Source: Streptomyces xanthii (GTDB taxonomy: Bacteria > Actinomycetota > Actinomycetes > Streptomycetales > Streptomycetaceae). Taken from it: DNA of 64,000 bases. Below, piece after piece: positions 1 through 64,000 of the stretch. Made by a program: the position numbers and the translations under genes. A model generated the notes under the pieces. The model made no database searches, was not told the DNA's origin, and saw only the letters and a program-made list of their open reading frames with translations. Numbering within the stretch: position 1 is the first letter of the stretch; every line of letters starts with the position of its first letter. The DNA lies in the NCBI RefSeq assembly GCF_014621695.1, contig NZ_CP061281.1, forward strand, positions 7,626,001 to 7,690,000. The letters are read 5' to 3'.

Positions 1-1
1 C

Positions 2-496
2 GTGGACGCCGCGGGCGACGACGTGCCCACGGGAGAGATCGGCGAGCTCGCGGTCCGGGGGCCCAACGTGATGAAGGGCTACTGGAACCGCCCGCAGGAG
101 ACCGAGGCCGCGATCCCCGACGGCTGGCTCCGCAGCGGCGACCTCGCCCGCGCGGACGAGGACGGATATCTGTACATCGTCGACCGCAAGAAGGACATGA
201 TCATCCGCGGCGGCTACAACGTCTACCCGCGCGAGATCGAGGAAGTCCTCCACGAGCACCCCGCCGTGGCCATGGCGGCGGTGCTCGGCGTGCCGCACGC
301 CGAACTCGGTGAGGAGGTCACCGCGGTGGTCGTGCTGCGCCCCGACGCGCACGCCGAGCCGGACGAGTTGAGGGAGTACGTCAAGGAGCGCGTGGCTGCC
401 TACAAGTACCCGCGCCAGGTCCGGATCGTGGACCAGCTTCCGCTGGGGCCCAGCGGCAAGATCCTCAAGCGGGAGATCGCCGTACCGCTGGGCTGA
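2..496 (+). CDS. Acyl-CoA synthetase (AMP-binding), C-terminal part only
   Basis: The protein activates a carboxylic acid, probably a fatty acid, as acyl-AMP and then acyl-CoA. Only about 164 C-terminal residues are in the window; the true start lies before base 1, so the first in-frame GTG should not be taken as the start. Visible landmarks are the end of the large domain (GELAVRGPNVMKGYW), the hinge YIVDRKKDMIIRGGYNVYP that links to the mobile C-terminal domain, and the catalytic lysine region GPSGKILKREI near the end. These are diagnostic of the ANL superfamily and fit long-chain or fatty-acid-CoA ligases. The substrate cannot be told from this fragment. The gene ends 54 bp before the convergent peptidase gene. 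Confidence 0.93.
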   Translation: MDAAGDDVPTGEIGELAVRGPNVMKGYWNRPQETEAAIPDGWLRSGDLARADEDGYLYIVDRKKDMIIRGGYNVYPREIEEVLHEHPAVAMAAVLGVPHAELGEEVTAVVVLRPDAHAEPDELREYVKERVAAYKYPRQVRIVDQLPLGPSGKILKREIAVPLG

Positions 497-550
497 TCAC
501 ACGTCCGACGAGCAGGAAACCGCCCGGGGACCAATGTCAGGGAGCCGACG

Positions 551-2098
551 TCAGGGAGTCGGCAGTCCCGGGCCGGTGCAGTGCACGTCCGTCCGCGGCA
601 CCGTCCCGCCGATCAGGTACGCGGCGGTGGCCCGGTCCACGCACGGGTTGCCGCGGCTCGCGAACACGCCGTGCGAGTAGTCCTCGCGGAGGGTGATCAG
701 GCGGGAGCCCGGCAGCCGGTGCCGTAGTTGACGTGCTCCTTCGATCGGTGTGACGGGGTCGTGCTCGGAGGCGACCAGGAGGACGGGCGGCGCTGCCGGG
801 CTGCCGAGCGGCGTGCGCCGGTGGGGCCTGTGGTGCCAGTAGGCGCAGGCGGCGGCCTCCCAGCCGGTCAGGACCGGCTGCGGGTCCTCGCGACGGATGC
901 GGTGCAGGTCCGCGATGACGCGGGACGGTGTGGGGCCGGGGCCGTCCGCGCACTTCACCGAGCGGTTGGCGGCTTCGAAGGTACGTGAGCCGGGGTTGCC
1001 GAAGGGTTCCGCGGGGCGCAGCCCGGCTACGCCGCCGTCCCGCAGGTAGGCGCGGACGCCGTCCGCCAGCGGGGCCCAGCGCTCGGTGCGTCCCAGGGCG
1101 CGATACACGGCTCGGTCGAACTCGGCCGGCCCGAAGCCGTCCTGGGGCCGGGCGGCGAGCCCGCGGCGGGTCCGCTCGTAGGCGGAACGGACCGCGGCCG
1201 CGTCGCCTCCGAGGCCGAAGCGGTTCTCGTGCCGGGCGGCCCAGGCGAAGAACACCTCGCGCTGACGCAGGAGTTCACGACTCTGCCGCACGTCGAAATC
1301 GTGCCAGTCCCACGGGCCGACGACGCTGTCGAGCACCATGCGGTCGACGCGGTGCGGGAACCGGGCGGCGTACGCGGCGCCGAGGTAGCTGCCGTAGGAG
1401 ACCCCCAGGAAGCTGGTCCGCGACTCCCCGAGCGCGGCGCGGACGGCGTCCATGTCGCGGACGGTCGCCGCGGTCGAAAGGTGCGGCAGGGCGTCCGCGA
1501 CGCCGGCGGCGCAGTCGTCGGCCATGCGGTCGAGGGAGGCGAGATACGTCTTCTCCGCGGCCTTGCCGACGGGCACGGGGTCGGCGCCCGGACTGTCGAA
1601 GAGCCCGCCCGTCGCGCCGCAGTCGGCGGGGGCGCTGTGCCCGGTGCCGCGCGGGTCGAAGCCGATGACGTCGTACGCGCGCCGCACGCTCTCGGGAAGC
1701 TTGGCCCGCTTGGTGACCGCGTAGGGGAGTCCCGAGCCGCCCGGCCCGCCGGGGTTGACCAGCAGGATGCCGCGCCGTTCCCCGGGCGTACCGGAGGCGG
1801 GCACCCGCGAGACGGCTATGCCTATGCGTTTGCCGCCGCCCGGCTCGTCCCGGTCGAGCGGCACGTCGAGCGTGCCGCATTCGACGCGGTCGGGCGCCGG
1901 CGGCGTGGGCACCGACTCCGGGCAGGCGCCGAAGCGGAGCGAGGCCGAGGGGTGAGCTCCGGTGTGCGTCTCGGCGGATTCGGTGCGTGGCGCGGGAGCT
2001 GCCCGGGTGGGCGTGGAGAAGGTGGCGAGGGTGGCGGCTGTGGCGGTGAGCGCGCACAGGACGCGGCGGGATCGAGCGGCAGGAGTCACGGGAGTCAC
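551..2098 (-). CDS. Secreted alpha/beta hydrolase, tripeptidyl-aminopeptidase (S33) type
   Basis: Predicted exported peptidase of about 515 aa, of the family of Streptomyces tripeptidyl aminopeptidases (SlpD/SlpE, Tap). I start at the GTG at 2098: it gives an N-terminus with arginines (AARSRR), a hydrophobic stretch and an Ala-rich cleavage region (PTRAAPAP). Upstream in-frame sequence has no start codon and is antisense to the next gene. Active-site signs are the oxyanion-hole loop NPGGPGGSG, nucleophile GVSYGS, acid region ASEHDPVTP and a late histidine in EDYSHGVF. It is divergent from the metallophore operon, with the Zur-like box 44-64 bp upstream of its start, so it may share zinc control. 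Family assignment is firm; substrate is unknown. Confidence 0.88.
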   Translation of the reverse strand: MTPVTPAARSRRVLCALTATAATLATFSTPTRAAPAPRTESAETHTGAHPSASLRFGACPESVPTPPAPDRVECGTLDVPLDRDEPGGGKRIGIAVSRVPASGTPGERRGILLVNPGGPGGSGLPYAVTKRAKLPESVRRAYDVIGFDPRGTGHSAPADCGATGGLFDSPGADPVPVGKAAEKTYLASLDRMADDCAAGVADALPHLSTAATVRDMDAVRAALGESRTSFLGVSYGSYLGAAYAARFPHRVDRMVLDSVVGPWDWHDFDVRQSRELLRQREVFFAWAARHENRFGLGGDAAAVRSAYERTRRGLAARPQDGFGPAEFDRAVYRALGRTERWAPLADGVRAYLRDGGVAGLRPAEPFGNPGSRTFEAANRSVKCADGPGPTPSRVIADLHRIRREDPQPVLTGWEAAACAYWHHRPHRRTPLGSPAAPPVLLVASEHDPVTPIEGARQLRHRLPGSRLITLREDYSHGVFASRGNPCVDRATAAYLIGGTVPRTDVHCTGPGLPTP

Positions 2099-2141
2099 GT
2101 TCCAGGAGGCGGGGTGCCGGCGCGGAGTCGCACCAGCGAGA

Positions 2142-2162
2142 TGACAATGAAAACGATTGTCG
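2142..2162. promoter_or_regulatory. Zur-like box in the divergent promoter region
   Basis: A 21-bp imperfect palindrome in an otherwise GC-rich gap: arms TGACAAT and ATTGTCG flank GAAAACG. Within it, TGAAAACGATTGTCG matches 13 of 15 positions of the actinobacterial Zur pattern as I know it (TGAAAAYGATTTTCA). A weak plus-strand promoter can be drawn with ATGACA as -35 (2141-2146) and GATAAG as -10 (2162-2167), though the 15-bp spacer is short; the box would then lie between the hexamers, as expected for repression. It is 93 bp upstream of the ATP-grasp start and 44 bp upstream of the divergent peptidase start. A Fur-family box of another metal specificity is the main alternative. Confidence 0.65.
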
Positions 2163-2254
2163 ATAAGGTCCCTCTCGGTCAAGCCGGTGCGCGGGCCGAA
2201 CGCCACCACCGGCGTGGCCGAGCTGTTCAACCACGCCGAAAAAAGGGGGCTGTT

Positions 2255-3514
2255 GTGGCACATCTTCTGATGGTCGAGAGCTGGGTCGGGTCCATGAGCA
2301 GACTGCTGCCACGGGCCGTGCGAGAGGCAGGGCACGAGTTCACCTTCCTCACCCGCGACCTGCACCACTACCTGCGCTCCGCACCCGAGGGCACCGCCCA
2401 CCCGCTGCTCGGGGCGCGCCACCTGCTTACTGCCGAGACCAACGAGACCGACGCGCTTCTGCCCTTCGTCGAGCGGACCCACGAGGCGCTGCGGTTCGAC
2501 GGCGTGATCACCTCGTGCGACTACTACCTGCCGACGGCCGCACGGATCGCCGACCGTCTCGGCCTGCCCGGGCCCACCGCCGAGGCCGTCGAGACGGCCT
2601 GCCGCAAGGACGCCACGCGTCGCGCGCTCGCCGCATCGGGAGTGCCCGGACCACGCTTCGCCCGGTGCGCGAGCCTGGCCGAGGCCGCCGAAGCGGCCCG
2701 GGGGATCGGCTACCCACTGGTGCTCAAGCCCGTGGACCTGTGCGCCGGCATGTTCGTGCGCCGCGTCGACGACGAGACCGCGCTCACTGCCGCCTACCGG
2801 GCGCTCGACGGCTTCCCCGTCAATGCCCGCGGGCAGCGCCGGAACCCCGTCGTCCTGCTCGAGGAGTTCCTCCAAGGGCCCGAGGTCAGCGTCGAGACCG
2901 TGTCGTACGCCGGGAGCGCGCGGGTCGTCGGCGTCACCGACAAGAGCGTGGGCGGGGCTCCCGCCTTCATCGAGACCGGCCACATGTTCCCCGCCGCGCT
3001 CCCGGCGGCGGACGTCGAAGCCGCCGTGGACACGGCCGTACGGGCCGTCAAGGCACTCGGCCTCGACGAGGTCGTGGCCCACACCGAGATCAAGCTGACC
3101 GCCGACGGGCCGCGCGTGATCGAGGTCAACCCCCGGCCCGCGGGCAACCGCATCACCGAGCTCGTCCGCCACGTCACCGGCATCGACCTCGCCGCCGCGG
3201 CGGTGGACGTGGCCCTGGGACGGCAACCGGATCTGAGCCGCCGGCCCACCGGCCTGAGCAGCGCCGCCATCGGCTTCCTCGTACCCGACCGCGCCGGAAC
3301 GCTCACGGCCATCGACGGGTCCGACCGAGTGCGGTCGGCGGACGGACTGTTGGAGCTCCAACTCGCCGAGCCCGGCAAGGCCGTGAAGGTCGCGGGCAGC
3401 AACAACGAGTACCTCGGCCACGTCATGGCCGGTGACGCGGACGGGCCGGGCGCCCGCGACCGCGTCGAGACCCTGCTCACCGCACTCCGTCCCCGTGTGG
3501 AGGCCGCCCGATGA
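2255..3514 (+). CDS. ATP-grasp ligase, first gene of the putative metallophore operon
   Basis: About 419 aa. ATP-grasp enzymes join a carboxylate to an amine through an acyl-phosphate; relatives with this layout are L-amino-acid ligases making di- or short peptides. The N-terminus has a Rossmann-like pre-ATP domain; ATP-grasp signs are YPLVLKPVDLCAGMFV, LLEEFLQGPEVSVE and the metal-binding EVNPRPAGNR near residue 290, followed by a C-terminal domain as in BacD/carB-like ligases. Start chosen at GTG 2255, giving an N-terminus beginning AHLLMVESWVG behind a purine-rich AAAAGGGGG ribosome site; the next in-frame ATG (2270) would cut the first beta strand. It overlaps the next gene by 4 bp (ATGA). 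Substrates are not known. Confidence 0.88.
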   Translation: MAHLLMVESWVGSMSRLLPRAVREAGHEFTFLTRDLHHYLRSAPEGTAHPLLGARHLLTAETNETDALLPFVERTHEALRFDGVITSCDYYLPTAARIADRLGLPGPTAEAVETACRKDATRRALAASGVPGPRFARCASLAEAAEAARGIGYPLVLKPVDLCAGMFVRRVDDETALTAAYRALDGFPVNARGQRRNPVVLLEEFLQGPEVSVETVSYAGSARVVGVTDKSVGGAPAFIETGHMFPAALPAADVEAAVDTAVRAVKALGLDEVVAHTEIKLTADGPRVIEVNPRPAGNRITELVRHVTGIDLAAAAVDVALGRQPDLSRRPTGLSSAAIGFLVPDRAGTLTAIDGSDRVRSADGLLELQLAEPGKAVKVAGSNNEYLGHVMAGDADGPGARDRVETLLTALRPRVEAAR

Positions 3515-4359
3515 CCACCCTCACGGACATGGGCGAGCCGGCCGTACGGGCCGCCGCCTCCTCGTACGACGACCTCGTCCGCGCCGTCCTGGACGGGGAG
3601 TTCGGCCCGGACCCGCGCGGTGAGCGGATCTCGGTGGCGTTCACCACGCGGCAGGCGGTACGGCACGAAGGACGCAGCGGCGGCTACCGCAACGAGGTCC
3701 TCAGCCTGCGTTTCGGCGAGGCCGTCGGCTCCTGCGCGGTCGAGCCCGGGGAACTGCCGGACGGCGCCGTCGAGGAGTGCGTCGGCGCGGACATCGCCGG
3801 GCTCCTCGGCCACGAGCGGCTTGCGGTGCGGGTGGCGGCGCTGGACGCGTATCTGATGCGCGCACGCCCGCACGCGCCGGAGCAAGGAGCGCGGCCCTTC
3901 CCCCTGCCGGCCGGTACGTCGATCGAGAAGTCGCGGGTACGGGCCCGGGCGGTCGTGGACCTGATCGACACGGAGCCCGGGGCCACCGTGCTCGTCGTCG
4001 GCGTCGTCAACTCCCTGCTCGAGGCACTACGGGCGCGCGGACTGAGGTACGTGCCCTGCGACCTCAAGGGCGGCACGACCGAGTGGGGCGAGCCCGTCCG
4101 CACGGACGCCCTCGCCGAGCTGGACGCCTGCGACCTCGTGCTCGCCTCGGGAATGACCCTCGGCAACGGCACCTTCGAGCCGCTGCGGGAGCACGCCCTG
4201 CGCCACGACAAGCCTCTGGTGATGTTCGCGCAGACCGGCAGCGCGGTGCTGCCCCGGCTCATCGGCGCCGGAGTCAGCGCGGTCTGCGCCGAGCCGTACC
4301 CCTTCTTCTGGCTCGACGGCGGCCCGGGGACCCTTCACCGCTACGGAGCCGCGCGGTGA
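3511..4359 (+). CDS. DUF4213/DUF364 family protein (putative heavy-metal chelation)
   Basis: A 282-aa protein with the two-domain layout of the DUF4213 plus DUF364 family, which Pfam labels 'putative heavy-metal chelation'. The N-terminal part includes VAFTTRQA, an RVAALDAYL stretch, then the Rossmann-like DUF364 part with VLVVGVVNSLLEALR, DLKGGTTEWGE and the typical ASGMTLGNGTFEPL segment. No catalytic activity is established for the family that I can name. Position inside a four-base-overlap chain between an ATP-grasp ligase and a PLP enzyme suggests a role in making or handling the metallophore rather than storage. Start is the ATG overlapping the previous stop. The family call is good; function is inference from family label and context. 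Confidence 0.82.
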   Translation: MTTLTDMGEPAVRAAASSYDDLVRAVLDGEFGPDPRGERISVAFTTRQAVRHEGRSGGYRNEVLSLRFGEAVGSCAVEPGELPDGAVEECVGADIAGLLGHERLAVRVAALDAYLMRARPHAPEQGARPFPLPAGTSIEKSRVRARAVVDLIDTEPGATVLVVGVVNSLLEALRARGLRYVPCDLKGGTTEWGEPVRTDALAELDACDLVLASGMTLGNGTFEPLREHALRHDKPLVMFAQTGSAVLPRLIGAGVSAVCAEPYPFFWLDGGPGTLHRYGAAR

Positions 4360-5468
4360 CCCTGACCACCACCGCCACCCGGCACTGCCCGCGCGCCAAC
4401 CGGGAATTGCTCCGCCTGCTCGGCGGCACCCCGATCGCCCGCGTCACCGTCGACCTGCCCTGCCCGCAGCCCGGCTTCTGGGCCAAGCTCGAAGGACTCG
4501 GCGCCGGCGGCATGAAGGCGAGGGCCGCCGTCTCCATGCTGCTCGGCGCCCGGGAGCGCGGCGAACTGCGCCCCGGCGCCCCGGTCGTGGAATCGACCTC
4601 GGGCACACTCGGCATCGGCCTGGCCTTCGCCGGTCAGGCCCTCGGTCACCCCGTCGTCCTGGTCGGTGACAGCGAACTGGAGCCGTCCATGCGGCAGTTG
4701 CTGCGCTCCCACGGTGCCCGCCTCGAACTCGTCGACCGCCCGGCCGTGCACGGCGGCTGGCAGGCCGCACGCCTGGCCCGGCTGCGCGAACTGCTGGCGG
4801 AACTTCCGGACGCGTACTGGCCCGACCAGTACAACAACCCCGACAACACCGCCGGATACGCGACGCTCGCCGCCGAACTGGCCGCCCAGCTCGATCATCT
4901 GGACGTCCTGGTGTGCAGTGTCGGCACCGGCGGGCACAGCGCGGGCATCATCGGCCCGCTGCGGCGGCACTGGCCGCACCTGCGGCTCATCGGCGTCGAC
5001 GCCACCGGCTCGACGATCTTCGGGCAGCCCGCGCGGCCCCGCCTGATGCGCGGCCTGGGCAGCAGCATCCACCCGCGCAACGTCGCCTACGACGCCTTCG
5101 ACGAGGTCCACTGGGTGGGCCCCGCCGAGTCCGCCGACGCGTGCCGCCGCCTCGCCGCCGGAGCCTTCGTCAGCGGCGGCTGGAGCACCGGCGCCGCCGC
5201 CCTCGTCGCCGCGTGGGCCGCCCGCGTCCACCCGGGAGCCGTGGTCGCCACCGTCTTCCCCGACGGGCCGCACCGCTACCTGAACAGCGTGTACGACGAC
5301 GACTTCGCCGCCGCCCACGGCATCGACCGGGCCACCGTCGCCTCCCGCCCCGTGGAGATCCCGCACCCCCGGGCCGTGGAGGCCACCGGCTGGACCCGGT
5401 GCCGGACCGTCACCGACCCCCTTCACACCCCGCACCCCCTTCCCACCCCCACGGAAGAGCACCAGTGA
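4356..5468 (+). CDS. PLP-dependent cysteine synthase-like enzyme with altered SGNTG loop
   Basis: About 370 aa, fold-type II PLP family (CysK/CBS/SbnA group). The Schiff-base lysine is probably Lys54 in GGMKARAA. The usual SGNTG substrate loop reads SGTLG (residues 82-86), so the conserved Asn is missing. The phosphate-binding loop is SVGTGGH (188-194) and QYNNPDN corresponds to the QF.NP.N stretch of cysteine synthases. Such enzymes replace the beta substituent of an activated serine; in siderophore and aminopolycarboxylate pathways, homologues use amino acids as nucleophiles to give diaminopropionate-type units. The altered loop argues against housekeeping cysteine synthesis. GTG start overlaps the upstream stop by 4 bp (GTGA). 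The reaction is inferred. Confidence 0.85.
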   Translation: MTLTTTATRHCPRANRELLRLLGGTPIARVTVDLPCPQPGFWAKLEGLGAGGMKARAAVSMLLGARERGELRPGAPVVESTSGTLGIGLAFAGQALGHPVVLVGDSELEPSMRQLLRSHGARLELVDRPAVHGGWQAARLARLRELLAELPDAYWPDQYNNPDNTAGYATLAAELAAQLDHLDVLVCSVGTGGHSAGIIGPLRRHWPHLRLIGVDATGSTIFGQPARPRLMRGLGSSIHPRNVAYDAFDEVHWVGPAESADACRRLAAGAFVSGGWSTGAAALVAAWAARVHPGAVVATVFPDGPHRYLNSVYDDDFAAAHGIDRATVASRPVEIPHPRAVEATGWTRCRTVTDPLHTPHPLPTPTEEHQ

Positions 5469-6538
5469 AGACCAGCCTGCGCACCACACGTCTCCAGCTG
5501 ACCGAACCCCTGCGCATATCCCGCTCCACCATGACCGCCCGCGACGCCGTGTGGCTCACCGTCGAACACGACGGCCAGCACGGTTACGGCGAGGCCGTCA
5601 GCAGCGTCTACTACGGCCTCGACGCCGCGGTCCTGGAACGGCTCCTGGACGTGGAATCGGAATGGCTGGGCGGCTTCGCCGACCCCGAGAGCGCCCTGGA
5701 AGTCCTGAGGGACGCCGGGCGGCCGGGCGTGCCACCGAGCGTGACGGCGGCCGTGGAGTCCGCGCTGCTCGACCTGGTCGGCCGGCGAGCGGATCGTCCC
5801 GTCCACCAACTCCTCGGCCCCGGAGCCCCACCGGAACCACCCTCCGCCCCGACCGCCCGCACCATCGGCATCACCTCGCCCCAGCACGCCGCAGCCCAGG
5901 CAGCCGCGCTGTCCCGATCCGGATTCTCCCTGCTCAAGATCAAGGCCGGCGCTTCGGATCCGGCCGACGACCTGACGCGCGTAAGGGCCGTGCGAGCCGC
6001 CGCACCCCAGGCCCGCCTTCTTCTCGACCCCAACGGCGCGTGGAGCTTCACCACAGCACTCCCGCTCCTGGGACAGTACGCCGAGCTGGGAGTCGAAGCC
6101 GTCGAGCAGCCGCTGCCGCCCGGCACACCGGACGACCTCGCCCGGCTCGCCGAAAAGTCCCCACTCCCGGTCATCGCCGACGAGGACGCCGTCGGCTTCG
6201 AGGACGCCCGACGCCTCGCCGGGCGTGTCCACGGCATCAACGTCAAGCTCGCCAAGTGCGGGGGAGTGACCGCGGCCCTGCGCATCGCCGAGCTGATCGC
6301 GGAGTCCGACACCGCCCTGATGCTCGGCTGCCTGACCGCGAGCACCCTCGGCATCGCCCCCGCCGCCCACCTCGTCGACCGCGCCCGCTGGGTCGACCTC
6401 GACGGGCACCTGCTGCTCGCCGACGACCCGTGGACCGGCATCGGCGGCGCCGACGGGACCGTACGAGCAGGTCGAGAACCAGGACTCGGCGTGCGCCCAC
6501 GCCGGCGCGACGAGCCGCGGCGGGCCGAACCGTGCTGA
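5465..6538 (+). CDS. Enolase-superfamily dipeptide epimerase-like protein
   Basis: About 357 aa, muconate-lactonizing-enzyme subgroup, closest in motif pattern to L-Ala-D/L-Glu and other dipeptide epimerases. The catalytic set is complete: KIK with Lys158 and Lys160, metal ligands Asp188 (DPNG), Glu214 (EQP) and Asp239 (ADED), and the second base Lys261 (NVKLAK). The spacing between these residues closely follows Ala-Glu epimerase. A late DLDGHLLLADDP segment is also typical of dipeptide epimerases. It would epimerise the alpha carbon of a residue in the product of the ATP-grasp ligase, or of an N-acyl amino acid. GTG start overlaps the previous stop by 4 bp. The last ~25 residues are Arg-rich and overlap the next start. 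Confidence 0.86.
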   Translation: MKTSLRTTRLQLTEPLRISRSTMTARDAVWLTVEHDGQHGYGEAVSSVYYGLDAAVLERLLDVESEWLGGFADPESALEVLRDAGRPGVPPSVTAAVESALLDLVGRRADRPVHQLLGPGAPPEPPSAPTARTIGITSPQHAAAQAAALSRSGFSLLKIKAGASDPADDLTRVRAVRAAAPQARLLLDPNGAWSFTTALPLLGQYAELGVEAVEQPLPPGTPDDLARLAEKSPLPVIADEDAVGFEDARRLAGRVHGINVKLAKCGGVTAALRIAELIAESDTALMLGCLTASTLGIAPAAHLVDRARWVDLDGHLLLADDPWTGIGGADGTVRAGREPGLGVRPRRRDEPRRAEPC

Positions 6539-7794
6539 ACACCTGGCGCGCCCTGCGCGGCTTCCCGCTCGCCATCCGGCTGCTCCTGGTCAACCAGCTC
6601 GGCGTCAACACCGGCTTCTACCTCCTCGTCCCCTACCTCGCCCTGCACCTGAGCGACGACCTCGGGCTCTCGGCGGCGGTCGTCGGCATCGTCCTCGGCG
6701 TACGCAACCTCAGCCAGCAGGGCCTCTTCCTCATCGGAGGCTCGGCCTCGGACCGGCTCGGCGCGCGCGGCGTCATCATCGCCGGATGCGCCCTGCGCAC
6801 CATCGGCTTCGGCCTGTTCGCGCTCGGCGACGGCCTTCCGGTGCTTCTGGCCGCCTCCGTGCTCAGCGGGCTAGCCGGCGCCCTGTTCAACCCGGCCGTC
6901 CGCGCCTACCTCGCCCTGGAAGCGGGGGAGCGCAAGGCCGAGGCGTTCGCCCTCTTCAACGTCTTCGCCACCACCGGAGCCCTGATCGGACCGCTTCTCG
7001 GCAGCGCCCTGCTCCTGGTCGACTTCCGCACCTCCGCGCTCACCGCCGCCGGGATCTTCGCCGTCCTCACCCTCGCCCAGGCGCTCGTGCTCCCGGCCCG
7101 CAAGGTCGCGCCCAGCGGCAACACCGTCGTCGCGGACTGGCGCGAAGCCGTCGCGAACCGGGGGTTCATGGCCTTCGCCCTGGCCATGGTCGGCCTGTTC
7201 ACCATGGAGAACCAGCTCTATCTGCTGCTCCCGGACGGTGCCCGGCGCGCGACCGGCTGGGACGGCGCGGCGGGGATCGTCTTCCTCGTCGGCACCCTCA
7301 CGAACCTCGCGCTTCAGCTGCGCGTCACACGCGCGTTGAACCGGCGCGGCAGCAGGGCGCGCTGGATCAGTGCCGGGCTCGCCCTGATGGGGCTGTCCTT
7401 CGTACCCCCCATGGCGGTGACCCTGTACGACGGCGCGGCCGGCGGACTCACGGACGCGGCACTGCGCGCCGTGCCCGTCCTGGCCGGAGCCCTGCTGCTC
7501 TACCTGGGCGTGATGATCGCCCAGCCGTTCGTGATGGAACTGATCCCCGACTTCGGACGACCCGAGCTCACCGGCACCTACTTCGGCCTGTTCTACGTGG
7601 TGTCGGGCATCGCCGCCGCCGTCGGAAACACGGCGATCGGCTGGGCCATGGACGCCGGCGCGCACGCCGGTCCGCCCTGGCTGCCGTGGGCGTGCTGCCT
7701 GACCATCGGCCTCGCCTCGGCGGGCGGCGTGGCCTGGCTGCACCGGCGCCACGTCCTGCCCGCACCGCCCGCACCCGTACCGGCGACAGCATGA
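6532..7794 (+). CDS. MFS transporter, probable metallophore exporter
   Basis: About 420 aa with around 12 hydrophobic segments and no signal peptide. The loop GGSASDRLGARGVI between segments 2 and 3 is the MFS motif A region; LEAGERKAEAFALFN and the second-half repeat fit drug:proton antiporters. Placed after three enzymes and before a methyltransferase in an unbroken translational chain (7-bp overlap with the epimerase gene, ATGA overlap with the next), its likely job is to export the operon's small-molecule product. In opine metallophore systems an MFS exporter is paired with an Opp/Nik-type importer, the same pairing as here. Start is the GTG at 6532. Direction and substrate are inferred. 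Confidence 0.86.
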   Translation: MLNTWRALRGFPLAIRLLLVNQLGVNTGFYLLVPYLALHLSDDLGLSAAVVGIVLGVRNLSQQGLFLIGGSASDRLGARGVIIAGCALRTIGFGLFALGDGLPVLLAASVLSGLAGALFNPAVRAYLALEAGERKAEAFALFNVFATTGALIGPLLGSALLLVDFRTSALTAAGIFAVLTLAQALVLPARKVAPSGNTVVADWREAVANRGFMAFALAMVGLFTMENQLYLLLPDGARRATGWDGAAGIVFLVGTLTNLALQLRVTRALNRRGSRARWISAGLALMGLSFVPPMAVTLYDGAAGGLTDAALRAVPVLAGALLLYLGVMIAQPFVMELIPDFGRPELTGTYFGLFYVVSGIAAAVGNTAIGWAMDAGAHAGPPWLPWACCLTIGLASAGGVAWLHRRHVLPAPPAPVPATA

Positions 7795-8747
7795 GCGAGC
7801 CACGCATGACCACGACCTCCGAGATACGCGAGCCGGCGCCGGCCTCCGACATACGTGAGTCCGGCACGGCCTCCGACATACGTGAGTCCGGCACGGCCTC
7901 CGAAATGCGCGAGCCTGCCACGACCTCTGACACCGCCGAGCCCGCCACGGCCTGCGGGACCGCCGCGAACCTCCTCACCGACAACCCCGAGCTGTACGAG
8001 GCCCGCTTCCCCGACCCCGACCGGCTCGCCGGGCGCTGGGCGGAGGACACGCTGCGCAGCCACGGGGCGGGGCAGCGCGTCCTCGACCTCGGCTGCGGCA
8101 CCGGCCGGGACGCCGCCCATCTGCACCGTGCGGGCCGCACCGTCACCGGCGCCGACCTCTCCGAGGCCATGCTGACGTACGCCCGCACCCACCACCCCGG
8201 ACCCGACTACCTCGCCGCGGACCTCCGCGAATTCGCCCTGGCAGACCGGGAGTTCGACGCCGTGGTCTGCCTGGACAGCGCCCTCCTCTACTGCCACACC
8301 AACGCCGAACTCGACGGCTTCCTGCGCTCCGTCCGACGCTGTCTCGCCGCAGGCGGGCTGCTCGTCGCGGAGATGCGCAACGGCGCGTTCTTCCTGGGCC
8401 GCACCGACCTCCTCGATGCCCCGCGCGTCGACGCCTTCACCTGGCAGGGCACCGCCTACCGCTCCACGACGACCCTGTCCGTGGACCGCACCGCGCAACT
8501 CCTGCGCCGCACCCGGGTGTGGACCGCCCACGACGGGTCCGCACCGGTCGAACAGCGTTCTGCCTGGCGGCTGCTCTTCCCGCAGGAACTGCGCCACGTC
8601 CTCGCCGGCCACGGTTTCGAGGTGCTGGCCCTGTACGACGGCCCGGGCCCGCGCACCGATCCTCCCTGGCACGAAGGCGCGGCGCCGGGCACGGCCACGG
8701 ACGCCGACCGGCTCCACCTCGTCGCCCGCCTCCTGCCCACCGACTGA
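7791..8747 (+). CDS. Class I SAM-dependent methyltransferase with repetitive N-terminal tail
   Basis: About 318 aa. The catalytic domain begins near residue 65; motif I is VLDLGCGTGRDA near residue 97, followed by ADLSEAML and AADLREFALADREFDAVVCL, typical of the methyltransf_25/11 group acting on small molecules. The first ~60 residues are unrelated: they contain imperfect copies of a nine-residue unit (SDIRESGTA) and would be disordered and charged. The start at ATG 7791 overlaps the MFS stop (ATGA); later in-frame Met codons within the tail could also be used. It likely N- or O-methylates the metallophore or an intermediate; this is inferred from position only. Confidence 0.84.
   Translation: MSEPRMTTTSEIREPAPASDIRESGTASDIRESGTASEMREPATTSDTAEPATACGTAANLLTDNPELYEARFPDPDRLAGRWAEDTLRSHGAGQRVLDLGCGTGRDAAHLHRAGRTVTGADLSEAMLTYARTHHPGPDYLAADLREFALADREFDAVVCLDSALLYCHTNAELDGFLRSVRRCLAAGGLLVAEMRNGAFFLGRTDLLDAPRVDAFTWQGTAYRSTTTLSVDRTAQLLRRTRVWTAHDGSAPVEQRSAWRLLFPQELRHVLAGHGFEVLALYDGPGPRTDPPWHEGAAPGTATDADRLHLVARLLPTD
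7842..7958 (+). repeat. 27-bp in-frame tandem repeats in the methyltransferase gene
   Basis: About four units of 27 bp, each encoding a version of the nine residues SDIRESGTA. The first two units are identical at DNA level (GCCTCCGACATACGTGAGTC followed by CGGCACG), the third and fourth progressively diverge, and a partial unit precedes them. The unit length is a multiple of three, so copy-number change would alter only the tail length. Confidence 0.8.
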
Positions 8748-8754
8748 ACTCCCG

Positions 8755-8776
8755 GCGGGGCCCGACCGCGCCCCGC
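8755..8776 (+). other. Small hairpin between biosynthetic and import genes
   Basis: GCGGGGC and GCCCCGC can pair around an 8-nt loop in the only real gap (67 bp) of the ten-gene operon. There is no T-run, so it is not a classical terminator. It may stabilise or process the transcript between the biosynthetic half and the importer half; in GC-rich DNA such a short stem can also be chance. Confidence 0.3.
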
Positions 8777-8814
8777 GCCACGACTTCCACCGTCCGCACA
8801 GCAGGGAATCCACC

Positions 8815-10422
8815 ATGAACGACATACGTCCCACCCGCCTGCCCCGCACCGACGCGCGCTTCCCCGGACTGCGCCGCCGCGGCTTCCTCGCCGCCACCTC
8901 CGGCGCCGTCGGCCTCGGCGCGCTCGCCCTCGCCGGATGCAGCTCCTCCGGCTCCACCGACACCGCTGCCAAGGGCGGCGGAAAGCCGCAGCGCGGCGGA
9001 CGGCTGCGGGCCGCCTTCGCCGGCGGCGGGGCCAGTGAGACCCTCGACCCGCACGCGAGCAACCTCTTCGCCGACGTCGCCCGGGCCAAGGCCCTCTTCG
9101 ACAAGCTCGCCGACTACGGCGCCGACCTCTCCGCCCAGCCACGCCTCGCCTCCGGCTGGGAGGCCGGCGCGGGCCTGGACCGCTGGAAGGTGACCCTGCG
9201 CAAGGCCACGTTCCACGACGGCAAGCCGGTCACCGCCCAGGACGTGCTCTACAGCTACCGCCGCATCACCGACCCGAAGAGGGCGTTCCGCGCGAAGGCG
9301 GATCTGGAACCCGTCGACCTCGAGGCGAGCCGGGCCCTGGACGAGCGGACCGTCGAGTTCGTCCTCAAGCGGCCCACCGCCGGATTCCCCAACGTGCTCG
9401 CCGCGTTCGGCGCGTACATCGTCCCCGAGGGTGCCGAACAGTTCGACCGGAAGCCGGTCGGCAGCGGCCCGTTCCGCTTCGTCTCCTTCGCGCCCGGCAA
9501 GTCCGCCGTCTTCCGGCGCAACACCGACTATTGGGACGGCGCCCCGCACCTCGACGAGCTGGAGATCGTCGTCGCCAACGAGGAGTCCGCACGCGTCAAC
9601 GCGCTCCTCGGCGGCCAGGTCGAGTACGCCCACGAGCTGAACCCCACCACCGGCCGCGCCCACGAGGGCAAGGGACAGATCGAGATCCTGCGGCTGCGCA
9701 ACAGCGGCATGCAGGCGTTCGCCATGAAGACCGACCGCAAGCCCTTCGACGACCGGCGGATCCGCGAGGCGTTCTTCCTCATCGCAGACCGCGAGGAGCT
9801 CGTGCAGGGTGCCCTGTCCGGGGCGGGGGAGATCGGCAACGACCTGTTCGGCAAGGGGTACGAGTACTACGCCGACGGACTGCCGCAGCGCGAACAGGAC
9901 CTCGACCGCGCCAGGTCCCTGCTCAAGAAGGCCGGCGCCGAAGACCTCACGGTCACCCTCGACACCTCACCGGTCGCCGCGGGATTCCCCGAAGCCGCCT
10001 CCATCTTCCGCGACCAGGCCGCCAAGGCCGGCGTCACCATCAAGGTCAGGACCGGCAGCAAGGACAGCTACTGGACGGACATCCTCGACAGCGGCACCCT
10101 CTGCTCCTACCGCTCCGGCGCCATGCCCATCGAGACCCACCTCTCCCAGCGCCTGCTCACCGCCTCCACCACCAACGCCACCCACTGGCGGCACAAGGAC
10201 TTCGACGCCCTCTACCAGCAGGCCCAGTCCACCAAGGACACCGGGCAGCGCACGGCCGTCTACCAGCGCATGCAGCGCCGTCTGTACGCCGAGGGCGGCT
10301 TCCTGATCTGGGGCTTCGCCGACTGGATCATCGGCACCGCCCGCACCGTCCGCGGAGTGGAGACGGACGCGCCCGCGAACTCCCTGGACTGGGCCCGCTT
10401 CGACAAGGTGTGGCTCGCGTGA
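8815..10422 (+). CDS. Extracellular solute-binding lipoprotein, family 5 (Opp/Nik type)
   Basis: About 535 aa. The N-terminus has a twin-arginine motif (RRRGFLA), a hydrophobic stretch and the lipobox LAGC with Cys42, so it is probably a Tat-exported lipoprotein. The body is SBP_bac_5: ETLDPHASN, the SGWEAGAG...W.VTLRKATFHDG.PVTA.DV stretch, and a C-terminal lobe with GGFLIWGFADW. These proteins bind peptides, nickel chelates or opine-type metal complexes; staphylopine and other opine metallophores are taken up by the same class. It is followed with 4-bp overlap by its permease. The ribosome site is modest (AGGGAA, 8 bases before ATG). Ligand inferred to be the operon's metal-loaded product. 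Confidence 0.9.
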   Translation: MNDIRPTRLPRTDARFPGLRRRGFLAATSGAVGLGALALAGCSSSGSTDTAAKGGGKPQRGGRLRAAFAGGGASETLDPHASNLFADVARAKALFDKLADYGADLSAQPRLASGWEAGAGLDRWKVTLRKATFHDGKPVTAQDVLYSYRRITDPKRAFRAKADLEPVDLEASRALDERTVEFVLKRPTAGFPNVLAAFGAYIVPEGAEQFDRKPVGSGPFRFVSFAPGKSAVFRRNTDYWDGAPHLDELEIVVANEESARVNALLGGQVEYAHELNPTTGRAHEGKGQIEILRLRNSGMQAFAMKTDRKPFDDRRIREAFFLIADREELVQGALSGAGEIGNDLFGKGYEYYADGLPQREQDLDRARSLLKKAGAEDLTVTLDTSPVAAGFPEAASIFRDQAAKAGVTIKVRTGSKDSYWTDILDSGTLCSYRSGAMPIETHLSQRLLTASTTNATHWRHKDFDALYQQAQSTKDTGQRTAVYQRMQRRLYAEGGFLIWGFADWIIGTARTVRGVETDAPANSLDWARFDKVWLA

Positions 10423-11372
10423 GCGGACTCACCGCCTGGACCGCCCGGCGGCTGCTGCTCGGTGCGGCGCAGACGGCGGCCGTCGTGCTGCTCGTCTTCG
10501 CCCTCACCGAGGCGCTGCCGGGCGACGCCGCCGTCGCACTCGCCGGGGACCAGCCGGACCCGGCGCGGATCGCCGTCATCCGGGAGTCGATGGGCCTGGA
10601 CCGGCCCGCCCTGGAGCGCCTGGCCGACTGGACGTCCGGCCTGCTCCACGGCGACCTCGGCACCTCACTCGCCTCCGGCCGCCCCGTCAGCACGTACATC
10701 GCGGACGGCTTCGGGCCGACGCTGCTGCTCGCCACGCTCACCGTCCTGCTGCTCGTGCCGCTCAGCGTCGGCCTCGGCGTGCTCGCCGCCCGCCACGAGG
10801 GCAGGCTCGCGGACCGGCTCGTCAGCTCCGTGACCCTGGGGCTCTACGCCGTACCCGAGTTCGCCTGCGGAGTGCTCCTGATCACGGTGTTCGCCATCCG
10901 CCTCCAGTGGCTGCCACCGACCGCCGTCGGCTACGGCACCGAACTGATCGCCCACCCCGCCGCCCTCGTCCTGCCCGTCCTCGTCCTGCTCTCCCGCCCG
11001 GTGTGCACCCTCGCCCGACTGGTGCGCGCCGGAATGATCGACGCCCTCGCCGCGCCGTACGCGGCCCAGGCCCGCCGCTACGGCATCTCCGGCGCCCGTG
11101 TCCGCTACGCCCACGCCCTGCCCAACGCCGTCACCCCCGCCACTCAGCAACTCGCCCGGACCATCGACTGGTTGCTGAGCGGAGTCATCGTCGTGGAGGC
11201 GCTCTTCGTGATCCCCGGACTCGGCACCGTACTCATCAACGCCGTCGCCGAGCGGGACATCCCCGTCGTGCAGGGCCTCGCCGTCGTCTTCGGCGTCCTC
11301 ACCGTCGTCCTCAACACGGGCGCCGACCTGGTCGCCCGCCGCTTCGCACCACGAGGGGAGGTCGCCGCGTGA
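10419..11372 (+). CDS. ABC transporter permease (DppB/OppB/NikB type)
   Basis: About 317 aa with six hydrophobic segments. The N-terminus (TARRLLLGAAQTAAVVLLVFAL) and the segment GDAAVALAG...IRESMGLDRPALERLADW are typical of the B-type permease of peptide/nickel importers. The EAA-like loop is ARRYGISGARVRYAHALPNA. It forms half of the membrane channel for the solute bound by the lipoprotein encoded immediately upstream. GTG start overlaps the upstream stop by 4 bp, and the stop overlaps the next GTG by 4 bp. Confidence 0.9.
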   Translation: MSGLTAWTARRLLLGAAQTAAVVLLVFALTEALPGDAAVALAGDQPDPARIAVIRESMGLDRPALERLADWTSGLLHGDLGTSLASGRPVSTYIADGFGPTLLLATLTVLLLVPLSVGLGVLAARHEGRLADRLVSSVTLGLYAVPEFACGVLLITVFAIRLQWLPPTAVGYGTELIAHPAALVLPVLVLLSRPVCTLARLVRAGMIDALAAPYAAQARRYGISGARVRYAHALPNAVTPATQQLARTIDWLLSGVIVVEALFVIPGLGTVLINAVAERDIPVVQGLAVVFGVLTVVLNTGADLVARRFAPRGEVAA

Positions 11373-12244
11373 AGACCCTCACCGGTGGCGACCGCGGCAA
11401 GGCCCGCGCGAAGCCCGATGACGACGTGATGCGGCGTTCGCGTCCGCGCCACGTCCTCGGCGCCCTCCTCGTCGGCGTCCCCCTCGTCCTGGCCCTGCTC
11501 GGACCCCTGTTCGCGGGTGAACCGGGGCCGCGCGCCGCGTCCTTCACCACAGGCGGCGGACACTGGCTGGGCACCGACTTCGTCGGCCGGGAGGTCTGGC
11601 GGGAGGTACTGCTCGGCGGTCGGTCCGTCGTCCTCGTCGCCCTCACCGCGACGGCCCTGGCCTACCTGGTGGCGCTGCCCCTCGGTCTCGTCAGCGCACT
11701 CACCCACCGCACCTGGCTGGAGGAGCTGCTCATGCGGCCTCTCGACGTGCTGCTGGCGGTGCCCTCGCTGCTCATGGTGCTGCTCGTCGCCGCCGTCCTC
11801 ACTCCCGGGGCCGTGCGCCTCGCGCTCCTGGTGGCGCTCGTCAACATCCCGGACGCGGCCCGCATCGTCCGCGCCGCCGCGGCGGAGGCCGCGTCCCGGC
11901 CGGCCGTCGAGGCCCTGCGTCTGCAGGGCGAGACGTGGTGGCGCACCGCCGTCGGCTACGTCGGCCGCTCGGCCACCCGCGTCCTCGCCGCCGACGCGGG
12001 CGTCCGCTTCACGGGTGTGCTCTACCTCGTGGCCACCGCCGCGTTCCTCGGTGTCGGCGTCGAACCCGACGCGTCCGACTGGGCGGTGATGGTCGACCGC
12101 AACCGCACCGGCCTGTTCGTACAGCCCTGGGCCGTGGTGGTGCCCGCCCTGCTCATCGTCGCCCTGACCATGGGCGGAAACCTGCTCGTCGACTCCGCCC
12201 TGGAGCACAGGAAGAGGTCCCGGATGAAGAGGCGCCCCGCATGA
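11369..12244 (+). CDS. ABC transporter permease (DppC/OppC/NikC type)
   Basis: About 291 aa, the C-type partner permease. Landmarks are the periplasm-facing HWLGTDFVGREVWREVLLGGR segment near the first membrane helix and the cytoplasmic coupling loop around AAAEAASRPAVEALRLQGETWW, followed by further membrane segments. The first ~25 residues are charged. The GTG start overlaps the previous stop by 4 bp; the stop overlaps the ATG of the ATPase gene by 4 bp, so permeases and ATPase should be made in step. Confidence 0.89.
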   Translation: MKTLTGGDRGKARAKPDDDVMRRSRPRHVLGALLVGVPLVLALLGPLFAGEPGPRAASFTTGGGHWLGTDFVGREVWREVLLGGRSVVLVALTATALAYLVALPLGLVSALTHRTWLEELLMRPLDVLLAVPSLLMVLLVAAVLTPGAVRLALLVALVNIPDAARIVRAAAAEAASRPAVEALRLQGETWWRTAVGYVGRSATRVLAADAGVRFTGVLYLVATAAFLGVGVEPDASDWAVMVDRNRTGLFVQPWAVVVPALLIVALTMGGNLLVDSALEHRKRSRMKRRPA

Positions 12245-13761
12245 ACGCGAAGACGGAGACCGTCGCCGAGATCGAGAACCTGTGCGTCGACATCGACGGG
12301 CGCAGGATCGTGGACGGGGTGAGTCTGCGGGTGCGGCCGGGCACGGTCACCGCCCTCGTCGGCGCGTCCGGAAGCGGAAAGACGACCACCGGGCTCGCCC
12401 TGCTCGGTGAGTACCCGGACGGTGCCCGTGTGAGCGGCGAGGTGCGCGTCCCCGAGGGCCTGGTCGGCTACGTCCCCCAGCATCCCGGAGCCGTCCTCAA
12501 CCCGGCCCGCCGCATCGACGCCCTGCTCACGGACATCGCCCGCGCCCAGATGAGACACCTTCCGAGGCGCGAGCGCCGCGCGGCCGCCAAGGAGCGCGTC
12601 CTCAAGGCTTTGGCTGACGCCCAACTACCAGATACGGAAGCCCTCTTGAAGCGGTATCCACACCAACTCTCGGGCGGGCAGCAACAGCGTGTCGTGCTCG
12701 CCCAGGCGTTGCTGCTCGGCGCGAGGGTCGTCGTCGCGGACGAACCCACCACCGGCCTCGACCCGCTGACGAAGCACCATGTGGCCGACCAACTGAGGTC
12801 GGTGGCCAGGCAGGGCATCGCCGTGGTCCTGCTCAGTCACGACCTGGACGTCGTACGCGCCCTTGCCGACGAGATCCTCGTCCTGCGCCACGGCCAAGTG
12901 GTGGAATCCGGACCGGCGGAGCGCATCTGGCTCGCGCCCCGCCACCCCTACACGAGCGAACTCCTGGCACAGTGCCCGGAGTGCGCAACCGAGGAACGCG
13001 GCGATCCGGGCAGCACCGTCCTGCACCTCACCCACCCCGGCCTCCAGGCCCGACACGGCCGCTCCGTGGTGCTCCGCGTGCCGGAACTCACCCTGCGGGC
13101 GGGGGAGTGCCTTGCCGTCGTCGGCCGGTCCGGCAGCGGCAAGACCACGCTCGGCCGCTGCCTGGCCGGACTCCACCGCGACCACGACGGCACCCTCACC
13201 CTGGACGGCTCACCGCTCCCGCGCAGCCTGCGCACCCGTACGCGTGAGCAACTGGCCGCAGTCCAGTACGTCTTCCAAGACGCGAAGGCCGCCTTCGACG
13301 AACACCGCACGGTCCTCGACCAGGTGGCCCGCACGGCCGTCCGGCTCCGTGCCCTCGCCGAGGCGGACGCCCGCGCCGAATCGCTGACGACGCTGACCGG
13401 CCTCGGGCTCACCGAGGAACTCGTACGCCGCCGGCCCGGCCGCCTCTCCGGAGGCGAACTGCAACGCGCCGCCCTCGCCAGGGCCCTGCTCGCCCGGCCA
13501 CGGGTCCTGGTGTGCGACGAGATCACCTCGGGCCTGGACGCCGTCACCCGCCGCGCGCTCCTCGACCGGCTGGCGCGCCTCCTGCACGACCGGAACGAGG
13601 ACCTGTCCCTGGTCCTGATCACCCATGACCTCGACACCGCGTCGCTTGCGACCCGGATCGTCGTACTCGACGACGGTGAACTGGTCGACCAAGGCCCTGC
13701 GCGCCAGGTGTTGGCGGCGTTCGACCGACGCGGCGAGAGGAGCGGGGCGGTCACCACATGA
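12241..13761 (+). CDS. Fused double ABC ATPase of the peptide/nickel importer class
   Basis: About 506 aa carrying two complete ATPase domains, equal to DppD-DppF or NikD-NikE fused. Domain 1 has Walker A GASGSGKTT (about residue 40), Q-loop near PQHPGAV, signature LSGGQQQR and Walker B VVVADEPTTGLD. Domain 2 has Walker A GRSGSGKTT (about residue 295), signature LSGGELQR and Walker B VLVCDEITSGLD. In domain 2 the catalytic Glu after the Walker B Asp is present. It powers the two preceding permeases. The last 11 bp overlap the 3' end of the convergent gene, so the operon ends here without room for a separate terminator. Confidence 0.91.
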   Translation: MNAKTETVAEIENLCVDIDGRRIVDGVSLRVRPGTVTALVGASGSGKTTTGLALLGEYPDGARVSGEVRVPEGLVGYVPQHPGAVLNPARRIDALLTDIARAQMRHLPRRERRAAAKERVLKALADAQLPDTEALLKRYPHQLSGGQQQRVVLAQALLLGARVVVADEPTTGLDPLTKHHVADQLRSVARQGIAVVLLSHDLDVVRALADEILVLRHGQVVESGPAERIWLAPRHPYTSELLAQCPECATEERGDPGSTVLHLTHPGLQARHGRSVVLRVPELTLRAGECLAVVGRSGSGKTTLGRCLAGLHRDHDGTLTLDGSPLPRSLRTRTREQLAAVQYVFQDAKAAFDEHRTVLDQVARTAVRLRALAEADARAESLTTLTGLGLTEELVRRRPGRLSGGELQRAALARALLARPRVLVCDEITSGLDAVTRRALLDRLARLLHDRNEDLSLVLITHDLDTASLATRIVVLDDGELVDQGPARQVLAAFDRRGERSGAVTT

Positions 13762-14152
13762 CCCGATGGAACTCCATCGTGCCGAAGGTCGCGACGTCCA
13801 TCACGTAGCTCCACAAGGCGTACCGCCCCTGATCGGCGCGGCGGTAGGTCTTGCCGAACCCGTTGTCGAGGATCTCGGTCCAGTCGTCGCCCTGCCCGTA
13901 GTGCGCGAACAATCGATCGTTGCGGCGTGACGCGTCCTCCGCGGACTCCGCCGGGGTCTGGTAGATCACCTCGTGCAGCCGGCCGTGCCAGAGAGTGAGG
14001 AGCAGTCGGCCGCCGTCGACCACATAGGTGTCCACGACCGCGTCGGGAGCCTTTTCGTGAGGGCGCGACGACTCGAGTTCGCCGGGGACCCGCACTTCGT
14101 CGGCGGCGCACAGCAATTCCAGCAGCGGCAGGTCATCCATCGGGCGGTCCAT
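13751..14152 (-). CDS. Conserved hypothetical protein (about 133 aa)
   Basis: I do not recognise a named family with confidence. The protein is acidic and soluble, without signal peptide or membrane segment. Features include VVDTYVVDGGRLLLTLWHGRLHEV, DDWTEILDNGFGKTYRR and YVMDVATFGTMEFH. I start at the ATG at 14152, preceded by AGGGTGG; the ATG at 14140 is an alternative. It converges on and overlaps the ABC ATPase gene by 11 bp. No link to the metallophore operon is evident beyond adjacency. Confidence 0.65.
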   Translation of the reverse strand: MDRPMDDLPLLELLCAADEVRVPGELESSRPHEKAPDAVVDTYVVDGGRLLLTLWHGRLHEVIYQTPAESAEDASRRNDRLFAHYGQGDDWTEILDNGFGKTYRRADQGRYALWSYVMDVATFGTMEFHRVMW

Positions 14153-14281
14153 GAGGGGCCACCCTAGTAGTCCTCGACGAGTTCGATTCGGCCATCTCGC
14201 TCGTACCGGTGACGAACCGATCACCCCTATTGGATACTGCCACTATCCAATCAATGGAGATGCTTCTCCACAGGGGGACTC

Positions 14282-15250
14282 GTGAAGCGAACCGGCTTTC
14301 CCATGCCCAGATACGTCAGCGCCGTCTGTGCCGCCGCCGCGGCGACGGTCTTGGCCACCGCCACCTCGGCGGCGGCGGAGACCGGCCCGGAGCAGGACAA
14401 CTTCCTTCCTGCCATGGTCCATTCCATCCTCCACCTCGACATCGATCCGCCCGGTGCCAACGACTGGAACTGCCGGCCCAACGCCGCCCACCCGCGTCCG
14501 GTCGTCCTGGTCCACGGCACCTATGAGAACCGCTACAACAACTGGGCCCGGATGTCACCCGAGTTGAAGGCTCAGGGCTACTGCGTCTACGCCCTCGACT
14601 TCGGCGACACCGACGACGCCGCGGTGGCTCTCGCCCCCACCGTCAAGGGTTACGGAGACATCAAGGAGTCCTCCAAGGAGCTCGCCGCCTTTGTGGACAA
14701 GGTGCTCGCTGCCAGCGGCTCCGGGCAGGTCGACCTGGTCGGCCACTCCCAGGGCGGCACCCTGGCCCGCTGGTACCTCAAGGCCGACGGCGGCGCGAAC
14801 CCGGCCGACCCCTCGAAGAACAAGGTCAGGAAGGTCGTCCAGCTCGGCGCGACCAACCACGGCACCACCATGAGCGGCATCTCGACACTCGCCGACAAGC
14901 TCGGGATTCTCGAACCCGGGCAGGTGTCCGTCGGCAAGGCCGGCGTCCAGCAGTACGAGAAGTCCGACTTCATCAAGGAGCTCAACGCCGACGGTGACAC
15001 CGTTCCCGGTGTCGACTACACCGTGATCGCCACGAAGTACGACGAGATCACCACCCCCTGGCAGAGCACGTTCATGACGGCGGGCCCCGGCGCGACGGTG
15101 CGGAACATCGCCTTGCAGGAGGGCTGCCCGATCGACCTCTCCGCCCACCTGAGCATGTCGTACAGCCCGCGCGCGATCGGACTCGTCGAACGGGCCCTGG
15201 ACCCCTCGGCCCCGGCGGCCCCCTGTGTGCTGAGGGCGCCGGCCTTCTGA
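14282..15250 (+). CDS. Secreted triacylglycerol lipase / esterase (alpha/beta hydrolase)
   Basis: 322 aa with a Sec signal peptide (KRTG...YVSAVCAAAAATVLATATSAAAE). The lipase_2-type core shows VVLVHGTYENRYNNW, the nucleophile elbow GHSQGGTLARWYL, and ATNHGTTMSG. Cysteines in NDWNC, GYCVYAL, EGCPI and APCVL could form disulfides in the exported enzyme. It likely hydrolyses acylglycerols or other esters outside the cell. GTG start is preceded by AGGGGGA. The gene stands alone: its upstream neighbour is divergent and downstream genes run the other way. Confidence 0.9.
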   Translation: MKRTGFPMPRYVSAVCAAAAATVLATATSAAAETGPEQDNFLPAMVHSILHLDIDPPGANDWNCRPNAAHPRPVVLVHGTYENRYNNWARMSPELKAQGYCVYALDFGDTDDAAVALAPTVKGYGDIKESSKELAAFVDKVLAASGSGQVDLVGHSQGGTLARWYLKADGGANPADPSKNKVRKVVQLGATNHGTTMSGISTLADKLGILEPGQVSVGKAGVQQYEKSDFIKELNADGDTVPGVDYTVIATKYDEITTPWQSTFMTAGPGATVRNIALQEGCPIDLSAHLSMSYSPRAIGLVERALDPSAPAAPCVLRAPAF

Positions 15251-15428
15251 TTCCAGCCCCGCAAGTCCGCTTGGCAGAGGCTGTGTCGTGGGCGAGGCCG
15301 CGTCCCGGCCCGGGTGTCGTCTTCACCCCGGGGCGGGACGCGGGCGGCGAGGAGCGCGACGTCGCCGGCCGAGAGGTTCCCCTGGTCCCACAAACCCGCC
15401 GGCTCCGGCGTGCCCCGTGGGACAGGTC

Positions 15429-15785
15429 CTATTGGCGCCCGGTGAAGAACACCGAGCGCAGCTTCAGGCGGTCGCCGGCGGGCCTTCCGTTCGGGCGCAG
15501 GGTCCAGGAGTCGCCCGTGCAGTCGGGCTCGGTGAACACCATCACCCATTCGTCGGTGTCGTTGTGCGGGGCGAAGGCCGGCTCGGAGGAGCCGGGGTCC
15601 GCGACCTCCGGCAGCGTGACACAGCCCGGGCTCGCCGGGTCGTGCAGGGTCGCCCTCTGCGGCCGGCCGTCGGGGTCGACGTAGGTGTAGGAGAAGTCGC
15701 CGTCGGCGGCCGACGCGGAGGCCGGCAGGGCGAGCGTGAGCGTGAGCGCGCCGAGGGCGGCGGCCAGGGTCGTACGAAGGCGCAT
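15429..15785 (-). CDS. Small secreted protein, beta/gamma-crystallin-like
   Basis: 118 aa with a clear Sec signal (RLRTTLAAALGALTLTLALPASASA). The mature part of about 90 residues is rich in aromatic and Asp/Pro residues with two cysteines (PGCVTLPE and EPDCTGDSW); the TEPDCTGDSWTLRP pattern resembles small crystallin-like or peptidase-inhibitor I36-like secreted proteins of Streptomyces. Start set at the ATG at 15785, after AAGGAA. Function is unknown; the fold suggestion is tentative. Confidence 0.75.
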   Translation of the reverse strand: MRLRTTLAAALGALTLTLALPASASAADGDFSYTYVDPDGRPQRATLHDPASPGCVTLPEVADPGSSEPAFAPHNDTDEWVMVFTEPDCTGDSWTLRPNGRPAGDRLKLRSVFFTGRQ

Positions 15786-15972
15786 CGAGGTTCCTTGCGG
15801 CAGGGCGAGTAGGTTCCCGCCCAGGCTGTCCCGTTCAAGATCACGGAAAGGGTTCTGCCGGGCCGTATTCACCCCAAGGGGGCCGTCCATGGGTCATGTG
15901 GGGGACGGGGCGGGCCCAGGGGTGGACCTGATGCTCCCGCAGAACGTGGTGCGACCTGTGGCCGCCATCGGC

Positions 15973-16707
15973 TCACGCGCCGCTTCGGACCGTGATGTCG
16001 CCGTTGCTGCTCCGCAGCCCGAGGCGGTACTTGCCCGCCGGGTCGTCGGAGACGCCGATGGTCCTGTCCCCGTTGTCCGTGTCCGCCGTCACCTGATAGC
16101 CGGCCTTCGGCAGGGTCAGGGTGATGTCTCCGTTGGAGGTCTGGGCCTGCACGTCCAGCGGGGTCGCCAGGTCGAGCTTGATCGCGCCGTTGGAGGTCTG
16201 TGCCTGGACGCGCGTGCCCTTGATGTCGTCCCCGGTGATCCTGCCGTTGGAGGTCCTCACCTCCACCGCGCCGGAGACGCCGTGCAGCTCGATGCGGCCG
16301 GAGCTGGTGGTCACGTTCACGGCACCCACCTTGTTCAGGTGGACCGCGCCGCTGGACAGCTCCCCGGTCACCGGAATGCCGGCGGGTACGTCGACGGTGT
16401 AGTCGACCGAGCAGCGGCTGCCGCAGCCGCCGAGGATCAGCACGCCGTTCTCGATCCGGTGGGTGGCGTCCCGCGGCTTGTCGTCCCGGTATTCCACCTC
16501 CCGTCGCAGGGACAACTTCCCGCCGTCGTCCGTGCCGTTGACGGTGACACCGCCCGACCCGTTCTCCACCCGCACAGACGTGATCTTCCCCGACAGTGTG
16601 CTGGTGTCCTCGAAGGTCTCGCCCTTGACCAGGCCGCACGCGGCGAGTCCGCCGGCGGTGAGTGCGGCTGCCGCCAAGGCCCCGAGGCGGCGGAGTGCCT
16701 GACGCAT
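15973..16707 (-). CDS. DUF4097-family lipoprotein
   Basis: About 244 aa. The N-terminus (RQALRRLGALAAAALTAGGLAAC) ends in a lipobox, so the protein is likely membrane-anchored outside the cell. The rest is a repetitive beta-solenoid of short strands with recurring TSNGxI/SSGxI turns (TSSGRIEL, TSNGRITG, TSNGAIKL, TSNGDITL, SSNGDITV), the hallmark of DUF4097 proteins. The role of this family is not known; in bacilli relatives are linked to envelope stress. Start chosen at the ATG at 16707 rather than further upstream because it places the signal at the N-terminus. Confidence 0.85.
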   Translation of the reverse strand: MRQALRRLGALAAAALTAGGLAACGLVKGETFEDTSTLSGKITSVRVENGSGGVTVNGTDDGGKLSLRREVEYRDDKPRDATHRIENGVLILGGCGSRCSVDYTVDVPAGIPVTGELSSGAVHLNKVGAVNVTTSSGRIELHGVSGAVEVRTSNGRITGDDIKGTRVQAQTSNGAIKLDLATPLDVQAQTSNGDITLTLPKAGYQVTADTDNGDRTIGVSDDPAGKYRLGLRSSNGDITVRSGA

Positions 16708-16910
16708 GGATGTCCCCCAAGTCTCGTGAGCCGTCTGAACAGGCCCGAAGAAGATGCTGGTTCCGTGCCGGTCTCCGGCGCGACGCACCTCGACGCTATG
16801 GCGGTCGGCTGCACACGACCATGGGGTGTACCCCCGGGTTCAACCAGGGGCTGGCCTCAGCCCGGACGGTCCGGCAGCCTCCAAGTGGCCCAGATCTGGG
16901 GCCTGTTCAT

Positions 16911-17564
16911 TCATTCCGAGGCCCCGATGTCCCGCTTGCGGCGGAAGTAGTCGTTGATGATCACGCGGAACCGGTCGGCGTCCGGCCGCGCCCAGTTGCG
17001 CATGAGCTCACTGCCGAAGGCGATCGAGGTGATCGGCTGCGCGCCGGCCTGCACCATCCGTTCGACTGCGGTGGCGTGCGACACGGGGGAGACGCCTCCT
17101 ACGGCGTCGATGACGGGGTACACCTCGTAGCCCTCGCGGAGCATGTCGAGGGTGGGGAACGCCAGACAGACTTCGGTCCACAGGCCCGCCATGACGATCT
17201 TTTTCCGGCCCGTGGCCTCGATGGCGGCGCGGAAGTCCGCGTCCTCCCACGAGTTGACTCCCGTGCGGTCGATCTCGGGTACGGAGGGCAGTTCACGGGC
17301 GAGTTCGGGGACGGTGCCCTCGTTGACGCCCATGCCGACTCCGACGGTGGAGAGCACGGTGGGAATCTCGTACGCGCGGGCGAGCCGCGCCAGCGTCGTG
17401 GCGCCGAGATCGATCTCGGCGCGGCTGGTGGACCCGATCGTGGCGTACTGGCCCGCCTGATAGTCGATGAGGACCACGGCGCAGTTGTCCGGCGAGAGCA
17501 GATGGTCGCTCAGGGTGTCCCGTACCGGCTCAGGGGATGTCTTGTGCGCGGGGTCGACGGTCAT
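16911..17564 (-). CDS. Isochorismatase-family (cysteine) hydrolase
   Basis: 217 aa, close in layout to YcaC-type hydrolases of the isochorismatase-like superfamily. The catalytic triad can be placed as Asp in VLIDYQAGQY, Lys in GRKKIVMAG and Cys in GLWTEVCLAFP. The full domain is present and the length is normal. Substrate unknown; family members act on amides such as nicotinamide or N-carbamoyl compounds, and many are of unknown function. It is divergent from the PP2C signalling gene with about 215 bp between starts. Confidence 0.87.
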   Translation of the reverse strand: MTVDPAHKTSPEPVRDTLSDHLLSPDNCAVVLIDYQAGQYATIGSTSRAEIDLGATTLARLARAYEIPTVLSTVGVGMGVNEGTVPELARELPSVPEIDRTGVNSWEDADFRAAIEATGRKKIVMAGLWTEVCLAFPTLDMLREGYEVYPVIDAVGGVSPVSHATAVERMVQAGAQPITSIAFGSELMRNWARPDADRFRVIINDYFRRKRDIGASE

Positions 17565-17778
17565 GGTGAGCTTCTCTCTTTACTCGGTGGGGAGTGCGCC
17601 GGGGAGCGGCTTGTGCTGAGCTTGGGGCCGTTGTCGAAGCTGCCACGACCGACACGCCGCCGCACGCAGGTCGTCGCTCGGCCGCCGAGGGGTGCGGTTG
17701 CCCGCCGTCCGCGTGACCCATGCGGTCCCGTGGTGGGAAAGTGGTGGGAGAGGCGGCCTGGAAAGGCAGGTGAACACC

Positions 17779-19482
17779 ATGGTCGAGCCGGTGCCCGGGG
17801 CGTACGAGGACAGCCGGTACGACGAGGCCCGCTCAGCACGTGTGCCGGCGGATCTGGCCTGGCTGAACGCGGCCGGGCGGCAGATCGGGACCACGCTCGA
17901 CCTGCGGCGGACCACGCAGGAGCTGGTCGATTTCGTGGTGCCGGAGTTCGCCGACGGCGCGGCCGTCGACCTGCTCGAATCCGTACTGCGCGGCGCTGAG
18001 GTCGACCGCTGGCGAGGGCCGGGGATGCCGGCCATGCAGGCGATGGCGATCGCCTGGATCCCGCAAGTGCGCATGATCGAGGCGACCCCCGTCGGCAGCG
18101 CGACCTCGTTCGCCGGCTACGGCAGGGACGCTCTGACTTCCGGTGAGCCGGTTCTCGTGTCCCGGGTGACCCCTGAGGACTTCACGAAGATCGCCTCCAC
18201 TCCGAGCGGAGCAGGGCAATTGCGGGCCGCCGGGGTGCACAGCTATCTGGTCGTCCCGGTGATCGCCCGCGGTGTGCTGCTGGGGCTCGCCGACTTCGTG
18301 CGCGCCGGTGACCGGCCGGGTTTCGACCGGGCCGATGTCGCGCTCGCGACCGAACTGCTCGGGAAGGCCGCCGTCGCCTTCGACAACGCGCGCCTGTACC
18401 AGCGGGAGCGTGACACGGTGGTGACGCTCCAGCACAGCCTGCTACCGCGCGAGTCGCCCCTCACCCTTCAGCTGGAGGTCCGGCCCGGCTACCAGCCGGC
18501 CCGCGACCGCCGTGTGGCGGGCGGCGACTGGTTCGACATCGCCGCGCTCCCCGGCGGCCGGACCGCCCTCGTGGTCGGCGACGTGCTCGGCGGCGGCCTG
18601 TCGGCGGCCGCGACCATGGGCCGATTGCGTGGGATCGCCCGCGTCCTGCTCGCCCTGGACACGGTGCCGGAGCGGGTGCTCACCCGGCTGGACCTGGCCG
18701 CGCGTGACCTCGACGAGGAGCAGGTCGCCACCTGCCTGGTCGCTGTCTACGACCCGGCCGACGGCAGCTGTGCGCTGGCCTCCGCCGGGCACCTGCCGCC
18801 CCTCGTGGTCGACCGGGACGGCGACGCCCGCTTCGTCGACCTGCCGGTCGGCGGTCCGATCGGGGCCGGTGCGATCCCGTACGAGGGCGCCCGGATCACG
18901 TTGCCCCAGGGCGCGCGCCTCATGCTGTACACGGACGGCCTCACGAAGACGCGCGGTGGTGACCTGGCCCAGGACCTGGAGCGGCTGCGCCGGACCGCGG
19001 CCGAGATGCCCGCCGGGGCACCGGCACCCGGTGTGGACCAGCTGGCCACACCGGAACGATTCGATGACGCCGTCCTGCTCGTGGCCGACACCCACGACGC
19101 GGCAGAGGACATCCGGATGTGGGAGCTGCCGGCCGACGCGTCGGCCGGCAGCTTCGCGCGGAAGGTCGTGCGCGGGCAGCTGGCCGACTGGGGGCAGCCG
19201 GAGTTGCAGGATTCCGCGGAGCTGGTGGTCAGCGAGATGGTCGGCAACGCCATGCGGTACGGCAGGGGGCCGGGACCGCTCAGACTCGTGCGGCACGGCC
19301 GGGTGATCGTGGAGCTCGCCGACCGGGGCCCCGACCTGCCGCAGATCCAGTTCGCGGCGCCGACCGACGAGGGCGGCCGCGGACTGCAACTGATCAACAT
19401 GCTGTGCCGCCGCTGGGGAGCCTGCCGGACGGCCTACGGCAAATCGGTGTGGGCGGAACTGGACCTGCCGACGGAGCGCTAG
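17779..19482 (+). CDS. GAF - PP2C (SpoIIE) phosphatase - HATPase signalling protein
   Basis: About 567 aa with three modules: a GAF domain (about 40-200), a SpoIIE-type PP2C phosphatase (about 230-430; RRVAGGDWFDIAALPGG, VVGDVLGGGLSAAATMG, DDAVLLV) and a C-terminal HATPase_c anti-sigma-factor-like kinase domain (about 445-560; ELVVSEMVGNAMRYG, DRGPDLP, GRGLQLI). Such Streptomyces proteins combine an RsbU-like phosphatase and an RsbW-like kinase for partner-switching control of sigma factors, with the GAF domain as sensor. Start taken at ATG 17779, with AGG 8 bases upstream; GTG 17770 is possible. No sigma factor or antagonist gene lies next to it. Confidence 0.9.
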   Translation: MVEPVPGAYEDSRYDEARSARVPADLAWLNAAGRQIGTTLDLRRTTQELVDFVVPEFADGAAVDLLESVLRGAEVDRWRGPGMPAMQAMAIAWIPQVRMIEATPVGSATSFAGYGRDALTSGEPVLVSRVTPEDFTKIASTPSGAGQLRAAGVHSYLVVPVIARGVLLGLADFVRAGDRPGFDRADVALATELLGKAAVAFDNARLYQRERDTVVTLQHSLLPRESPLTLQLEVRPGYQPARDRRVAGGDWFDIAALPGGRTALVVGDVLGGGLSAAATMGRLRGIARVLLALDTVPERVLTRLDLAARDLDEEQVATCLVAVYDPADGSCALASAGHLPPLVVDRDGDARFVDLPVGGPIGAGAIPYEGARITLPQGARLMLYTDGLTKTRGGDLAQDLERLRRTAAEMPAGAPAPGVDQLATPERFDDAVLLVADTHDAAEDIRMWELPADASAGSFARKVVRGQLADWGQPELQDSAELVVSEMVGNAMRYGRGPGPLRLVRHGRVIVELADRGPDLPQIQFAAPTDEGGRGLQLINMLCRRWGACRTAYGKSVWAELDLPTER

Positions 19483-19557
19483 CGGTCGACCGGTCGTCCG
19501 CCCCGCTCCCTGAGTGCCGCCCACACCTTGCCTGGTCGTTCGACCGGCTGACCTGCG

Positions 19558-21243
19558 TCAGTCGACGTTGACCCCGGACCAGGCCGCGCGTACCGCGTCG
19601 TACTCGGTGCTGCCGGCTCCGTACAGGTCGCGCGCGGCCATGAGCGTGCCGGTGCGGGCGCCCGCGTAGTCGGTGGTCGACGTGAAGTACGTGGTCAGCG
19701 CCTTGTACCAGATCTGGAGTGCCTTGGCGCGGCCGATGCCGGCGACCTTGGCGCCGTCCGCCGTGGGGGAGTCGTAGGAGACCCCGTTGACGGTCTTGGC
19801 GCCGCTGCCCTCGCTCAGCAGATAGAAGAAGTGGTTGGCGACGCCCGACGAGTGGTGGACGTCGAGGCTGCCGACGCTCGGGCTCCAGTAGTCGGCGGAG
19901 GCGCCGTCCTTGCTGGGCCTGTCCATGTGGCGCAGCGGGGTGCCGTCGCCTTTGAGGTCGATCTTCTCGCCGATGAGGTAGTCACCGGCATCACGGCGGT
20001 TCTTGGCGTAGAACTCCGCGCCGGTGCCCATGATGTCGGAGGTCGCCTCGTTCAGGCCCCCCGATTCGCCGGTGTACTGCAGGCCCGCGGTGCTGTTGGT
20101 GACGCCGTGGGTCATCTCGTGGGCGGCCACGTCCAGTTCGGTCAGCGGGTGGGTGTTGGCCTTGCCGTCGCCGTAGGTCATGCAGAAGCAGCCGTCGTCC
20201 CAGAACGCGTTCTGGTACTGGTCGCCGTAGTGGACGCGGGAGTAGGCGGCCTGGCCGTTGTTCCTGATGCCGAGGCGGCCGAAGGTGTCCTTGTAGAAGT
20301 CCCAGGTCTTCTGGGCGCCGTAGGCGACGTCAACGGCAGCGGTCTGGCCGGTGGCGGAGCCGGAGGCCCTGCCGTCGCCCCAGGTGTTGTCCTTGTCGAT
20401 GAACAGGGATCCGGTCGAAGTGCCGGTCGTGTGCTTCGAGTTGTAGACCTTGTGGCCGCCGCGGGTGGCGTCCTTCAGCTGGTACCGCGAGCCCGACCGG
20501 GCGGTGTTCAGGGCGACCTTGCCCGCGTACTGGCTCCTGCCGGTGCCCGTGGCGGTCACGACGGCCTGGTACTCGAAGAGTTTCTTGCCGGTGGAGGCGT
20601 CGGTGATGACGTACAGCTGGTTGGGGGTGCCGTCGTCCTGGAGGCCGCCGACGACGGTCTCGTAGGCGAGGACGGGCCTGCCGGAGACGTTCCAGATGAC
20701 CTTGCGTGGCGCACCGTCGGCGGTGGTCCGCTCGGAGCCCTGGGCCTCGGCGGCGGACACAGCCTGCTGCTGTGCTCGGTCGGCCGGGACATCCGGAGTC
20801 AGCGTGGCCACCTCCACGGTGCCCTTGCGTGCTCTGGTGACGCCCTTGGAACTGCCCGAGCCGGCGGTGTGGACGACGAGGTCCCCGCCGAGCACCGGGA
20901 TGCCGGAGTAGGTGCGCTCGTAGCGGGTGTGGACGGTGCCGTCGACATCTTGGACGACGCTTTTCACGACGAGCCTCTCGTCGGGGCCGAGGCCTATGCG
21001 GCGCGCGGTGTCGTCGGCGCCGGCCTGCGCCTGACGTATGAGCTCGGCGCGTTCGGCCTCGGTCAGTTCGGCCGGTGCGGCGCCCGGGGAGCCGGCTGTG
21101 GCCGGTGCACCGGGCGAGGTGGAGGGGTCCGGACTGCCGGCGAAGGCGGTGAGGGCCAGGCCGCCCGATATGAGGGTGCCTGCGGAGACCGCGGATATGA
21201 CGGTGAGCTTGGTGCGCGATCGGCGCGAGTGCAGGGGGCTCAC
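19558..21243 (-). CDS. Secreted M4-family (thermolysin-like) zinc metalloprotease
   Basis: 561 aa preproenzyme. It has a Sec signal (about residues 1-35), an FTP/PepSY propeptide to about residue 215, and an M4 catalytic domain. The zinc site is HEMTH near residue 374 with the downstream GLNEATSDIMGT supplying the third ligand; HHSSGVANHFFYLLSEG is the usual substrate-cleft helix region. It degrades extracellular protein and would depend on zinc. GTG start is preceded by a strong AAGGAG. It is monocistronic. Confidence 0.94.
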   Translation of the reverse strand: MSPLHSRRSRTKLTVISAVSAGTLISGGLALTAFAGSPDPSTSPGAPATAGSPGAAPAELTEAERAELIRQAQAGADDTARRIGLGPDERLVVKSVVQDVDGTVHTRYERTYSGIPVLGGDLVVHTAGSGSSKGVTRARKGTVEVATLTPDVPADRAQQQAVSAAEAQGSERTTADGAPRKVIWNVSGRPVLAYETVVGGLQDDGTPNQLYVITDASTGKKLFEYQAVVTATGTGRSQYAGKVALNTARSGSRYQLKDATRGGHKVYNSKHTTGTSTGSLFIDKDNTWGDGRASGSATGQTAAVDVAYGAQKTWDFYKDTFGRLGIRNNGQAAYSRVHYGDQYQNAFWDDGCFCMTYGDGKANTHPLTELDVAAHEMTHGVTNSTAGLQYTGESGGLNEATSDIMGTGAEFYAKNRRDAGDYLIGEKIDLKGDGTPLRHMDRPSKDGASADYWSPSVGSLDVHHSSGVANHFFYLLSEGSGAKTVNGVSYDSPTADGAKVAGIGRAKALQIWYKALTTYFTSTTDYAGARTGTLMAARDLYGAGSTEYDAVRAAWSGVNVD

Positions 21244-21451
21244 TCGAGCTCCTTTTCATGGGGGGAGACGGCCGGCGTGCGTGGCCGGCCTGCGGCGCCC
21301 GGGACAGGGGTGACATCCGGGCCGCGTGAGGTCGACGCTAGTGGCCGCACTCCGGCCCCCGGAACCACACCCTCGTGAAGATCCTGTGACCGAAAGTACG
21401 TGTGACCATGAGAACCAAACCCCATGACGGTTATGCGCCTTTGAAATACCG

Positions 21452-22438
21452 TCAGCTACGGTCTCCTGCGAGTGTGTCCAGGACATCCGCGACCGGCGTG
21501 GGATCCAGAGGGCCGACGTGTGACGCCCTGGGGAAGTCGTGCACGCGGAAGCGGTTGCCGGGTGTGGACGCGTCGGCTTCCGCGATCATCCGGTCCTGGA
21601 GCGCGGTGGCGATCGTACGGTCCCTGCCGAAACGCAGATATGTGCGGGGAACGCGTCCCCAGGTGCCGGCCCGGCCGACCGCCCGTCCGGCATAGGCGGC
21701 GACGGGCTCGTCGGTCTGCATGCCGGCCAGTGTGCGGAGGAATTCGGCGTCGGGGTAGTCCGCGCAGATCATCTCCTTCAGGAGGTCCAACTCGCCGCTG
21801 ACGCCTGTACGGAAGTTCAGCCGAAGGACCGCGAGCCGGTCCGGGTCACCCACCGTCAAGGCCACCGGGCTGACGGCGTTCGCGTTCTCGGGTGCCGCCG
21901 TGCAGGCGTCCGCCGTGGGCAGAGCGCGGCTGGGACAGAACGCCGCCATGTAGCAGATGTGGTGCAGCAGATGCGGGACGGCGTCGGCGACACGGCTGAC
22001 CGACACGCCACCCAGGCTGTGCCCGACCAGCACCACCGGGCCGTTCCTGGCGGCCTGCCGAACGATGCCCGTGACGCGCGCCTCGTAGTCGTCCAGCCCG
22101 AGACCCTTCAGAGGGGAGGGCTCGACCGCCATCGCCGCGAGGTCCTGCCGTTGGTACGACTCCGGCACGAACGCCTCCGCGCCGTGTCGCGGTTGGTCCA
22201 CCATGACCACGCGGTGGCCGCGCAGCGCCAGTTCCCGCGCGATCGGCATCCAGAACGCGCCGGCGCTGTGGGTGCCGTGCACCAGCACGTAAGTGGTGAG
22301 CCCGCGATGCGGGGTCGCGGCGGCGGGGGAGGTTCCGAAGCCGGTGGCCAGCGCCGTGCCTCCCACCGCGAGTCCGAGCTGGCGCAAAGTAGTCCGCCGG
22401 GTGGCACCTTTTCGTTGTGCGTTCGTGTCATCGCTCAT
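21452..22438 (-). CDS. Exported alpha/beta hydrolase (probable Tat signal)
   Basis: About 328 aa. The N-terminus has RRTTLRQLGLAVGGTALATGFG, a twin-arginine-like signal. The core is an EstA/salicylate-esterase-like alpha/beta hydrolase: TYVLVHGTHSAGAFW, nucleophile GHSLGGVS, and a late His in ASHVGPLDP. Related plant-type esterases and Streptomyces proteins hydrolyse small esters; the substrate is not evident. Start chosen at ATG 22438 so that the signal begins the protein. The gene is separated from arsR by about 200 bp with no recognised elements. Confidence 0.85.
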   Translation of the reverse strand: MSDDTNAQRKGATRRTTLRQLGLAVGGTALATGFGTSPAAATPHRGLTTYVLVHGTHSAGAFWMPIARELALRGHRVVMVDQPRHGAEAFVPESYQRQDLAAMAVEPSPLKGLGLDDYEARVTGIVRQAARNGPVVLVGHSLGGVSVSRVADAVPHLLHHICYMAAFCPSRALPTADACTAAPENANAVSPVALTVGDPDRLAVLRLNFRTGVSGELDLLKEMICADYPDAEFLRTLAGMQTDEPVAAYAGRAVGRAGTWGRVPRTYLRFGRDRTIATALQDRMIAEADASTPGNRFRVHDFPRASHVGPLDPTPVADVLDTLAGDRS

Positions 22439-22642
22439 GAACACAACGCTATGAACGGCCTGTTCGGCCCACCATCGGCCCAGCACCCCCGCAGAGGTGG
22501 AACCAGAAACACCCTGCAATGCGGTACCAGATGCCCAGGCGCGAGCCCCGCTGCCGTGGCCGAGGGATGCGGAGGCCATCTGGGCGCGGCCCGGAGTGCC
22601 CCGACGGGTGCCCGGCCGTTCGTGTACGTGAGCCCGCTAGGT

Positions 22643-23017
22643 TCAGCGGGCCGCCGTGGTCAGAAGCTGCCCCATGGCGGCGAGGACGGACGGCTCGACC
22701 CGGTAGTAGACCCAGGTCCCGCGTCGCTCGGACGTGAGCAGACCGGCGTCCTTCAGCTTCTTCAGGTGGTGGGAGACGGTCGGCTGCGAGACGCCCACGT
22801 CGGAGATGTCGCACACGCACGCCTCGCCCCCCTCGTGCGAGGCGACCAGGGAGAACAGCCGCAGCCGCACCGGATCGCCGAGCGCCTTGAACATCTTCGC
22901 GGTCCGCTCGGCCTCCGCGGCGCTCAGGGGGCGCTCGGTCAGCGGCGGGCAGCACGGTGCCGCGGTCTCGTCCGGCTGATTCAGGACGGGCAGCTCCGCA
23001 ACACGAGTATTCGACAT
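22643..23017 (-). CDS. arsR: ArsR/SmtB-family arsenic-responsive repressor
   Basis: 124 aa. A winged helix-turn-helix is seen (KALGDPVRLRLFSL, VSQPTVSHHLKKLKDAGL, RRGTWVYYRVEP). Metalloid-sensing cysteines are in ACVCDIS (Cys67 and Cys69), the classic ELCVCDL site of ArsR, with a Cys-Cys pair at residues 22-23 in an N-terminal extension as a possible further ligand. It should repress itself and the divergent flavoprotein/ArsI genes and release DNA on binding As(III) or a trivalent organoarsenical. Start is ATG 23017; the longer TTG start at 23053 would place the operators inside the gene. Three operator-like repeats lie upstream. Confidence 0.92.
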   Translation of the reverse strand: MSNTRVAELPVLNQPDETAAPCCPPLTERPLSAAEAERTAKMFKALGDPVRLRLFSLVASHEGGEACVCDISDVGVSQPTVSHHLKKLKDAGLLTSERRGTWVYYRVEPSVLAAMGQLLTTAAR

Positions 23018-23079
23018 ACGTCGATATTGACACTTGTCGATGCCGCGTGGCAAGGTCGTCCATATCGACGCCTGTCGAA
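23010..23079. promoter_or_regulatory. Three ArsR-type operator copies (GAC-N4-GTC dyads)
   Basis: Three related dyads of form ATCGAC-N4-GTCGAT: TTCGAC/GTCGAT at 23010-23025 (covering the arsR start codon), ATTGAC/GTCGAT at 23026-23041, and ATCGAC/GTCGAA at 23064-23079. The first two are directly abutting; the third is 22 bp further, 40 bp before the flavoprotein ATG. Each is one mismatch from a perfect dyad. The arrangement is suited to symmetric control of both divergent genes by ArsR dimers. Confidence 0.75.
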
Positions 23080-23118
23080 ACAGTAGTCCGGTGCCCCTGA
23101 CCTGCCCTGGAGAACGTG

Positions 23119-24504
23119 ATGAGTGACAAGAGCGCGCCCGCCTCCCTGCCGACCGTGGTCATCGGTGCCGGCCCCATCGGCCTGGCCGCCGCGGCCAACC
23201 TGGTCGAGCGGGGCCTGGAACCGCTCGTCCTGGAGGCCGGACCGCAGCCCGCGGCGGCGGTCCGCGCATGGGCGCACGTCCGACTCTTCTCCACCTGGGG
23301 CGAGGTCGTGGACCCTGCCGCCGAGAAGCTCCTCGCGCCCACCGGCTGGACCCGTCCCGACCCGGCGACGTATCCGTCCGGCTCCGACTGGGCCGAGCAG
23401 TATCTGCAGCCCCTCGCCGACGCCCTCGGCGACAAGGTCCGCACCGGCGCCACCGTCACCGGGGTCTCGCGCGCGGGCCGGGACCGCATCGTCGACGCCG
23501 ACCGCGACACCCAGCCCTTCGTCGTCCACGTCACGTACGCCGACGGCAGCGAGGAGCGCCTCTTCGCCCGCGCAGTCATCGACGCCTCCGGCACCTGGGC
23601 CACCCCGTCCCCGGCCGGCGGCAGCGGCTTGCCCGCGCTCGGCGAGCGCGCCGCATCCGACCGCATCACCTACCGCGTGCCCGATCTCGACGACCCCGAC
23701 GTCCGGCGCCGCTACGCCGGAAGGCGCACCGCGGTCATCGGCTCCGGTGCCTCCGCGTTCACCGCCCTGGCCGGCCTGGCCCACCTCGCCAAGGCCCCTG
23801 ACGGCGCGGGCACCAAGGGCGTATGGATTCTGCGGCGCGGTATCTCCGGCTCCACCTTCGGTGGTGGCGCCTCCGACCAGCTCCCGGCCCGCGGCGCCCT
23901 CGGCCTGGCCGCGAAGGCGGCTGTCGACGACGGACACGCGGACGCGGTCACCGGCTTCCGCACCGACGCCGTCGAACGCGACGCGGACGGCCGGCTCGTC
24001 CTGGTCGCCGAGGACGGCCGCCGCCTCGACCCGGTCGACGAGGTCGTCGTGCTCACCGGCTTCCGCCCGGACCTGTCCTTCCTCTCCGAGATCCGCCTGC
24101 GCCTGGACGAGCGCCTCGAAGCACCGGTCGAACTGGCACCGCTGATCGACCCGAACCAGCACTCCTGCGGCACCGTCTACCCCCACGGCCACCGCGAGCT
24201 GTCCCACCCGGAAGAGGGCGTCTACCTCGTCGGCATGAAGTCCTACGGCCGCGCCCCGACCTTCCTCGCCCTGACCGGCTACGAGCAGGTCCGCTCCGTT
24301 GTCGCCGCGATCGCCGGGGACACGGACGCGGCCGACCGCGTCGAACTCACCCTCCCCGAGACCGGCGTGTGCGGCGGTGCCGGCCTCTTCGACACCCCGG
24401 CCGCCGAGGAGGAGTCGACGGGCGGCTGCTGCGCACCGGCCCCGGCCCTGATCGAACTCGGCGCCGTCGGCACCCTGCGCGCTCCCGCCTCCGGCGGCTG
24501 CTGA
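23119..24504 (+). CDS. ArsO-like FAD-dependent oxidoreductase of an arsenic module
   Basis: About 461 aa. N-terminal FAD-binding GxGxxG (VVIGAGPIGLAAAANL, residues ~11-26), a second dinucleotide loop (TAVIGSGASAFTAL) and a final YLVGMKSYGRAPTFLALTGYEQVR region as in flavin monooxygenases and thioredoxin-reductase-like proteins found in actinobacterial ars operons (ArsO type). The C-terminus carries cysteines (TGVCGG, GGCCAP, SGGC-end), plausible arsenic ligands. It is divergent from arsR and 41 bp before arsI. It may oxidise a trivalent arsenical with NAD(P)H and O2; the reaction is not established. ATG 23119 chosen for spacing to GGAG; a GTG lies 3 bases earlier. Confidence 0.85.
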   Translation: MSDKSAPASLPTVVIGAGPIGLAAAANLVERGLEPLVLEAGPQPAAAVRAWAHVRLFSTWGEVVDPAAEKLLAPTGWTRPDPATYPSGSDWAEQYLQPLADALGDKVRTGATVTGVSRAGRDRIVDADRDTQPFVVHVTYADGSEERLFARAVIDASGTWATPSPAGGSGLPALGERAASDRITYRVPDLDDPDVRRRYAGRRTAVIGSGASAFTALAGLAHLAKAPDGAGTKGVWILRRGISGSTFGGGASDQLPARGALGLAAKAAVDDGHADAVTGFRTDAVERDADGRLVLVAEDGRRLDPVDEVVVLTGFRPDLSFLSEIRLRLDERLEAPVELAPLIDPNQHSCGTVYPHGHRELSHPEEGVYLVGMKSYGRAPTFLALTGYEQVRSVVAAIAGDTDAADRVELTLPETGVCGGAGLFDTPAAEEESTGGCCAPAPALIELGAVGTLRAPASGGC

Positions 24505-24545
24505 CCGTCACCGTCCCATCCGCGCTCCACGACAGGAGGACCACC

Positions 24546-24989
24546 ATGTCCCGTGTGCAACTGGCTCTGCGCGTACCCGACCTCGACGCCTCGATCGCCT
24601 TCTACAGCAAGCTGTTCCACACCCAGCCGGCCAAACTCCGCGACGGCTATGCCAACTTCGCCCTCGCCGAGCCCCCGCTCAAACTCGTCCTGATCCAGGG
24701 CGAGCCCGGGCAGGACACGCACATGGACCACCTCGGCATTGAGGTCGCCTCGGCCGCAGACGTCCACGCCGCCACCGTCCGCCTGGCCGGCGAAGGGCTC
24801 GACACCACCGTCGAGAACGACACCACCTGCTGCTACGCCCTCCAGGACAAGGTCTGGGTCCACGGGCCCGGACAGGAGCCCTGGGAGGTCTACGTCGTCA
24901 AGGCCGACGCCGACCGCCTGGCCAGGCCGACCTCCAGTGCCTGCTGCGACGGCCCGGACCAGACGGCGGCAACGTCCAGCTGCTGCTGA
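24546..24989 (+). CDS. arsI: ArsI-type C-As lyase (VOC family)
   Basis: 147 aa, vicinal-oxygen-chelate fold. ArsI cleaves the carbon-arsenic bond of trivalent organoarsenicals such as methylarsenite, giving As(III). Metal-site residues fit: Gln5, His62 (MDHLG) and Glu114 (PWEVYVV), and the vicinal arsenic-binding pair Cys95-Cys96 (TTCCYA) is present. The C-terminal tail has two more Cys-Cys pairs (ACCDG, SSCC-end). Start is the ATG behind a strong AGGAGG. It follows the flavoprotein gene in the same ArsR-controlled unit. The related name CadI is used for similar proteins, but the residue set favours ArsI. Confidence 0.88.
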   Translation: MSRVQLALRVPDLDASIAFYSKLFHTQPAKLRDGYANFALAEPPLKLVLIQGEPGQDTHMDHLGIEVASAADVHAATVRLAGEGLDTTVENDTTCCYALQDKVWVHGPGQEPWEVYVVKADADRLARPTSSACCDGPDQTAATSSCC

Positions 24990-25054
24990 CGACAACGCCA
25001 CCGACGTCGCCACGGACGTCGCCCAACACCCCGCCCGGACACCGGAATCAGGCG

Positions 25055-25966
25055 TCAGAAGAGGAGGGTGATCTTTCCCGACAAGCCGCCCTGGCGGAAG
25101 CGGGCGTGCGCGGCTCGGACATCGTGGAGGCTGAAGGCGGCGTGCACGCGAAGCCGCAGCGAGCCCTGGTCGACGAGCTCGGACAGCTCGGTCAGGCCCG
25201 CGCCGTCCTCGCGCACCTGGTTGACGGTGGTGCGCACCCCGCGCGAGGACAGGTCGGGGACCGGACCGGCCTGCGTGGCGACGGACGCGTACCGGCCGCC
25301 ATCGGTCACCGCTTCGGTCACGAACGCCCCGAACGTGTCGAAGACGGCGTCATAGTGACGGTCGCGCAGAGCGTCGCGGTCGGTCGTGACGAGGCCGGCA
25401 CCGTGGTCGCGGGCGAAAGCGACCTGCGCCTCCCGGGAGACCAGGGCATCGACCTCCACGCCACGCGCACGGGCGATCTGCAACGCCAACCCGCCGACCG
25501 CACCCGCGGCCCCGGCGATCAGGAGCCGCTCGCCCGGCTCGACCGCCAGCCAGTCCAGCGTCTGCAAGGCCGTCAGCCCGGGAAGCGGCAAGGTGGCCGC
25601 CTCGGACAGGCTGACGGAGCGCGGCGCGGGCGCGACCGCCTGTGCGGGTAGCACGACCAGGTCGGCCCAGGTTCCACGCCCGGTGCTGAGCTGGTGCGAC
25701 ATGGCGATGACGCGTTCACCGGGGCGCAGTCCGGTGCTCCCGCCGTCGACCACGACGCCGGCCAGATCCCAGCCGAGCGTCATCGGCAGCGGAGGCGCTC
25801 CTTCACCGATGGCGCCGTCCCGTGTCTTGTCGTCGACCGGGTTGATGCTGGTCGCGACGGTGCGGATCAGCACCTCGCCGGAGCCGCGTCCGAGTTCGGG
25901 TTCGGGAACCTCGACCACGTCGAGGATGTCAGGAGTGCCGAAGCGATCGATCTGTATGGCGCGCAC
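25055..25966 (-). CDS. NADP-dependent quinone oxidoreductase (MDR family)
   Basis: About 303 aa, zinc-free medium-chain dehydrogenase/reductase. It begins RAIQIDRFGTPDILDVVEVPEPELG; the cofactor loop is LLIAGAAGAVGGLALQIARARG, typical of NADPH-binding quinone reductases and enoyl reductase-like proteins. The catalytic-zinc cysteine of alcohol dehydrogenases is absent (SINPVDDKTRDG). Start at GTG 25966, preceded by AAGGA. It is co-oriented with the ROK gene upstream (about 100 bp) and could be cotranscribed with it. Confidence 0.87.
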   Translation of the reverse strand: MRAIQIDRFGTPDILDVVEVPEPELGRGSGEVLIRTVATSINPVDDKTRDGAIGEGAPPLPMTLGWDLAGVVVDGGSTGLRPGERVIAMSHQLSTGRGTWADLVVLPAQAVAPAPRSVSLSEAATLPLPGLTALQTLDWLAVEPGERLLIAGAAGAVGGLALQIARARGVEVDALVSREAQVAFARDHGAGLVTTDRDALRDRHYDAVFDTFGAFVTEAVTDGGRYASVATQAGPVPDLSSRGVRTTVNQVREDGAGLTELSELVDQGSLRLRVHAAFSLHDVRAAHARFRQGGLSGKITLLF

Positions 25967-26069
25967 GAGGAGTCCTTCACATGGCGGGTCCGACAGCAGG
26001 TCCCAACACCGGTGATGATCAAGCGATTCCCGGCAGGGCCTCCGGGACGACCCGTTCACGTCGTGTCCG

Positions 26070-27230
26070 TCACGCGGGCTTCGGCGCGGGCGCGGACAGG
26101 GGCGCGTCGATGTCGTAGATGCGCGCGTCGACATGGTCCAGGGCGTGCCGGACGGCTCCGAGCATGACGGCCTGATCGCCCAGTTTCGAGATCGCCAGGG
26201 CGGGTGGTTCCAGGCACAGCGGGTCCAGGTGGCGGCGCAGGGGCTCCATCAGGACGTCCGCCGAGCGGGACACGCCGCCGCCCAGGACCACCAGGTCGGG
26301 GTCGACCGTGAGGACGAGCGCGGCGATGCCTTCGGCCAGATCCCGGGCGAAGCGGTCCACCGCTTCGAGAGCGGCCGGATCGCCGGAGCGGGCCGCGGTG
26401 AAGACGAGGGCGCCGACCTGCTCGCGCGGGGTGCCCTCGGGCAGCCGCGGGTACTCCGTCAGATGGGCGGGGGCCCGGTGCCAGCCGACCAGCGGAAGGG
26501 CGCCGATCTCACCTGCCGCGCCCCGGCGCCCTCGGTGCAGTTCGCCCCGGATGAGGATGCCGCAGCCGGTGCGCATGCCGGACAGGACGAAGACCACGTC
26601 GTCGACCTCTTGTGCCACCCCGGTCCAGCGCTCCGCCAGGGCTGCCAGGTTGCAGTCGTTCTCGACGAGGACGGGCACGTCGAAGTCCCGGCCGACCTCG
26701 GAGGCGAGATCGAGGCCGGTCCACTCGGGCAGGCTGTCGGACAGGCGGACCGTTCCTGAGGAACTCACCACGCCTGTCGTGCCCACGCACACGGCCATGA
26801 CGTCGGACCGGGTGAGCTCGGCCGCCGCGAGTGCCTGAGCCGTGGCGTCGCGCACGGCGGCGAGTCTCCCGGCGCGGCCGGTCGTGGCGTCCACCGCGGC
26901 GCAATGGCGGCCGGCGGGTTCTCCGTCCAGGTCGCAGACGACCGCGCGGATGCTGGAGGCGCCCACGTCGATGCCGAGGACGTGTCCGGCCTCGGCGCGG
27001 AAGCGGAACAGGCGCCGGGGGCGGCCCATATGACCCGCCTGCGGCGGCACTTCGCCCAGCCACCCCATGCCGGTCAGCTCCTCGACGAGTCCTTCGACCG
27101 TGGGCCGGGAGAGCTCCGCACGGGCCGCCAACTCCGTGAGCCCGATGGGTGGTCCGCCTCGCAGTGCCCGCATGGTGGCGACCATGTTGATCCGCCGCAT
27201 GCGCGATCCGTCGCTCCCGCGAATCTTCAA
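26070..27230 (-). CDS. ROK-family transcriptional repressor
   Basis: About 386 aa. N-terminal winged helix (RRINMVATMRAL, AARAELSRPTVEGLVEEL) and C-terminal ROK sugar-kinase-like domain (GIDVGASSIRAVVCDLDGE, ENDCNLAALAERW, GAAGEIGALPL, VVLGGGVSRS). The usual ROK zinc motif (CxCGxxGC) is not seen, and the kinase site is only partly conserved, so it is probably a regulator only. It is divergent from a sugar-uptake operon that it likely controls. TTG at 27230 is chosen because GAGG lies about nine bases upstream and keeps the first helix intact; ATG 27200 is the alternative. Confidence 0.87.
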   Translation of the reverse strand: MKIRGSDGSRMRRINMVATMRALRGGPPIGLTELAARAELSRPTVEGLVEELTGMGWLGEVPPQAGHMGRPRRLFRFRAEAGHVLGIDVGASSIRAVVCDLDGEPAGRHCAAVDATTGRAGRLAAVRDATAQALAAAELTRSDVMAVCVGTTGVVSSSGTVRLSDSLPEWTGLDLASEVGRDFDVPVLVENDCNLAALAERWTGVAQEVDDVVFVLSGMRTGCGILIRGELHRGRRGAAGEIGALPLVGWHRAPAHLTEYPRLPEGTPREQVGALVFTAARSGDPAALEAVDRFARDLAEGIAALVLTVDPDLVVLGGGVSRSADVLMEPLRRHLDPLCLEPPALAISKLGDQAVMLGAVRHALDHVDARIYDIDAPLSAPAPKPA

Positions 27231-27251
27231 CTACACACACCTCAACGTGTA

Positions 27252-27294
27252 TTGACAGAATCCAACACTACTAATAAAAACATCCTTCATTAGT
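27252..27294 (+). promoter_or_regulatory. Promoter and likely ROK operator of the sugar operon
   Basis: TTGACA (27252-27257) and TAAAAA (27275-27280) with a 17-bp spacer form a good plus-strand promoter 44 bp before the Gfo/Idh start. An inverted repeat ACTAAT...ATTAGT (27270-27294) covers the -10, in a strikingly A/T-rich patch for this genome. It fits repression by the divergent ROK protein, released by a sugar. Confidence 0.65.
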
Positions 27295-27323
27295 AAGTCG
27301 CAAGCAGCCAGCGGAGGTTGTCG

Positions 27324-28613
27324 ATGCACGGTCCGGAAGTCGAGCTCGCGGTCATCGGCGCAGGCCTGAGGGGTACGGGGTACGCCCGCCGTGCCCGCGA
27401 AACCGGCCGGGCGCGCATCACGGCCGTGGCCGAACCGGACCGGGAACGCCGCACCCGCTTCGCCGAGGAGCACGGCATCGACGAGCGGAACGTGTTCGAG
27501 GACTGGCGCGACCTCCTGGACCGCGACCGTCTCGCCGACGCGGTGATCATCTCGACGCAGGACAGCATGCACGTCGAACCCGCCGTCCGCGCCGCCGAAC
27601 TCGGCTACCACCTCCTGGTGGAGAAGCCGATGGCGCCGACCGAGAAGGAAGCCGCACAGATCACCGAGGCGGCCGAACGCCACGGCGTCCTCCTCGCCGT
27701 CTGCCACGTCATGCGCTACACCCGCTACACCGAGACGCTCAAGGAGATCCTCGACGCCGGGCGCATCGGCGACGTCATGAACATCCAGCACCTCGAACAG
27801 GTCGGATGGTGGCACCAGGCCCACTCCTTCGTCCGCGGCAACTGGAGCAACGAGGCCGCCTCCGCCCCGATGCTCCTCGCGAAGGCCTGCCACGACCTGG
27901 ACTGGATCGTCCACATCAAGGGAGCCCTGCCCGAACGGGTCTCCTCCTTCGGGAACCTCGTGCACTTCCGCCCGGAGCGGCGCCCCGGGAACGCCGCCGA
28001 CAACTGCCTCGACTGCCCGGTGGAGAGCACCTGCCCCTACTCCGCCAAGCGGATCTACCTGGACTGCCTCGGTGACCCGGCCAAGGAGTGGTGGCCGCTG
28101 TCCGCCGTCACCGACGACCACACCGAACACGGCGTTCTCACCGCCCTGCGCGAAGGACCGTACGGCCGCTGCGTCTACGCCTCGGACAACGACGTCGTCG
28201 ACAGCCAGGTGGTGGACCTGGAGTTCGGCGACGGCACCACCGCCAGCTTCATGATGACCGCCTTCGCCGCCCTGGAACACCGCAAGACCCGCGTCTTCGG
28301 CACCCACGGCTCCATCGAGGGCGACGGCGTGAACCTCCGCGTCCACGACTTCCTCACCGACACCTACTCCACCGTCGTCACCGACACGAGCCCCGGGGCC
28401 TCGGCGGCCGAAGGGCACGGTGGCGGCGACGAGGTCCTCCTGGACACCTTCGTCGAAGCCGTACGCGGCAAGGATCCGACCCTCATCCGCTCCACCGGCC
28501 GCGAAAGCCTCGACACCCACCGGGTGGTCTGGGCCGCCGAGACCGCCCGTCGCACCCGCACGGTCAGCACCCTCTCCCCGCAGGACAGACCACTCACCGG
28601 AAAGACGATGTGA
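27324..28613 (+). CDS. Gfo/Idh/MocA-family oxidoreductase
   Basis: About 429 aa. N-terminal NAD(P) Rossmann domain (LAVIGAGLRGTGYARRA, then EKPMAPTEKEA with the conserved Lys of the EKP motif) and a C-terminal substrate domain. A cysteine cluster DCLDCPVESTCPYS near residue 235 suggests a bound zinc as in some myo-inositol or glycan-processing members. It probably oxidises a sugar imported by the transporter encoded just downstream. ATG 27324 follows GGAGG by six bases. The stop overlaps the next start (TGATG). Confidence 0.9.
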   Translation: MHGPEVELAVIGAGLRGTGYARRARETGRARITAVAEPDRERRTRFAEEHGIDERNVFEDWRDLLDRDRLADAVIISTQDSMHVEPAVRAAELGYHLLVEKPMAPTEKEAAQITEAAERHGVLLAVCHVMRYTRYTETLKEILDAGRIGDVMNIQHLEQVGWWHQAHSFVRGNWSNEAASAPMLLAKACHDLDWIVHIKGALPERVSSFGNLVHFRPERRPGNAADNCLDCPVESTCPYSAKRIYLDCLGDPAKEWWPLSAVTDDHTEHGVLTALREGPYGRCVYASDNDVVDSQVVDLEFGDGTTASFMMTAFAALEHRKTRVFGTHGSIEGDGVNLRVHDFLTDTYSTVVTDTSPGASAAEGHGGGDEVLLDTFVEAVRGKDPTLIRSTGRESLDTHRVVWAAETARRTRTVSTLSPQDRPLTGKTM

Positions 28614-29908
28614 TGAAGCAGCCCCTGACCCGCACCACCGCCCTCGCCCTGCTGTGCACCCTGGCCTTCGGCGCGAGCGCCTGCGGCAAGAAGAACAGCG
28701 GCGACTCCGCCGAAGGAGCAGCGGACAAGTCCTTCTCGTACACCTCCACCTGGGGCAAGGACGAGCCGCAGGCGAAGATCTTCCGCGCGGCGATCGCCGA
28801 CTTCACGGCGAGCACCGGCATCAAGGTCGACGTGAAGTGGATGGGCCGCAACGGCACCGACACCCTCGCCACCGAGATGGCCGCCGGACGGGGCCCCGAC
28901 CTCTTCGACACCGGCACCGACACCATGGGCAAGCTCCGCGCCCAGAACCTGCTGGCCCCCCTCGAAGACGTCCTGAACGAGAAGATCCCCGGGGAGGGCA
29001 AGACCGTCGGGGACGTCCTGCCGGCCGCCGCCGAGGAAGCGTCCAGCGACGAGAAGGGCCTCGGCCTCATACCCCACACCGTCATCTCGACGGGTGTGTG
29101 GTTCGACGCGGGCAAGCACCCCGACCTCGCCAAGACCCCACCGCGGACCTGGCCCGAGTTCACCGCCTACCTGGACAAGGCGAAGAAGGACGGCCGCACC
29201 CCCATCGGCCAGGACGGCACCGTCCCCTTCTACAACGCCTACTGGTTCTACTCCGCGCTGGTGCGCGCCAACGGAGCCGGCAGCCTGCACGCGCTCGGCA
29301 CCGACGCGGCGGCCTGGGACAAGCCAGAGGTCCTGGCAGCGGCCAAGCAGGTGCAGCAGCTCGCCGAGGGCGGCTACTTCCAGAAGGACTTCATCGCCAC
29401 CAAGTACCCGGCCGCACAGGACAAGTTCGCCACCGGCGGCTACGACCTCAACATCAACGGCACCTGGCTGACCAGCGAGATCAAGCCGAAGCTGCCCGCC
29501 GGTGCCAAGATCGAGTCCTTCCAGTACCCGGCCGGCGGAAAGAACTCCGTCGAAGCCGGAACGCTCGGCTGGGGCGTCAACGCCAAGGGCAAGCACCCCG
29601 AGGCCGCCAAGAAGTTCCTCGCCTTCTTCCAGCAGAAGAAGTACGCCTCCCGCATCGGGACCGAGGCACTGAACATCCCCGCCCGGTCCGGCGTGCCCGC
29701 CCCCGAGAACCTCACCGGCATGCAGAAGACCATCACCGACGCCACCGTCGTCCACAAGCCGTACGACGGAGCCCCCGCCCTCAACGCCTGGTGGACCGAC
29801 ATCTTCATGCCGCTCGACGACAAGCTGCTCGGCGGAAAGATCACCGCTCGGGAGTTCGTGGCCCAGGGCAAGGAGAAGAGCGCCGCCTCCATCAAGGCCA
29901 ACAGCTGA
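28613..29908 (+). CDS. Sugar ABC transporter substrate-binding lipoprotein (family 1)
   Basis: About 431 aa. Signal with lipobox (ALALLCTLAFGASAC). The SBP_bac_1 body shows FSYTSTWGKDEPQAKIFR, a helix-rich first lobe with LATEMAAGRGPDLFDTG, and ...NINGTWLTSEI.  It binds an oligo- or monosaccharide at the outer membrane face for import by the next two permeases. It overlaps the dehydrogenase gene by 1 bp. No ATPase gene is in the operon; as in other Streptomyces carbohydrate systems, a shared MsiK-like ATPase would be expected elsewhere. Confidence 0.91.
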   Translation: MKQPLTRTTALALLCTLAFGASACGKKNSGDSAEGAADKSFSYTSTWGKDEPQAKIFRAAIADFTASTGIKVDVKWMGRNGTDTLATEMAAGRGPDLFDTGTDTMGKLRAQNLLAPLEDVLNEKIPGEGKTVGDVLPAAAEEASSDEKGLGLIPHTVISTGVWFDAGKHPDLAKTPPRTWPEFTAYLDKAKKDGRTPIGQDGTVPFYNAYWFYSALVRANGAGSLHALGTDAAAWDKPEVLAAAKQVQQLAEGGYFQKDFIATKYPAAQDKFATGGYDLNINGTWLTSEIKPKLPAGAKIESFQYPAGGKNSVEAGTLGWGVNAKGKHPEAAKKFLAFFQQKKYASRIGTEALNIPARSGVPAPENLTGMQKTITDATVVHKPYDGAPALNAWWTDIFMPLDDKLLGGKITAREFVAQGKEKSAASIKANS

Positions 29909-29979
29909 CCCTGCCCGGCAGCACCTCGGCACAGCCACGACCCACGCCCCGGCCCCCGACAGCCCCGAAGCAGGTGACC

Positions 29980-30951
29980 ATGAGCGCGACAGCAACCCGG
30001 ACCCCGCGCGACTCCAGGCCGACCGAAGCGCCGCCCGATCGAGCGAGCAGCACGCGACACACGGTCAAGCCCGCGAGGGAGAGAGCGTTCTGGCGCTTTC
30101 TGACCCCGGCTCTCGCGCTCTACACCGCGCTGTTCGTGGTGCCTTCGCTCTACGGGGTCTGGGTCAGCCTGTACCGCTGGCCCGGCCCCGGCTCCGAGAT
30201 GACCTGGCGCGGCCTGAAGAACTACACGTCACTGCTCGACAACGAAGCGTTCCTGTCCTCGTTCTGGAACACCCTGGTCCTGGCCGTGGGCGGGGGAGGG
30301 GCCGTCTTCGCGGTCACGTTCCTCGCCATGACCGTGCTGCGCCAGCTCAAGGGCCGGGCGTTCATCCGGGCCGTGGTGTTCCTGCCCATGATCATCTCGG
30401 CGATCGCCGTCGGTGCCGCCATCGGATTCCTCCTCAACCCCGACGGCGCCGTCAACGACATCCTCGCCGTGTTCGGGATCGACGGACTGCCCTGGCTCGG
30501 CCCCGACCTCGTGTTCCGCTGCGTCATCGCGGGCCTCGTCTGGTCCTCCACCGGCTTCTACATCGCCCTGATGATGTCCGCCGTCGACGCCATCCCCCCG
30601 CACCTCTACGAGGACGCCCACCTGAGCGGCGCCACCAAGTGGGAGCAGTTCCGGTACATCACACTCCCGTTGACGTGGGACGTCTTCTCCGTGGCCGCCG
30701 TGCTCTGGGTGGTCAACAGCCTCAAGGTGTTCGAGATCGTCCTCGCCTTCACCACCGGCGGTACGCCGGGCAACCCGCCGCTGGAGGCCCGCACGGTCGC
30801 CGTGCAGCAGTACATCTCCATCGCCGGCGGCACCACGGTCCCCGACCTGGGACAAGGAGCGGCCATGGGCGTGATCGTCGTCCTGATCACCGCAGTTCTG
30901 ATCCTGCTGATCCGGCGCGTCACCCGCCGCGACCGAGTGGAGCTCTCGTGA
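29980..30951 (+). CDS. Sugar ABC transporter permease (MalF type)
   Basis: About 323 aa, six membrane segments after a ~40-residue charged, Thr/Pro/Arg-rich N-terminal tail. Typical features are FLTPALALYTALFVVPSLYGVWVSLYRW, and the EAA coupling loop YEDAHLSGATKWEQFRYITLPL. It pairs with the downstream MalG-type permease. ATG 29980 or GTG 29974, six bases apart, could start the protein. Its stop overlaps the next GTG by 4 bp. Confidence 0.9.
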   Translation: MSATATRTPRDSRPTEAPPDRASSTRHTVKPARERAFWRFLTPALALYTALFVVPSLYGVWVSLYRWPGPGSEMTWRGLKNYTSLLDNEAFLSSFWNTLVLAVGGGGAVFAVTFLAMTVLRQLKGRAFIRAVVFLPMIISAIAVGAAIGFLLNPDGAVNDILAVFGIDGLPWLGPDLVFRCVIAGLVWSSTGFYIALMMSAVDAIPPHLYEDAHLSGATKWEQFRYITLPLTWDVFSVAAVLWVVNSLKVFEIVLAFTTGGTPGNPPLEARTVAVQQYISIAGGTTVPDLGQGAAMGVIVVLITAVLILLIRRVTRRDRVELS

Positions 30952-31846
30952 ACCCCGTCAGAAGCAACCGCGCGCCGGCCCGGATCGTCGGGGACATCCT
31001 GCTCCCCAGGCTCACCGCGATCGCCCTGTGGCTCTGGGCGGCCTTCAACCTCCTCCTGGTCGCCTGGGTCGGCCTCCAGTCGCTCAAGTCCTCGCGCGAC
31101 GTCTGGATCCACCCGTTCTCCCTGCCGACCGCACCACAGTGGGCGAACTACTCCTCCGCGTGGCAGGCCGCCCAGTTCTCGAAGGCGGCCCTCAACAGCG
31201 TGCTGCTGACCGCCGTGGGCGCGTTCCTCATCGTCGCCGTCGCGGCCCCCGCCGCGTATGCGCTCGCCCGCTCGTCACGCCGTGCGGCGGGCGCCCTGAC
31301 CAGCTACTTCGCGATGGGCATGAGCATTCCGCTCCAGACCCTGATCATTCCGATCGTCGTGGTCAAACTGTCCGTCAGCACCTTCATGGTGGACTGGGTG
31401 ACCGGCTGGTGGGACGACCGCATCACCCTGCTCGTCTTCGAGGTCGCGCTCTCGCTGCCCTTCGCCGTCTTCGTCCTCACGGGCTACTTCCGTTCGCTGC
31501 CCGGTGAGGTCGAGGAAGCCGCCGAACTCGACGGGGCCGGCCCCCTGCGCACCTTCGTCCAGGTCATGGTCCCGCTGGCCCGGCCCGGCCCGGCATCGTC
31601 ACCGTGCTGGTCCTCAACGTGATCGGCCTGTGGAACTCCACCCTGCTGGTCATGGTGATCGCGCCGGGAGAGGACGAACGCACACTGCCCGTCGCCCTGC
31701 TCAACCTCTACGGCACCATGCAGTACTCCTCCGACTGGGGCGGCATGTTCGCCGGCATCGCGATCCTCGTCTACCCGATGGTCGTCCTCTACCTGTGGTG
31801 CGGCCGCCGCATCGTCGACGGCATGACCGCGGGCATCGGCAAGTAG
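30948..31846 (+). pseudogene. Sugar ABC permease (MalG type), frameshifted by a 5-bp repeat
   Basis: The first 210 or so residues read as a normal MalG-type permease up to the EAA loop region (EVEEAAELDGAGPLRTFVQVMVPLARPG). Then the frame is lost and a stop comes at 31622. The remaining ~75 residues (VLVLNVIGLWNSTLLVMVIAPGEDERTL ... GRRIVDGMTAGIGK) continue in another frame to 31846. The shift lies at three tandem CCCGG units (31579-31593); two units would restore LARPGIVTVLVLN, the expected sequence. Either the gene is broken, is phase-variable by slippage, or the base call is wrong. GTG start overlaps the MalF-type gene by 4 bp. Confidence 0.85.
31579..31593 (+). repeat. Three tandem CCCGG units at a frameshift
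   Basis: Five-base unit repeated exactly three times within the EAA-loop region of the MalG-type permease. Removing one unit restores the reading frame and the conserved sequence, so the copy number decides between full-length and truncated protein. Confidence 0.9.
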
Positions 31847-31993
31847 CCCACCACGGACCGGGCCGGCCCCTCGCCACTTGCCCCACCGCACACGTACACG
31901 TACACGCACCTCCCGTGATCCGCGCCGGACCACGACGCACCACGACTTCAGGAACCACCCCATGTGACACAGACCTTTCCCCCAGGAGGCTCC

Positions 31994-33946
31994 ATGCACA
32001 GCAGGCGCGCCCTTCTCACCGCCGCGCTCGGCACCGCTCTGACGGTCACGCTGCCGGCCGGCACCGCGAGAGCGGCCACGGGCACGACGTACTACGTGGA
32101 CTCCACCGCCGGCGACGACTCCGCGCCCGGCACCTCCACCACCACGCCGTGGCGCACCCTGACCCGGGTGAACCAGCACACCTTCCAGCCGGGCGACACG
32201 GTCCGCTTCCTCGCCGGAGGCACCTGGACCGGCCAGTTCGCCCCCAAGGGCTCCGGAGCCGAGGGCGCGCCGGTGACCGCGACCTCGTACGGCACCGGCG
32301 CCAAGCCCCACATCGCCGGCGACAACACCGTCCCCTCGGCCGTCCTCCTGGAGAACCTCAGGCACTGGACGCTCGACGGCCTGGAGATCACCAACGGCAC
32401 CGGATCCACCACCTGGCGCGTCGGCGTCGAGGTCCGCGCCAAGGACATCGGCGCCGTCCCCGGCATCACCCTGCGCAACCTGTACGTCCACAAGATCGAC
32501 GGCGTGGCCCAGGTCGGCTCGGGCAACATCGGCTCGGCCGGCATCCTCGTCAACGTCCGCGGCAACAGCGTCCCGACCTACTACACGGGCATGCTGATCG
32601 AGAAGAACGAGATCGCCGACACCAAGGCCTACGGCATCACCACCTGGTCCACCTGGATGCAGCGCGAGGGCTGGACCTCCCTGTGGGGCGAACTCAACAT
32701 CCCCTCGGGCGAGTACGGCCCCTTCAAGCCCAGCACCGGCCTGATCATCCGCGGCAACCACGTCCACGACGTCGGCTCCGGCGGCATCAACCCCAACCAG
32801 GTCGCCGACACCCTCATCGAGTACAACACCGTGGCCCGCCCCACCTCCACCACCACCAACGTCGGCATCTGGTGGTCCGGCGCCGACCGCACCACGGTCC
32901 AGTTCAACGAGGTGTACGGAGCCCGGTTCGGCGGCCGGGGACTGGACTGCACCGCCTTCGACGCGGACGCCTCCACCCACGACAGCCTCGTGCAGTACAA
33001 CTACAGCCACGACAACGGAGGCGGCTTCTTCATCTCCGTGTCGCTCGGCACCGCACCGGCCAGCGCGATCGTCCGCTACAACGTCAGCCAGAACGACGGC
33101 AACGAGATATTCACCTTCTCCACCAACACCGATGGCGTGGACGTCTACAACAACACCGTCTTCGTCGGATCCTCGCCCAGCCGCCCGCTCTACAAGATCG
33201 CGCAGGTCTACCACAACCCGAAGAACGTCACCTTCCGCAACAACCTCTTCGTCAACCAGGCGAATCTGGCCTACGACACCGCCGGGATCACCTACCGCAA
33301 CAACCTGTACCAAGGCGGCCCCGTCCCGCCGGACAGCGCGGCGATCACCGGGGACCCCAAGCTGACCGCCCCCGGCGCGGCCACCTCACGCACCGATCTC
33401 ACCGGCTACCGCCCGCTCTCCGGATCAGCCGCGATCGGCGCGGGTCTCGCCATCTCCGGCAACGGCGGCCGGGACATCCTGGGCGCCACCCTGCCCACCG
33501 CCGTGGCGGTCGGCGCGGTCGAGGGCCTGCCCGGCAGCTACGGCGCACCGGTCGCCTCCACCACGATGGGCACCGGCCAGGGATCCATCGCCGCCGTGGT
33601 CGACGGCAAGGAGTCGACGAGCTGGGCGAGCCCGGTCGACGTGACCCTGCCCGGCAGCATCACGATCGACTACAGGACCAACCGCCGCATCGCCTCACTC
33701 ACCCTGGCCACCCACTTCGGCCAGGGCCAGGGATTCACCCGCGTCGACATCCAGACCTGGAACGGATCGGCCTGGACCACCCGACTGGCCGACGCCACCG
33801 TCACCTGGGCCGGCAACACGTCCACCGTGGAACGCCGCACCCTCACCCTGCCCACCCCCGTCGACACCTCGCAACTCCGTCTCGTCGTCAAGGCGGCCAA
33901 CCGCCAATGGGGCAACATCGCCGTCAACGAACTCACGGTCGCCTGA
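31994..33946 (+). CDS. Secreted parallel beta-helix protein with C-terminal discoidin-like domain
   Basis: About 650 aa. A signal peptide with RRALLTAALGTALTVTLPAG and ARAA cleavage region leads to a right-handed beta-helix (pectate-lyase/polysaccharide-lyase-like fold): TTYYVDSTAGDDSAPGT, then many short strands with Asn ladders (RNLYVH, IEKNEI, IRGNHVHDVG, IEYNTV). From about residue 525 an F5/8 type C-like carbohydrate-binding domain follows (VVDGKESTSWASP...ITIDYRTN). It is the last gene of the sugar-import operon, so it probably attacks or binds the polysaccharide from which the imported sugar is derived. Start ATG 31994 is behind AGGAGG. The exact lyase/hydrolase activity is not known. 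Confidence 0.88.
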   Translation: MHSRRALLTAALGTALTVTLPAGTARAATGTTYYVDSTAGDDSAPGTSTTTPWRTLTRVNQHTFQPGDTVRFLAGGTWTGQFAPKGSGAEGAPVTATSYGTGAKPHIAGDNTVPSAVLLENLRHWTLDGLEITNGTGSTTWRVGVEVRAKDIGAVPGITLRNLYVHKIDGVAQVGSGNIGSAGILVNVRGNSVPTYYTGMLIEKNEIADTKAYGITTWSTWMQREGWTSLWGELNIPSGEYGPFKPSTGLIIRGNHVHDVGSGGINPNQVADTLIEYNTVARPTSTTTNVGIWWSGADRTTVQFNEVYGARFGGRGLDCTAFDADASTHDSLVQYNYSHDNGGGFFISVSLGTAPASAIVRYNVSQNDGNEIFTFSTNTDGVDVYNNTVFVGSSPSRPLYKIAQVYHNPKNVTFRNNLFVNQANLAYDTAGITYRNNLYQGGPVPPDSAAITGDPKLTAPGAATSRTDLTGYRPLSGSAAIGAGLAISGNGGRDILGATLPTAVAVGAVEGLPGSYGAPVASTTMGTGQGSIAAVVDGKESTSWASPVDVTLPGSITIDYRTNRRIASLTLATHFGQGQGFTRVDIQTWNGSAWTTRLADATVTWAGNTSTVERRTLTLPTPVDTSQLRLVVKAANRQWGNIAVNELTVA

Positions 33947-33953
33947 CGCGACT

Positions 33954-33983
33954 GGGCCGGCCGCTCCACGGAGCGGCCGGCCC
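33954..33983. terminator. Bidirectional terminator hairpin
   Basis: Perfect stem GGGCCGGCCGCTCC paired with GGAGCGGCCGGCCC around a two-base AC centre, eight bases after the beta-helix stop and 38 bases from the stop of the convergent YciI-like gene. No strong T-run, which is common for Streptomyces terminators. Confidence 0.8.
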
Positions 33984-34021
33984 GCGTCACCGGAGCGAGG
34001 GGATCCCGCTCATGGCACGCC

Positions 34022-34360
34022 TCAGGCGGGCAGCGCGTCTCCCGGAAAGCCGTGGCACGGGTGGACGTCGCAGCGCATCATTCCGGCGCGCACACAGGGG
34101 TCCCCGGCCATGATCTCCGTGGCTTCCTCGGCCGGGACAGTCATGATCGCGACGCCGGCCAGAGTGTCGGAGGCGACCGGACACAGGATCGCGATGACAC
34201 CCTCGGCGCGCAGCGACACCATGCGCCGCTGGTGCTCGAGCTCGACGGCGTCCGCACCCTCCATGGTCCGCTCCGGCCCCCACTGAAGCAGCGCCACGCT
34301 GTACGGCTTCGCGGTCTCGGCCAGAGCCCGGATCTGTTCGTCAGTCACGGTCGCGCTCAC
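34022..34360 (-). CDS. YciI-like (YCII-related) domain protein
   Basis: About 112 aa. The pattern of a short N-terminal helix with PYSVALLQWGPERTM, LEHQRRMVSLRAEGVIAILCPV and AEEATEIMAGDPCVRAGMMRCDVHP is that of YciI-like ferredoxin-fold proteins of unknown function. GTG start at 34360 has AAGGAGA at good spacing; a longer reading to 34450 lacks such a site and is Arg-rich. It stands alone between two terminating regions. Confidence 0.75.
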   Translation of the reverse strand: MSATVTDEQIRALAETAKPYSVALLQWGPERTMEGADAVELEHQRRMVSLRAEGVIAILCPVASDTLAGVAIMTVPAEEATEIMAGDPCVRAGMMRCDVHPCHGFPGDALPA

Positions 34361-34614
34361 GGTGTCTCCTTCTGCTTCCGGATGTGCCAGGCCGGCGGGG
34401 CGACGATCCTCGCGGGCCCGGGTGACGGCCTTCCGTCGACTGTCCGTCATACACCCCTGAGCCCGCCGGGGTTCGTCTGTCCCTGATATCCCACATCAGC
34501 TCGCGCCGGCTCTTCCCACGCCCGAGAACGGCCGACGGTTGATCCGACGCGGACCGGGGCCCGGAGACGGCTTGTACCCTGCACTCGTCTGACGAGCGGA
34601 GCGCGGGGGGTTCG

Positions 34615-36168
34615 ATGAGTGACGTACAGCCGATGCGCAGCGGCAGACCGGGCCTGTCGATCGGGGTGCGCGTCATCGCCGTGGTGGTCCTCGTCGCGAT
34701 CGGGGCCGTCGCCGCCTGGCTCCAGCGCGACGGTTCCGGCCGGAGTGAGCAGCCGCGTACGGAGTTCACCGCGAGCAACCCGCCGGCCGGCCTGCCCGCC
34801 GGGCTCACCACCGGCCAGCACATCCGCTGGACCCGCTGCACCTCGCCGCCCACCGCGCGCACGGACTACGACTGCGCCACGATGAAGGCCCCGCTCGACT
34901 ACCGGAAACCCGACGGCAGGACGATCGACGTCGCTCTGATCCGCCGCAAGGCCACCGGCCCGAACAACCGGCGCATCGGCTCGCTCGTCCTCAACTTCGG
35001 CGGCCCAGGCGTCTCCGGCGTGAGCGGACTGCCCGAGCTCATCAACCAGTACGAGCACCTCCTCGACCGCTACGACCTGGTCTCCTTCGACCCGCGCGGC
35101 GTGGGCGCGACCATCCCCGTGCGCTGCGGGAAGACCGCGCACGACACCGGCTACGAAGGGGGAGACGCCTGCGCCGAGCACTCCGGGGCGCTCCTTCCGT
35201 ACGTCGGCACCTCGCACACCGCACGCGACCTCGACCTGCTGCGCTACCTCCTCGGCGACCAGCGACTGCACTACTTCGGCGTCTCGTACGGCACCGCGCT
35301 CGGCGCGGACTACGCCCACCTGTATCCCTCGCACGTCGGACGGCTCGTCCTCGAAGCGCCCGTCGACCCGACCGAGGACTTCGACGAGAAGAAGCTGTCG
35401 CAGGTCAAGGCGGTCCAGGCGGCGTTCGACCGCTTCGCCGCGCACTGCGCGGACCGCATCCGCCACTGCCCGACCGGAAGCGGGCCCGAGGAGGCCGCGC
35501 GACGCATGGCGCGGCTGGCCGACCGCCTGGAGAAGAAGCCCGCGCCGGCCGGCGGCGGAAAGACTCTCGACGCCGACGACCTGGCGTACGCCGTCAGCGA
35601 CCATCTCGACCGCGGCACGGACGGCTGGGCGCCGCTCGCGAAAGCACTCACGGCCCTGATCGACCACAACGACGGCCGTCCGCTGAACAAGGGCTCCGAC
35701 ACGATCGGCTCAGCCGACCGCGCGGCCACCGCGCCCGACAACAGCCGTGCCGCCCTGACCGCCATCACCTGCGCGGACTCCAGCCTGCGGCCCGACTTCG
35801 CACGCCTCGACAAGGACGAGGCACGCATCAAGGCCGCCTCACCCGTGTTCGGCGCGGCCTGGTCCACGGGCATCTACCTCTGCTACGACTGGCCGTTCGA
35901 CGGCGAGCGCGCCACGCCCCAGGTGGACGCCGACGGCGCGGCGCCCGTACTCGTGGTCGGCGGCACCGGCGACCCCACCACCCCGTACCCCGGCGCACGC
36001 CACATGGCCCGCGCCCTGGGCGAGAGGGTCGGCGTGCTCCTGACGGCCGAGGAAGAGGGCCACGGCAGCTACCCGCAGAACCGCTGCGTCATGAAGACCG
36101 TCGACCACTACCTCCGCACGGGCCGCAGCCCGGCGGTGGGGACGGTGTGCCGGGGCAGCATGTCCTGA
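34615..36168 (+). CDS. Membrane-anchored or exported alpha/beta hydrolase, S33 peptidase type
   Basis: 517 aa. One hydrophobic segment near the N-terminus (residues ~17-36) without an obvious cleavage site suggests a signal anchor. The core is related to the tripeptidyl-aminopeptidase group: NFGGPGVSGVSG oxyanion loop, nucleophile GVSYGTALGADYA, acid in GGTGDPTTP, and His in EEEGHGSY. C-terminal Cys residues (RCVMKT, VCRGS) fit the TAP C-terminal domain. It is a second member of the family of the gene at 551-2098. Substrate is unknown, likely peptide N-termini. Confidence 0.87.
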   Translation: MSDVQPMRSGRPGLSIGVRVIAVVVLVAIGAVAAWLQRDGSGRSEQPRTEFTASNPPAGLPAGLTTGQHIRWTRCTSPPTARTDYDCATMKAPLDYRKPDGRTIDVALIRRKATGPNNRRIGSLVLNFGGPGVSGVSGLPELINQYEHLLDRYDLVSFDPRGVGATIPVRCGKTAHDTGYEGGDACAEHSGALLPYVGTSHTARDLDLLRYLLGDQRLHYFGVSYGTALGADYAHLYPSHVGRLVLEAPVDPTEDFDEKKLSQVKAVQAAFDRFAAHCADRIRHCPTGSGPEEAARRMARLADRLEKKPAPAGGGKTLDADDLAYAVSDHLDRGTDGWAPLAKALTALIDHNDGRPLNKGSDTIGSADRAATAPDNSRAALTAITCADSSLRPDFARLDKDEARIKAASPVFGAAWSTGIYLCYDWPFDGERATPQVDADGAAPVLVVGGTGDPTTPYPGARHMARALGERVGVLLTAEEEGHGSYPQNRCVMKTVDHYLRTGRSPAVGTVCRGSMS

Positions 36169-36195
36169 GGCCCGTCCCGGGCCGCCTCGGGCGGC

Positions 36196-36644
36196 TCATC
36201 TCGGCGGGTCCTCACCCGTGAGCCCGTCCACGGATTCACGGATCAGGTCGGCGTGACCGGAGTGGCGGGCGTACTTCTCGACGAGGTCGAGGAGAATCCG
36301 GCGCAGGTTGGGGCGTTCGCCGCTGCGGGTGGTGCGGGCGCCGAGCTGGTCCAGGCCGCCGTGGCTGAGAGCCTCGTCGACGAGGACGCGGCACCGACGG
36401 GCGAGTCGAGCCACAACCGGGCGAAGTGGCTGTCCTCGACGTGCGCCAGGTGTTTGAGCAGGCCGCCCAGAGTGATGACGGACGCGCCGAGTGTGGCGCG
36501 CAGGCCGGCGGCGTCCAGGCCGGAACACTTCCACGCCAGTGTGGCGCGCTGCCGTTCGAGGGCGCCGAGGACGGCTGCCGCCTCAGAACCGGCGAGCGGA
36601 GGCTCCGGCCACGTCTCGGAACTGCTCGTGCTGAAGGAGGTCAA
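36196..36644 (-). pseudogene. DinB-family protein, internally deleted and frameshifted
   Basis: Two pieces of one DinB-like four-helix-bundle protein lie in different frames. The N-terminal part (TTG start at 36644) reads LERQRATLAWKCSGLDAAGLRATL and HLAHVEDSHFARLWLDSPVG. The C-terminal part, in another frame, reads RVLVDEALSHGGLDQL, RRILLDLVEKYARHSGHADLIRESVDGLTGE. Normal members are near 165-170 aa; about 25-30 residues between SPVG and RVLVDEAL are missing at about 36390-36400. The metal-binding His of the C-terminal motif (YARHSGHADL) remain, but the protein cannot be made whole. Confidence 0.8.
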
Positions 36645-36790
36645 GCCGGCTCCCTTGCAAGAGGTCGGTATCGGTCGGGCCGGCGCGGATCAGGTTGGTT
36701 CCCTGCCGAGGATCCTGCACGCCTTCGCGCCGCAGGTCTCGGGCATCGGGGAGGATGATCCTGCAATGCGAGAACCAGCAAGGCGGGGAA

Positions 36791-37783
36791 ATGTGCACGC
36801 GAGCGGACAAAGCGAGCGAAGGAAGCGCGGGCGGGCCGGTCGAGCTCTGTGCGGACGGCCTTCAGTACTACTCGGACGCGCTGCGGAACAGGCCGACCCC
36901 CGATGACTGTCCACGCTGTCTGCTCGACCTGGGCCTCGTCCAGCGCCTGCCCGACGGGACCCTGACCCCGATCCCCCCGCAACTGGCGGCCGGCGCGCGG
37001 ATGCACACCATGGAACGCGCCATCGAGGAGAAGAAGAACGCACTGGCGGCCGTGCGGGCCGCCGTCGCCCAGGCGCAGGAGATCTACCTGGACAGTTACG
37101 GCAAGGGCGAATCGCATCTGATCCGCGCCGTGCAGGGCGCCGGCACGATCAGCGTCACCCTCTCGGCGGCGGTGCACGCCTGCCAGGAGGAACTGCTGAC
37201 GGCCCAGCCCGGCGGGGGCCGGCCCCAGGAACTGCTGGACAAGGCGCTCGCCAGCGATCTCGAGGCGATCGAGCGGGGCGTGTCCCAGCGGACGATCTAC
37301 CAGCACACCATCCGCTCGCACCAGGCCACCCTCGCGTACGTCGAGCGCATCACCGGGGCGGGCGGCGAGGTACGGACCCTGGACGAGGTCTTCGACCGGC
37401 TGATCGTCTGCGACCGCAGGATCGCCTTCATCCCCGACCCCGGCTCGGAACGCTCCGACCTCGCGCTCGTCGTGGAACACCCCGGCGTGGTCCGCTACTT
37501 GGCGGGGATCTTCGAGCACGCCTGGCAGCGCGCGGCACCCCTGCACAGCTTCCCCGGCACCCGACTGCCTCCGCTGCTCACGGACGAGGTACGCCGGACG
37601 ATCCTGCGGCACATGGTCAACGGCCACACGGACGAGGCGATCGCGACGCGGCTCGGCATGAGCACCCGTAGCGTGGCCAACCACATGCGGTGGGCAGCGG
37701 AGCTGTTCGGCAGCCGCAGCCGCGCGCAGCTGGCGTACCTGATCGCCAAGAGCGGCTTCCTGGACGACGACGTGGCGCACTGA
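36791..37783 (+). CDS. LuxR-type regulator with TrmB-like N-terminal region
   Basis: About 330 aa. The C-terminus has a LuxR-family helix-turn-helix: ILRHMVNGHTDEAIATRLGMSTRSVANHMRWAAELFGSRSRAQLAYL. The middle part (ERAIEEKKNALAAVRAAVAQAQEIY) and the phospholipase-D-like region with ALVVEHPGVVRYL match the Streptomyces group often annotated 'helix-turn-helix transcriptional regulator' with TrmB-like architecture. N-terminal cysteines (MCTR, LCADG, CPRC) are unusual. Start is uncertain; ATG 36791 follows GGCGGGG, and ATG 36755 is possible. The gene at 49760-50761 has the same architecture. Target genes are not evident. Confidence 0.8.
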   Translation: MCTRADKASEGSAGGPVELCADGLQYYSDALRNRPTPDDCPRCLLDLGLVQRLPDGTLTPIPPQLAAGARMHTMERAIEEKKNALAAVRAAVAQAQEIYLDSYGKGESHLIRAVQGAGTISVTLSAAVHACQEELLTAQPGGGRPQELLDKALASDLEAIERGVSQRTIYQHTIRSHQATLAYVERITGAGGEVRTLDEVFDRLIVCDRRIAFIPDPGSERSDLALVVEHPGVVRYLAGIFEHAWQRAAPLHSFPGTRLPPLLTDEVRRTILRHMVNGHTDEAIATRLGMSTRSVANHMRWAAELFGSRSRAQLAYLIAKSGFLDDDVAH

Positions 37784-38059
37784 CCGGGTGGGACGCGGGC
37801 GGGAGAGACACGGCTTCTCCTCCCGCTCGGTGTCATGTACCTTGTGCGCTCAGCACCACGTCCCGCGCGGCCGTCTCCAGGCCGTCGCAGCGCGCAGACA
37901 GGTTGGTTCCCCGTCGCGCCACGCAGGACCCCGGCCCGGGTGTGACCCCGGTGGTCCGGCCCCGTCTTCCTTCGCGTGCGACCCGCGCCGTTCGGTCTTC
38001 GTCCGGTGCGGGCTCGTACGTCATGGCGCGTCCCTTCCCTCGATCCGAAAGGACCCCTC

Positions 38060-39046
38060 ATGAAGTACCGCGTCATCGGAAGCTCGCCCGCGACCCGTCG
38101 TGAGGTCAGTATGCTGAGCCTCGGCGCCATGACGTTCGGCACCCTCGTCGACGAGGCCACCTCCTTCGCGATCCTCGACCGGTTCGTCGAGGCCGGCGGC
38201 ACGTTCATCGACACCTCCAACAACTACGCGTTCTGGGTGAACGGCACGCAGGGAGGCGAGAGCGAGGAGCTGGTGGGACGCTGGCTGAGGAGCCGGGGCG
38301 TCGGCGACGAGATCACCGTCGCCACCAAGGTGGGAGCCCGCCCCAACCGGCCCACCACAGGCTTCAGCAAGGACGTCGAGGGCCTGTCCGCCAAGGTCGT
38401 CCGCGAGTCCGCCGAACGCAGCCGCGAACGCCTCGGCATCGAGAAGATCCACCTGCTGTACGCGCACATCATGGACGAGCACACCCCGCTGGAAGAGACC
38501 GTCCAGGGCTTCGCCGACGTGGTCGCGGACGGTGTGGCCGGGCTGCTCGGCGCGAGCAACCACTGGGCCTGGCGCGTCGAACGCGCCCGCGTCATCGCCG
38601 CGGCGGCGGGCGTGCCCGGCTACGAGGTGCTCCAGCACCACCACAGCTACCTGCGCCAGCGCACCGATCTGCCGAGCCTGCGCTCGCCCGACGGCAACCA
38701 GGGCCTGGTCAGTGGTGACCTGCTGAGCTACCTGCGCGCCAACCCGGAGCTCACGCAGGTCGCGTACTCGCCGCTGATCGCGGGCGCCTACGTACGGGAC
38801 GACAAGCCGCTCGGCCCGGGCTTCGAGCACGCGGGCACCCAGCCACGTCTGAAGGCGATCCGCGAAGTGGCGGCTCAGACCGGCGCCACCGTCAACCAGG
38901 TGGTGCTTTCCTGGCTGATGGGCGGCGCCATCCCGGTTCTCCCCCTCATCGGTGCCTCGTCGGTGGCCCAACTGGACGAGAACCTGGGCGCTGTCGACCT
39001 CGAACTGACCGCGGAGCAGCGGGCGAAGCTCGACTCCGTCAACTGA
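38060..39046 (+). CDS. Aldo/keto reductase
   Basis: About 328 aa, an NADPH-dependent oxidoreductase with TIM-barrel fold. Landmarks: DTSNNYAFWVNG (catalytic Asp and Tyr), TKVGARP (catalytic Lys), LLYAHIMDEHTPLEET (His), and a final VVLSWLMGGAIPVLPLIGAS with cofactor-binding segment. It resembles the YajO/L-glyceraldehyde reductase group. ATG start behind AAAGGA. The substrate cannot be assigned. It converges on the broken hydrolase gene with 10 bp between. Confidence 0.9.
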   Translation: MKYRVIGSSPATRREVSMLSLGAMTFGTLVDEATSFAILDRFVEAGGTFIDTSNNYAFWVNGTQGGESEELVGRWLRSRGVGDEITVATKVGARPNRPTTGFSKDVEGLSAKVVRESAERSRERLGIEKIHLLYAHIMDEHTPLEETVQGFADVVADGVAGLLGASNHWAWRVERARVIAAAAGVPGYEVLQHHHSYLRQRTDLPSLRSPDGNQGLVSGDLLSYLRANPELTQVAYSPLIAGAYVRDDKPLGPGFEHAGTQPRLKAIREVAAQTGATVNQVVLSWLMGGAIPVLPLIGASSVAQLDENLGAVDLELTAEQRAKLDSVN

Positions 39047-39056
39047 CGACCGGGCC

Positions 39057-39714
39057 CTACGGCCGGCGCGGGGGAGCGGAGAGGAAGTCCAGGACCAGCC
39101 GGCCGGCGAGGGTCCGGGCTTCCTCGAAGTAGGCGTGACGGGCGCCGGGGATCAGGTGGAGCCGGGCGTCGGGGATCCGGTCGGCCAGCAGCGGCGCGTT
39201 GGCCGTCGGGCGTGTGGTGCGGACCCGGGTGCTCGGCGAGCCAGTGGGGTGTGTACATGAGTTCCAGCAGGGCTTGCCGTGCGGCTTCGGGCCGGGGCTG
39301 GGCGAGGGCCCGGCGGACGTCGTTGTCGCGTTCGACACTGTGCGGGCCGCCGGGTGAAGTGCAGCCGAGAATCAGGGAGTTGACCCGGTGCGGGTGGCGG
39401 GCGGCGAGTTGCTGGGCCACCCGGCCGCCCATCGACGTGCCGTAGACGTCGGCCCGGTCGATGCCGAGGTCGTCGAGGACGGCGACGACGTCCTGGGCGA
39501 ACAGTTCGGTGCTGTGGGCGGTGTCGGGCTTGTCGCTGTCGCCGGTGCCGCGGTAGTCGAGCGTGAGGGTGCTGCGGACGGAGTGGAAGTCGTCGCGGAC
39601 CGAGTTCCACCAGCGGTGGTTGTTGGCCTGGCCGGCCAGCAGGACGAGTGGCGCTCCGTCGCCCTGGACCTGGTAGGCGATGCGGGTCCCGTCGGGGGTC
39701 GTGGTGTACGTCAT
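39057..39714 (-). pseudogene. Alpha/beta hydrolase, internally deleted and frameshifted
   Basis: The N-terminal two thirds read as a normal small-molecule hydrolase: TRIAYQVQGDGAPLVLLAGQANNHRWW, DYRGTGDSDKP, nucleophile GTSMGGRVAQQLA, then LAEHPGPHHT. The C-terminal end is in another frame: PTANAPLLADRIPDARLHLIPGARHAYFEEARTLAGRLVLDFL, including the catalytic His (ARHAYF). The stretch between, which in relatives holds the catalytic Asp (LHGxDDxxxP), is missing, about 33 residues, at about 39215. So both frame and active site are lost. ATG start at 39714. Confidence 0.82.
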
Positions 39715-39836
39715 CGTCGGTCCAGGGCGCCCGCGACGAAGTCGTCGTGCTGGACGTGGACGAACAGGCCGAACAGCGCGGCGGACAAGGCCGGAACGGC
39801 GGCAGCCCAGGCCGGAAGACGTGATCGGAGAGTCAT
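39711..39836 (-). CDS. Possible 41-aa membrane micro-protein or remnant
   Basis: A short frame beginning TLRSRLPAWAAAVPALSAAL, with a hydrophobic stretch (AWAAAVPALSAALFGLFVHV) and an acidic/basic tail. Its stop overlaps the ATG of the hydrolase gene (ATGA), the coupling seen in real operons. It could be a true small membrane protein, or the end of a decayed membrane gene; the ribosome site is weak. Confidence 0.35.
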   Translation of the reverse strand: MTLRSRLPAWAAAVPALSAALFGLFVHVQHDDFVAGALDRR

Positions 39837-39904
39837 CCCGGCATCGTTGCATGCCGCCGCCACGCCTGCCGCCCCGACCAGGTGCGATCGCTGGGGCAGG
39901 TAGG

Positions 39905-40660
39905 TCAGTGGTGGGGCAGGGAGCCGACCAGGCCGCCGTCGATCACGAGGTCCTGGCCGGTGATGTAGGAGGCGTCGGCCGAGGCGAGGAAGGCGACGGC
40001 GGCGGCGACATCGGCGGCGTGGCCGACGGTGCCGAGGGGGACCTGTGCGGCATTGCGGGCGTCGGCGTCGGGGTCGGTGTTGGCGCCGCGGTACATCTCG
40101 GTGTCGATGTAGCCGGGGCTGACGGAGTTGACGCGGATGCCGCGTGGGGCCAGGTCGGAGCCGAGGGTGCGGGCCAGGTTGTGCACGGCGGCCTTGGTCG
40201 CCGAGTAGACGGAGGCCACGGGCAGGCCGCGGTGCAGCGTCCAGGAGGCGTTGAGGACGATCGCGCCGCTGTCCTTCAGCAGCGGCAGCGCCTTTTGGAT
40301 CGTGAAGAAGACGCCCTTGAAGTTGACGTCGGTGGAGTGGTCGAAGTCGGCTTCGGTGATCTCGGCGCCGGGCTTGAAGACGCCGGTGCCCGCGTTGGCG
40401 AAGACCGCGTCCAGACTGCCCCGCCAGGTCTCGACCCGCCGCATCAGCGCGTCCAGATCAGCCAGCACGGCGACGTCGGCCCGGACTGTCAACACGCGTT
40501 CTGCCGCGTCGAGTTCGGCGGCCGCCTTCTCGAGGCGGGCCTCGTCGCGCCCGGTGATGACGACGTAGGCGCCCTCGTCGAGCAGGCGTCGGGCGGTGGC
40601 CAGGCCCATGCCCGAGGTGCCGCCGGTGATCAGGACCGTGTGGTCCGTGAATCGCTTCAT
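39905..40660 (-). CDS. SDR-family oxidoreductase
   Basis: 251 aa classical short-chain dehydrogenase. Cofactor loop TGGTSGMG, NAG motif (FANAGTG), catalytic Ser in LNASWT, and YSATK (Tyr and Lys); C-terminal SVSPGYIDTEMY and ITGQDLVIDGG. NADP(H)-dependent oxidation or reduction of a small alcohol or ketone. It lies 82 bp downstream of an MmyB-type regulator on the same strand, and such regulator-SDR pairs are common in actinomycetes. Confidence 0.92.
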   Translation of the reverse strand: MKRFTDHTVLITGGTSGMGLATARRLLDEGAYVVITGRDEARLEKAAAELDAAERVLTVRADVAVLADLDALMRRVETWRGSLDAVFANAGTGVFKPGAEITEADFDHSTDVNFKGVFFTIQKALPLLKDSGAIVLNASWTLHRGLPVASVYSATKAAVHNLARTLGSDLAPRGIRVNSVSPGYIDTEMYRGANTDPDADARNAAQVPLGTVGHAADVAAAVAFLASADASYITGQDLVIDGGLVGSLPHH

Positions 40661-40742
40661 GCCGACGATCCTGCGCGGCCGGCCACGGCCCTGACAGTGC
40701 GGGACGAACCTGGGTCTGCCACCACCACCCTCACACCCCGGC

Positions 40743-41603
40743 CTACCCGACCGCGGCAGCCTGCAGGAGGGCGTCCAGTCGCTCCTGTGTGCCCGAACCG
40801 TTCGTCGGCGTGTGCAGCATGAGGCGGTGTCCGGGCAGCTCCGGGAGGGTCAACGCGGTGTAGGTGAAGGAGAGTTCACCGGCATCCGGATGAAGGACGG
40901 TCTTGGCCCCACTGACGGCATCGCGGACGGTGTGCTCCGCCCACAGCTCGGCGAACTCCGGGCTGACGGCGCACATGTCGGCCGCGATCCGGCCGAACTC
41001 CGGGTCGTCCGGGTAGCGGGCCGCGTCCGCCCGGAACTGCCCGACGATGGACTCGGCGGCGTCCCGCCAATGGCACAGCGACGACCGGTACCGGGCGCCG
41101 GTGAAGAAGGTGACCAGACAGTTGTGATCGTGCTCGCGGTAGCCGAAGACCAGCTCGGCGGCGCGGTTGACCGCGATCAGGTTCCAGTGCGGGTCGATGA
41201 GATACGCCGGACGCGGCAGCCAGGAGTCGATCACCTGGCGCAGCGCGTCGGAGACGACACGGCCCGCCACCGGAAGCGCCCGTGGCGGATTCAGCCCGGC
41301 CAGCAGATACAGGTGCTCGCGCTCGGTGCCGTCCAGGCGCAGCACCCGTGCGATGGAGTCCAGCACGTCCGCGGACACATTGATCTCGCGCCCCTGCTCC
41401 AGCCACGTGTACCAGGACACCCCGACCCCGGCGAGCACCGCGACCTCCTCGCGACGCAGCCCGGGGGTCCGGCGCGAGCGGACGTCACCGACAGCCAACC
41501 CGGCCTCGGTCGGCGAGACTCGGGCCCGCCGTGACCGCAGGAACTCCCGTATCTCGGCGGTACGTCGTGCCCGCGCCTCGGCGGAAAGCCGGCTGATCTC
41601 CAT
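40743..41603 (-). CDS. MmyB-type helix-turn-helix regulator
   Basis: 286 aa. N-terminal XRE-type helix-turn-helix (RRTPGLRREEVAVLAGVGVSWYTWLEQGR) and C-terminal MmyB-like PAS-type ligand-binding domain (AYLIDPHWNLIAVNRAAELVFG; NCLVTFFTGARYR; the final LPGHRLMLHTPT). The MmyB domain probably binds a fatty acid-like or other hydrophobic ligand. It likely controls the SDR gene downstream on the same strand and itself. Confidence 0.91.
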   Translation of the reverse strand: MEISRLSAEARARRTAEIREFLRSRRARVSPTEAGLAVGDVRSRRTPGLRREEVAVLAGVGVSWYTWLEQGREINVSADVLDSIARVLRLDGTEREHLYLLAGLNPPRALPVAGRVVSDALRQVIDSWLPRPAYLIDPHWNLIAVNRAAELVFGYREHDHNCLVTFFTGARYRSSLCHWRDAAESIVGQFRADAARYPDDPEFGRIAADMCAVSPEFAELWAEHTVRDAVSGAKTVLHPDAGELSFTYTALTLPELPGHRLMLHTPTNGSGTQERLDALLQAAAVG

Positions 41604-41628
41604 ACGGGCATCCTAGGCATGTGCCTGC

Positions 41629-42150
41629 TCAGCCGGTGAAGCCGATGCTCTGTCGCCAGCTGAGCTCGTCGGTGCCCGCATCGCCGGGCGACCGGAAGAC
41701 GACCCGGTATCCGGTCAACGAGAAGCGCGTCGTCCGCCACGCGTCGATGCCCTCGGTGGTGTCGGTTTCCCACTCATCGAGGTCGCCGCTGCTGACACCG
41801 GCGATCACCACCTCGGCCGGCTCTCCCGCGTGGCAGCCGGAGCTGTACCCGGCGACGAGCGCGACGGTGTCCCCGTACGCGCTCAGCTCGGCGCCGCAGT
41901 CGGAATCCCCGTGCGGGTAGAGGAGTTTGGGCGCGGACCAGGGGCCGCCCTTGGTGCGCTGGTGGCGCTCGTACAGCCCCTCGTCCGTGAACCGCGCCGA
42001 CACACGGCGCCCGTCCTCCAGCTCGATCACCCCGTTCCAGCCGATCCGCTCGGCCGTGGAGGTCTGACCGGGCCACTCGGCACACACCGTCCACACCCCC
42101 GCCAGCGCCATCGCCAGCGCACCCGTCGCCACGACACGCGACCGACGCAT
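41629..42150 (-). CDS. Secreted hypothetical protein (173 aa)
   Basis: Signal peptide-like N-terminus (RRSRVVATGALAMALAGVWTVCAEW). The mature part holds two Cys (SDCGAEL, SSGCHAGE) that may pair, an acidic C-terminal half and a WRQSIGF end. I recognise no family. It could be a lipoprotein only if VCAE were read as an atypical lipobox. Start ATG 42150. It is co-oriented with and 72 bp downstream of the YcxB-like membrane gene. Confidence 0.65.
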   Translation of the reverse strand: MRRSRVVATGALAMALAGVWTVCAEWPGQTSTAERIGWNGVIELEDGRRVSARFTDEGLYERHQRTKGGPWSAPKLLYPHGDSDCGAELSAYGDTVALVAGYSSGCHAGEPAEVVIAGVSSGDLDEWETDTTEGIDAWRTTRFSLTGYRVVFRSPGDAGTDELSWRQSIGFTG

Positions 42151-42222
42151 GGTGACACCTCGCCCTCTTCCGTCACATCAGTGTGGGGAAACACGCAGCT
42201 GGCCGTCGGCCCGGTTCCTGGC

Positions 42223-43161
42223 TCAGAGGTCGTAGCAGGCGTAGGCGCCCTCGGCGTCGCGGGCGATCCGGTCCGAGCCCCAGCAGTGGAGCATCGGCGC
42301 GACGCGGTACAGGGCGGCGCCACCGGCAATGAGGGCAAGGGCGGCGAGTACGACGGTCACGATCCGCATGACGGCCATCCGCCGTACGAGCCACCAGGCC
42401 CCGGCGATCGCAAGCGTCCCCAGCCCGAGCATGACCACCGAGATCGGCGCGGTGTTGTTCTGGATGCCGGGGAAGCGGTCCGGGTGCGTGACCTGTTGGA
42501 CGGCGGCGAAGGCGAAGAAGAAGAGCAGCGGCCCCAGCAGCAGCAGTCCGACGGAGCCGGCCCCGCGAGCGACCGCTCGGCCCCGGCTCCGCGGACTTCC
42601 CGACGTCGCGGCGGTATCCGCGCGCACGAGACGCCGGTCCAGGACGGCCCGGAGCCGGTCCACATCCTCCGGGGCCGCCACGGCCCGCTTGGGAAGGACG
42701 GCGAGGCCGACGGAGGAACGGTCGGCGCTGAGAAGCACGAACAGCTCCAGCGTCTCGACGTAGCGCGCGTACAGGTGCCAGCTGTGGCTGGTCGAGCTGT
42801 GCGCGGTGGCGAGCCGGATTCCCGTGTCGTCGACCGTCCCGTGGATGTCGCCCTGTCGCTCCGCGAGTTGGTGGAGGCGGCACGCCTGCAACCACGGCAT
42901 CGCCGTGGCGAGGGCGACGAAGCCCACCACGCCCGCGTACAGCGGCCACGGGGTGTCCCGGTGGCCGGAGCCGGCCGCCGACAGCAGAACACCGACGGCC
43001 GTGACCGCCACCGTCCAGATCAGTGCCCGGCGCTGAACACGCCCCGCCCTCGTGATGCGGGCGCGAGCCCGCAGCGCGGACGTCAGTTCGCTGATGGTCG
43101 GCCGGTAGGCCAGCTCCACCGGTCTCTCGGCGACCGCGTCCGCTTCCCGGCCCTCGGCCAT
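42223..43161 (-). CDS. Membrane protein with YcxB-like region
   Basis: 312 aa. Four hydrophobic stretches are seen: two near residues 45-90 (ALIWTVAVTAVGVLLSAAG; LYAGVVGFVALATAM) and two late (GLLLLGPLLFFFAFAAV; VVLAALALIAGGAAL), with another at VMLGLGTLAIAGAWWLV. Between is a soluble region (DIHGTVDDTGIRLATAHSSTSHSW...VETLELFVLL) of the kind seen in YcxB-like C-terminal domains. The start YRPTISELTSALR is also family-like. Function unknown. Confidence 0.75.
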   Translation of the reverse strand: MAEGREADAVAERPVELAYRPTISELTSALRARARITRAGRVQRRALIWTVAVTAVGVLLSAAGSGHRDTPWPLYAGVVGFVALATAMPWLQACRLHQLAERQGDIHGTVDDTGIRLATAHSSTSHSWHLYARYVETLELFVLLSADRSSVGLAVLPKRAVAAPEDVDRLRAVLDRRLVRADTAATSGSPRSRGRAVARGAGSVGLLLLGPLLFFFAFAAVQQVTHPDRFPGIQNNTAPISVVMLGLGTLAIAGAWWLVRRMAVMRIVTVVLAALALIAGGAALYRVAPMLHCWGSDRIARDAEGAYACYDL

Positions 43162-43238
43162 GTCCCCTCCCCGGTTCGGTGATCAACCGGATCGTAGAGG
43201 TCCCCTCGAAGATCCGAGCTCGCGGGAGGCGAGACGGC

Positions 43239-43955
43239 TCAGCGGTGTTCGGGGTTCTCGAAATCGAAGCGGCAACCGGCGTCCCACTCGGAGCGCTGGT
43301 TCCCGTGCGCCGGAATGCCGCCTGCGTCCTTGAGCATGCGGGCCAGGTGGAGCTGGTTCCAGGTCATGAAGGTGGTGTTGCGGTTGGTGAAGTCGTTCTC
43401 CGGCCCGCCGGAGCCGGGGTCGAGGTAGGACGGGCCGGGACCGGCCGGGCCGACCCAGCCCGCGTCGGCCTGCGGCGGGATCACGTACCCGAGGTGCTGG
43501 AGGCTGTAGAGGACGTTCATCGCGCAGTGCTTGGCGCCGTCCTCGTTGCCGGTGATCAAGCAGCCGCCCACGCGCCCGTAATACGCGTACTGGCCGCGGT
43601 CGTTGAGGATCGACGAGCAGGCGTACAGGCGCTCGATCACCTTTTTCATGACCGAGGAGTTGTCGCCCAGCCATACGGGTCCGGCCAAGGTGAGGATGTC
43701 GGCGGCCATCACCTTCTCGTAGACGGCGGGCCACTCGTCGGTCTCCCACCCGTGCTCGGTCATGTCGGGCCACACGCCGGTCGCGAGGTCGAGGTCCACC
43801 GCCCGCAGCACCTCGACCTCGACGCCCTGCCGCTCCATGATGCCGGTGCTGATGTCGATCAGCCCCTGAGTGTGGCTGCGCTCCGGCGACCGCTTGAGCG
43901 TGCAATTGATCACCAGAGCGCGGAGATCACGGTAGGACGTGGCGGTGTCGTTCAT
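43239..43955 (-). CDS. NAD(P)H-dependent FMN reductase / flavodoxin-fold protein
   Basis: About 238 aa flavodoxin-fold oxidoreductase. Early beta strand with phosphate-binding loop (RALVINCTLKRSPERSHTQGLI), then ADILTLAGPVWLGDNSSVMKKVIERLYA and CLITGNEDGAKHCAMNV. It likely binds FMN and reduces flavin, quinone or a metal/metalloid; the exact substrate is not clear. Start at ATG 43955 behind AGGGGA. Confidence 0.87.
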   Translation of the reverse strand: MNDTATSYRDLRALVINCTLKRSPERSHTQGLIDISTGIMERQGVEVEVLRAVDLDLATGVWPDMTEHGWETDEWPAVYEKVMAADILTLAGPVWLGDNSSVMKKVIERLYACSSILNDRGQYAYYGRVGGCLITGNEDGAKHCAMNVLYSLQHLGYVIPPQADAGWVGPAGPGPSYLDPGSGGPENDFTNRNTTFMTWNQLHLARMLKDAGGIPAHGNQRSEWDAGCRFDFENPEHR

Positions 43956-44236
43956 CGATGCGTCCCCTCGCGGGCGAGTGAGTGGTCCGGTGGCGCAGCA
44001 CGCCCGGGCTGCCGATGCCACGACAGCTCCGGGTCGGTTCCGCCGACAATTCCACCCACTCTCTCGCGTCGCGGAGCGAAGGGGTGGAGCGCCGCACGCG
44101 AGGTGGAGAAGCAGTGCTCTTGATCACTCAGGTGGCCCCGCCCCGACAGCGCGGGGGAGTCCTGCCGGCCGGTCCAGGGGCTGAAGGGTTCTCATCGACA
44201 CCACCGAGATCCGCGGCCCCTGCCTCGGCCCCGTGC

Positions 44237-44755
44237 TCAGAGCTCGCCGCGCCGTGCGAGCTGCCTCAGCGCGTTCTCACGGATGATCTCGTCCTCGTCG
44301 TCACGCAGCCCCTCAAGAACTTCCCGGGCCTGCCTGCCGGGGAGGGCGCCGAGAGCCCAGATCGCCTTCACCGCGAGGGCCCGGTTCTCGTCCCAGTCCA
44401 GGTGCTCGGGAACCCAGTGGGTCGCCAGGACCAGCGTCGGCAAGGTCTCGGGGGAGCGGAGCCTGGCCAGCGTGGACACGATGTCCTCGTGCTCCCTGTG
44501 CCATTCGGCGGGGAACAGCACGGTCAGAGGTTCCAGGAAGTCATCGGGCGGGGCGCCGGCGGCGGCCTTGATGATCAATGCCATCTCGACGTCGTCGGCG
44601 TCCCGGCGCTCCATGGCGTCCCGGAGCAGCCGGAGCGCCAAGGCCCCGCCGTCGGTCTCGCCGAAGTGGGCGAGCACTTCGTCGATCGTGCGCGTCGGCG
44701 GCGAGCCCGGTGCAAACACGAGGCCCATCACCAGGTCCTGCTCCTCGGGGGACAT
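44237..44755 (-). CDS. HEAT-repeat-like hypothetical protein
   Basis: About 172 aa, acidic, all-helical. Repeated helix pairs (LPTLVLATHWVPEHLDWDENRALAVKAIWALG; REVLEGLRDDEDEIIRENALRQLARR) indicate HEAT/PBS-lyase-like repeats, a protein-binding scaffold. No signal or membrane segment. ATG 44755 has GGAGG ten bases upstream. It lies 80 bp downstream of the TetR gene, same strand, and may be cotranscribed. Confidence 0.7.
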   Translation of the reverse strand: MSPEEQDLVMGLVFAPGSPPTRTIDEVLAHFGETDGGALALRLLRDAMERRDADDVEMALIIKAAAGAPPDDFLEPLTVLFPAEWHREHEDIVSTLARLRSPETLPTLVLATHWVPEHLDWDENRALAVKAIWALGALPGRQAREVLEGLRDDEDEIIRENALRQLARRGEL

Positions 44756-44835
44756 CGTTTGACCGCCTCCTCTGCGTCCTGCAGTGGGAATCTGAGTGTG
44801 CAAGCCGGGCAGGACCGGGACCCGGGGCCGCACGA

Positions 44836-45510
44836 TCACGAATGGGTCGACCGGCTCGCGCCGATGGCGGTCTCGATGTGTGCGAGCTGGGCGGCGAGGA
44901 TCTCCTCGAACGCGGCGCGGCGGTCCGCCCCGAGCGGGCGGACGTCACGGGCGAAGTGGGCCAGGGTGGGGAAGCGTTCGGGGTCGGCGCCGAGTACCGC
45001 GACGCGGAACAGTTCCATGCCCTGCTCGTGCTCTTCCGCGGTGATGGTGCTGACTCCGGCTTCGGAGGCGATCAGCGCGGAGATGAGGACCGCGAGCCGG
45101 TGGTAGTGCGCCGGGATCTCCTCGTCGGGCAGCCCGGCCACGCGCAGGGCCTGCAACACCTCTTCCATGACCATGCGGGAGCCGGCGCCGCCTGACGCGT
45201 ATCGCCCCCAGATCGCGGCGAGTTGGGGTTGCTGACCGAAGGCCTCTCTCACGCGAAGAGCCAGGGCGGTGAGGCGCTGCCGCCAGTCATCCTGGGCGCG
45301 GTAGCCGTCCATGGAGGCCAGGAGGATCCGGTCGGCGACCGCGCGCAGCAGTTCGGTCTTGCTGCGGAAGTGCCGGTAGAGGCTGGAGGAATCGGTCCCC
45401 AGGGTCGCGGCGAGCTTGCGCACGCTGAACGACTCCGCGTCGCTCGTGCGCAGCAACTCCGCTGCCGCGTCCAGGATCTCCTCCGTCGCCCAACGCCTTC
45501 GACCTGCCAT
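44836..45510 (-). CDS. TetR-family transcriptional regulator
   Basis: 224 aa. N-terminal helix-turn-helix (EEILDAAAELLRTSDAESFSVRKLAATLGTDSSSLYRHFRSKTEL) and a C-terminal ligand domain of TetR_C type. It is divergent from the beta-lactamase-fold hydrolase gene; a perfect 7-3-7 palindrome lies between them, 46 bp upstream of its start. It probably represses both genes until a small ligand binds. Confidence 0.91.
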   Translation of the reverse strand: MAGRRRWATEEILDAAAELLRTSDAESFSVRKLAATLGTDSSSLYRHFRSKTELLRAVADRILLASMDGYRAQDDWRQRLTALALRVREAFGQQPQLAAIWGRYASGGAGSRMVMEEVLQALRVAGLPDEEIPAHYHRLAVLISALIASEAGVSTITAEEHEQGMELFRVAVLGADPERFPTLAHFARDVRPLGADRRAAFEEILAAQLAHIETAIGASRSTHS

Positions 45511-45548
45511 TTCGCCCCTCTCGTCAGGCCCAACTCTAGCCTATGCAC

Positions 45549-45576
45549 TTGGTGTTGCACGCGGTGCGTGCATAAT
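45549..45576 (+). promoter_or_regulatory. TetR operator and promoter of the hydrolase gene
   Basis: TGCACGC-GGT-GCGTGCA (45556-45572) is a perfect inverted repeat. It lies between TTGGTG (-35-like, 45549-45554) and CATAAT (-10-like, 45571-45576), a 16-bp spacer, so a bound TetR dimer would block the promoter. Confidence 0.7.
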
Positions 45577-45697
45577 GAGGACGTGGGCAGGGCGAGCACG
45601 CCGGCAGCACGTGGGCCGACATGCCACGCGTGCCCAGCCGCCCGAACCGGGCGTCCGGATCGGAGCTCACCTCGAGCCATGCGAAAGGAAGCCTGTC

Positions 45698-46816
45698 GTG
45701 AGGAACTCACTGGACCTGGCGGCGCTGGACGCGGCCATCGAGAACGTCCACCGCGCCGGGATGCCGGGCCTGTTCGCCGAGGTACTGGACGGCGACCAGG
45801 TCTGGCGCGGCGCCGCGGGCGTCGCGGATGTCGCCACCGGCCGCCCCGTGACCGCCGGCATGCGGCACCGAGTCGGCAGCATCACGAAGACCTTCGTCTC
45901 CGCCGCGATCCTGCACCTGGCCGAGGCCGGCCGGATCGGGCTCGACACACCGATCGGCCGGTACCTCCCCGAGCTGGTCCCCGGGGAACGCGGTGACGCG
46001 ATCACGGTCGAAATGCTGATCAACCATACGAGCGGCCTCGCCGAGTACCTCCCGTACGCCTACCCCTCCCTCAAGGCGCTCCCCGCCGTCGCCGACACCA
46101 GCCCCCAGAGCCTGGACGACCTCCGCTTCACGCATTTCGACCCCCTCGAACTGATCGAGATGGGGGTCACCGCACCCGCCGTCGGCACACCCGGCGGCGC
46201 TCCGGGGGTGTACTCCAACACCAACTACCTGCTCCTCGGCCAGCTCCTGGAACAGGTGACCGGCACCGCGGCCGAGCAGTACATCACCCGGAACGTCATC
46301 GAGCGCGCCGGGCTCCGGGACACCGGGTTCCCCGCAGGACCGTACGTCGGCGAGCCTCACTCGCAGCTCTACGAGGCGTGGTTCGGCATGATCGACCCAC
46401 CGCGCGACTACAGCGTCTACGACATGTCCTGGACGGCCCCGGCGGCCTCGCTGATCTCGACCGTCGCGGACCTCAACCGCTTCTACCGCCTGCTGCTGGC
46501 CGGCGAGATCGTCAGCCCGGCGTCACTGGCGCGGATGCAGCGCACCGGCCCGGTCATCTCCCACGCGGGCACGATGATCGAGTACGGACTCGGCCTCTAC
46601 CCGATGAAGGAGCCGGGGCAGCCCACGTTCTGGGGCAACGGCGGCTCGGTCTGGGGCGGCGGTGCGCTGGCCATGATCCGGGTCGACGGTGAGCGGCAGA
46701 TGGCCGTCGCGGTGAACATGCAGCGGTGGAACAGACTCGACTCCTCCGGCAACCCCCAGCCCCACCCCATCGACGCCGCCCTTGAGGCTCTGTACCGCGT
46801 GGCGATGTACGGCTGA
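45698..46816 (+). CDS. Serine hydrolase, beta-lactamase/DD-carboxypeptidase fold
   Basis: About 372 aa. Class C beta-lactamase-like fold with SxxK as SITK (RVGSITKTFVSAAILHLA), YxN as YSNTNY, and a late GGGALA region in place of the KTG box (the HxG/KTG equivalent reads WGGG). No signal peptide is seen, so it is probably a cytosolic esterase or peptidase rather than a true beta-lactamase. GTG start at 45698, after AAAGGAA. Controlled by the divergent TetR. Confidence 0.88.
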   Translation: MRNSLDLAALDAAIENVHRAGMPGLFAEVLDGDQVWRGAAGVADVATGRPVTAGMRHRVGSITKTFVSAAILHLAEAGRIGLDTPIGRYLPELVPGERGDAITVEMLINHTSGLAEYLPYAYPSLKALPAVADTSPQSLDDLRFTHFDPLELIEMGVTAPAVGTPGGAPGVYSNTNYLLLGQLLEQVTGTAAEQYITRNVIERAGLRDTGFPAGPYVGEPHSQLYEAWFGMIDPPRDYSVYDMSWTAPAASLISTVADLNRFYRLLLAGEIVSPASLARMQRTGPVISHAGTMIEYGLGLYPMKEPGQPTFWGNGGSVWGGGALAMIRVDGERQMAVAVNMQRWNRLDSSGNPQPHPIDAALEALYRVAMYG

Positions 46817-46933
46817 CCGGCCCGCCACCGACACCGCAAGCCGAGTGAGGCGGCGCGGCCACTGCCGACCCGGCGGCTGTCCGAGCCCACAACTCAACAG
46901 ACGAGCGTCACATCGCAGAATTGGAGTCCCGGC

Positions 46934-47323
46934 ATGACCGTCGCACCGATCGATCTCTTCTCCTCCTTCATTCACCTGGACGACGGTGGCCAGGTGCGCG
47001 CCGAGCCACCCGTGTTCGACTCCGAGCGGGACGGCTGGCAGGTGATGACCTTCCATGTGGAGACCGATGCCGACGTCCACGGCGACCACTGGGAGATCCA
47101 CACCGAGGCGGACGAACTCGTGTCCTGCCTCACCGGCGGCATACGTCTCTTCTTCCGTCCCGAACAGCCGGGAGGGCTGGAGGAGGAGGTCAGGCTGGCG
47201 GCCGGAACCGCGGCTGTCGTCCCGCGCGGGCGGTGGCACCGCATCGCGCTGGACGGCCCCAGCGACATCATGTCCGTCACTCTGCCCCGTGGCAGCCGCC
47301 TTCAGAGGCGGGCCGAGGGCTAG
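46934..47323 (+). CDS. Cupin-domain protein
   Basis: 129 aa single-domain cupin. Motif 1 is around HGDHWEIHTEADELVSCLTGG (metal-ligand His and Glu) and motif 2 around GTAAVVPRGRWHRI. Such proteins bind a divalent metal and may be small dioxygenases, isomerases or non-catalytic. It follows the serine hydrolase gene by 117 bp on the same strand and may share its promoter. Confidence 0.82.
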   Translation: MTVAPIDLFSSFIHLDDGGQVRAEPPVFDSERDGWQVMTFHVETDADVHGDHWEIHTEADELVSCLTGGIRLFFRPEQPGGLEEEVRLAAGTAAVVPRGRWHRIALDGPSDIMSVTLPRGSRLQRRAEG

Positions 47324-47370
47324 TCGAGCTCTGAGAGCTCGTTCCTCGTCCGACCTCCGGGGGTGAGCGA

Positions 47371-48039
47371 TCAGACAGCCGTCGTCGCGCCGAGGTACGG
47401 AGCGAAATGCTCGGCGACCTCCGCCGCCACCGCCACCGCGTCGAGTGTCCCGTCGACCTCGATGACGCGAATGCCGAGGCGGCGGGCGTTCTGTACGGCG
47501 TCCTCGGCGACCAGCCGGTCACGGGCCACACGGTTGGCCTGGGCGCGGGCCGGGTCGGCGACAGGGGCGTTGAGCCTTCCCGCGCGGGGGAGGGTCCGGA
47601 GCTGGTGCCGGCGGAAGTCCTCGGTGGGGACCAGGACGAGCATGCGCCGGGGCGAGTCGAGCAGCGGCGCGACCAGCTCCGGTCGCAGCCCCCATCCCTC
47701 AGCGATCGCGGGGCGGCCGGTGAACAGTGCGCGCAGGTCGTCCAGCGCCCATTCGAAGCGGACCGGGAAGCCGGCGAGCGTCTCGGCGGCCATCGCCTCT
47801 GGGCTCTGGTCCGTCCAGACCTCGTCGGGGGCGGGATCCTCCACGGGCTCGCCCAGAGCGATACGACGCGCGATCCGACGGTCCTGGTGTCCGCGGGCGT
47901 CGTGGTAGTCGTAGTGATACACCGTCAATCCGTGGCGCCTCGCGACGATTTCGGCGACGGTGGTCTTGCCCGACCACTGGGCGCCGCCGATCCACAACGC
48001 GCGGCGAAGGCTGCCATGTGGATCCCACACGTCTGGCAT
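47371..48039 (-). CDS. P-loop NTPase / kinase-like protein
   Basis: About 222 aa. Walker A GGAQWSGKTT near residue 20, then HYDYHDARGHQDRR, and a Walker B-like hydrophobic strand (RMLVLVPTEDF). The size and layout fit small AAA_33-like or uridine-kinase-like P-loop proteins that phosphorylate small molecules; no specific family can be named. ATG 48039 follows GGGAGGA. Confidence 0.78.
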   Translation of the reverse strand: MPDVWDPHGSLRRALWIGGAQWSGKTTVAEIVARRHGLTVYHYDYHDARGHQDRRIARRIALGEPVEDPAPDEVWTDQSPEAMAAETLAGFPVRFEWALDDLRALFTGRPAIAEGWGLRPELVAPLLDSPRRMLVLVPTEDFRRHQLRTLPRAGRLNAPVADPARAQANRVARDRLVAEDAVQNARRLGIRVIEVDGTLDAVAVAAEVAEHFAPYLGATTAV

Positions 48040-48194
48040 GAGTGTCCTCCCGTTGGAGAGCGGCACAGACCCTCCGCTCGGGAACGAGTGTCCTGGTCCG
48101 ACGGCAAAAATTGCAGTCTTGTCTTCGCTGGGCGGTTGGCAGAGAGTGGGAAGGGAGGGGACCGGTCCGGCGTCATGCGTGGAAGCCTGTGCCC

Positions 48195-48656
48195 ATGGAT
48201 ACCTTCGCGGACCGAATCGACGGCGGCTGGGAGTGGTGGGAAGCCGCCATCGAGGAAGCGCAGGAAGGGCGCTGGGTCCGTGACGACGTGGAACGGCAGA
48301 TCATCCGGGACATCGGCGCCGCCACCAATTCCCTCTCGGGTGGCCGGACGGCCCCGTTCACCGACGACCCCTGGCACGTACGCGTCGGGAGGATCGCGAA
48401 CTGGGCCGGTGTGCTGCGACTCGCCGCCCGGGCAGGCGGATGGGTGCTCGAGCCAGTCGCCGGGCGCCGCCCACCGCACCCTGCGGGCATGACCGAGTTG
48501 CTGTCCGGCATCTACGCGGTCGCCGAGCAGGGAGAGATATGGATGCGGCAGCTTCTGAAGGGCCAGCTGCCGCCGGAAGGCGAGATCGCGAAGGCTGAGG
48601 GGTTCCTCACCGGGCCGGGGTCCGTCGAAGACCTCGAGCTCTTCTTCTACGACTGA
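48195..48656 (+). CDS. Hypothetical protein (153 aa)
   Basis: A soluble protein rich in Trp and Glu (GGWEWWEAAIEEAQEGRWVRDDVERQI; GEIWMRQLLKGQLPP; ending ELFFYD). No signal, membrane or known motif. Start at ATG 48195 after GGAAG; an in-frame GTG lies two codons upstream. It is divergent from the P-loop gene by 155 bp and converges on the SARP gene. Confidence 0.6.
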   Translation: MDTFADRIDGGWEWWEAAIEEAQEGRWVRDDVERQIIRDIGAATNSLSGGRTAPFTDDPWHVRVGRIANWAGVLRLAARAGGWVLEPVAGRRPPHPAGMTELLSGIYAVAEQGEIWMRQLLKGQLPPEGEIAKAEGFLTGPGSVEDLELFFYD

Positions 48657-48702
48657 AAGGCCGCGTCGCCGAGGCCGCCGTTGCCTTCGCCGGGGTCCAC
48701 CG

Positions 48703-49488
48703 TCACAGCCGCGCCATCTCGGCCACCAGACGGTGGGCCCGCGCCGTGTCCCAGGTGAGTGCGGCCGCGCGGATGGCCTCGACGCCGGGAGGTACGTCGA
48801 GACCGAGGTCCTCGGCGAAGACGGTCCGGCAGCGCTCGATCACTCCCAGCGCGCCGGGTACGTCACCCTGGGCGCAGTACGACGCGGCGAGCAGTTGCCA
48901 CAGGCGCTGCCGGTGCGGGGCTCCGGCCAGCACCGTCTCGATGCGGTACGGGAGCATCTCGGTGCGCTGAGTCAGCAGACACGCGGCGAAGTAGTTCTGG
49001 CAGGCCTCGAGGCGCGTGTTGTTGAGGCCCAGGGTGTGTGCGTGGAACCACCGTGTCGCGGGCAGCCGCTGACCGAACGGGCCGCGCCAGAGGGCGAGGG
49101 CCTCGCCGAGGGCGCCGACCGCACGCTGGTGCTGTCCCGCCGCGAGCAGCTCACGCCCCTGCCGGGCGAGCCGCAGGAAGCGGGACAGGTCGATCTCGTC
49201 CGCGTCGACGCGGAGGGCGTACCCGGTGTCCGCGCCTCGGCTGGTGGTGAGGCGCTTGCTCAGGCCCGGCTGCGCGGAGTCCAGACTGCGGCGCAGTCCG
49301 GTGAGGTGGCTTCTGAGGTTGGCCACCGCGGAGCTCGGCGGGGCGGGCCACAACAGCTCCACCAACTCGTCCATGCCCATGAACTGCCCCCGGCGCAGCA
49401 GGAGTGCGGTGAGCAGCGCCCGCCGGGTGCTGGACTGCATCTCGGTCGCGCCGGCGATCCTCACCGGCCCCAGCAGTCTGAAGAGCAT
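48703..49488 (-). CDS. SARP/BTAD-family regulator (short AfsR-type)
   Basis: About 261 aa, the size of a minimal SARP such as ActII-ORF4 or RedD: OmpR-like DNA-binding domain (residues ~1-95; FRLLGPVRIAG, RRALLTALLLRRGQFMGMDELVELLW, ANLRSHLTGLRRSL) plus bacterial transcriptional activation domain (residues ~100-250; ARQGRELLAAGQHQRAVGAL, YFAACLLTQRTEML, WQLLAASYCAQGDVPGAL). Start at ATG 49488 (MLFRLLGPV is the usual SARP N-terminus); a longer start at 49518 is possible. SARPs often activate antibiotic clusters; none is seen next to it. Confidence 0.87.
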   Translation of the reverse strand: MLFRLLGPVRIAGATEMQSSTRRALLTALLLRRGQFMGMDELVELLWPAPPSSAVANLRSHLTGLRRSLDSAQPGLSKRLTTSRGADTGYALRVDADEIDLSRFLRLARQGRELLAAGQHQRAVGALGEALALWRGPFGQRLPATRWFHAHTLGLNNTRLEACQNYFAACLLTQRTEMLPYRIETVLAGAPHRQRLWQLLAASYCAQGDVPGALGVIERCRTVFAEDLGLDVPPGVEAIRAAALTWDTARAHRLVAEMARL

Positions 49489-49759
49489 CTGGACCTTGCC
49501 TCCCGTGAACTGCGCCATGCCTCGGTCGACACCGAATATCGCAGGTGGCCGCGGTGCCGAGGGGCCAGGAAGGGTGGCCAGATCTGGTCAACCGGGCGGA
49601 ACATGCTGCCTGTTGATGTCCTGTCACGCCTGTCACAGGGACGCCACGGGTCGGTCACCGGGCCAGGTGACGGCTTCCAACTCGCAGATCGCGACTTCTA
49701 GGCTCCAGGCATCATTCGCCGGCCGGACTCATCCCCGCCCATCCCCCACGGAGCGACGC

Positions 49760-50761
49760 TTGCCCGCGCATCACATGGCCGTCCTCGGCATCACGGCGGT
49801 GGAGGAGGAGGTCTACCGGTTGCTGTTGCGCAGCCCCGGAGCCGAGCTCTCCGAGGTGCACGTTCTGTCGAGGCAGGAACCGATCGTGCTGGACGCGGCC
49901 GTGCGCCGGCTGCGGGAACTGCACGTCCTTCGCGAGGACGGCGGCAAGGTGTGGCCGCACACCCCTGACGTGGTCGTGAACCGGCTGGCCCAGCAACGGC
50001 TGGAGGAGCTCTACCACGCCATTCGCACGCTCTCGGACCTGCGCCCCATCGTGGACTCGCTGACGCTCGAGTCGTCCGAGCGGAGCCCGGACGCCGAACA
50101 CGCCCCGGTGGAGCGACTGATCGGCTTGCCCGCCATCCGCGAACGCCTGGACGAACTGGCCTTCTTCGCACGCTCGGAGATCCTGGCCTGCGAGCCGTAC
50201 GACGCGCTGACCCCGGAGAACATCGAGAATGCGCGCCCGCTCGATCTGCGCTGCCTGCGCCGCGGCGTCGTCGTGCGCAACCTGGTCCGCGCGTCCGCGG
50301 TCGCGGACGACACCACCCGCGCCTACCTCCAGGAACTGACCGCGGCAGGGGCCCGGGTCCGGGTGATCGAGGACCTGAGTGAGCTGATGCTCGTCTACGA
50401 CCACCGCACGACGCTCGTACCGGTGGACCCGAAGAACACCTCCAAAGGTGCGCTCTGCTCGAGCGAGGAGGGGATCGTCACCACCGTCGTCAACAACTTC
50501 GAGCGGCTGTGGGCGGGGGCCGCCGAGTTCAGCGACGTGGTCGAGCAGGGAAGCCGTGGGTCCGGGGAACCCGAACTGACCGGTCTGCAGGCCGAGGTGT
50601 TGCGGGCCATGTGCACGGTCAGCAAGGACGAGACCGGCGCGCGCCAGGTCGGCACGGCCCTGCGTACGTATCGCCGCTACATCTCGGAGCTGATCCGGAT
50701 CCTCGGCGCGGAGAATCGTGCCCACGCGGCGCTGCTGGCCCGTGAACGGGGCTGGATCTGA
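49760..50761 (+). CDS. TrmB/LuxR-like regulator
   Basis: About 333 aa. N-terminal TrmB-like winged helix (MAVLGITAVEEEVYRLLLRSPG...AAVRRLRELHVLREDG), a middle PLD-like/effector region (LVYDHRTTLVPVDPKN; TVVNNFERLWAGA), and a C-terminal LuxR-type helix-turn-helix (LTGLQAEVLRAMCTVSKDETGARQVGTALRTYRRYISELIRIL). This is the same architecture as the gene at 36791-37783. I use TTG 49760, with GGAG at good spacing; ATG 49775 is the alternative. It is divergent from the SARP gene (271 bp between starts). Confidence 0.82.
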   Translation: MPAHHMAVLGITAVEEEVYRLLLRSPGAELSEVHVLSRQEPIVLDAAVRRLRELHVLREDGGKVWPHTPDVVVNRLAQQRLEELYHAIRTLSDLRPIVDSLTLESSERSPDAEHAPVERLIGLPAIRERLDELAFFARSEILACEPYDALTPENIENARPLDLRCLRRGVVVRNLVRASAVADDTTRAYLQELTAAGARVRVIEDLSELMLVYDHRTTLVPVDPKNTSKGALCSSEEGIVTTVVNNFERLWAGAAEFSDVVEQGSRGSGEPELTGLQAEVLRAMCTVSKDETGARQVGTALRTYRRYISELIRILGAENRAHAALLARERGWI

Positions 50762-50920
50762 CGTCCACGGGCATGGCCCGCGCGGGCCGTCCGCCGCGGG
50801 GCACACGGACCCTGCTCCTGATGTGATCGGGGAAGAGGTGCGGCACATGCGACGGTCCGGGCACCGTGCTCGGCGCCCGGACCGCTCGACCGGCCCACGT
50901 GGGGCCCTCTCGCCTCGATA

Positions 50921-51127
50921 TCAGGACTTCGGCTTCTCCTGCCAGCCGTTGGCCGGCCCGCAGGCAGGGTCCTTGGGGTCGAAGCAGGGCTTCGACACTA
51001 CGGTGCTGTCGCCGCTCGCGGACGCGAAGTCGACGGCCACGGCGGCGCACGCCCCCGTCGCCGTCAGCACAGTCAGCACCGCCGCCGTGAACCCCCGGCC
51101 GAGCCTGCTGGTGACGGTACGCATCAT
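50921..51127 (-). CDS. Small exported protein (68 aa)
   Basis: A short protein with a signal-like N-terminus (RTVTSRLGRGFTAAVLTVLTATGACAAVAVDFAS). The mature part is tiny, with two Cys (KPCFDPKDPACGPANGW), a possible disulfide loop of eight residues, and a Lys/Pro tail. The ATG (two in tandem, 51127 and 51124) follows GGGAGGG. It lies 164 bp downstream of an FtsX-type permease on the same strand. Function unknown; see the cassette 50921-54943. Confidence 0.6.
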   Translation of the reverse strand: MMRTVTSRLGRGFTAAVLTVLTATGACAAVAVDFASASGDSTVVSKPCFDPKDPACGPANGWQEKPKS

Positions 51128-51291
51128 GGGTCTTCCCTCCCGGCGCCGCGCGGCGCCGCGTTCTCGAGAGCCGTCCGGGGCCTGATCCCCGGGAGCCCCC
51201 GAAGCATCGCAGCGATCTTCCGCCTCCCACAGAGCTCCCGTTGGCAGCCTCCTGACGTTCTCCGTGCACGATCCTGCCAACCGGAGGACGG

Positions 51292-52509
51292 TCACCAGTC
51301 CTTCATCGCCTCCGTGGGGGACTTGCGCGCCGCCCTGCGCGCCGGGACCACCGAGCCCGTCGCCACCACCAGCACCGTCAGACCGAGCACCAGGCACAGA
51401 GCGTCCGCGGAGGGCAGCACGAGCCAGCCACTGACATACGGTGCGAGATCGGCCCTGCCTCGCAGCAGAGCGGCGGTGCCACCGCCGAGGACCGCGCCGA
51501 GTGCCGTGCCGAGAAGCGCGGCCACGGCACCGACCACAGCCATCTCGGTGACGAGCATCGTCAGGACCGCGCGGGTGCGGAAACCGACCGCTTTGAGGAC
51601 GCCGATCTCCTGGGCGCGCTGCCGCGACAGCGCACCGGTCACGGTCACGGCGCCGACGAAGGCGAGGACGCCGAGCACTCCGAGCAGCACGCGGCCGACG
51701 ACTCCGATCATGTCGAGGACGGCGGGCAGTGCGTCGAGCTGCTGCTGGATCGTGACGGCGGGGTAGCCCAGTTCCTGCACCGACTTCGTCACGCGCGGCA
51801 CGTCCGACGCCGTCTCGGCGACCACGGTCAGCTGGTCGTAGCCGATGGTGGAGAGGTAGCGGTCCTCGGGTTCGCCGGCGCGACGTGCCGCCCACGCGAT
51901 CACGGTGGTGTCGGCGGCGTAGGCGGCATCGGGGTTGTCCAGCTGCCACGTCGGGTCGTACACACCGACGAGCCGAGCACGGTCGCGCACCCCCTTCCCC
52001 TCGCCCTGGCGCACGAAGCGCGTGGTCTCGATGTCGAGGTCTTCGCCGACGTGCCCGCTCAGGTCCACGCCCTGGGACTTGGCGGGCGCGACGATCTCGC
52101 CGGGGCGCAGCGGGAAGACGTGCTTGCGCACGGACTTCACGACCGGCGGGGGGAGCGCGGGACGGTAGGTCGTCGCGTACAGCAGAACGGTGTCGCCCGC
52201 TTCGGTCAGCACACCGAACGAGGCCTGGGCGCGGGGCTGGACGGAGGCGACGCGCGGCAGTTTCGCCAGCCGGGCCGCGGTGCGGTCCGTCAGCTGCCGG
52301 GCGTCGGGGCGCTCGTCCGGCCGGTCGACGGTGATGCTGCGGTTGGCGCTGCTCTCCCGGACATCCGCGTCGGCGGCGCCCTGCGCCCGGTCGGCGATGC
52401 CCAGCGCGCCCAGACAGACGGCGGCCGCGACGGCGACCAGGGCCACGAGGCCGAACAGGCGGCGGCGCAGGGCGTGGACGTTGGCGAGGGCCATCCCGAA
52501 GGTGTTCAC
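51292..52509 (-). CDS. FtsX-like ABC transporter permease
   Basis: 405 aa with one N-terminal membrane segment (LFGLVALVAVAAAVCLGALGIA), a ~210-residue extracytoplasmic MacB-PCD-like domain, and three C-terminal segments with the FtsX core (RAQEIGVLKAVGFRTRAVLTMLVTEM; PARRAARKSPTEAMKDW). It is of the MacB/LolCDE type, moving lipid, peptide or lipoprotein cargo or acting mechanically, rather than a classic importer. GTG start overlaps the stop of the ATPase gene by 4 bp. Confidence 0.9.
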   Translation of the reverse strand: MNTFGMALANVHALRRRLFGLVALVAVAAAVCLGALGIADRAQGAADADVRESSANRSITVDRPDERPDARQLTDRTAARLAKLPRVASVQPRAQASFGVLTEAGDTVLLYATTYRPALPPPVVKSVRKHVFPLRPGEIVAPAKSQGVDLSGHVGEDLDIETTRFVRQGEGKGVRDRARLVGVYDPTWQLDNPDAAYAADTTVIAWAARRAGEPEDRYLSTIGYDQLTVVAETASDVPRVTKSVQELGYPAVTIQQQLDALPAVLDMIGVVGRVLLGVLGVLAFVGAVTVTGALSRQRAQEIGVLKAVGFRTRAVLTMLVTEMAVVGAVAALLGTALGAVLGGGTAALLRGRADLAPYVSGWLVLPSADALCLVLGLTVLVVATGSVVPARRAARKSPTEAMKDW

Positions 52510-53240
52510 TTCGCGCGCTCCGTCTCCGTACGGCCGGCCGGGGCGAACGTGCCCCGTTCGAGCAGATGCACCCGGTCCGCGGCCTCCGCGACGGCCGGGT
52601 TGTGGGTCACGAGGAGCACCGCGCGGCCTTCGTCGGCCAGCTCGCGGAAGAGCCCCAGGAGGAGTTCCTCGCTGTCGGTGTCGAGGTTTCCGGTCGGCTC
52701 GTCGGCCAGGATCACGGGCGGGTCGTTGATCAGTGCCCGGGCGAGCGCGACCCGCTGCTGCTCGCCGCCCGACAGTTCGCTCGGCAGATGGTGGGCCCGG
52801 TCGGCGAGCCCCACGCGGGCCAGCAGGTCACGGGCGCGCCGCTCGCCGTCCGCGAGGCGGCCGGGGAACGGCAGGGCCACATTGCGCAGGGCCGAGTGCT
52901 GGGGCAGCAGGTTGTACGACTGGAAGACGAACCCGAGCCGGCTGCGCCGCAGATCGGCCAGGGCACGGTCCGACATGCCCGTCGTGTCGACGGGCCCGGC
53001 GCCGCCCGAGCCGGCCGCGCCGTCGACGACCACGCGGCCGCGGTCCGGTGGCGTCAGCAGCCCGAGGATGTGCAACAGGGTGGTCTTGCCGGATCCCGAG
53101 TGGCCGACCAGGGCGGTCATCTTCCCTCCTTCCACGGCGAGATCGGCATCCCGCAGGACGTCGACCCTCCGGCCGCGCAGGGAGTAGGACTTGCTGACAC
53201 CTTCGGCCCGCAGCAGCACGCTCACGAAGCTCTCGCTCAC
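52506..53240 (-). CDS. ABC transporter ATPase (MacB/LolD type)
   Basis: About 244 aa. Walker A GHSGSGKTT, signature LSGGEQQR, Walker B VILADEPTGNLD, and H-loop VTHN. The LDTDSEELLLGLFRELADEG segment is typical of LolD/MacB ATPases that pair with FtsX-like permeases. GTG start at 53240 overlaps the upstream lipoprotein stop by 4 bp; it overlaps the permease by 4 bp. It powers the permease encoded next. Confidence 0.92.
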   Translation of the reverse strand: MSESFVSVLLRAEGVSKSYSLRGRRVDVLRDADLAVEGGKMTALVGHSGSGKTTLLHILGLLTPPDRGRVVVDGAAGSGGAGPVDTTGMSDRALADLRRSRLGFVFQSYNLLPQHSALRNVALPFPGRLADGERRARDLLARVGLADRAHHLPSELSGGEQQRVALARALINDPPVILADEPTGNLDTDSEELLLGLFRELADEGRAVLLVTHNPAVAEAADRVHLLERGTFAPAGRTETERAK

Positions 53241-54943
53241 TTTCCGTTCCTCGTGGTCCCGTCGGGCAACCAGCCCATGGCGCCGTCCAGTTCATGGTCG
53301 AGCGCCCACACTCCCCAGGTGGTCTTCAGGTCACAGGCCTTGTCGCCGGCTCCGACCTGGTACAGGTCCGGCAGACCGGGGCATCCCCGGTGCGCGGTGA
53401 CGGCCCGCGCGAGAGCCGTGCGCAGCGGTGTGTCCAGGGCACCGCCGAGCAGGACGTGGGCTCGGACGACCAGGGTGTAGTCGTAGAGGGAAGCGAACGG
53501 GGCCGGATCGCGCGCCCACCGTCGCAGGGACTCGGCGGTGATCCAGGACGGGACCAGGTCGCGGCGGTCGCTGTCGGCGAGTCCCACGGTGAGTGTGGCC
53601 GCGGCGAGCACCGCGTCCGCGGAGTTCGGACGCCAGGCGGGGACCACCGGATCGACGGTCTCCGCTCCTGCGTCGGCGCAGGTGAGGACCGTCCGCTGCC
53701 AGGCGGTGGCGTTCTGCGGTGTCACGGTCGTGGGCACCAGGTTCGGATCCGCGCACAGCCGTCGAACGGTGTCGCCCGGGGCGCTGTCCTCGGTGACGGT
53801 GCGCAGAGCGGCCCGGTCCAGTCGCTCGGCGGCCTCGGGGCTCGCGGTGCCGGACTTCTCCTCGCGCTCCATGGCCCGCAGCAGGCCGGGGTCCTGGCGC
53901 GGGAAGCCGGCCAGTGCGCGCAGCCGTTGGACGAAGAGAGAGGCTTCCGGATCGCCGATGAAAGCGTCGGGCTCGCGGACGGTTCCGTCGGCCAGCCGCG
54001 CGCCGTCGAGCCGATCGAGGACCGGGGCGAAGGCGGACCGCGGTGTCCCGGCCGCCTTCAGCAGGTGGACGAGCTGGTAGAGCTGCTCGTAGGGGAGTGT
54101 CGCCGCGCCGTCCCGGAGCACCGGTTCCCAGACCGTGCGATCGACGACCGCGGGCTTGCCCGCCGCCTCCCGGATCAGTACGTAGCTGTAGGTGTCGGCG
54201 AGCCGTGTCGCCCGCTCGTCGGGGGACAGGTCCGCGAAGTCGCCGGTGCGCGGGGCCGTGACCTGGGCGAGGGCGGTGGGGACAGGCTGCTTGAGCAGCC
54301 GGAGCGAGCCGGCCAGGGCGCTGCTCTGGTCGAGGGCGTGCGGCCTCTCGGCCACCGAGCCGAGCCAGGCGACGGTGGCGGCCCGGTCCGCGGACGGGAG
54401 GTCGTCCAGCCGCCCGAGTGCGTCGAGCACACCGAGAGCGGCCCAGGTGGAACCGAGGCGCGCCGCCTCGTCGTCGTCGCCGAGCGCGGAGTCGACATAC
54501 CAGCCGCCCTTGGTGCGGGTCTTGTTCACGTCAGTGGCGTCACGCCGGCCGAGTGCCCGGTCGGCGCCGGCCTGCCAGAGAGGGATCAGCCAGTCCCGGC
54601 CCCAGAGCGACGAGGTCTCCAGCGCTCCCTGACGCCACGATCTGACCTCTGCGGCATGCATGCGGACCCGGGATGCATGGCCGAGTTCGGACAGGGTCCG
54701 CAGGGCGAAGGACTGGGCTTGGGGTCCGGCAGGCTGCTGCCGTAGGAACGGGTGGTAGTAGTACCCGTTCTCTTTGCTGACCAGGCGGTCGAACTGTCGT
54801 GCGGCGGCAGAGCCGCGGGCGCCGGACCGCTCGGATGCGGACCCGCCGCATGAAGTGGTGAGGAGGGCGCACATGACCACGCCCATCAGGACGGACATGC
54901 GCTTCGTTCCGTATTTTCCGTGCTTTGCTGCGCCGAATTTCAT
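53237..54943 (-). CDS. Lipoprotein of an ABC/FtsX cassette, possible prenyltransferase-like fold
   Basis: About 568 aa. The start at ATG 54943 (after GGGGGA) gives a signal with lipobox (SVLMGVVMCALLTTSC), so a surface lipoprotein. The body is rich in helices, with segments such as GGWYVDSALGDDDEAARLGSTWAALGVLDALGRL that resemble the alpha/alpha-barrel repeats of prenyltransferase/squalene-cyclase-like proteins, but no catalytic motif is obvious. It is translationally linked to the ATPase gene downstream. It probably presents or receives the cargo of the MacB-type exporter. Confidence 0.7.
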   Translation of the reverse strand: MKFGAAKHGKYGTKRMSVLMGVVMCALLTTSCGGSASERSGARGSAAARQFDRLVSKENGYYYHPFLRQQPAGPQAQSFALRTLSELGHASRVRMHAAEVRSWRQGALETSSLWGRDWLIPLWQAGADRALGRRDATDVNKTRTKGGWYVDSALGDDDEAARLGSTWAALGVLDALGRLDDLPSADRAATVAWLGSVAERPHALDQSSALAGSLRLLKQPVPTALAQVTAPRTGDFADLSPDERATRLADTYSYVLIREAAGKPAVVDRTVWEPVLRDGAATLPYEQLYQLVHLLKAAGTPRSAFAPVLDRLDGARLADGTVREPDAFIGDPEASLFVQRLRALAGFPRQDPGLLRAMEREEKSGTASPEAAERLDRAALRTVTEDSAPGDTVRRLCADPNLVPTTVTPQNATAWQRTVLTCADAGAETVDPVVPAWRPNSADAVLAAATLTVGLADSDRRDLVPSWITAESLRRWARDPAPFASLYDYTLVVRAHVLLGGALDTPLRTALARAVTAHRGCPGLPDLYQVGAGDKACDLKTTWGVWALDHELDGAMGWLPDGTTRNGK

Positions 54944-55012
54944 CGAAAGTCCCCCGTGCGCTGTTTCCCTTTTCAGGGGAGATGGAGTTTCAGGGAATAT
55001 CAAGGCCGCAAA

Positions 55013-55051
55013 AAGGTGCCGCACCGTCGGGCCCTGACGGTGCGGCACCTT
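55013..55051 (-). terminator. Intrinsic terminator of the 55098-55595 gene
   Basis: Sixteen-base perfect stem (AAGGTGCCGCACCGTC with GACGGTGCGGCACCTT) around a seven-base loop, followed on the minus strand by TTTTTGCGG. It lies 46 bases past the stop of the small secreted gene. Confidence 0.88.
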
Positions 55052-55097
55052 CATGTACTCAAGTCAGACGCCCGTGTCCGCCGGGGCGGCACACAGG

Positions 55098-55595
55098 TCA
55101 CGCGGCTCCCGCGTACGCGCACTTCTCGCTGACCTTGATCCGGCTGGTCACCTTGGCCGAGCCGCAGCTCTTCGTCGACACGTAGACCGTGGCCTTGCTC
55201 GGCGTCATCTTGCCGTAGGTGTCGGCGATCCGTGCGGTGTGGTTCTTCCACCGCACCACGCCCAGAGACTTGCTCTTCATCGTGAGCGTGGCCTCGGGGT
55301 TCTTGGAGATCTTGACGGAGACGCGGAAGCCGTGCGCCTTGAGCTCAGCGCGGTTCTGGATCCAGGCCGCCTGCTTCGGGTGCGACCCGGACATCTTCGT
55401 GGAGGCCTTCCAGGAGCAGGACTTCACGTAGGTGTTGCAGTGCCAGGAGTTGACGGTGATCTTGTTTCCGCCCGGGAGGCCCACCTGCGTGGACGCCGAG
55501 GTGGCGTGAGCCGGCGAACCCGCCAGCACGAGGGCGCCGGCCGCGAAGGCGGCGGCAGCCCCGGACACCAGACGCGTGCGTATGCCGTTGTTCAT
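55098..55595 (-). CDS. Secreted hypothetical protein (165 aa)
   Basis: N-terminal signal (RTRLVSGAAAAFAAGALVLAGSPAHA). The mature protein is basic and Cys-containing (SWHCNTY, KSCSWKAS, TKSCGSAK, EKCAYAG), with four Cys that can form two disulfides, and repeated Lys/Ser/Thr strands. I do not recognise a family; small secreted basic proteins of this type are common in Streptomyces. ATG 55595 is after GGGGAGA. It has its own terminator and a palindrome upstream at 55743. Confidence 0.68.
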   Translation of the reverse strand: MNNGIRTRLVSGAAAAFAAGALVLAGSPAHATSASTQVGLPGGNKITVNSWHCNTYVKSCSWKASTKMSGSHPKQAAWIQNRAELKAHGFRVSVKISKNPEATLTMKSKSLGVVRWKNHTARIADTYGKMTPSKATVYVSTKSCGSAKVTSRIKVSEKCAYAGAA

Positions 55596-55742
55596 TTCGA
55601 TTGTCTCCCCGTGAGATATCGAGAGCGGTCACCCGGTCGGGAAACCGTGTGCGGTGCCCACCTGAATTCCTCGGTCGGTGTGCGCCGCCTTTTCTACCGG
55701 CTCTCGATATCTCCGTGCAGCTTTGCGAGACGCATAGTGGAA

Positions 55743-55758
55743 CGTGACGCGCGTCACG
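55743..55758. promoter_or_regulatory. Perfect palindrome with CRP-type core (GTGA-N6-TCAC)
   Basis: CGTGACGCGCGTCACG is a perfect 16-bp palindrome with GTGA-N6-TCAC, the core pattern of CRP/FNR-family sites. It lies 148 bp upstream of the secreted protein gene. Whether a Streptomyces Crp uses it is untested; it is GC-rich, so chance is possible. Confidence 0.4.
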
Positions 55759-56021
55759 CGGAAAGGGTGGAACCGGTCTCTGAGGGAGGGAGTCCAATTC
55801 GGCCGCGCCGAGAGGGTGGGCGGCGGCGGAATCTCTGAGTGCGGGCCCTGGCCGCCCGGACGTCGCCGACGGATCGACCTGCGGCGATGCGGTTCTCAAC
55901 GGTAGGCCGGAGACTGAACTGAGGGATTGCTCCGCGGGCTGAGCGCTGACGCCGGCGAGGTCACGGGGGGCGTTCTCCGCATACGTCGGGGTGGACTCCG
56001 GCGTCCGAGGCGAAGGCGCCA

Positions 56022-56050
56022 AGTCCCCCGATCGCGCGGATCGGGGGACT
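56022..56050 (-). terminator. Terminator hairpin after the DUF2267 gene
   Basis: AGTCCCCCGATC pairs with GATCGGGGGACT around a five-base loop, 67 bases past the stop of the 56118-56561 gene. A run of T is absent, but the stem is 12 perfect bp. Confidence 0.7.
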
Positions 56051-56117
56051 GCGCCGAGCGAGCCGGCGTGCCGGGCGGGCGTGGGCCCTGTTCCGGCCGC
56101 GAGTGCCGACTTCCCGC

Positions 56118-56561
56118 TTACGCGGCCGCGTTGAGTTCGGCCTGGCCGAACAGCAGGGCGTAGCCGGAGGGGAGCTGGTGCAGGATGCGCGTCATGAGGT
56201 GGGGGCCGGCGTGGGCGGCGACGGCGGCGAAGACGGAGCCGGTGTCCCAGCGGGTGGTGGCCAGGGAGGTGCCGGAGCGGGCGGCGAGGTCCTTGACGAA
56301 GGCCCAGCCGGTCAGTGGCTGGAGGTCGGGGATCTGCGAGGTCAGGACACGTGCGGCCTCCAGGGGCAGGCAGGCGGCCAGGTCGACACGTTCGTCGCCG
56401 GTCAGTTGACGGCCCAGCCCCGAAAGGACCAGGCGGACGACCTCGTCCGCTCTCTCGCGGGTGGGGTAGGCCCCTTCGTAGCGGACCCTCTCCAGCATCT
56501 GCTGATACGCCGCCCCGAACGGCTGCTGCTGCTCAAGCGGAACGCGCGCGTCGGTGATCAC
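56118..56561 (-). CDS. DUF2267 protein A
   Basis: 147 aa, helical DUF2267 protein: YQQMLERVRYEGAYPTRERADEVVRLVLSGLGRQLTGDERVDLAACLPLEAARVL. DUF2267 proteins often sit in stress-response or gas-vesicle-adjacent loci of actinobacteria and have no assigned activity. GTG start at 56561. It is followed by a terminator and is the downstream member of a pair. Confidence 0.8.
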   Translation of the reverse strand: MITDARVPLEQQQPFGAAYQQMLERVRYEGAYPTRERADEVVRLVLSGLGRQLTGDERVDLAACLPLEAARVLTSQIPDLQPLTGWAFVKDLAARSGTSLATTRWDTGSVFAAVAAHAGPHLMTRILHQLPSGYALLFGQAELNAAA

Positions 56562-56620
56562 TGCGGTGCATGCCTTTCGTCAAGCCAGGGTTGGACGGTG
56601 CCGGTGCGCGGCACCGGTGG

Positions 56621-57016
56621 TCAGGTGGGCTGGGGGCGGCCGAAGAGCAGGTCGTAGTCTGCGGGGAGCTGGAGCAGGATCTCCTTGAGGAGGTCATCCC
56701 CGGCGGTGTCGGCGACCGTGGAGAGCACGGCACTGACGTCCCAGGTCGCGGTCTGCTCGGTGGCGCCCTCGATCCACGCCGCGGTCGCTCGCACGAACCG
56801 CTCCGGCGAGAGCGGTTCGGCGCTCTGCAGCGGGTTGAGCAGGATCAGGGCGAATTCCTCCGGCAGGCGAGCCGCGAGCCGGGCGCGGACTTCGCCGACC
56901 AGGTGCGCGCCGAGCAGGGCGAGCACGACGCGGGCCGCGCGTTCGGCTTCCTCTTCAGTGCCGTACCGGCCGCGTTCCTTGACGTGGTCGAGGAAGGCTT
57001 CGCGTCGCAGGGTCAT
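56621..57016 (-). CDS. DUF2267 protein B
   Basis: About 131 aa, same family as its neighbour: REAFLDHVKERGRYGTEEEAERAARVVLALLGAHLVGEVRARLAARLPEEFALIL. It shares the order and spacing of helices with protein A and the same end (LPADYDLLFG versus LPSGYALLFG), so the two are probably an old duplication. Start at ATG 57016 (or GTG 57028). It sits 103 bp downstream of hsp18 on the same strand. Confidence 0.8.
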   Translation of the reverse strand: MTLRREAFLDHVKERGRYGTEEEAERAARVVLALLGAHLVGEVRARLAARLPEEFALILLNPLQSAEPLSPERFVRATAAWIEGATEQTATWDVSAVLSTVADTAGDDLLKEILLQLPADYDLLFGRPQPT

Positions 57017-57119
57017 CTCGGCCGCCACCCCTTCTCGTTCTTCGCACTGCCCGCGGGGTGCGGAGGGCGGGATGGAGGGGGAGATCAGGTGTCCGTCCTC
57101 CGCACCTGTCCGGCCGGTG

Positions 57120-57551
57120 TCAGCCGGAGATCTCCTTGTGGCCGGTCCCGGCGCCGATGGAGATCTTGCGGGGCTTGGCGCGCTCGACGATCGGGATGCG
57201 CAGGGTGAGCACGCCCGCGTCGTAGTCGGCCTTGATGCGCTCGGTGTCGAGCGTGTCGGCGAGCACGATCTGGCGGGAGAAGGCTCCCAGCGGCCGCTCG
57301 GACAGTTCCATCTGCACGTCGTCGGCCTTCGCCACCGGCCGGCGCTCGGCCTTGACCGTCAGCATGTTCCGCTCGACGTCGATGTCGATCGCGTCCGCGG
57401 TGACGCCGGGGAGATCGAAGGCCACCACGTACTCGTCGCCCTCGCGGTAGGCGTCCATCGGCATCGCCGACGGCCTCGACCAGGTCCCCGGGCTCATCAG
57501 CTGCTGCGTCAGCCGGTCCAGCTCACGGAAGGGGTCAGTGCGCATCAACAT
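57120..57551 (-). CDS. hsp18: Small heat-shock protein Hsp18 (Hsp20 family)
   Basis: 143 aa alpha-crystallin-type chaperone that holds unfolding proteins. The core domain has [32 protein letters not shown], and the final GVLTLRIPI signature, with an I-x-I-like end. It is divergent from the RheA-type repressor, with the RheA operator between them. ATG 57551 (M-L-M-R) has GGAGG ten bases upstream. Confidence 0.94.
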
Positions 57552-57617
57552 CGTGAAAACACCTCCAGCAGGTTCAGGCAGTTACTGCCAATGCGCCTCA
57601 CTGACACCGTTGTAACA

Positions 57618-57636
57618 TGTCATCCAATGGATGACA
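57618..57636. promoter_or_regulatory. RheA operator
   Basis: TGTCATC-N5-GATGACA, here extended to a perfect 8-3-8 palindrome (TGTCATCC-AAT-GGATGACA), covers the start codon of the rheA-like gene. It matches the operator I know for RheA of Streptomyces albus at hsp18. Bound RheA would block both rheA and hsp18. Confidence 0.88.
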
Positions 57637-58310
57637 AACATGATGTCGTCAGTTCGATGACAAGCGCCAGGGAGGCGTCCGTGACCCCTGCCGACCAGCC
57701 GTCCACGAACGGCACCGACGCCCCGGGCCCGGCCTCGTTCCTCGCCGCCGCGACAGCCCTCAACGCCATAGACGACGCCCTGCGCGAAGCCCAGCAGGAT
57801 GCCCCGGACGCCTCCGACGCCGGGCCGGGCCCGGAGCAGGCCCTGGCCTCGTTGCTGCTGCTGCGGCAGGTCCGCGAGCGGCTCGCCGGATGGGAGACCT
57901 GCCTGATCGAAACGGCCCGTGACGCGGGCGCCAGCTGGGCCGACCTCGCCCCGCCCCTCGGCGTCGCCAGCCGACAGGCAGCCGAGCGCCGCTACCTGCG
58001 CGGCCGCCCCGGCCCGGCCGGGACCACGGGCGAGCAGCGCGTGACGGCCACCCGCCAGGCCCGTGCCGCCGACCGCACCGCCGCTGCCCGGGCCCGCCAC
58101 AATGCCGCCGACCTGCGCCGGCTCGCCGGACAGATCACGGCGCTCACCGACCTGTCTGCCGCTGCCCGCCGCCCGCTCGGCGAACTCCACGCGGCCCTCG
58201 CCCACGACGATGCCGCCGACCTCATCGCGCCCTTGGTCGCCGCTCGCCCCCACCTGGTCGCCGCCCATCCCGATCTCGCCGCCCGGCTCGACACCCTCAC
58301 GGCCCCGTAG
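57627..58310 (+). CDS. rheA: HSP18 transcriptional regulator (RheA type)
   Basis: About 227 aa, cytosolic helical protein of the group annotated as HSP18 transcriptional regulator; RheA of S. albus is a heat-sensing repressor. The middle part (LASLLLLRQVRERLAGWETCLIETARDAGASWADLAPPLGVASRQAAERRYLR) looks like a helix-turn-helix; the C-terminal half is Ala/Arg/Leu rich. Start ATG 57627 lies within its own operator palindrome. Divergent from hsp18 as in S. albus. Confidence 0.88.
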   Translation: MDDKHDVVSSMTSAREASVTPADQPSTNGTDAPGPASFLAAATALNAIDDALREAQQDAPDASDAGPGPEQALASLLLLRQVRERLAGWETCLIETARDAGASWADLAPPLGVASRQAAERRYLRGRPGPAGTTGEQRVTATRQARAADRTAAARARHNAADLRRLAGQITALTDLSAAARRPLGELHAALAHDDAADLIAPLVAARPHLVAAHPDLAARLDTLTAP

Positions 58311-58359
58311 ACACGAGAAGACGATCCAGTCGCCCCCCGGGGCGACTCCGGGCTTGTCG

Positions 58360-59739
58360 TCAGGCTCCCGTCCGCCCTGCCGGCGCCTCGCGACGCACCT
58401 CCGCCACGGGCACCCTCGCGAGCCCGGCGTCGCGTCGTGGACTCCCGCCGTTGAACGCCAGGTTCAGGCAGAAGGCCAGCAGCGTCGCACTCGTCACCGG
58501 TGATCCGAGGACGATGCCGACGCCCTCGGGGAAGCGTGAGTACAGGTCCGGTGCCACTTCCGGTGCCATGCCGAAGCCGATCGACACCGCGACGATCAGC
58601 AGGTTGTGCGTGCCGTCGAAGTCGACCTTGCGGAGCGTGTCGATACCGACCGCGGCGACCGTCGCGAACATCACGAGCCCCGCCGCGCCGACCACCGGCT
58701 GCGGCAACCCGGCGACCAGCGCCCCGAGTTTGGGAACCAGGCCGAGGACCACGAGGATGCCGCCCGCGATCGTCGCGACGTGCCGGCTGCGCACCTTCGT
58801 CATCGTCACCAGGCCCACGTTCTGCGCGAACACCGTGTCGAGGAAGGCGTTCATGACGCCTCCCAGCACCCCGGAGAGCCCGTCCGCGGCCAGCCCGCGC
58901 GCCATGTCGGCGGTGGACAGCCGCTTCCCGGTCAGCTCCGCGACCGCGATCAGATCGGCCGTCGACTCGGCGAAGAGGACCAGCATCACCACACACATCG
59001 ACAGCACGGCGACCGCGGGGAACTCCGGGGCGCCGAAGTGGAACGGGGCGCTGACCCCGATCCAGTCCGCCGTCCGTGCCGCGGAGAAGTCCACCAGGCC
59101 CAGCGGCACGGCGACCGCCGTCCCCGCCAACAGGCCCAGCAGCACGCCGGTTTGAGCGAGAAATCCTCGCCCGAACCGCGCCACCAGGAGGATCACGACG
59201 ACGACGAACGCGGCCAGCGCGAGCCGTGAAGGCGCCGCGTGATCGGCGGCCTTCGGGTCGTTCCCGACGACCAGGTTCACGCCCACGCCGATCAGGGCAA
59301 GCCCCACCACCGTGATCACCACGCCACTCACCAGAGGCGGGAAGAAGCGGACCGCCTTCGCGAACGGGTAGGCGATCAGCAGCCCGAACACTCCGGCCGC
59401 GAGCATCGACCCGTACACGGCCTGAAGGCCGTACTCCCCGGCGATCAGAATCATCGGCGTCACCGCGGTGAACGCGGCCCCCGCCATCACCGGCATCCGC
59501 ACCCCGAGGAAGCGGCCGACACCGGCACCCTGGATCATCGTGACGACGCCCGCGACGAGCAGATCGGCGTTGATCAGGACGGCGATCGTCGCGGCATCGA
59601 GCCCGGCCGCCGCACCGAACACCAACGGCACGGTCACACACCCCGTGTACATCACCAGCACGTGCTGGAGCCCCAGCACCGCGAGCCGCCCGAGACCGGA
59701 CGGCTGTCCGCCCTTCGCGGGAATCGTCACGTCAACCAC
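58360..59739 (-). CDS. NCS2-family nucleobase permease (uracil-xanthine type)
   Basis: 459 aa with about 14 hydrophobic segments. NCS2 landmarks are LGLQHVLVMYTGCVTVPLVFG, QGAGVGRFLGVRMPVMAGAAFTAVTPM, FAESTADLIAVAELTGK, and NAFLDTVFAQNVGLV. It imports a purine such as xanthine or uric acid with protons. GTG start at 59739; only four bases separate it from the oxygenase gene upstream, so the two are cotranscribed. A remnant of a second NCS2 gene lies at 61133-61508. Confidence 0.93.
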   Translation of the reverse strand: MVDVTIPAKGGQPSGLGRLAVLGLQHVLVMYTGCVTVPLVFGAAAGLDAATIAVLINADLLVAGVVTMIQGAGVGRFLGVRMPVMAGAAFTAVTPMILIAGEYGLQAVYGSMLAAGVFGLLIAYPFAKAVRFFPPLVSGVVITVVGLALIGVGVNLVVGNDPKAADHAAPSRLALAAFVVVVILLVARFGRGFLAQTGVLLGLLAGTAVAVPLGLVDFSAARTADWIGVSAPFHFGAPEFPAVAVLSMCVVMLVLFAESTADLIAVAELTGKRLSTADMARGLAADGLSGVLGGVMNAFLDTVFAQNVGLVTMTKVRSRHVATIAGGILVVLGLVPKLGALVAGLPQPVVGAAGLVMFATVAAVGIDTLRKVDFDGTHNLLIVAVSIGFGMAPEVAPDLYSRFPEGVGIVLGSPVTSATLLAFCLNLAFNGGSPRRDAGLARVPVAEVRREAPAGRTGA

Positions 59740-59743
59740 CTAC

Positions 59744-60730
59744 CTATCGCGCGAAGTTGGCAGCGATGCGCTGCTGGATGTAGTCGGCCGCCGTGATCGG
59801 CGGGTACCGGCCCTCCGGACCCTCGATCACCACGTCACGGTCGGCCTGGGCGAAGAACGCGATGCTGTGGCGGGCCGACCGGTCGTCGTCAGGCCCCGGT
59901 GACCTGACCCGGTGGAAGTTCGACGGGAGCCGGTCGTCGCTCCACCGCATCAGCATGTCCCCGATGTTGCAGGTGATCACGGAGTCCGCCGGCTCGACAG
60001 CCGTCCACTCCTGCGCCTCGGCCTCCTTGCCCGGGCACACCTGCAGCCCGCCCTGCCCGTCCCGCTGGAACAGCAGCGTCAGGCAGTCGAAGTCGGTGTG
60101 CGCCCCGGCCCGCCACACGTTCGCGGGGATCACGGCATCCTCGGGCACGGCGAAGTAGTGCAGCATCCGCAGCGTCGACTGGTACTGCGGGCTCGCCGGG
60201 TCGTGGGCGCGCGCGAAGAACCCCTCGGGCAGCCCCAGCCTGTCCGCGAAGCACGACAGCACCCGCATCGCCAGGTCCCGGCAGCGCCCCTCGAACGCCA
60301 GCATCCGCTCCCGGAACCCGGGCAGCACGTCGTCCGGCCACAGCCCCTCCATGTGCGGACGGGTCAGCTGGTACGACTCCTTCTGGTCGGGCGTCCCGAT
60401 CGAGGGACGCACCTGGGTCATCGACTCCCAGCCGGAGTTGAGCCCCTTCTTCAGACCGTGCCGCGCCTTGGTCTCCTCCGGCAAGGCGAAGAAGGCCTCG
60501 GCATCGGCGAACGCGGCGTCCACGGCGCCGGGTTCGATGCCGTGGCCGACCAGCTGGAAGAAGCCGATGTCGGTCGCGGCGGCCCACAGTTCCTCGGTGA
60601 TCTCCGCCTTCCGGCGCTCGAAGTCGCTGAGGTCGATGCGGCGGATCTCCCGGGCGGACGTCTCCGTCCCGGCCCCGCCCATGCGGGTCTCCTTGGCCAA
60701 CTCGTCCAGTGTGTACGTGGTGTTCGTCAT
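59744..60730 (-). CDS. 2-oxoglutarate/Fe(II)-dependent oxygenase (IPNS-like)
   Basis: 328 aa. DIOX_N region (IRRIDLSDFERR; AATDIGFFQLVGHGI) and a 2OG-FeII_Oxy core with iron ligands His and Asp in AGAHTDFDCLTLLFQ, the distal His in SNFHRVRSP, and the 2OG-binding Arg in RHSIAFF. It is of the isopenicillin N synthase/gibberellin-oxidase fold. Being tightly linked to a purine permease, it may act on a purine or derivative (for example xanthine hydroxylation), but this is inferred. Confidence 0.9.
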   Translation of the reverse strand: MTNTTYTLDELAKETRMGGAGTETSAREIRRIDLSDFERRKAEITEELWAAATDIGFFQLVGHGIEPGAVDAAFADAEAFFALPEETKARHGLKKGLNSGWESMTQVRPSIGTPDQKESYQLTRPHMEGLWPDDVLPGFRERMLAFEGRCRDLAMRVLSCFADRLGLPEGFFARAHDPASPQYQSTLRMLHYFAVPEDAVIPANVWRAGAHTDFDCLTLLFQRDGQGGLQVCPGKEAEAQEWTAVEPADSVITCNIGDMLMRWSDDRLPSNFHRVRSPGPDDDRSARHSIAFFAQADRDVVIEGPEGRYPPITAADYIQQRIAANFAR

Positions 60731-60939
60731 CGCGGCTGTCGCTCCTCTGAAACGGAGTTGCTACGGGATGCAGTCACCGCCCCTGCGATCCCCAGCGCGG
60801 GCACTCAGATGCCCGCGTGCACGGTCACGGCGGGCCCCGTCGTGGGCCCGGCGCCGTGGGCTGGTGCGGGCCCCTGGGCGGGGCCCGCACGCGATGGGGC
60901 CAGCCTGCACGGTGTGTGTTACCTGAGGAGGCCGTGCTG

Positions 60940-61508
60940 TTACGCAGCCGTAAAGCTCAAGGCGAGGCCGGCCGCCAACTCCCGGGACGGCAGCCGGACA
61001 TGCTCCCCGTCGCGTACCAGCATCTCGCCGCCGACCAGTACGGCCGCCACCGTCCTGCTGCCCGCACACGTCAACAGCGTGGCTCCCGGATCGCGGACCG
61101 GAAGGCAGGCGTAGTCCCGGTCGAAGCGGTGCAGGACGATCCGTACACGAGGGTCGCGCCGAACACGGCGGCGAGCCCGTGCTCCTGCCCGATCAGGATC
61201 GCGGGGGTGATCGCGGTGAACGTGGAGCCCATCACGATCGGCAACCGCGCCCCGAACCACTTCGACCCCAGCGACTGCAACACGGTGGCGACCCCGCTGA
61301 CCAGCAGGTTCGCGCTGATGAGCAGACGTATCCGGTCCTCGGGCAGATGCAGCGCGGTGCCCACCAGCAGCGGCATGGTGGCCATGCCCGCGTACGCGAC
61401 GAGCAGATGCTGCAAGCTCAGCGGAACGAGCCGCCTCCACGGCGGCCGTACGTCCACGGGGTGCGGTCCCAGGTGTGCGGGCGCGACGGCATGCTCGACA
61501 ACAGCCAT
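60940..61508 (-). pseudogene. Deletion fusion: NCS2 permease N-terminus joined to amidohydrolase C-terminus
   Basis: The 5' part (start ATG 61508) reads as the first ~120 residues of a second NCS2 permease (VPLSLQHLLVAYAGMATMPLLVG, SLGSKWFGARLPIVMGSTFTAITPAILIG, ending GLAAVFGATLVYG). At about 61140 the sequence changes to the last ~60 residues of an amidohydrolase, in another frame (DRDYACLPVRDPGATLL, VAAVLVGGEMLVRDGEHVRLPSRELA). A large deletion probably removed the rest of both genes. The intact oxygenase and NCS2 genes next door suggest this was once a longer purine-catabolic cluster. The exact amidohydrolase (8-oxoguanine deaminase or similar) is uncertain. Confidence 0.75.
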
Positions 61509-61693
61509 CGTTCCTCCTCGCAGCTCGGCGGAAGACGGCTGGTTAGCGCCCGGGCCGGCCCCGCACCCGTACACCCACCGGCCGTTGCAGCCATGACCGG
61601 TGTGGGGGTGACGCTAGGAAGGAGGTGTTTCGGCGGCGTTGCGGTCAGGAAACTGCGGCGTACCCGAACGGCGCGGCGCAGACCGGAGGAGGG

Positions 61694-62128
61694 TCAGGCG
61701 AGGCAGAACTCGTTGCCCTCGAGGTCCTGCATCACAATGCAGGACTCGTTCTCTTCATCGGCATACATCGTGCGCACATGTGTTCCGCCGAGCGCGACCA
61801 GCCGCGCGCATTCGGCCTCCAGCGTGGACAGTCGCTCGTCCCCCACGAGTCCCAGGCCGGCCCGCACGTCGAGATGCACGCGGTTCTTGACCTTCTTGCT
61901 CTCGGGGACGCGCTGGAAGAGTACGCGGGGGCCGGCGCCCGAGGGATCGGTGCACCCGAAGTAGACGATCCGCTCCTGAGACGGCAGCGAAAGGTCGTAC
62001 TCCTCCCAGGAGGCGAACCCCTCCGGTACCGGAGGTACGACGTACCCGAGGACTTCGCACCAGAATGCGGCGAGGCGCGTGGGTTCCGCGCAGTCGATGG
62101 TCACCTGGAGCTGCTTGATCGTGGACAT
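61694..62128 (-). CDS. VOC/glyoxalase-family protein
   Basis: 144 aa, glyoxalase-like fold with two beta-alpha-beta-beta-beta units: LQVTIDCAEPTRLAAFWCEVLGY and NRVHLDVRAGLG, ending MQDLEGNEFCLA. It is of the Glyoxalase_6-like group. Metal ligands and substrate are not certain; the family includes antibiotic-binding and isomerase proteins. Confidence 0.85.
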   Translation of the reverse strand: MSTIKQLQVTIDCAEPTRLAAFWCEVLGYVVPPVPEGFASWEEYDLSLPSQERIVYFGCTDPSGAGPRVLFQRVPESKKVKNRVHLDVRAGLGLVGDERLSTLEAECARLVALGGTHVRTMYADEENESCIVMQDLEGNEFCLA

Positions 62129-62199
62129 CGGCGCACGATAGCAGTGGCCCCGCTCGTCTCCGCAGGTGGGAAGGCTCGTGCGCGGCGGGGGGCGCCGTC

Positions 62200-62616
62200 C
62201 TACGCCCGGTGGGAAGTCTCGCCGAGGCTGCCGGGAGTGCCGGGAGGTGTGGGCGTCGTGATGCCGCTGCCCGCACCGCTGCTGTAGTGGGTGCCCAGCT
62301 CCTCGTGGTACTCGGTGTTGCCGAGGTGCTTGTTCTTGTCGAACTCAGGAGCAGCCTTGATCTGCTCCTTGCTGCGCCCGACGCTGATCGTCTTCGCGTC
62401 CGGGTCGATGTGCGTGATCGTGCCGGCGGGCAGCATGACCTCCTTGCCGAAGATCCACACGCCGGTGTCGACGACGATGTACTGGCCTCCGACCTCCTGG
62501 GAGTGTTTGTCGACCTTGCCGATGCTGCCGTCCGTCGCCTCGACCTTGTACCCGGTCAGATCGGTGTCCGGGGTGTAGCCGGCGGCGGACGGGTAGTTCC
62601 AGATGCTCTCGCTCAT
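62200..62616 (-). CDS. PRC-barrel domain protein
   Basis: 138 aa. PRC-barrel core (DLTGYKVEATDGSIGKVD...GGQYIVVDTGVWIFGKEVMLPAGTI) plus a C-terminal tail rich in His, Gly and Thr (GTHYSSGAGSGITTPTPPG). Such cytosolic proteins in Streptomyces often appear with stress genes; activity unknown. ATG 62616 has GAGG upstream. Confidence 0.88.
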   Translation of the reverse strand: MSESIWNYPSAAGYTPDTDLTGYKVEATDGSIGKVDKHSQEVGGQYIVVDTGVWIFGKEVMLPAGTITHIDPDAKTISVGRSKEQIKAAPEFDKNKHLGNTEYHEELGTHYSSGAGSGITTPTPPGTPGSLGETSHRA

Positions 62617-62915
62617 GAGTCATCCTCCGCAGATCGTGGTACGCGGACGATTGCTGCGTTTCGTGCGGTGCGCCCGATTTTGCGCTCGCGGCCCGAGTTC
62701 CCTGCCGCGCGGGGATAAACCTGCTCGTCCTCTGGATGCGGGACCGGGCGGCTGGAGTCCGAGGGGCCACAGGCGGCGCGAGCGGCGTCGCCGACGTGTG
62801 TCGGCCGTGATGTATGTACGACACAAGCAGCGGGCTAGGGTGGCAACGGGGGAAGGGGCGTCACCGTCGACGCCGGCAAACGCCACGCCCCAAGGGGAAA
62901 GGGAGAACACCGCAC

Positions 62916-63896
62916 GTGAGCACTGCCTCGTTCACTTCTCGCGTCCTGGCCCTCGAGGAGTTCGGCACGCTGCCGAGGCTCGCGGAGCGGACCGTGCCCG
63001 CGCCGATGCCCGGTCACACCCTGGTCCGGGTGGTCGCGGCCACCGTCGCCCATCTCGACCTGAACATCCTCGACGGGCAGTTCGGAATCCTTCCCCAGCT
63101 GCCGTTCGTCCCCGGCACCCAGGGCAGCGGCTACGTCGTCGCTTCGGACACACACCCTGAGGGGGCGCTCGTCCGACTGCGCGGCGAAGGACTGGGGCTG
63201 AGCCGCGACGGCGCCTGGACCGAGCACGCGCTCGTCCCGGACGCCGCCGTGGAAACCATGCCCGAGGGCACCGACCCCGCTCTGGCCTGCATCTACTTCT
63301 CGCCGGTCGGCACCGCCTGGGCGGCGGTGCACGCGATCGCCAAGGTGCGGCCGGGGGAGCGGGTGCTGGTGACCGGCGCGTCCGGCGCGGTCGGCGCCAT
63401 GGCCGCACAGCTCGCGGCACGGGCCGGTGCGGAGGTGATCGGAGCGGTAGGGCGTCAGGCGAAGCTGCGGCACGTACCCGGCGTCGCCAAGGCGCTGCTC
63501 GCCTCCGAACTCACCGAGGAGGCGATCGGGGGCAAGGTCGACGCGCTGATCGACACGGTCGGCGGCCGGATCCTGCGCGACGCCCTCACCCTCGTCCGCC
63601 CACGAGGCAGAGCCGCGCTCCTCGGCTACACGGCCGGCCGCGAACTCGCCCTGGACCTCGCGGACTTCTTCCTCGCCGACGTCGCGCTCCTCCCCGTCAA
63701 CATGATCTCCCGCGGTCAGGAAGTGGCTCCCGAAGTGCTGCGCCTGCTGCCTGACCTGTCCTCGGGCGCGCTGACCCTGCCGTACGAGCGGTACCGAATG
63801 GACGCGCTCGGCGAAGCCGTGGAGCGGCTGCGTACGGGCAGCGCTGTGGGAAGGATCGTGCTCGACATGGGGGATACCGGCGATACCGGCCTCTGA
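62916..63896 (+). CDS. Zinc-free MDR oxidoreductase (quinone reductase-like)
   Basis: About 326 aa. N-terminal GroES-like domain (LAEFG-type start; PGHTLVRVVAATVAHLDLNILDGQFG) and Rossmann domain with VLVTGASGAVGAMAAQLAARAG. Zinc-ligand Cys are absent. It probably reduces a quinone or enoyl compound with NADPH. GTG start 62916 after GGGAGA. It is separate in sequence from the similar enzyme at 25055-25966. Confidence 0.88.
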   Translation: MSTASFTSRVLALEEFGTLPRLAERTVPAPMPGHTLVRVVAATVAHLDLNILDGQFGILPQLPFVPGTQGSGYVVASDTHPEGALVRLRGEGLGLSRDGAWTEHALVPDAAVETMPEGTDPALACIYFSPVGTAWAAVHAIAKVRPGERVLVTGASGAVGAMAAQLAARAGAEVIGAVGRQAKLRHVPGVAKALLASELTEEAIGGKVDALIDTVGGRILRDALTLVRPRGRAALLGYTAGRELALDLADFFLADVALLPVNMISRGQEVAPEVLRLLPDLSSGALTLPYERYRMDALGEAVERLRTGSAVGRIVLDMGDTGDTGL

Positions 63897-64000
63897 TCTC
63901 TGCACAGGTGGGGATCCTCTGTGTCAGCAGCGCGTCTCGATCGCCAGGAGTCACCGTACGGAGATGTTCACCGGCCAGGTCGTCGCGTCCGTACTTTCCG

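Follow-up and report, generated by a model that had tools for sequence, protein, structure and literature searches.

The window, meaning the whole 64,000-nucleotide stretch analysed here, carries an operon that most probably encodes a zinc-repressed zincophore system, which would make, export and re-import a small zinc-binding molecule; its metal, its product and the reaction of its DUF364 enzyme are what we infer. Ten genes (2255-13761, + strand) follow a single promoter (Table 1). Eight of their nine junctions overlap by 4-7 bases, and the lone gap, of 67 bases, separates the methyltransferase from the solute-binding lipoprotein (SBP). All ten are present in the order and on the strand given by the initial annotation, and their family matches fit its predicted set of metallophore synthesis, export and import functions. 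NRPS, nicotianamine synthase and opine dehydrogenase, which it had described as missing, gave no family match in the ten proteins (Pfam, E up to 0.001). No description of this enzyme combination was found among the open-access literature matches listed.

Table 1. Promoter elements and genes of the operon; gene starts are those chosen by us.
Feature	Position	Strand	Basis
-35 element ATGACA	2141..2146	+	fixed spacing conserved across relatives
Predicted Zur box TGAAAACGATTGTCG	2148..2162	+	within promoter spacer; znuA-matrix score
-10 element TAAGGT (TANNNT)	2164..2169	+	17 bases from -35; conservation profile
Gene 1, ATP-grasp L-amino-acid ligase-like	2255..3514	+	PF13535, PF18603 LAL_C2
Gene 2, DUF364 'putative heavy-metal chelation' enzyme	3511..4359	+	PF04016
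Gene 3, SbnA-like PLP enzyme	4356..5468	+	TIGR03945 SbnA
Gene 4, enolase-superfamily dipeptide epimerase-like enzyme	5465..6538	+	PF13378/PF02746
Gene 5, MFS exporter (predicted)	6532..7794	+	PF07690; MdtH-like 165 bits, below cut-off
Gene 6, SAM-dependent methyltransferase	7791..8747	+	PF13649
Gene 7, Opp/Nik-type solute-binding lipoprotein (SBP)	8815..10422	+	PF00496; Opp5A/NikA-type model 145 bits, below cut-off
Gene 8, ABC permease 1	10419..11372	+	PF00528; Opp2B-type 216 bits, below cut-off
Gene 9, ABC permease 2	11369..12244	+	PF00528; Opp2C-type 127 bits, below cut-off
Gene 10, fused double ABC ATPase	12241..13761	+	two PF00005 stretches; NikD 281, CntF 268, CntD 264.5 bits, all below cut-off

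Control by Zur is predicted from a znuA-trained matrix, conservation of the box in other species, its overlap with the promoter, and Zur boxes at a second type of SbnA/DUF364 operon. The published 15-bp Zur motif is given as tGaNNatSatNNtCa (PMC5472717). The agreement at 13 of 15 positions first reported for the box is reached only when the four N positions are counted; at informative positions it is 9 of 11. TGAAAACGATTGTCG lies three mismatches from TGAAAATGATTTTCA, and no other place in the window comes as close (mean by chance 0.01), but the 8.35-Mb genome holds six places within three mismatches against three for a reversed control pattern, so that mismatch counts alone are not decisive. 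An independent matrix, trained on nothing but 60 boxes at znuA in 30 relatives, separates the Zur box better than mismatch counting. It gives the box 20.3 bits, the best score in the window (next best 6.0), on a par with the ribosomal-protein S14 box of the same genome (20.2 bits), whose own znuA boxes score 27.4 and 25.2 bits.

The box recurs upstream of related operons, with at most three mismatches to TGAAAATGATTTTCA in 50 of 61 upstream regions and at most four in 58; the weaker boxes comprise eight with exactly four mismatches and three with five. Among 3,050 shuffled upstreams, three mismatches were reached in none and four in 0.2%. At znuA, each of the 30 tested genomes with the operon uses this box type. 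Three Fur-family genes occur in the genome of the window, and one of them lies about 1.8 kb from znuA. No iron box closer than 7 mismatches in 19 was found upstream in any of the 61 loci.

The palindrome at 2142-2162 noted in the initial annotation does form an inverted repeat (7-7-7), although its left arm falls on the -35 element. This element escaped a strict consensus scan; at its position, at least four of six bases agree with TTGACA in 44 of 58 anchored upstreams. At the -10 position TANNNT is found in 54 of the 58 (chance at one place 0.004). Because the predicted Zur site lies inside the 17-base spacer, Zur, if bound, would block the promoter. A Zn-Zur dimer seated there would exclude RNA polymerase, and zinc starvation would lift repression and allow all ten genes to be transcribed.

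Gene 3, first called CysK-like, is indeed a PLP enzyme, but its nearest family is SbnA (240.5 bits, below the curated cut-off of 349.95), and its three best solved relatives are all SbnA chains (E 1.5e-43 and up); serine 185 of SbnA is replaced by glycine. This kinship suggests an amino-acid adduct of the kind made for staphyloferrin B and EDDS. No SbnB (OCD family) protein was found among the ten; the genome has two OCD genes, both elsewhere (C1:1333628 and C2:84607). Gene 2 scores above the gathering cut-off for DUF364 and matches the fold of solved DUF364 proteins. A DUF364 structure was reported in 2010 without a known function, and its authors suggested from genome context that this protein, Dhaf4260, has a role in metal-chelator synthesis (PMC2954201). 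Gene 2 shares its two-domain fold; the contexts in the available text of that paper are iron, tungstate, vanadium and molybdate, and zinc, Zur and SbnA are not named in it (PMC2954201). In genome annotations, the DUF364 proteins of such operons go by names like 'ATP-grasp domain-containing protein' or 'Rossmann-like domain-containing protein'.

Gene 4 scores 216 bits with the DgcA model and 143.9 bits with that of L-Ala-D/L-Glu epimerase (equivalog cut-off 343), both below cut-off. Its catalytic columns align with the sequences of 3ijl, 3jva and 1jpd, and K158, K160, D188, E214, D239, K261, D311 and D313 are kept in at least 97% of 58 sequences. These residues make up the KxK motif, the Asp-Glu-Asp metal ligands, the further Lys and the DxD ammonium motif of L-Ala-D/L-Glu dipeptide epimerase. 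The best solved relative of gene 1 is the L-amino acid ligase BL00235 (3vot, E 1.9e-32). The nearest solved relatives of gene 6 are N-methyltransferases (about 48 bits), and those of gene 7 are AgaA 6hlx and 5u4o, which rank equal.

In the proposed pathway, the SbnA-like enzyme would take a serine derivative (O-phosphoserine is the probable one) and attach it to a second amino acid through the latter's amino group, yielding an ethylenediamine-type aminopolycarboxylate. Since the operon has no SbnB-type dehydrogenase, this adduct would be retained, with no cleavage to release diaminopropionate. The DUF364 enzyme would complete the chelating core; it may be a Rossmann enzyme of the adenosyl- or NAD-using kind, taking the place of nicotianamine synthase or opine dehydrogenase. 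The ATP-grasp ligase would add another amino acid, the epimerase would invert one centre, and the methyltransferase would methylate the product, probably on N. The MFS protein would then export the chelator, and the lipoprotein with the Opp/Nik ABC importer would bring back the zinc complex.

Of 60 Streptomyces loci searched for the same gene order, 55 have all ten genes in order, as do two genomes from other families, where identity is 43-70%. Because most members are closely related, these conservation counts are not independent. Three loci have shortened operons without the importer, and in one operon from outside Streptomyces (L192) no box reaches 7 bits. The ten-gene type forms clade 1. 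The operon had been put forward as the window's best candidate for an undescribed system, but it is one branch of a family whose clade 2 is a second operon type without the ATP-grasp and epimerase genes. DUF364 is the constant partner of the SbnA-like gene: both occur in 36/36 clade 2 loci, where a GHMP-family kinase and a FecCD/FecB importer are each found in 30. No GHMP-family kinase was found in the 62 clade 1 loci. Zur boxes of at least 7 bits precede 32 of the 36 clade 2 operons and boxes of at least 15 bits precede 23, against 2 and 0, respectively, of 108 dinucleotide shuffles. With one query each, a methyltransferase was found in 13 of the 36 loci and an MFS protein like that of locus L109 in just 11, which leaves export in clade 2 mostly unaccounted for. 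The ten-gene and second types occur in 68 and 55 of 295 genomes and together in 2, where 12.7 would be expected (P 2e-5, computed ignoring relatedness).

More broadly, it is somewhat more likely than not that the SbnA-like/DUF364 pair forms the heart of a widespread and so far undescribed class of NRPS-independent zincophores in actinomycetes. This class would have two architectures, one with the ATP-grasp and epimerase enzymes and an Opp importer, the other lacking these and in most cases pairing a FecCD/FecB importer with a GHMP-type kinase. DUF364 would form the chelating core in both, and the kinase would make the phospho-amino acid used by the SbnA-like enzyme. The presence of the kinase with the pair in clade 2 would fit an SbnA-like enzyme supplied with a phosphorylated amino acid.

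Other readings of the operon were weighed. Zur might control a broad or non-zinc metallophore, for nickel, cobalt or copper, comparable to broad staphylopine. Nickel-type models do give the best scores for the SBP and the permeases, and they outscore staphylopine (Cnt) models (SBP 145 vs 61.5 bits). However, the box is of Zur rather than nickel type and is shared with znuA as described above, while a Nur-like pattern occurs in 0/61 operon upstreams, and we regard this reading as unlikely. An L-amino-acid ligase, an SbnA-like gene and an MFS exporter are found together in bacilysin/dapdiamide-style pathways (the operon matches DdaF at just 24.8 bits and BacD at 67.6 bits), and the same combination here could make a secreted dipeptide-like antimetabolite or signal, induced incidentally by zinc starvation and recovered or sensed through Opp. 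This is more doubtful still: the operon includes a dedicated importer of its own, and the SbnA/DUF364/Zur linkage recurs in clade 2, mostly with FecCD/FecB importers. The epimerase family and the Opp-type importer would also suit cell-wall or peptide recycling with a fortuitous box, but the box is conserved within the promoter and we know of no role there for the SbnA-like enzyme, DUF364, the exporter or the methyltransferase, which makes such recycling very improbable.

Few zincophore chemistries are known. If the zincophore reading is true, it would add a common one, as DUF364 of either type is present in 121/295 Streptomyces genomes sampled (rows counted by hand). It would also tie DUF364 to a defined pathway with a simple test, zinc starvation, and offer a regulator-guided route to the metal chelators of strains in which antibiotics are sought.

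Spohn (2016) reportedly described [S,S]-EDDS as the zincophore of Amycolatopsis japonicum. SbnA-type chemistry belongs to the making of this compound. Its enzyme set (aes) is not known to include DUF364, an ATP-grasp ligase or an epimerase, which would set the operon apart from it. The likeness lies in an actinomycete, Zur-controlled aminopolycarboxylate zincophore, as [S,S]-EDDS is described (PMC6103462, PMC9252823, PMC12161575) and as is proposed here. From the SbnA/SbnB module of staphyloferrin B, to which gene 3 is nearest through SbnA, the operon lacks the SbnB partner. Coelibactin of S. coelicolor is a Zur-controlled zincophore (PMC5472717) made by NRPS (PMC3430247); Zur repression in Streptomyces is predicted here as well, but no NRPS domain is among the Pfam matches of the ten proteins. 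Opine zincophore clusters (cnt, staphylopine-type) are described as bringing together the genes for making and exporting the opine with an ABC importer of Opp or FecCD type, and the importer classes of our two operon types, Opp and FecCD, are the same (PMC7438024). Genes 5 and 7-10 supply the exporter and importer of such a cluster, whereas neither the nicotianamine synthase-like CntL family nor the opine dehydrogenase family of CntM is among the Pfam matches of the ten. The operon would work like a Cnt cluster, yet is not one.

The ten genes lie on the forward strand of the window, which covers positions 7,626,001–7,690,000 near one end of the 7.87-Mb contig C1 (genome 8.35 Mb), a chromosome-arm-like position. 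Because eight of the nine gene junctions overlap (by 4–7 bases) and the remaining gap spans 67 bases, they are likely to be carried on one transcript. Gene calls and domain matches bear out the order from ATP-grasp protein to Opp/Nik importer proposed in the initial annotation, as well as its statement that NRPS, nicotianamine synthase and opine dehydrogenase families are absent, here from the Pfam matches of the ten proteins. All curated NCBIfam matches of gene 3 (SbnA-like), the epimerase, the exporter and the importer score under the cut-off, so that they indicate superfamily membership by sequence rather than a named function. The methyltransferase gene starts with a 27-base repeat; its product has a low-complexity N-terminus (SDIRESGTA...), with the conserved part beginning at about residue 60.

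Features of the operon and its surroundings in the window
Feature	Position	Strand	Assignment
Divergent hydrolase gene	554–2095	−	TAP-like alpha/beta hydrolase (PF00561, PF08386)
−35 element	2141–2146		ATGACA, conserved island
Promoter spacer	between −35 and −10		17 bases, contains the Zur box
Candidate Zur box	2148–2162		
−10 element	2164–2169		TAAGGT, conserved island
Ten-gene operon	2255–13761	+	
Gene 1		+	ATP-grasp with L-amino-acid-ligase C-terminal domain (domain match)
Gene 2		+	DUF364 (domain match)
Gene 3		+	PLP enzyme (domain match)
Gene 4		+	Enolase-superfamily epimerase (domain match)
Gene 5		+	MFS (domain match)
Gene 6		+	Methyltransferase (domain match)
Repeat at start of gene 6	7811–7953		About 5.3 copies of 27 bases
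Gene 7		+	Family-5 SBP (domain match)
Genes 8, 9		+	Two BPD permeases (domain match)
Gene 10		+	Fused double ATPase (domain match)
Open frame, 157 aa	13754–14224	−	Convergent, directly after the operon; no Pfam match
Hydrolase gene	14282–15250	+	Class-2 lipase-like (PF01674)

The candidate Zur box, which shares its intergenic region with the divergent hydrolase gene, had been described as matching 13 of 15 Zur positions. The box itself holds up, and the count of 13 is reached when the four N positions are included: TGAAAACGATTGTCG matches 9 of the 11 informative positions of tGaNNatSatNNtCa, the S. coelicolor Zur motif as it appears in the excerpted text of PMC5472717. An independent test used a symmetric matrix built from 60 znuA boxes, ZnuA being present in all 30 operon-bearing genomes searched, with two boxes at the start of each. 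By this matrix the site scores 20.3 bits, whereas nothing else in the 64-kb window exceeds 6.0. Within a 128-kb pool of the window and four stretches of the same genome, the latter picked for holding a consensus match, it ranks behind the two znuA boxes (27.4 and 25.2 bits), level with a box at an S14 ribosomal-protein gene (20.2) and ahead of the next site (15.2). The genome-wide mismatch count is weak by itself, since the plain consensus at three mismatches finds six places, versus three for the reversed control. The genome holds three Fur-family genes, one of them about 1.8 kb from znuA.

Conservation of the box was assessed upstream of the ATP-grasp gene in the window and in 60 further close-clade genomes (of 67; seven omitted). 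Among these 61 upstreams, the best site differs from TGAAAATGATTTTCA at two positions in 26, three in 24, four in 8 and five in 3; of 3,050 shuffled upstreams none reached three mismatches and 0.2% reached four. Scores by the znuA matrix range from 2.9 bits (locus L075 of genome G012) to 23.1, with a median of 15.7. An island of about 30 bases is conserved around the box, with little conservation in the flanking DNA (58 of 61 upstreams anchored, 55 profiled). Because the island reads as a −35 element, 17 bases with the box and a −10 element, the predicted Zur operator occupies the promoter spacer. TANNNT stands at the −10 place in 54 of the 58 anchored upstreams, and a −35 with at least four of six consensus positions in 44.

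A search of 295 genomes of the genus gave gene 2 homologs in 123: 68 have close homologs (68–100% identity), 55 have homologs at 37–45%, two (G012 and G256) have both, and two have weak matches only. The ten-gene order, which the initial annotation suggested seeking elsewhere, is found on one strand in 55 of 60 loci, a count that rests on related genomes; the exceptions are a contig end (L045), an assembly gap (L050) and three shortened loci (L072, L075, L097). L075 has no genes detected after the exporter, and its genome, G012, contains an operon of the second type as well; replacement of the ten-gene operon may be in progress there. A phylum sample matched in 8 of 396 genomes (six of the same genus, two weak), and a class sample queried with a clade-2 protein in 31 of 394. 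The latter led to two genomes of other families, G885 and G952, whose loci (L191, L192) reproduce the complete ten-gene order at 43–70% identity. Scored with the znuA matrix, a 14.5-bit box precedes the ATP-grasp gene of L191 by about 50 bases, while no site in L192 reaches 7 bits; a partial TCGATAATCATTT is all that is present there. The operon may be mobile between strains, because one ATP-grasp and one DUF364 ortholog (P0013, P0144) are annotated on a Streptomyces sp. NBC_01591 plasmid (1.27-Mb contig).

The second type was characterized in 36 loci of the 37–45% clade, from 27 of the 55 same-genus genomes and nine of the class sample; among 80 of 273 loci listed, its DUF364 also occurs in Amycolatopsis, Prauserella, Umezawaea, Actinokineospora, Thermocrispum and Pseudonocardia. 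An SbnA-like gene adjoins DUF364 in all 36 (two of the SbnA-like proteins show 31% identity to gene 3), and 30 encode a FecCD permease together with a FecB-type binding protein. Three others, L099, L100 and L104, carry an Opp-type importer with 46–52% identity to genes 8–10. A GHMP-family kinase (PF00288) is present in 30 loci (e.g. L115:5887–6933, L126:10357–11664) and is replaced in three by a PhyH-type 2-oxoglutarate oxygenase (PF05721; L099:12899–13708, L100, L109), a possible tailoring variant; neither was detected in 62 clade-1 loci. Three of the kinases match no named NCBIfam kinase family above cut-off; we infer that the kinase supplies the SbnA-like enzyme with phosphorylated serine or threonine. 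With L109 proteins as single queries, a similar methyltransferase is found in 13 of 36 loci and a similar MFS protein in 11, so that this query accounts for an exporter in a minority of the loci. In L101 the second-type operon is flanked on the opposite strand, at about 11.5–19 kb in DUF364 orientation, by genes similar to those for the ATP-grasp (30%), epimerase (33%) and MFS (29%) proteins, by ATPase stretches and by a permease gene; these are putatively ten-gene-operon modules within an adjacent operon.

When whole second-type loci are scanned with the Zur matrix, 32 of 36 have a site scoring 7 bits or more and 23 have one scoring 15 or more, against two and none of 108 dinucleotide shuffles. 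In L099, L100 and L104, three of the four lacking one, the stretch scanned starts partway through the importer genes; L129 simply yields no such site over the locus. Both types co-occur in 2 genomes versus 12.7 expected (hypergeometric P = 2.3e-5, relatedness ignored), which suggests that either does the same job.

The excerpted sources already describe Zur-controlled clusters for coelibactin, ethylenediamine-disuccinate and pseudopaline (PMC6103462), opine zincophore clusters with Opp or FecCD importers (PMC7438024), and antiSMASH 7 rules for aminopolycarboxylate and opine-like metallophores (PMC10320115). Like the first three systems as described there, the operon is predicted to be under Zur control, and it shares an Opp-type importer with opine clusters as described. 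The open-licence literature matches listed contain no description of an SbnA-like enzyme combined with DUF364, an ATP-grasp ligase and an epimerase. The operon would belong to a known kind, the Zur-controlled zincophore cluster, with this combination as its apparently new element.
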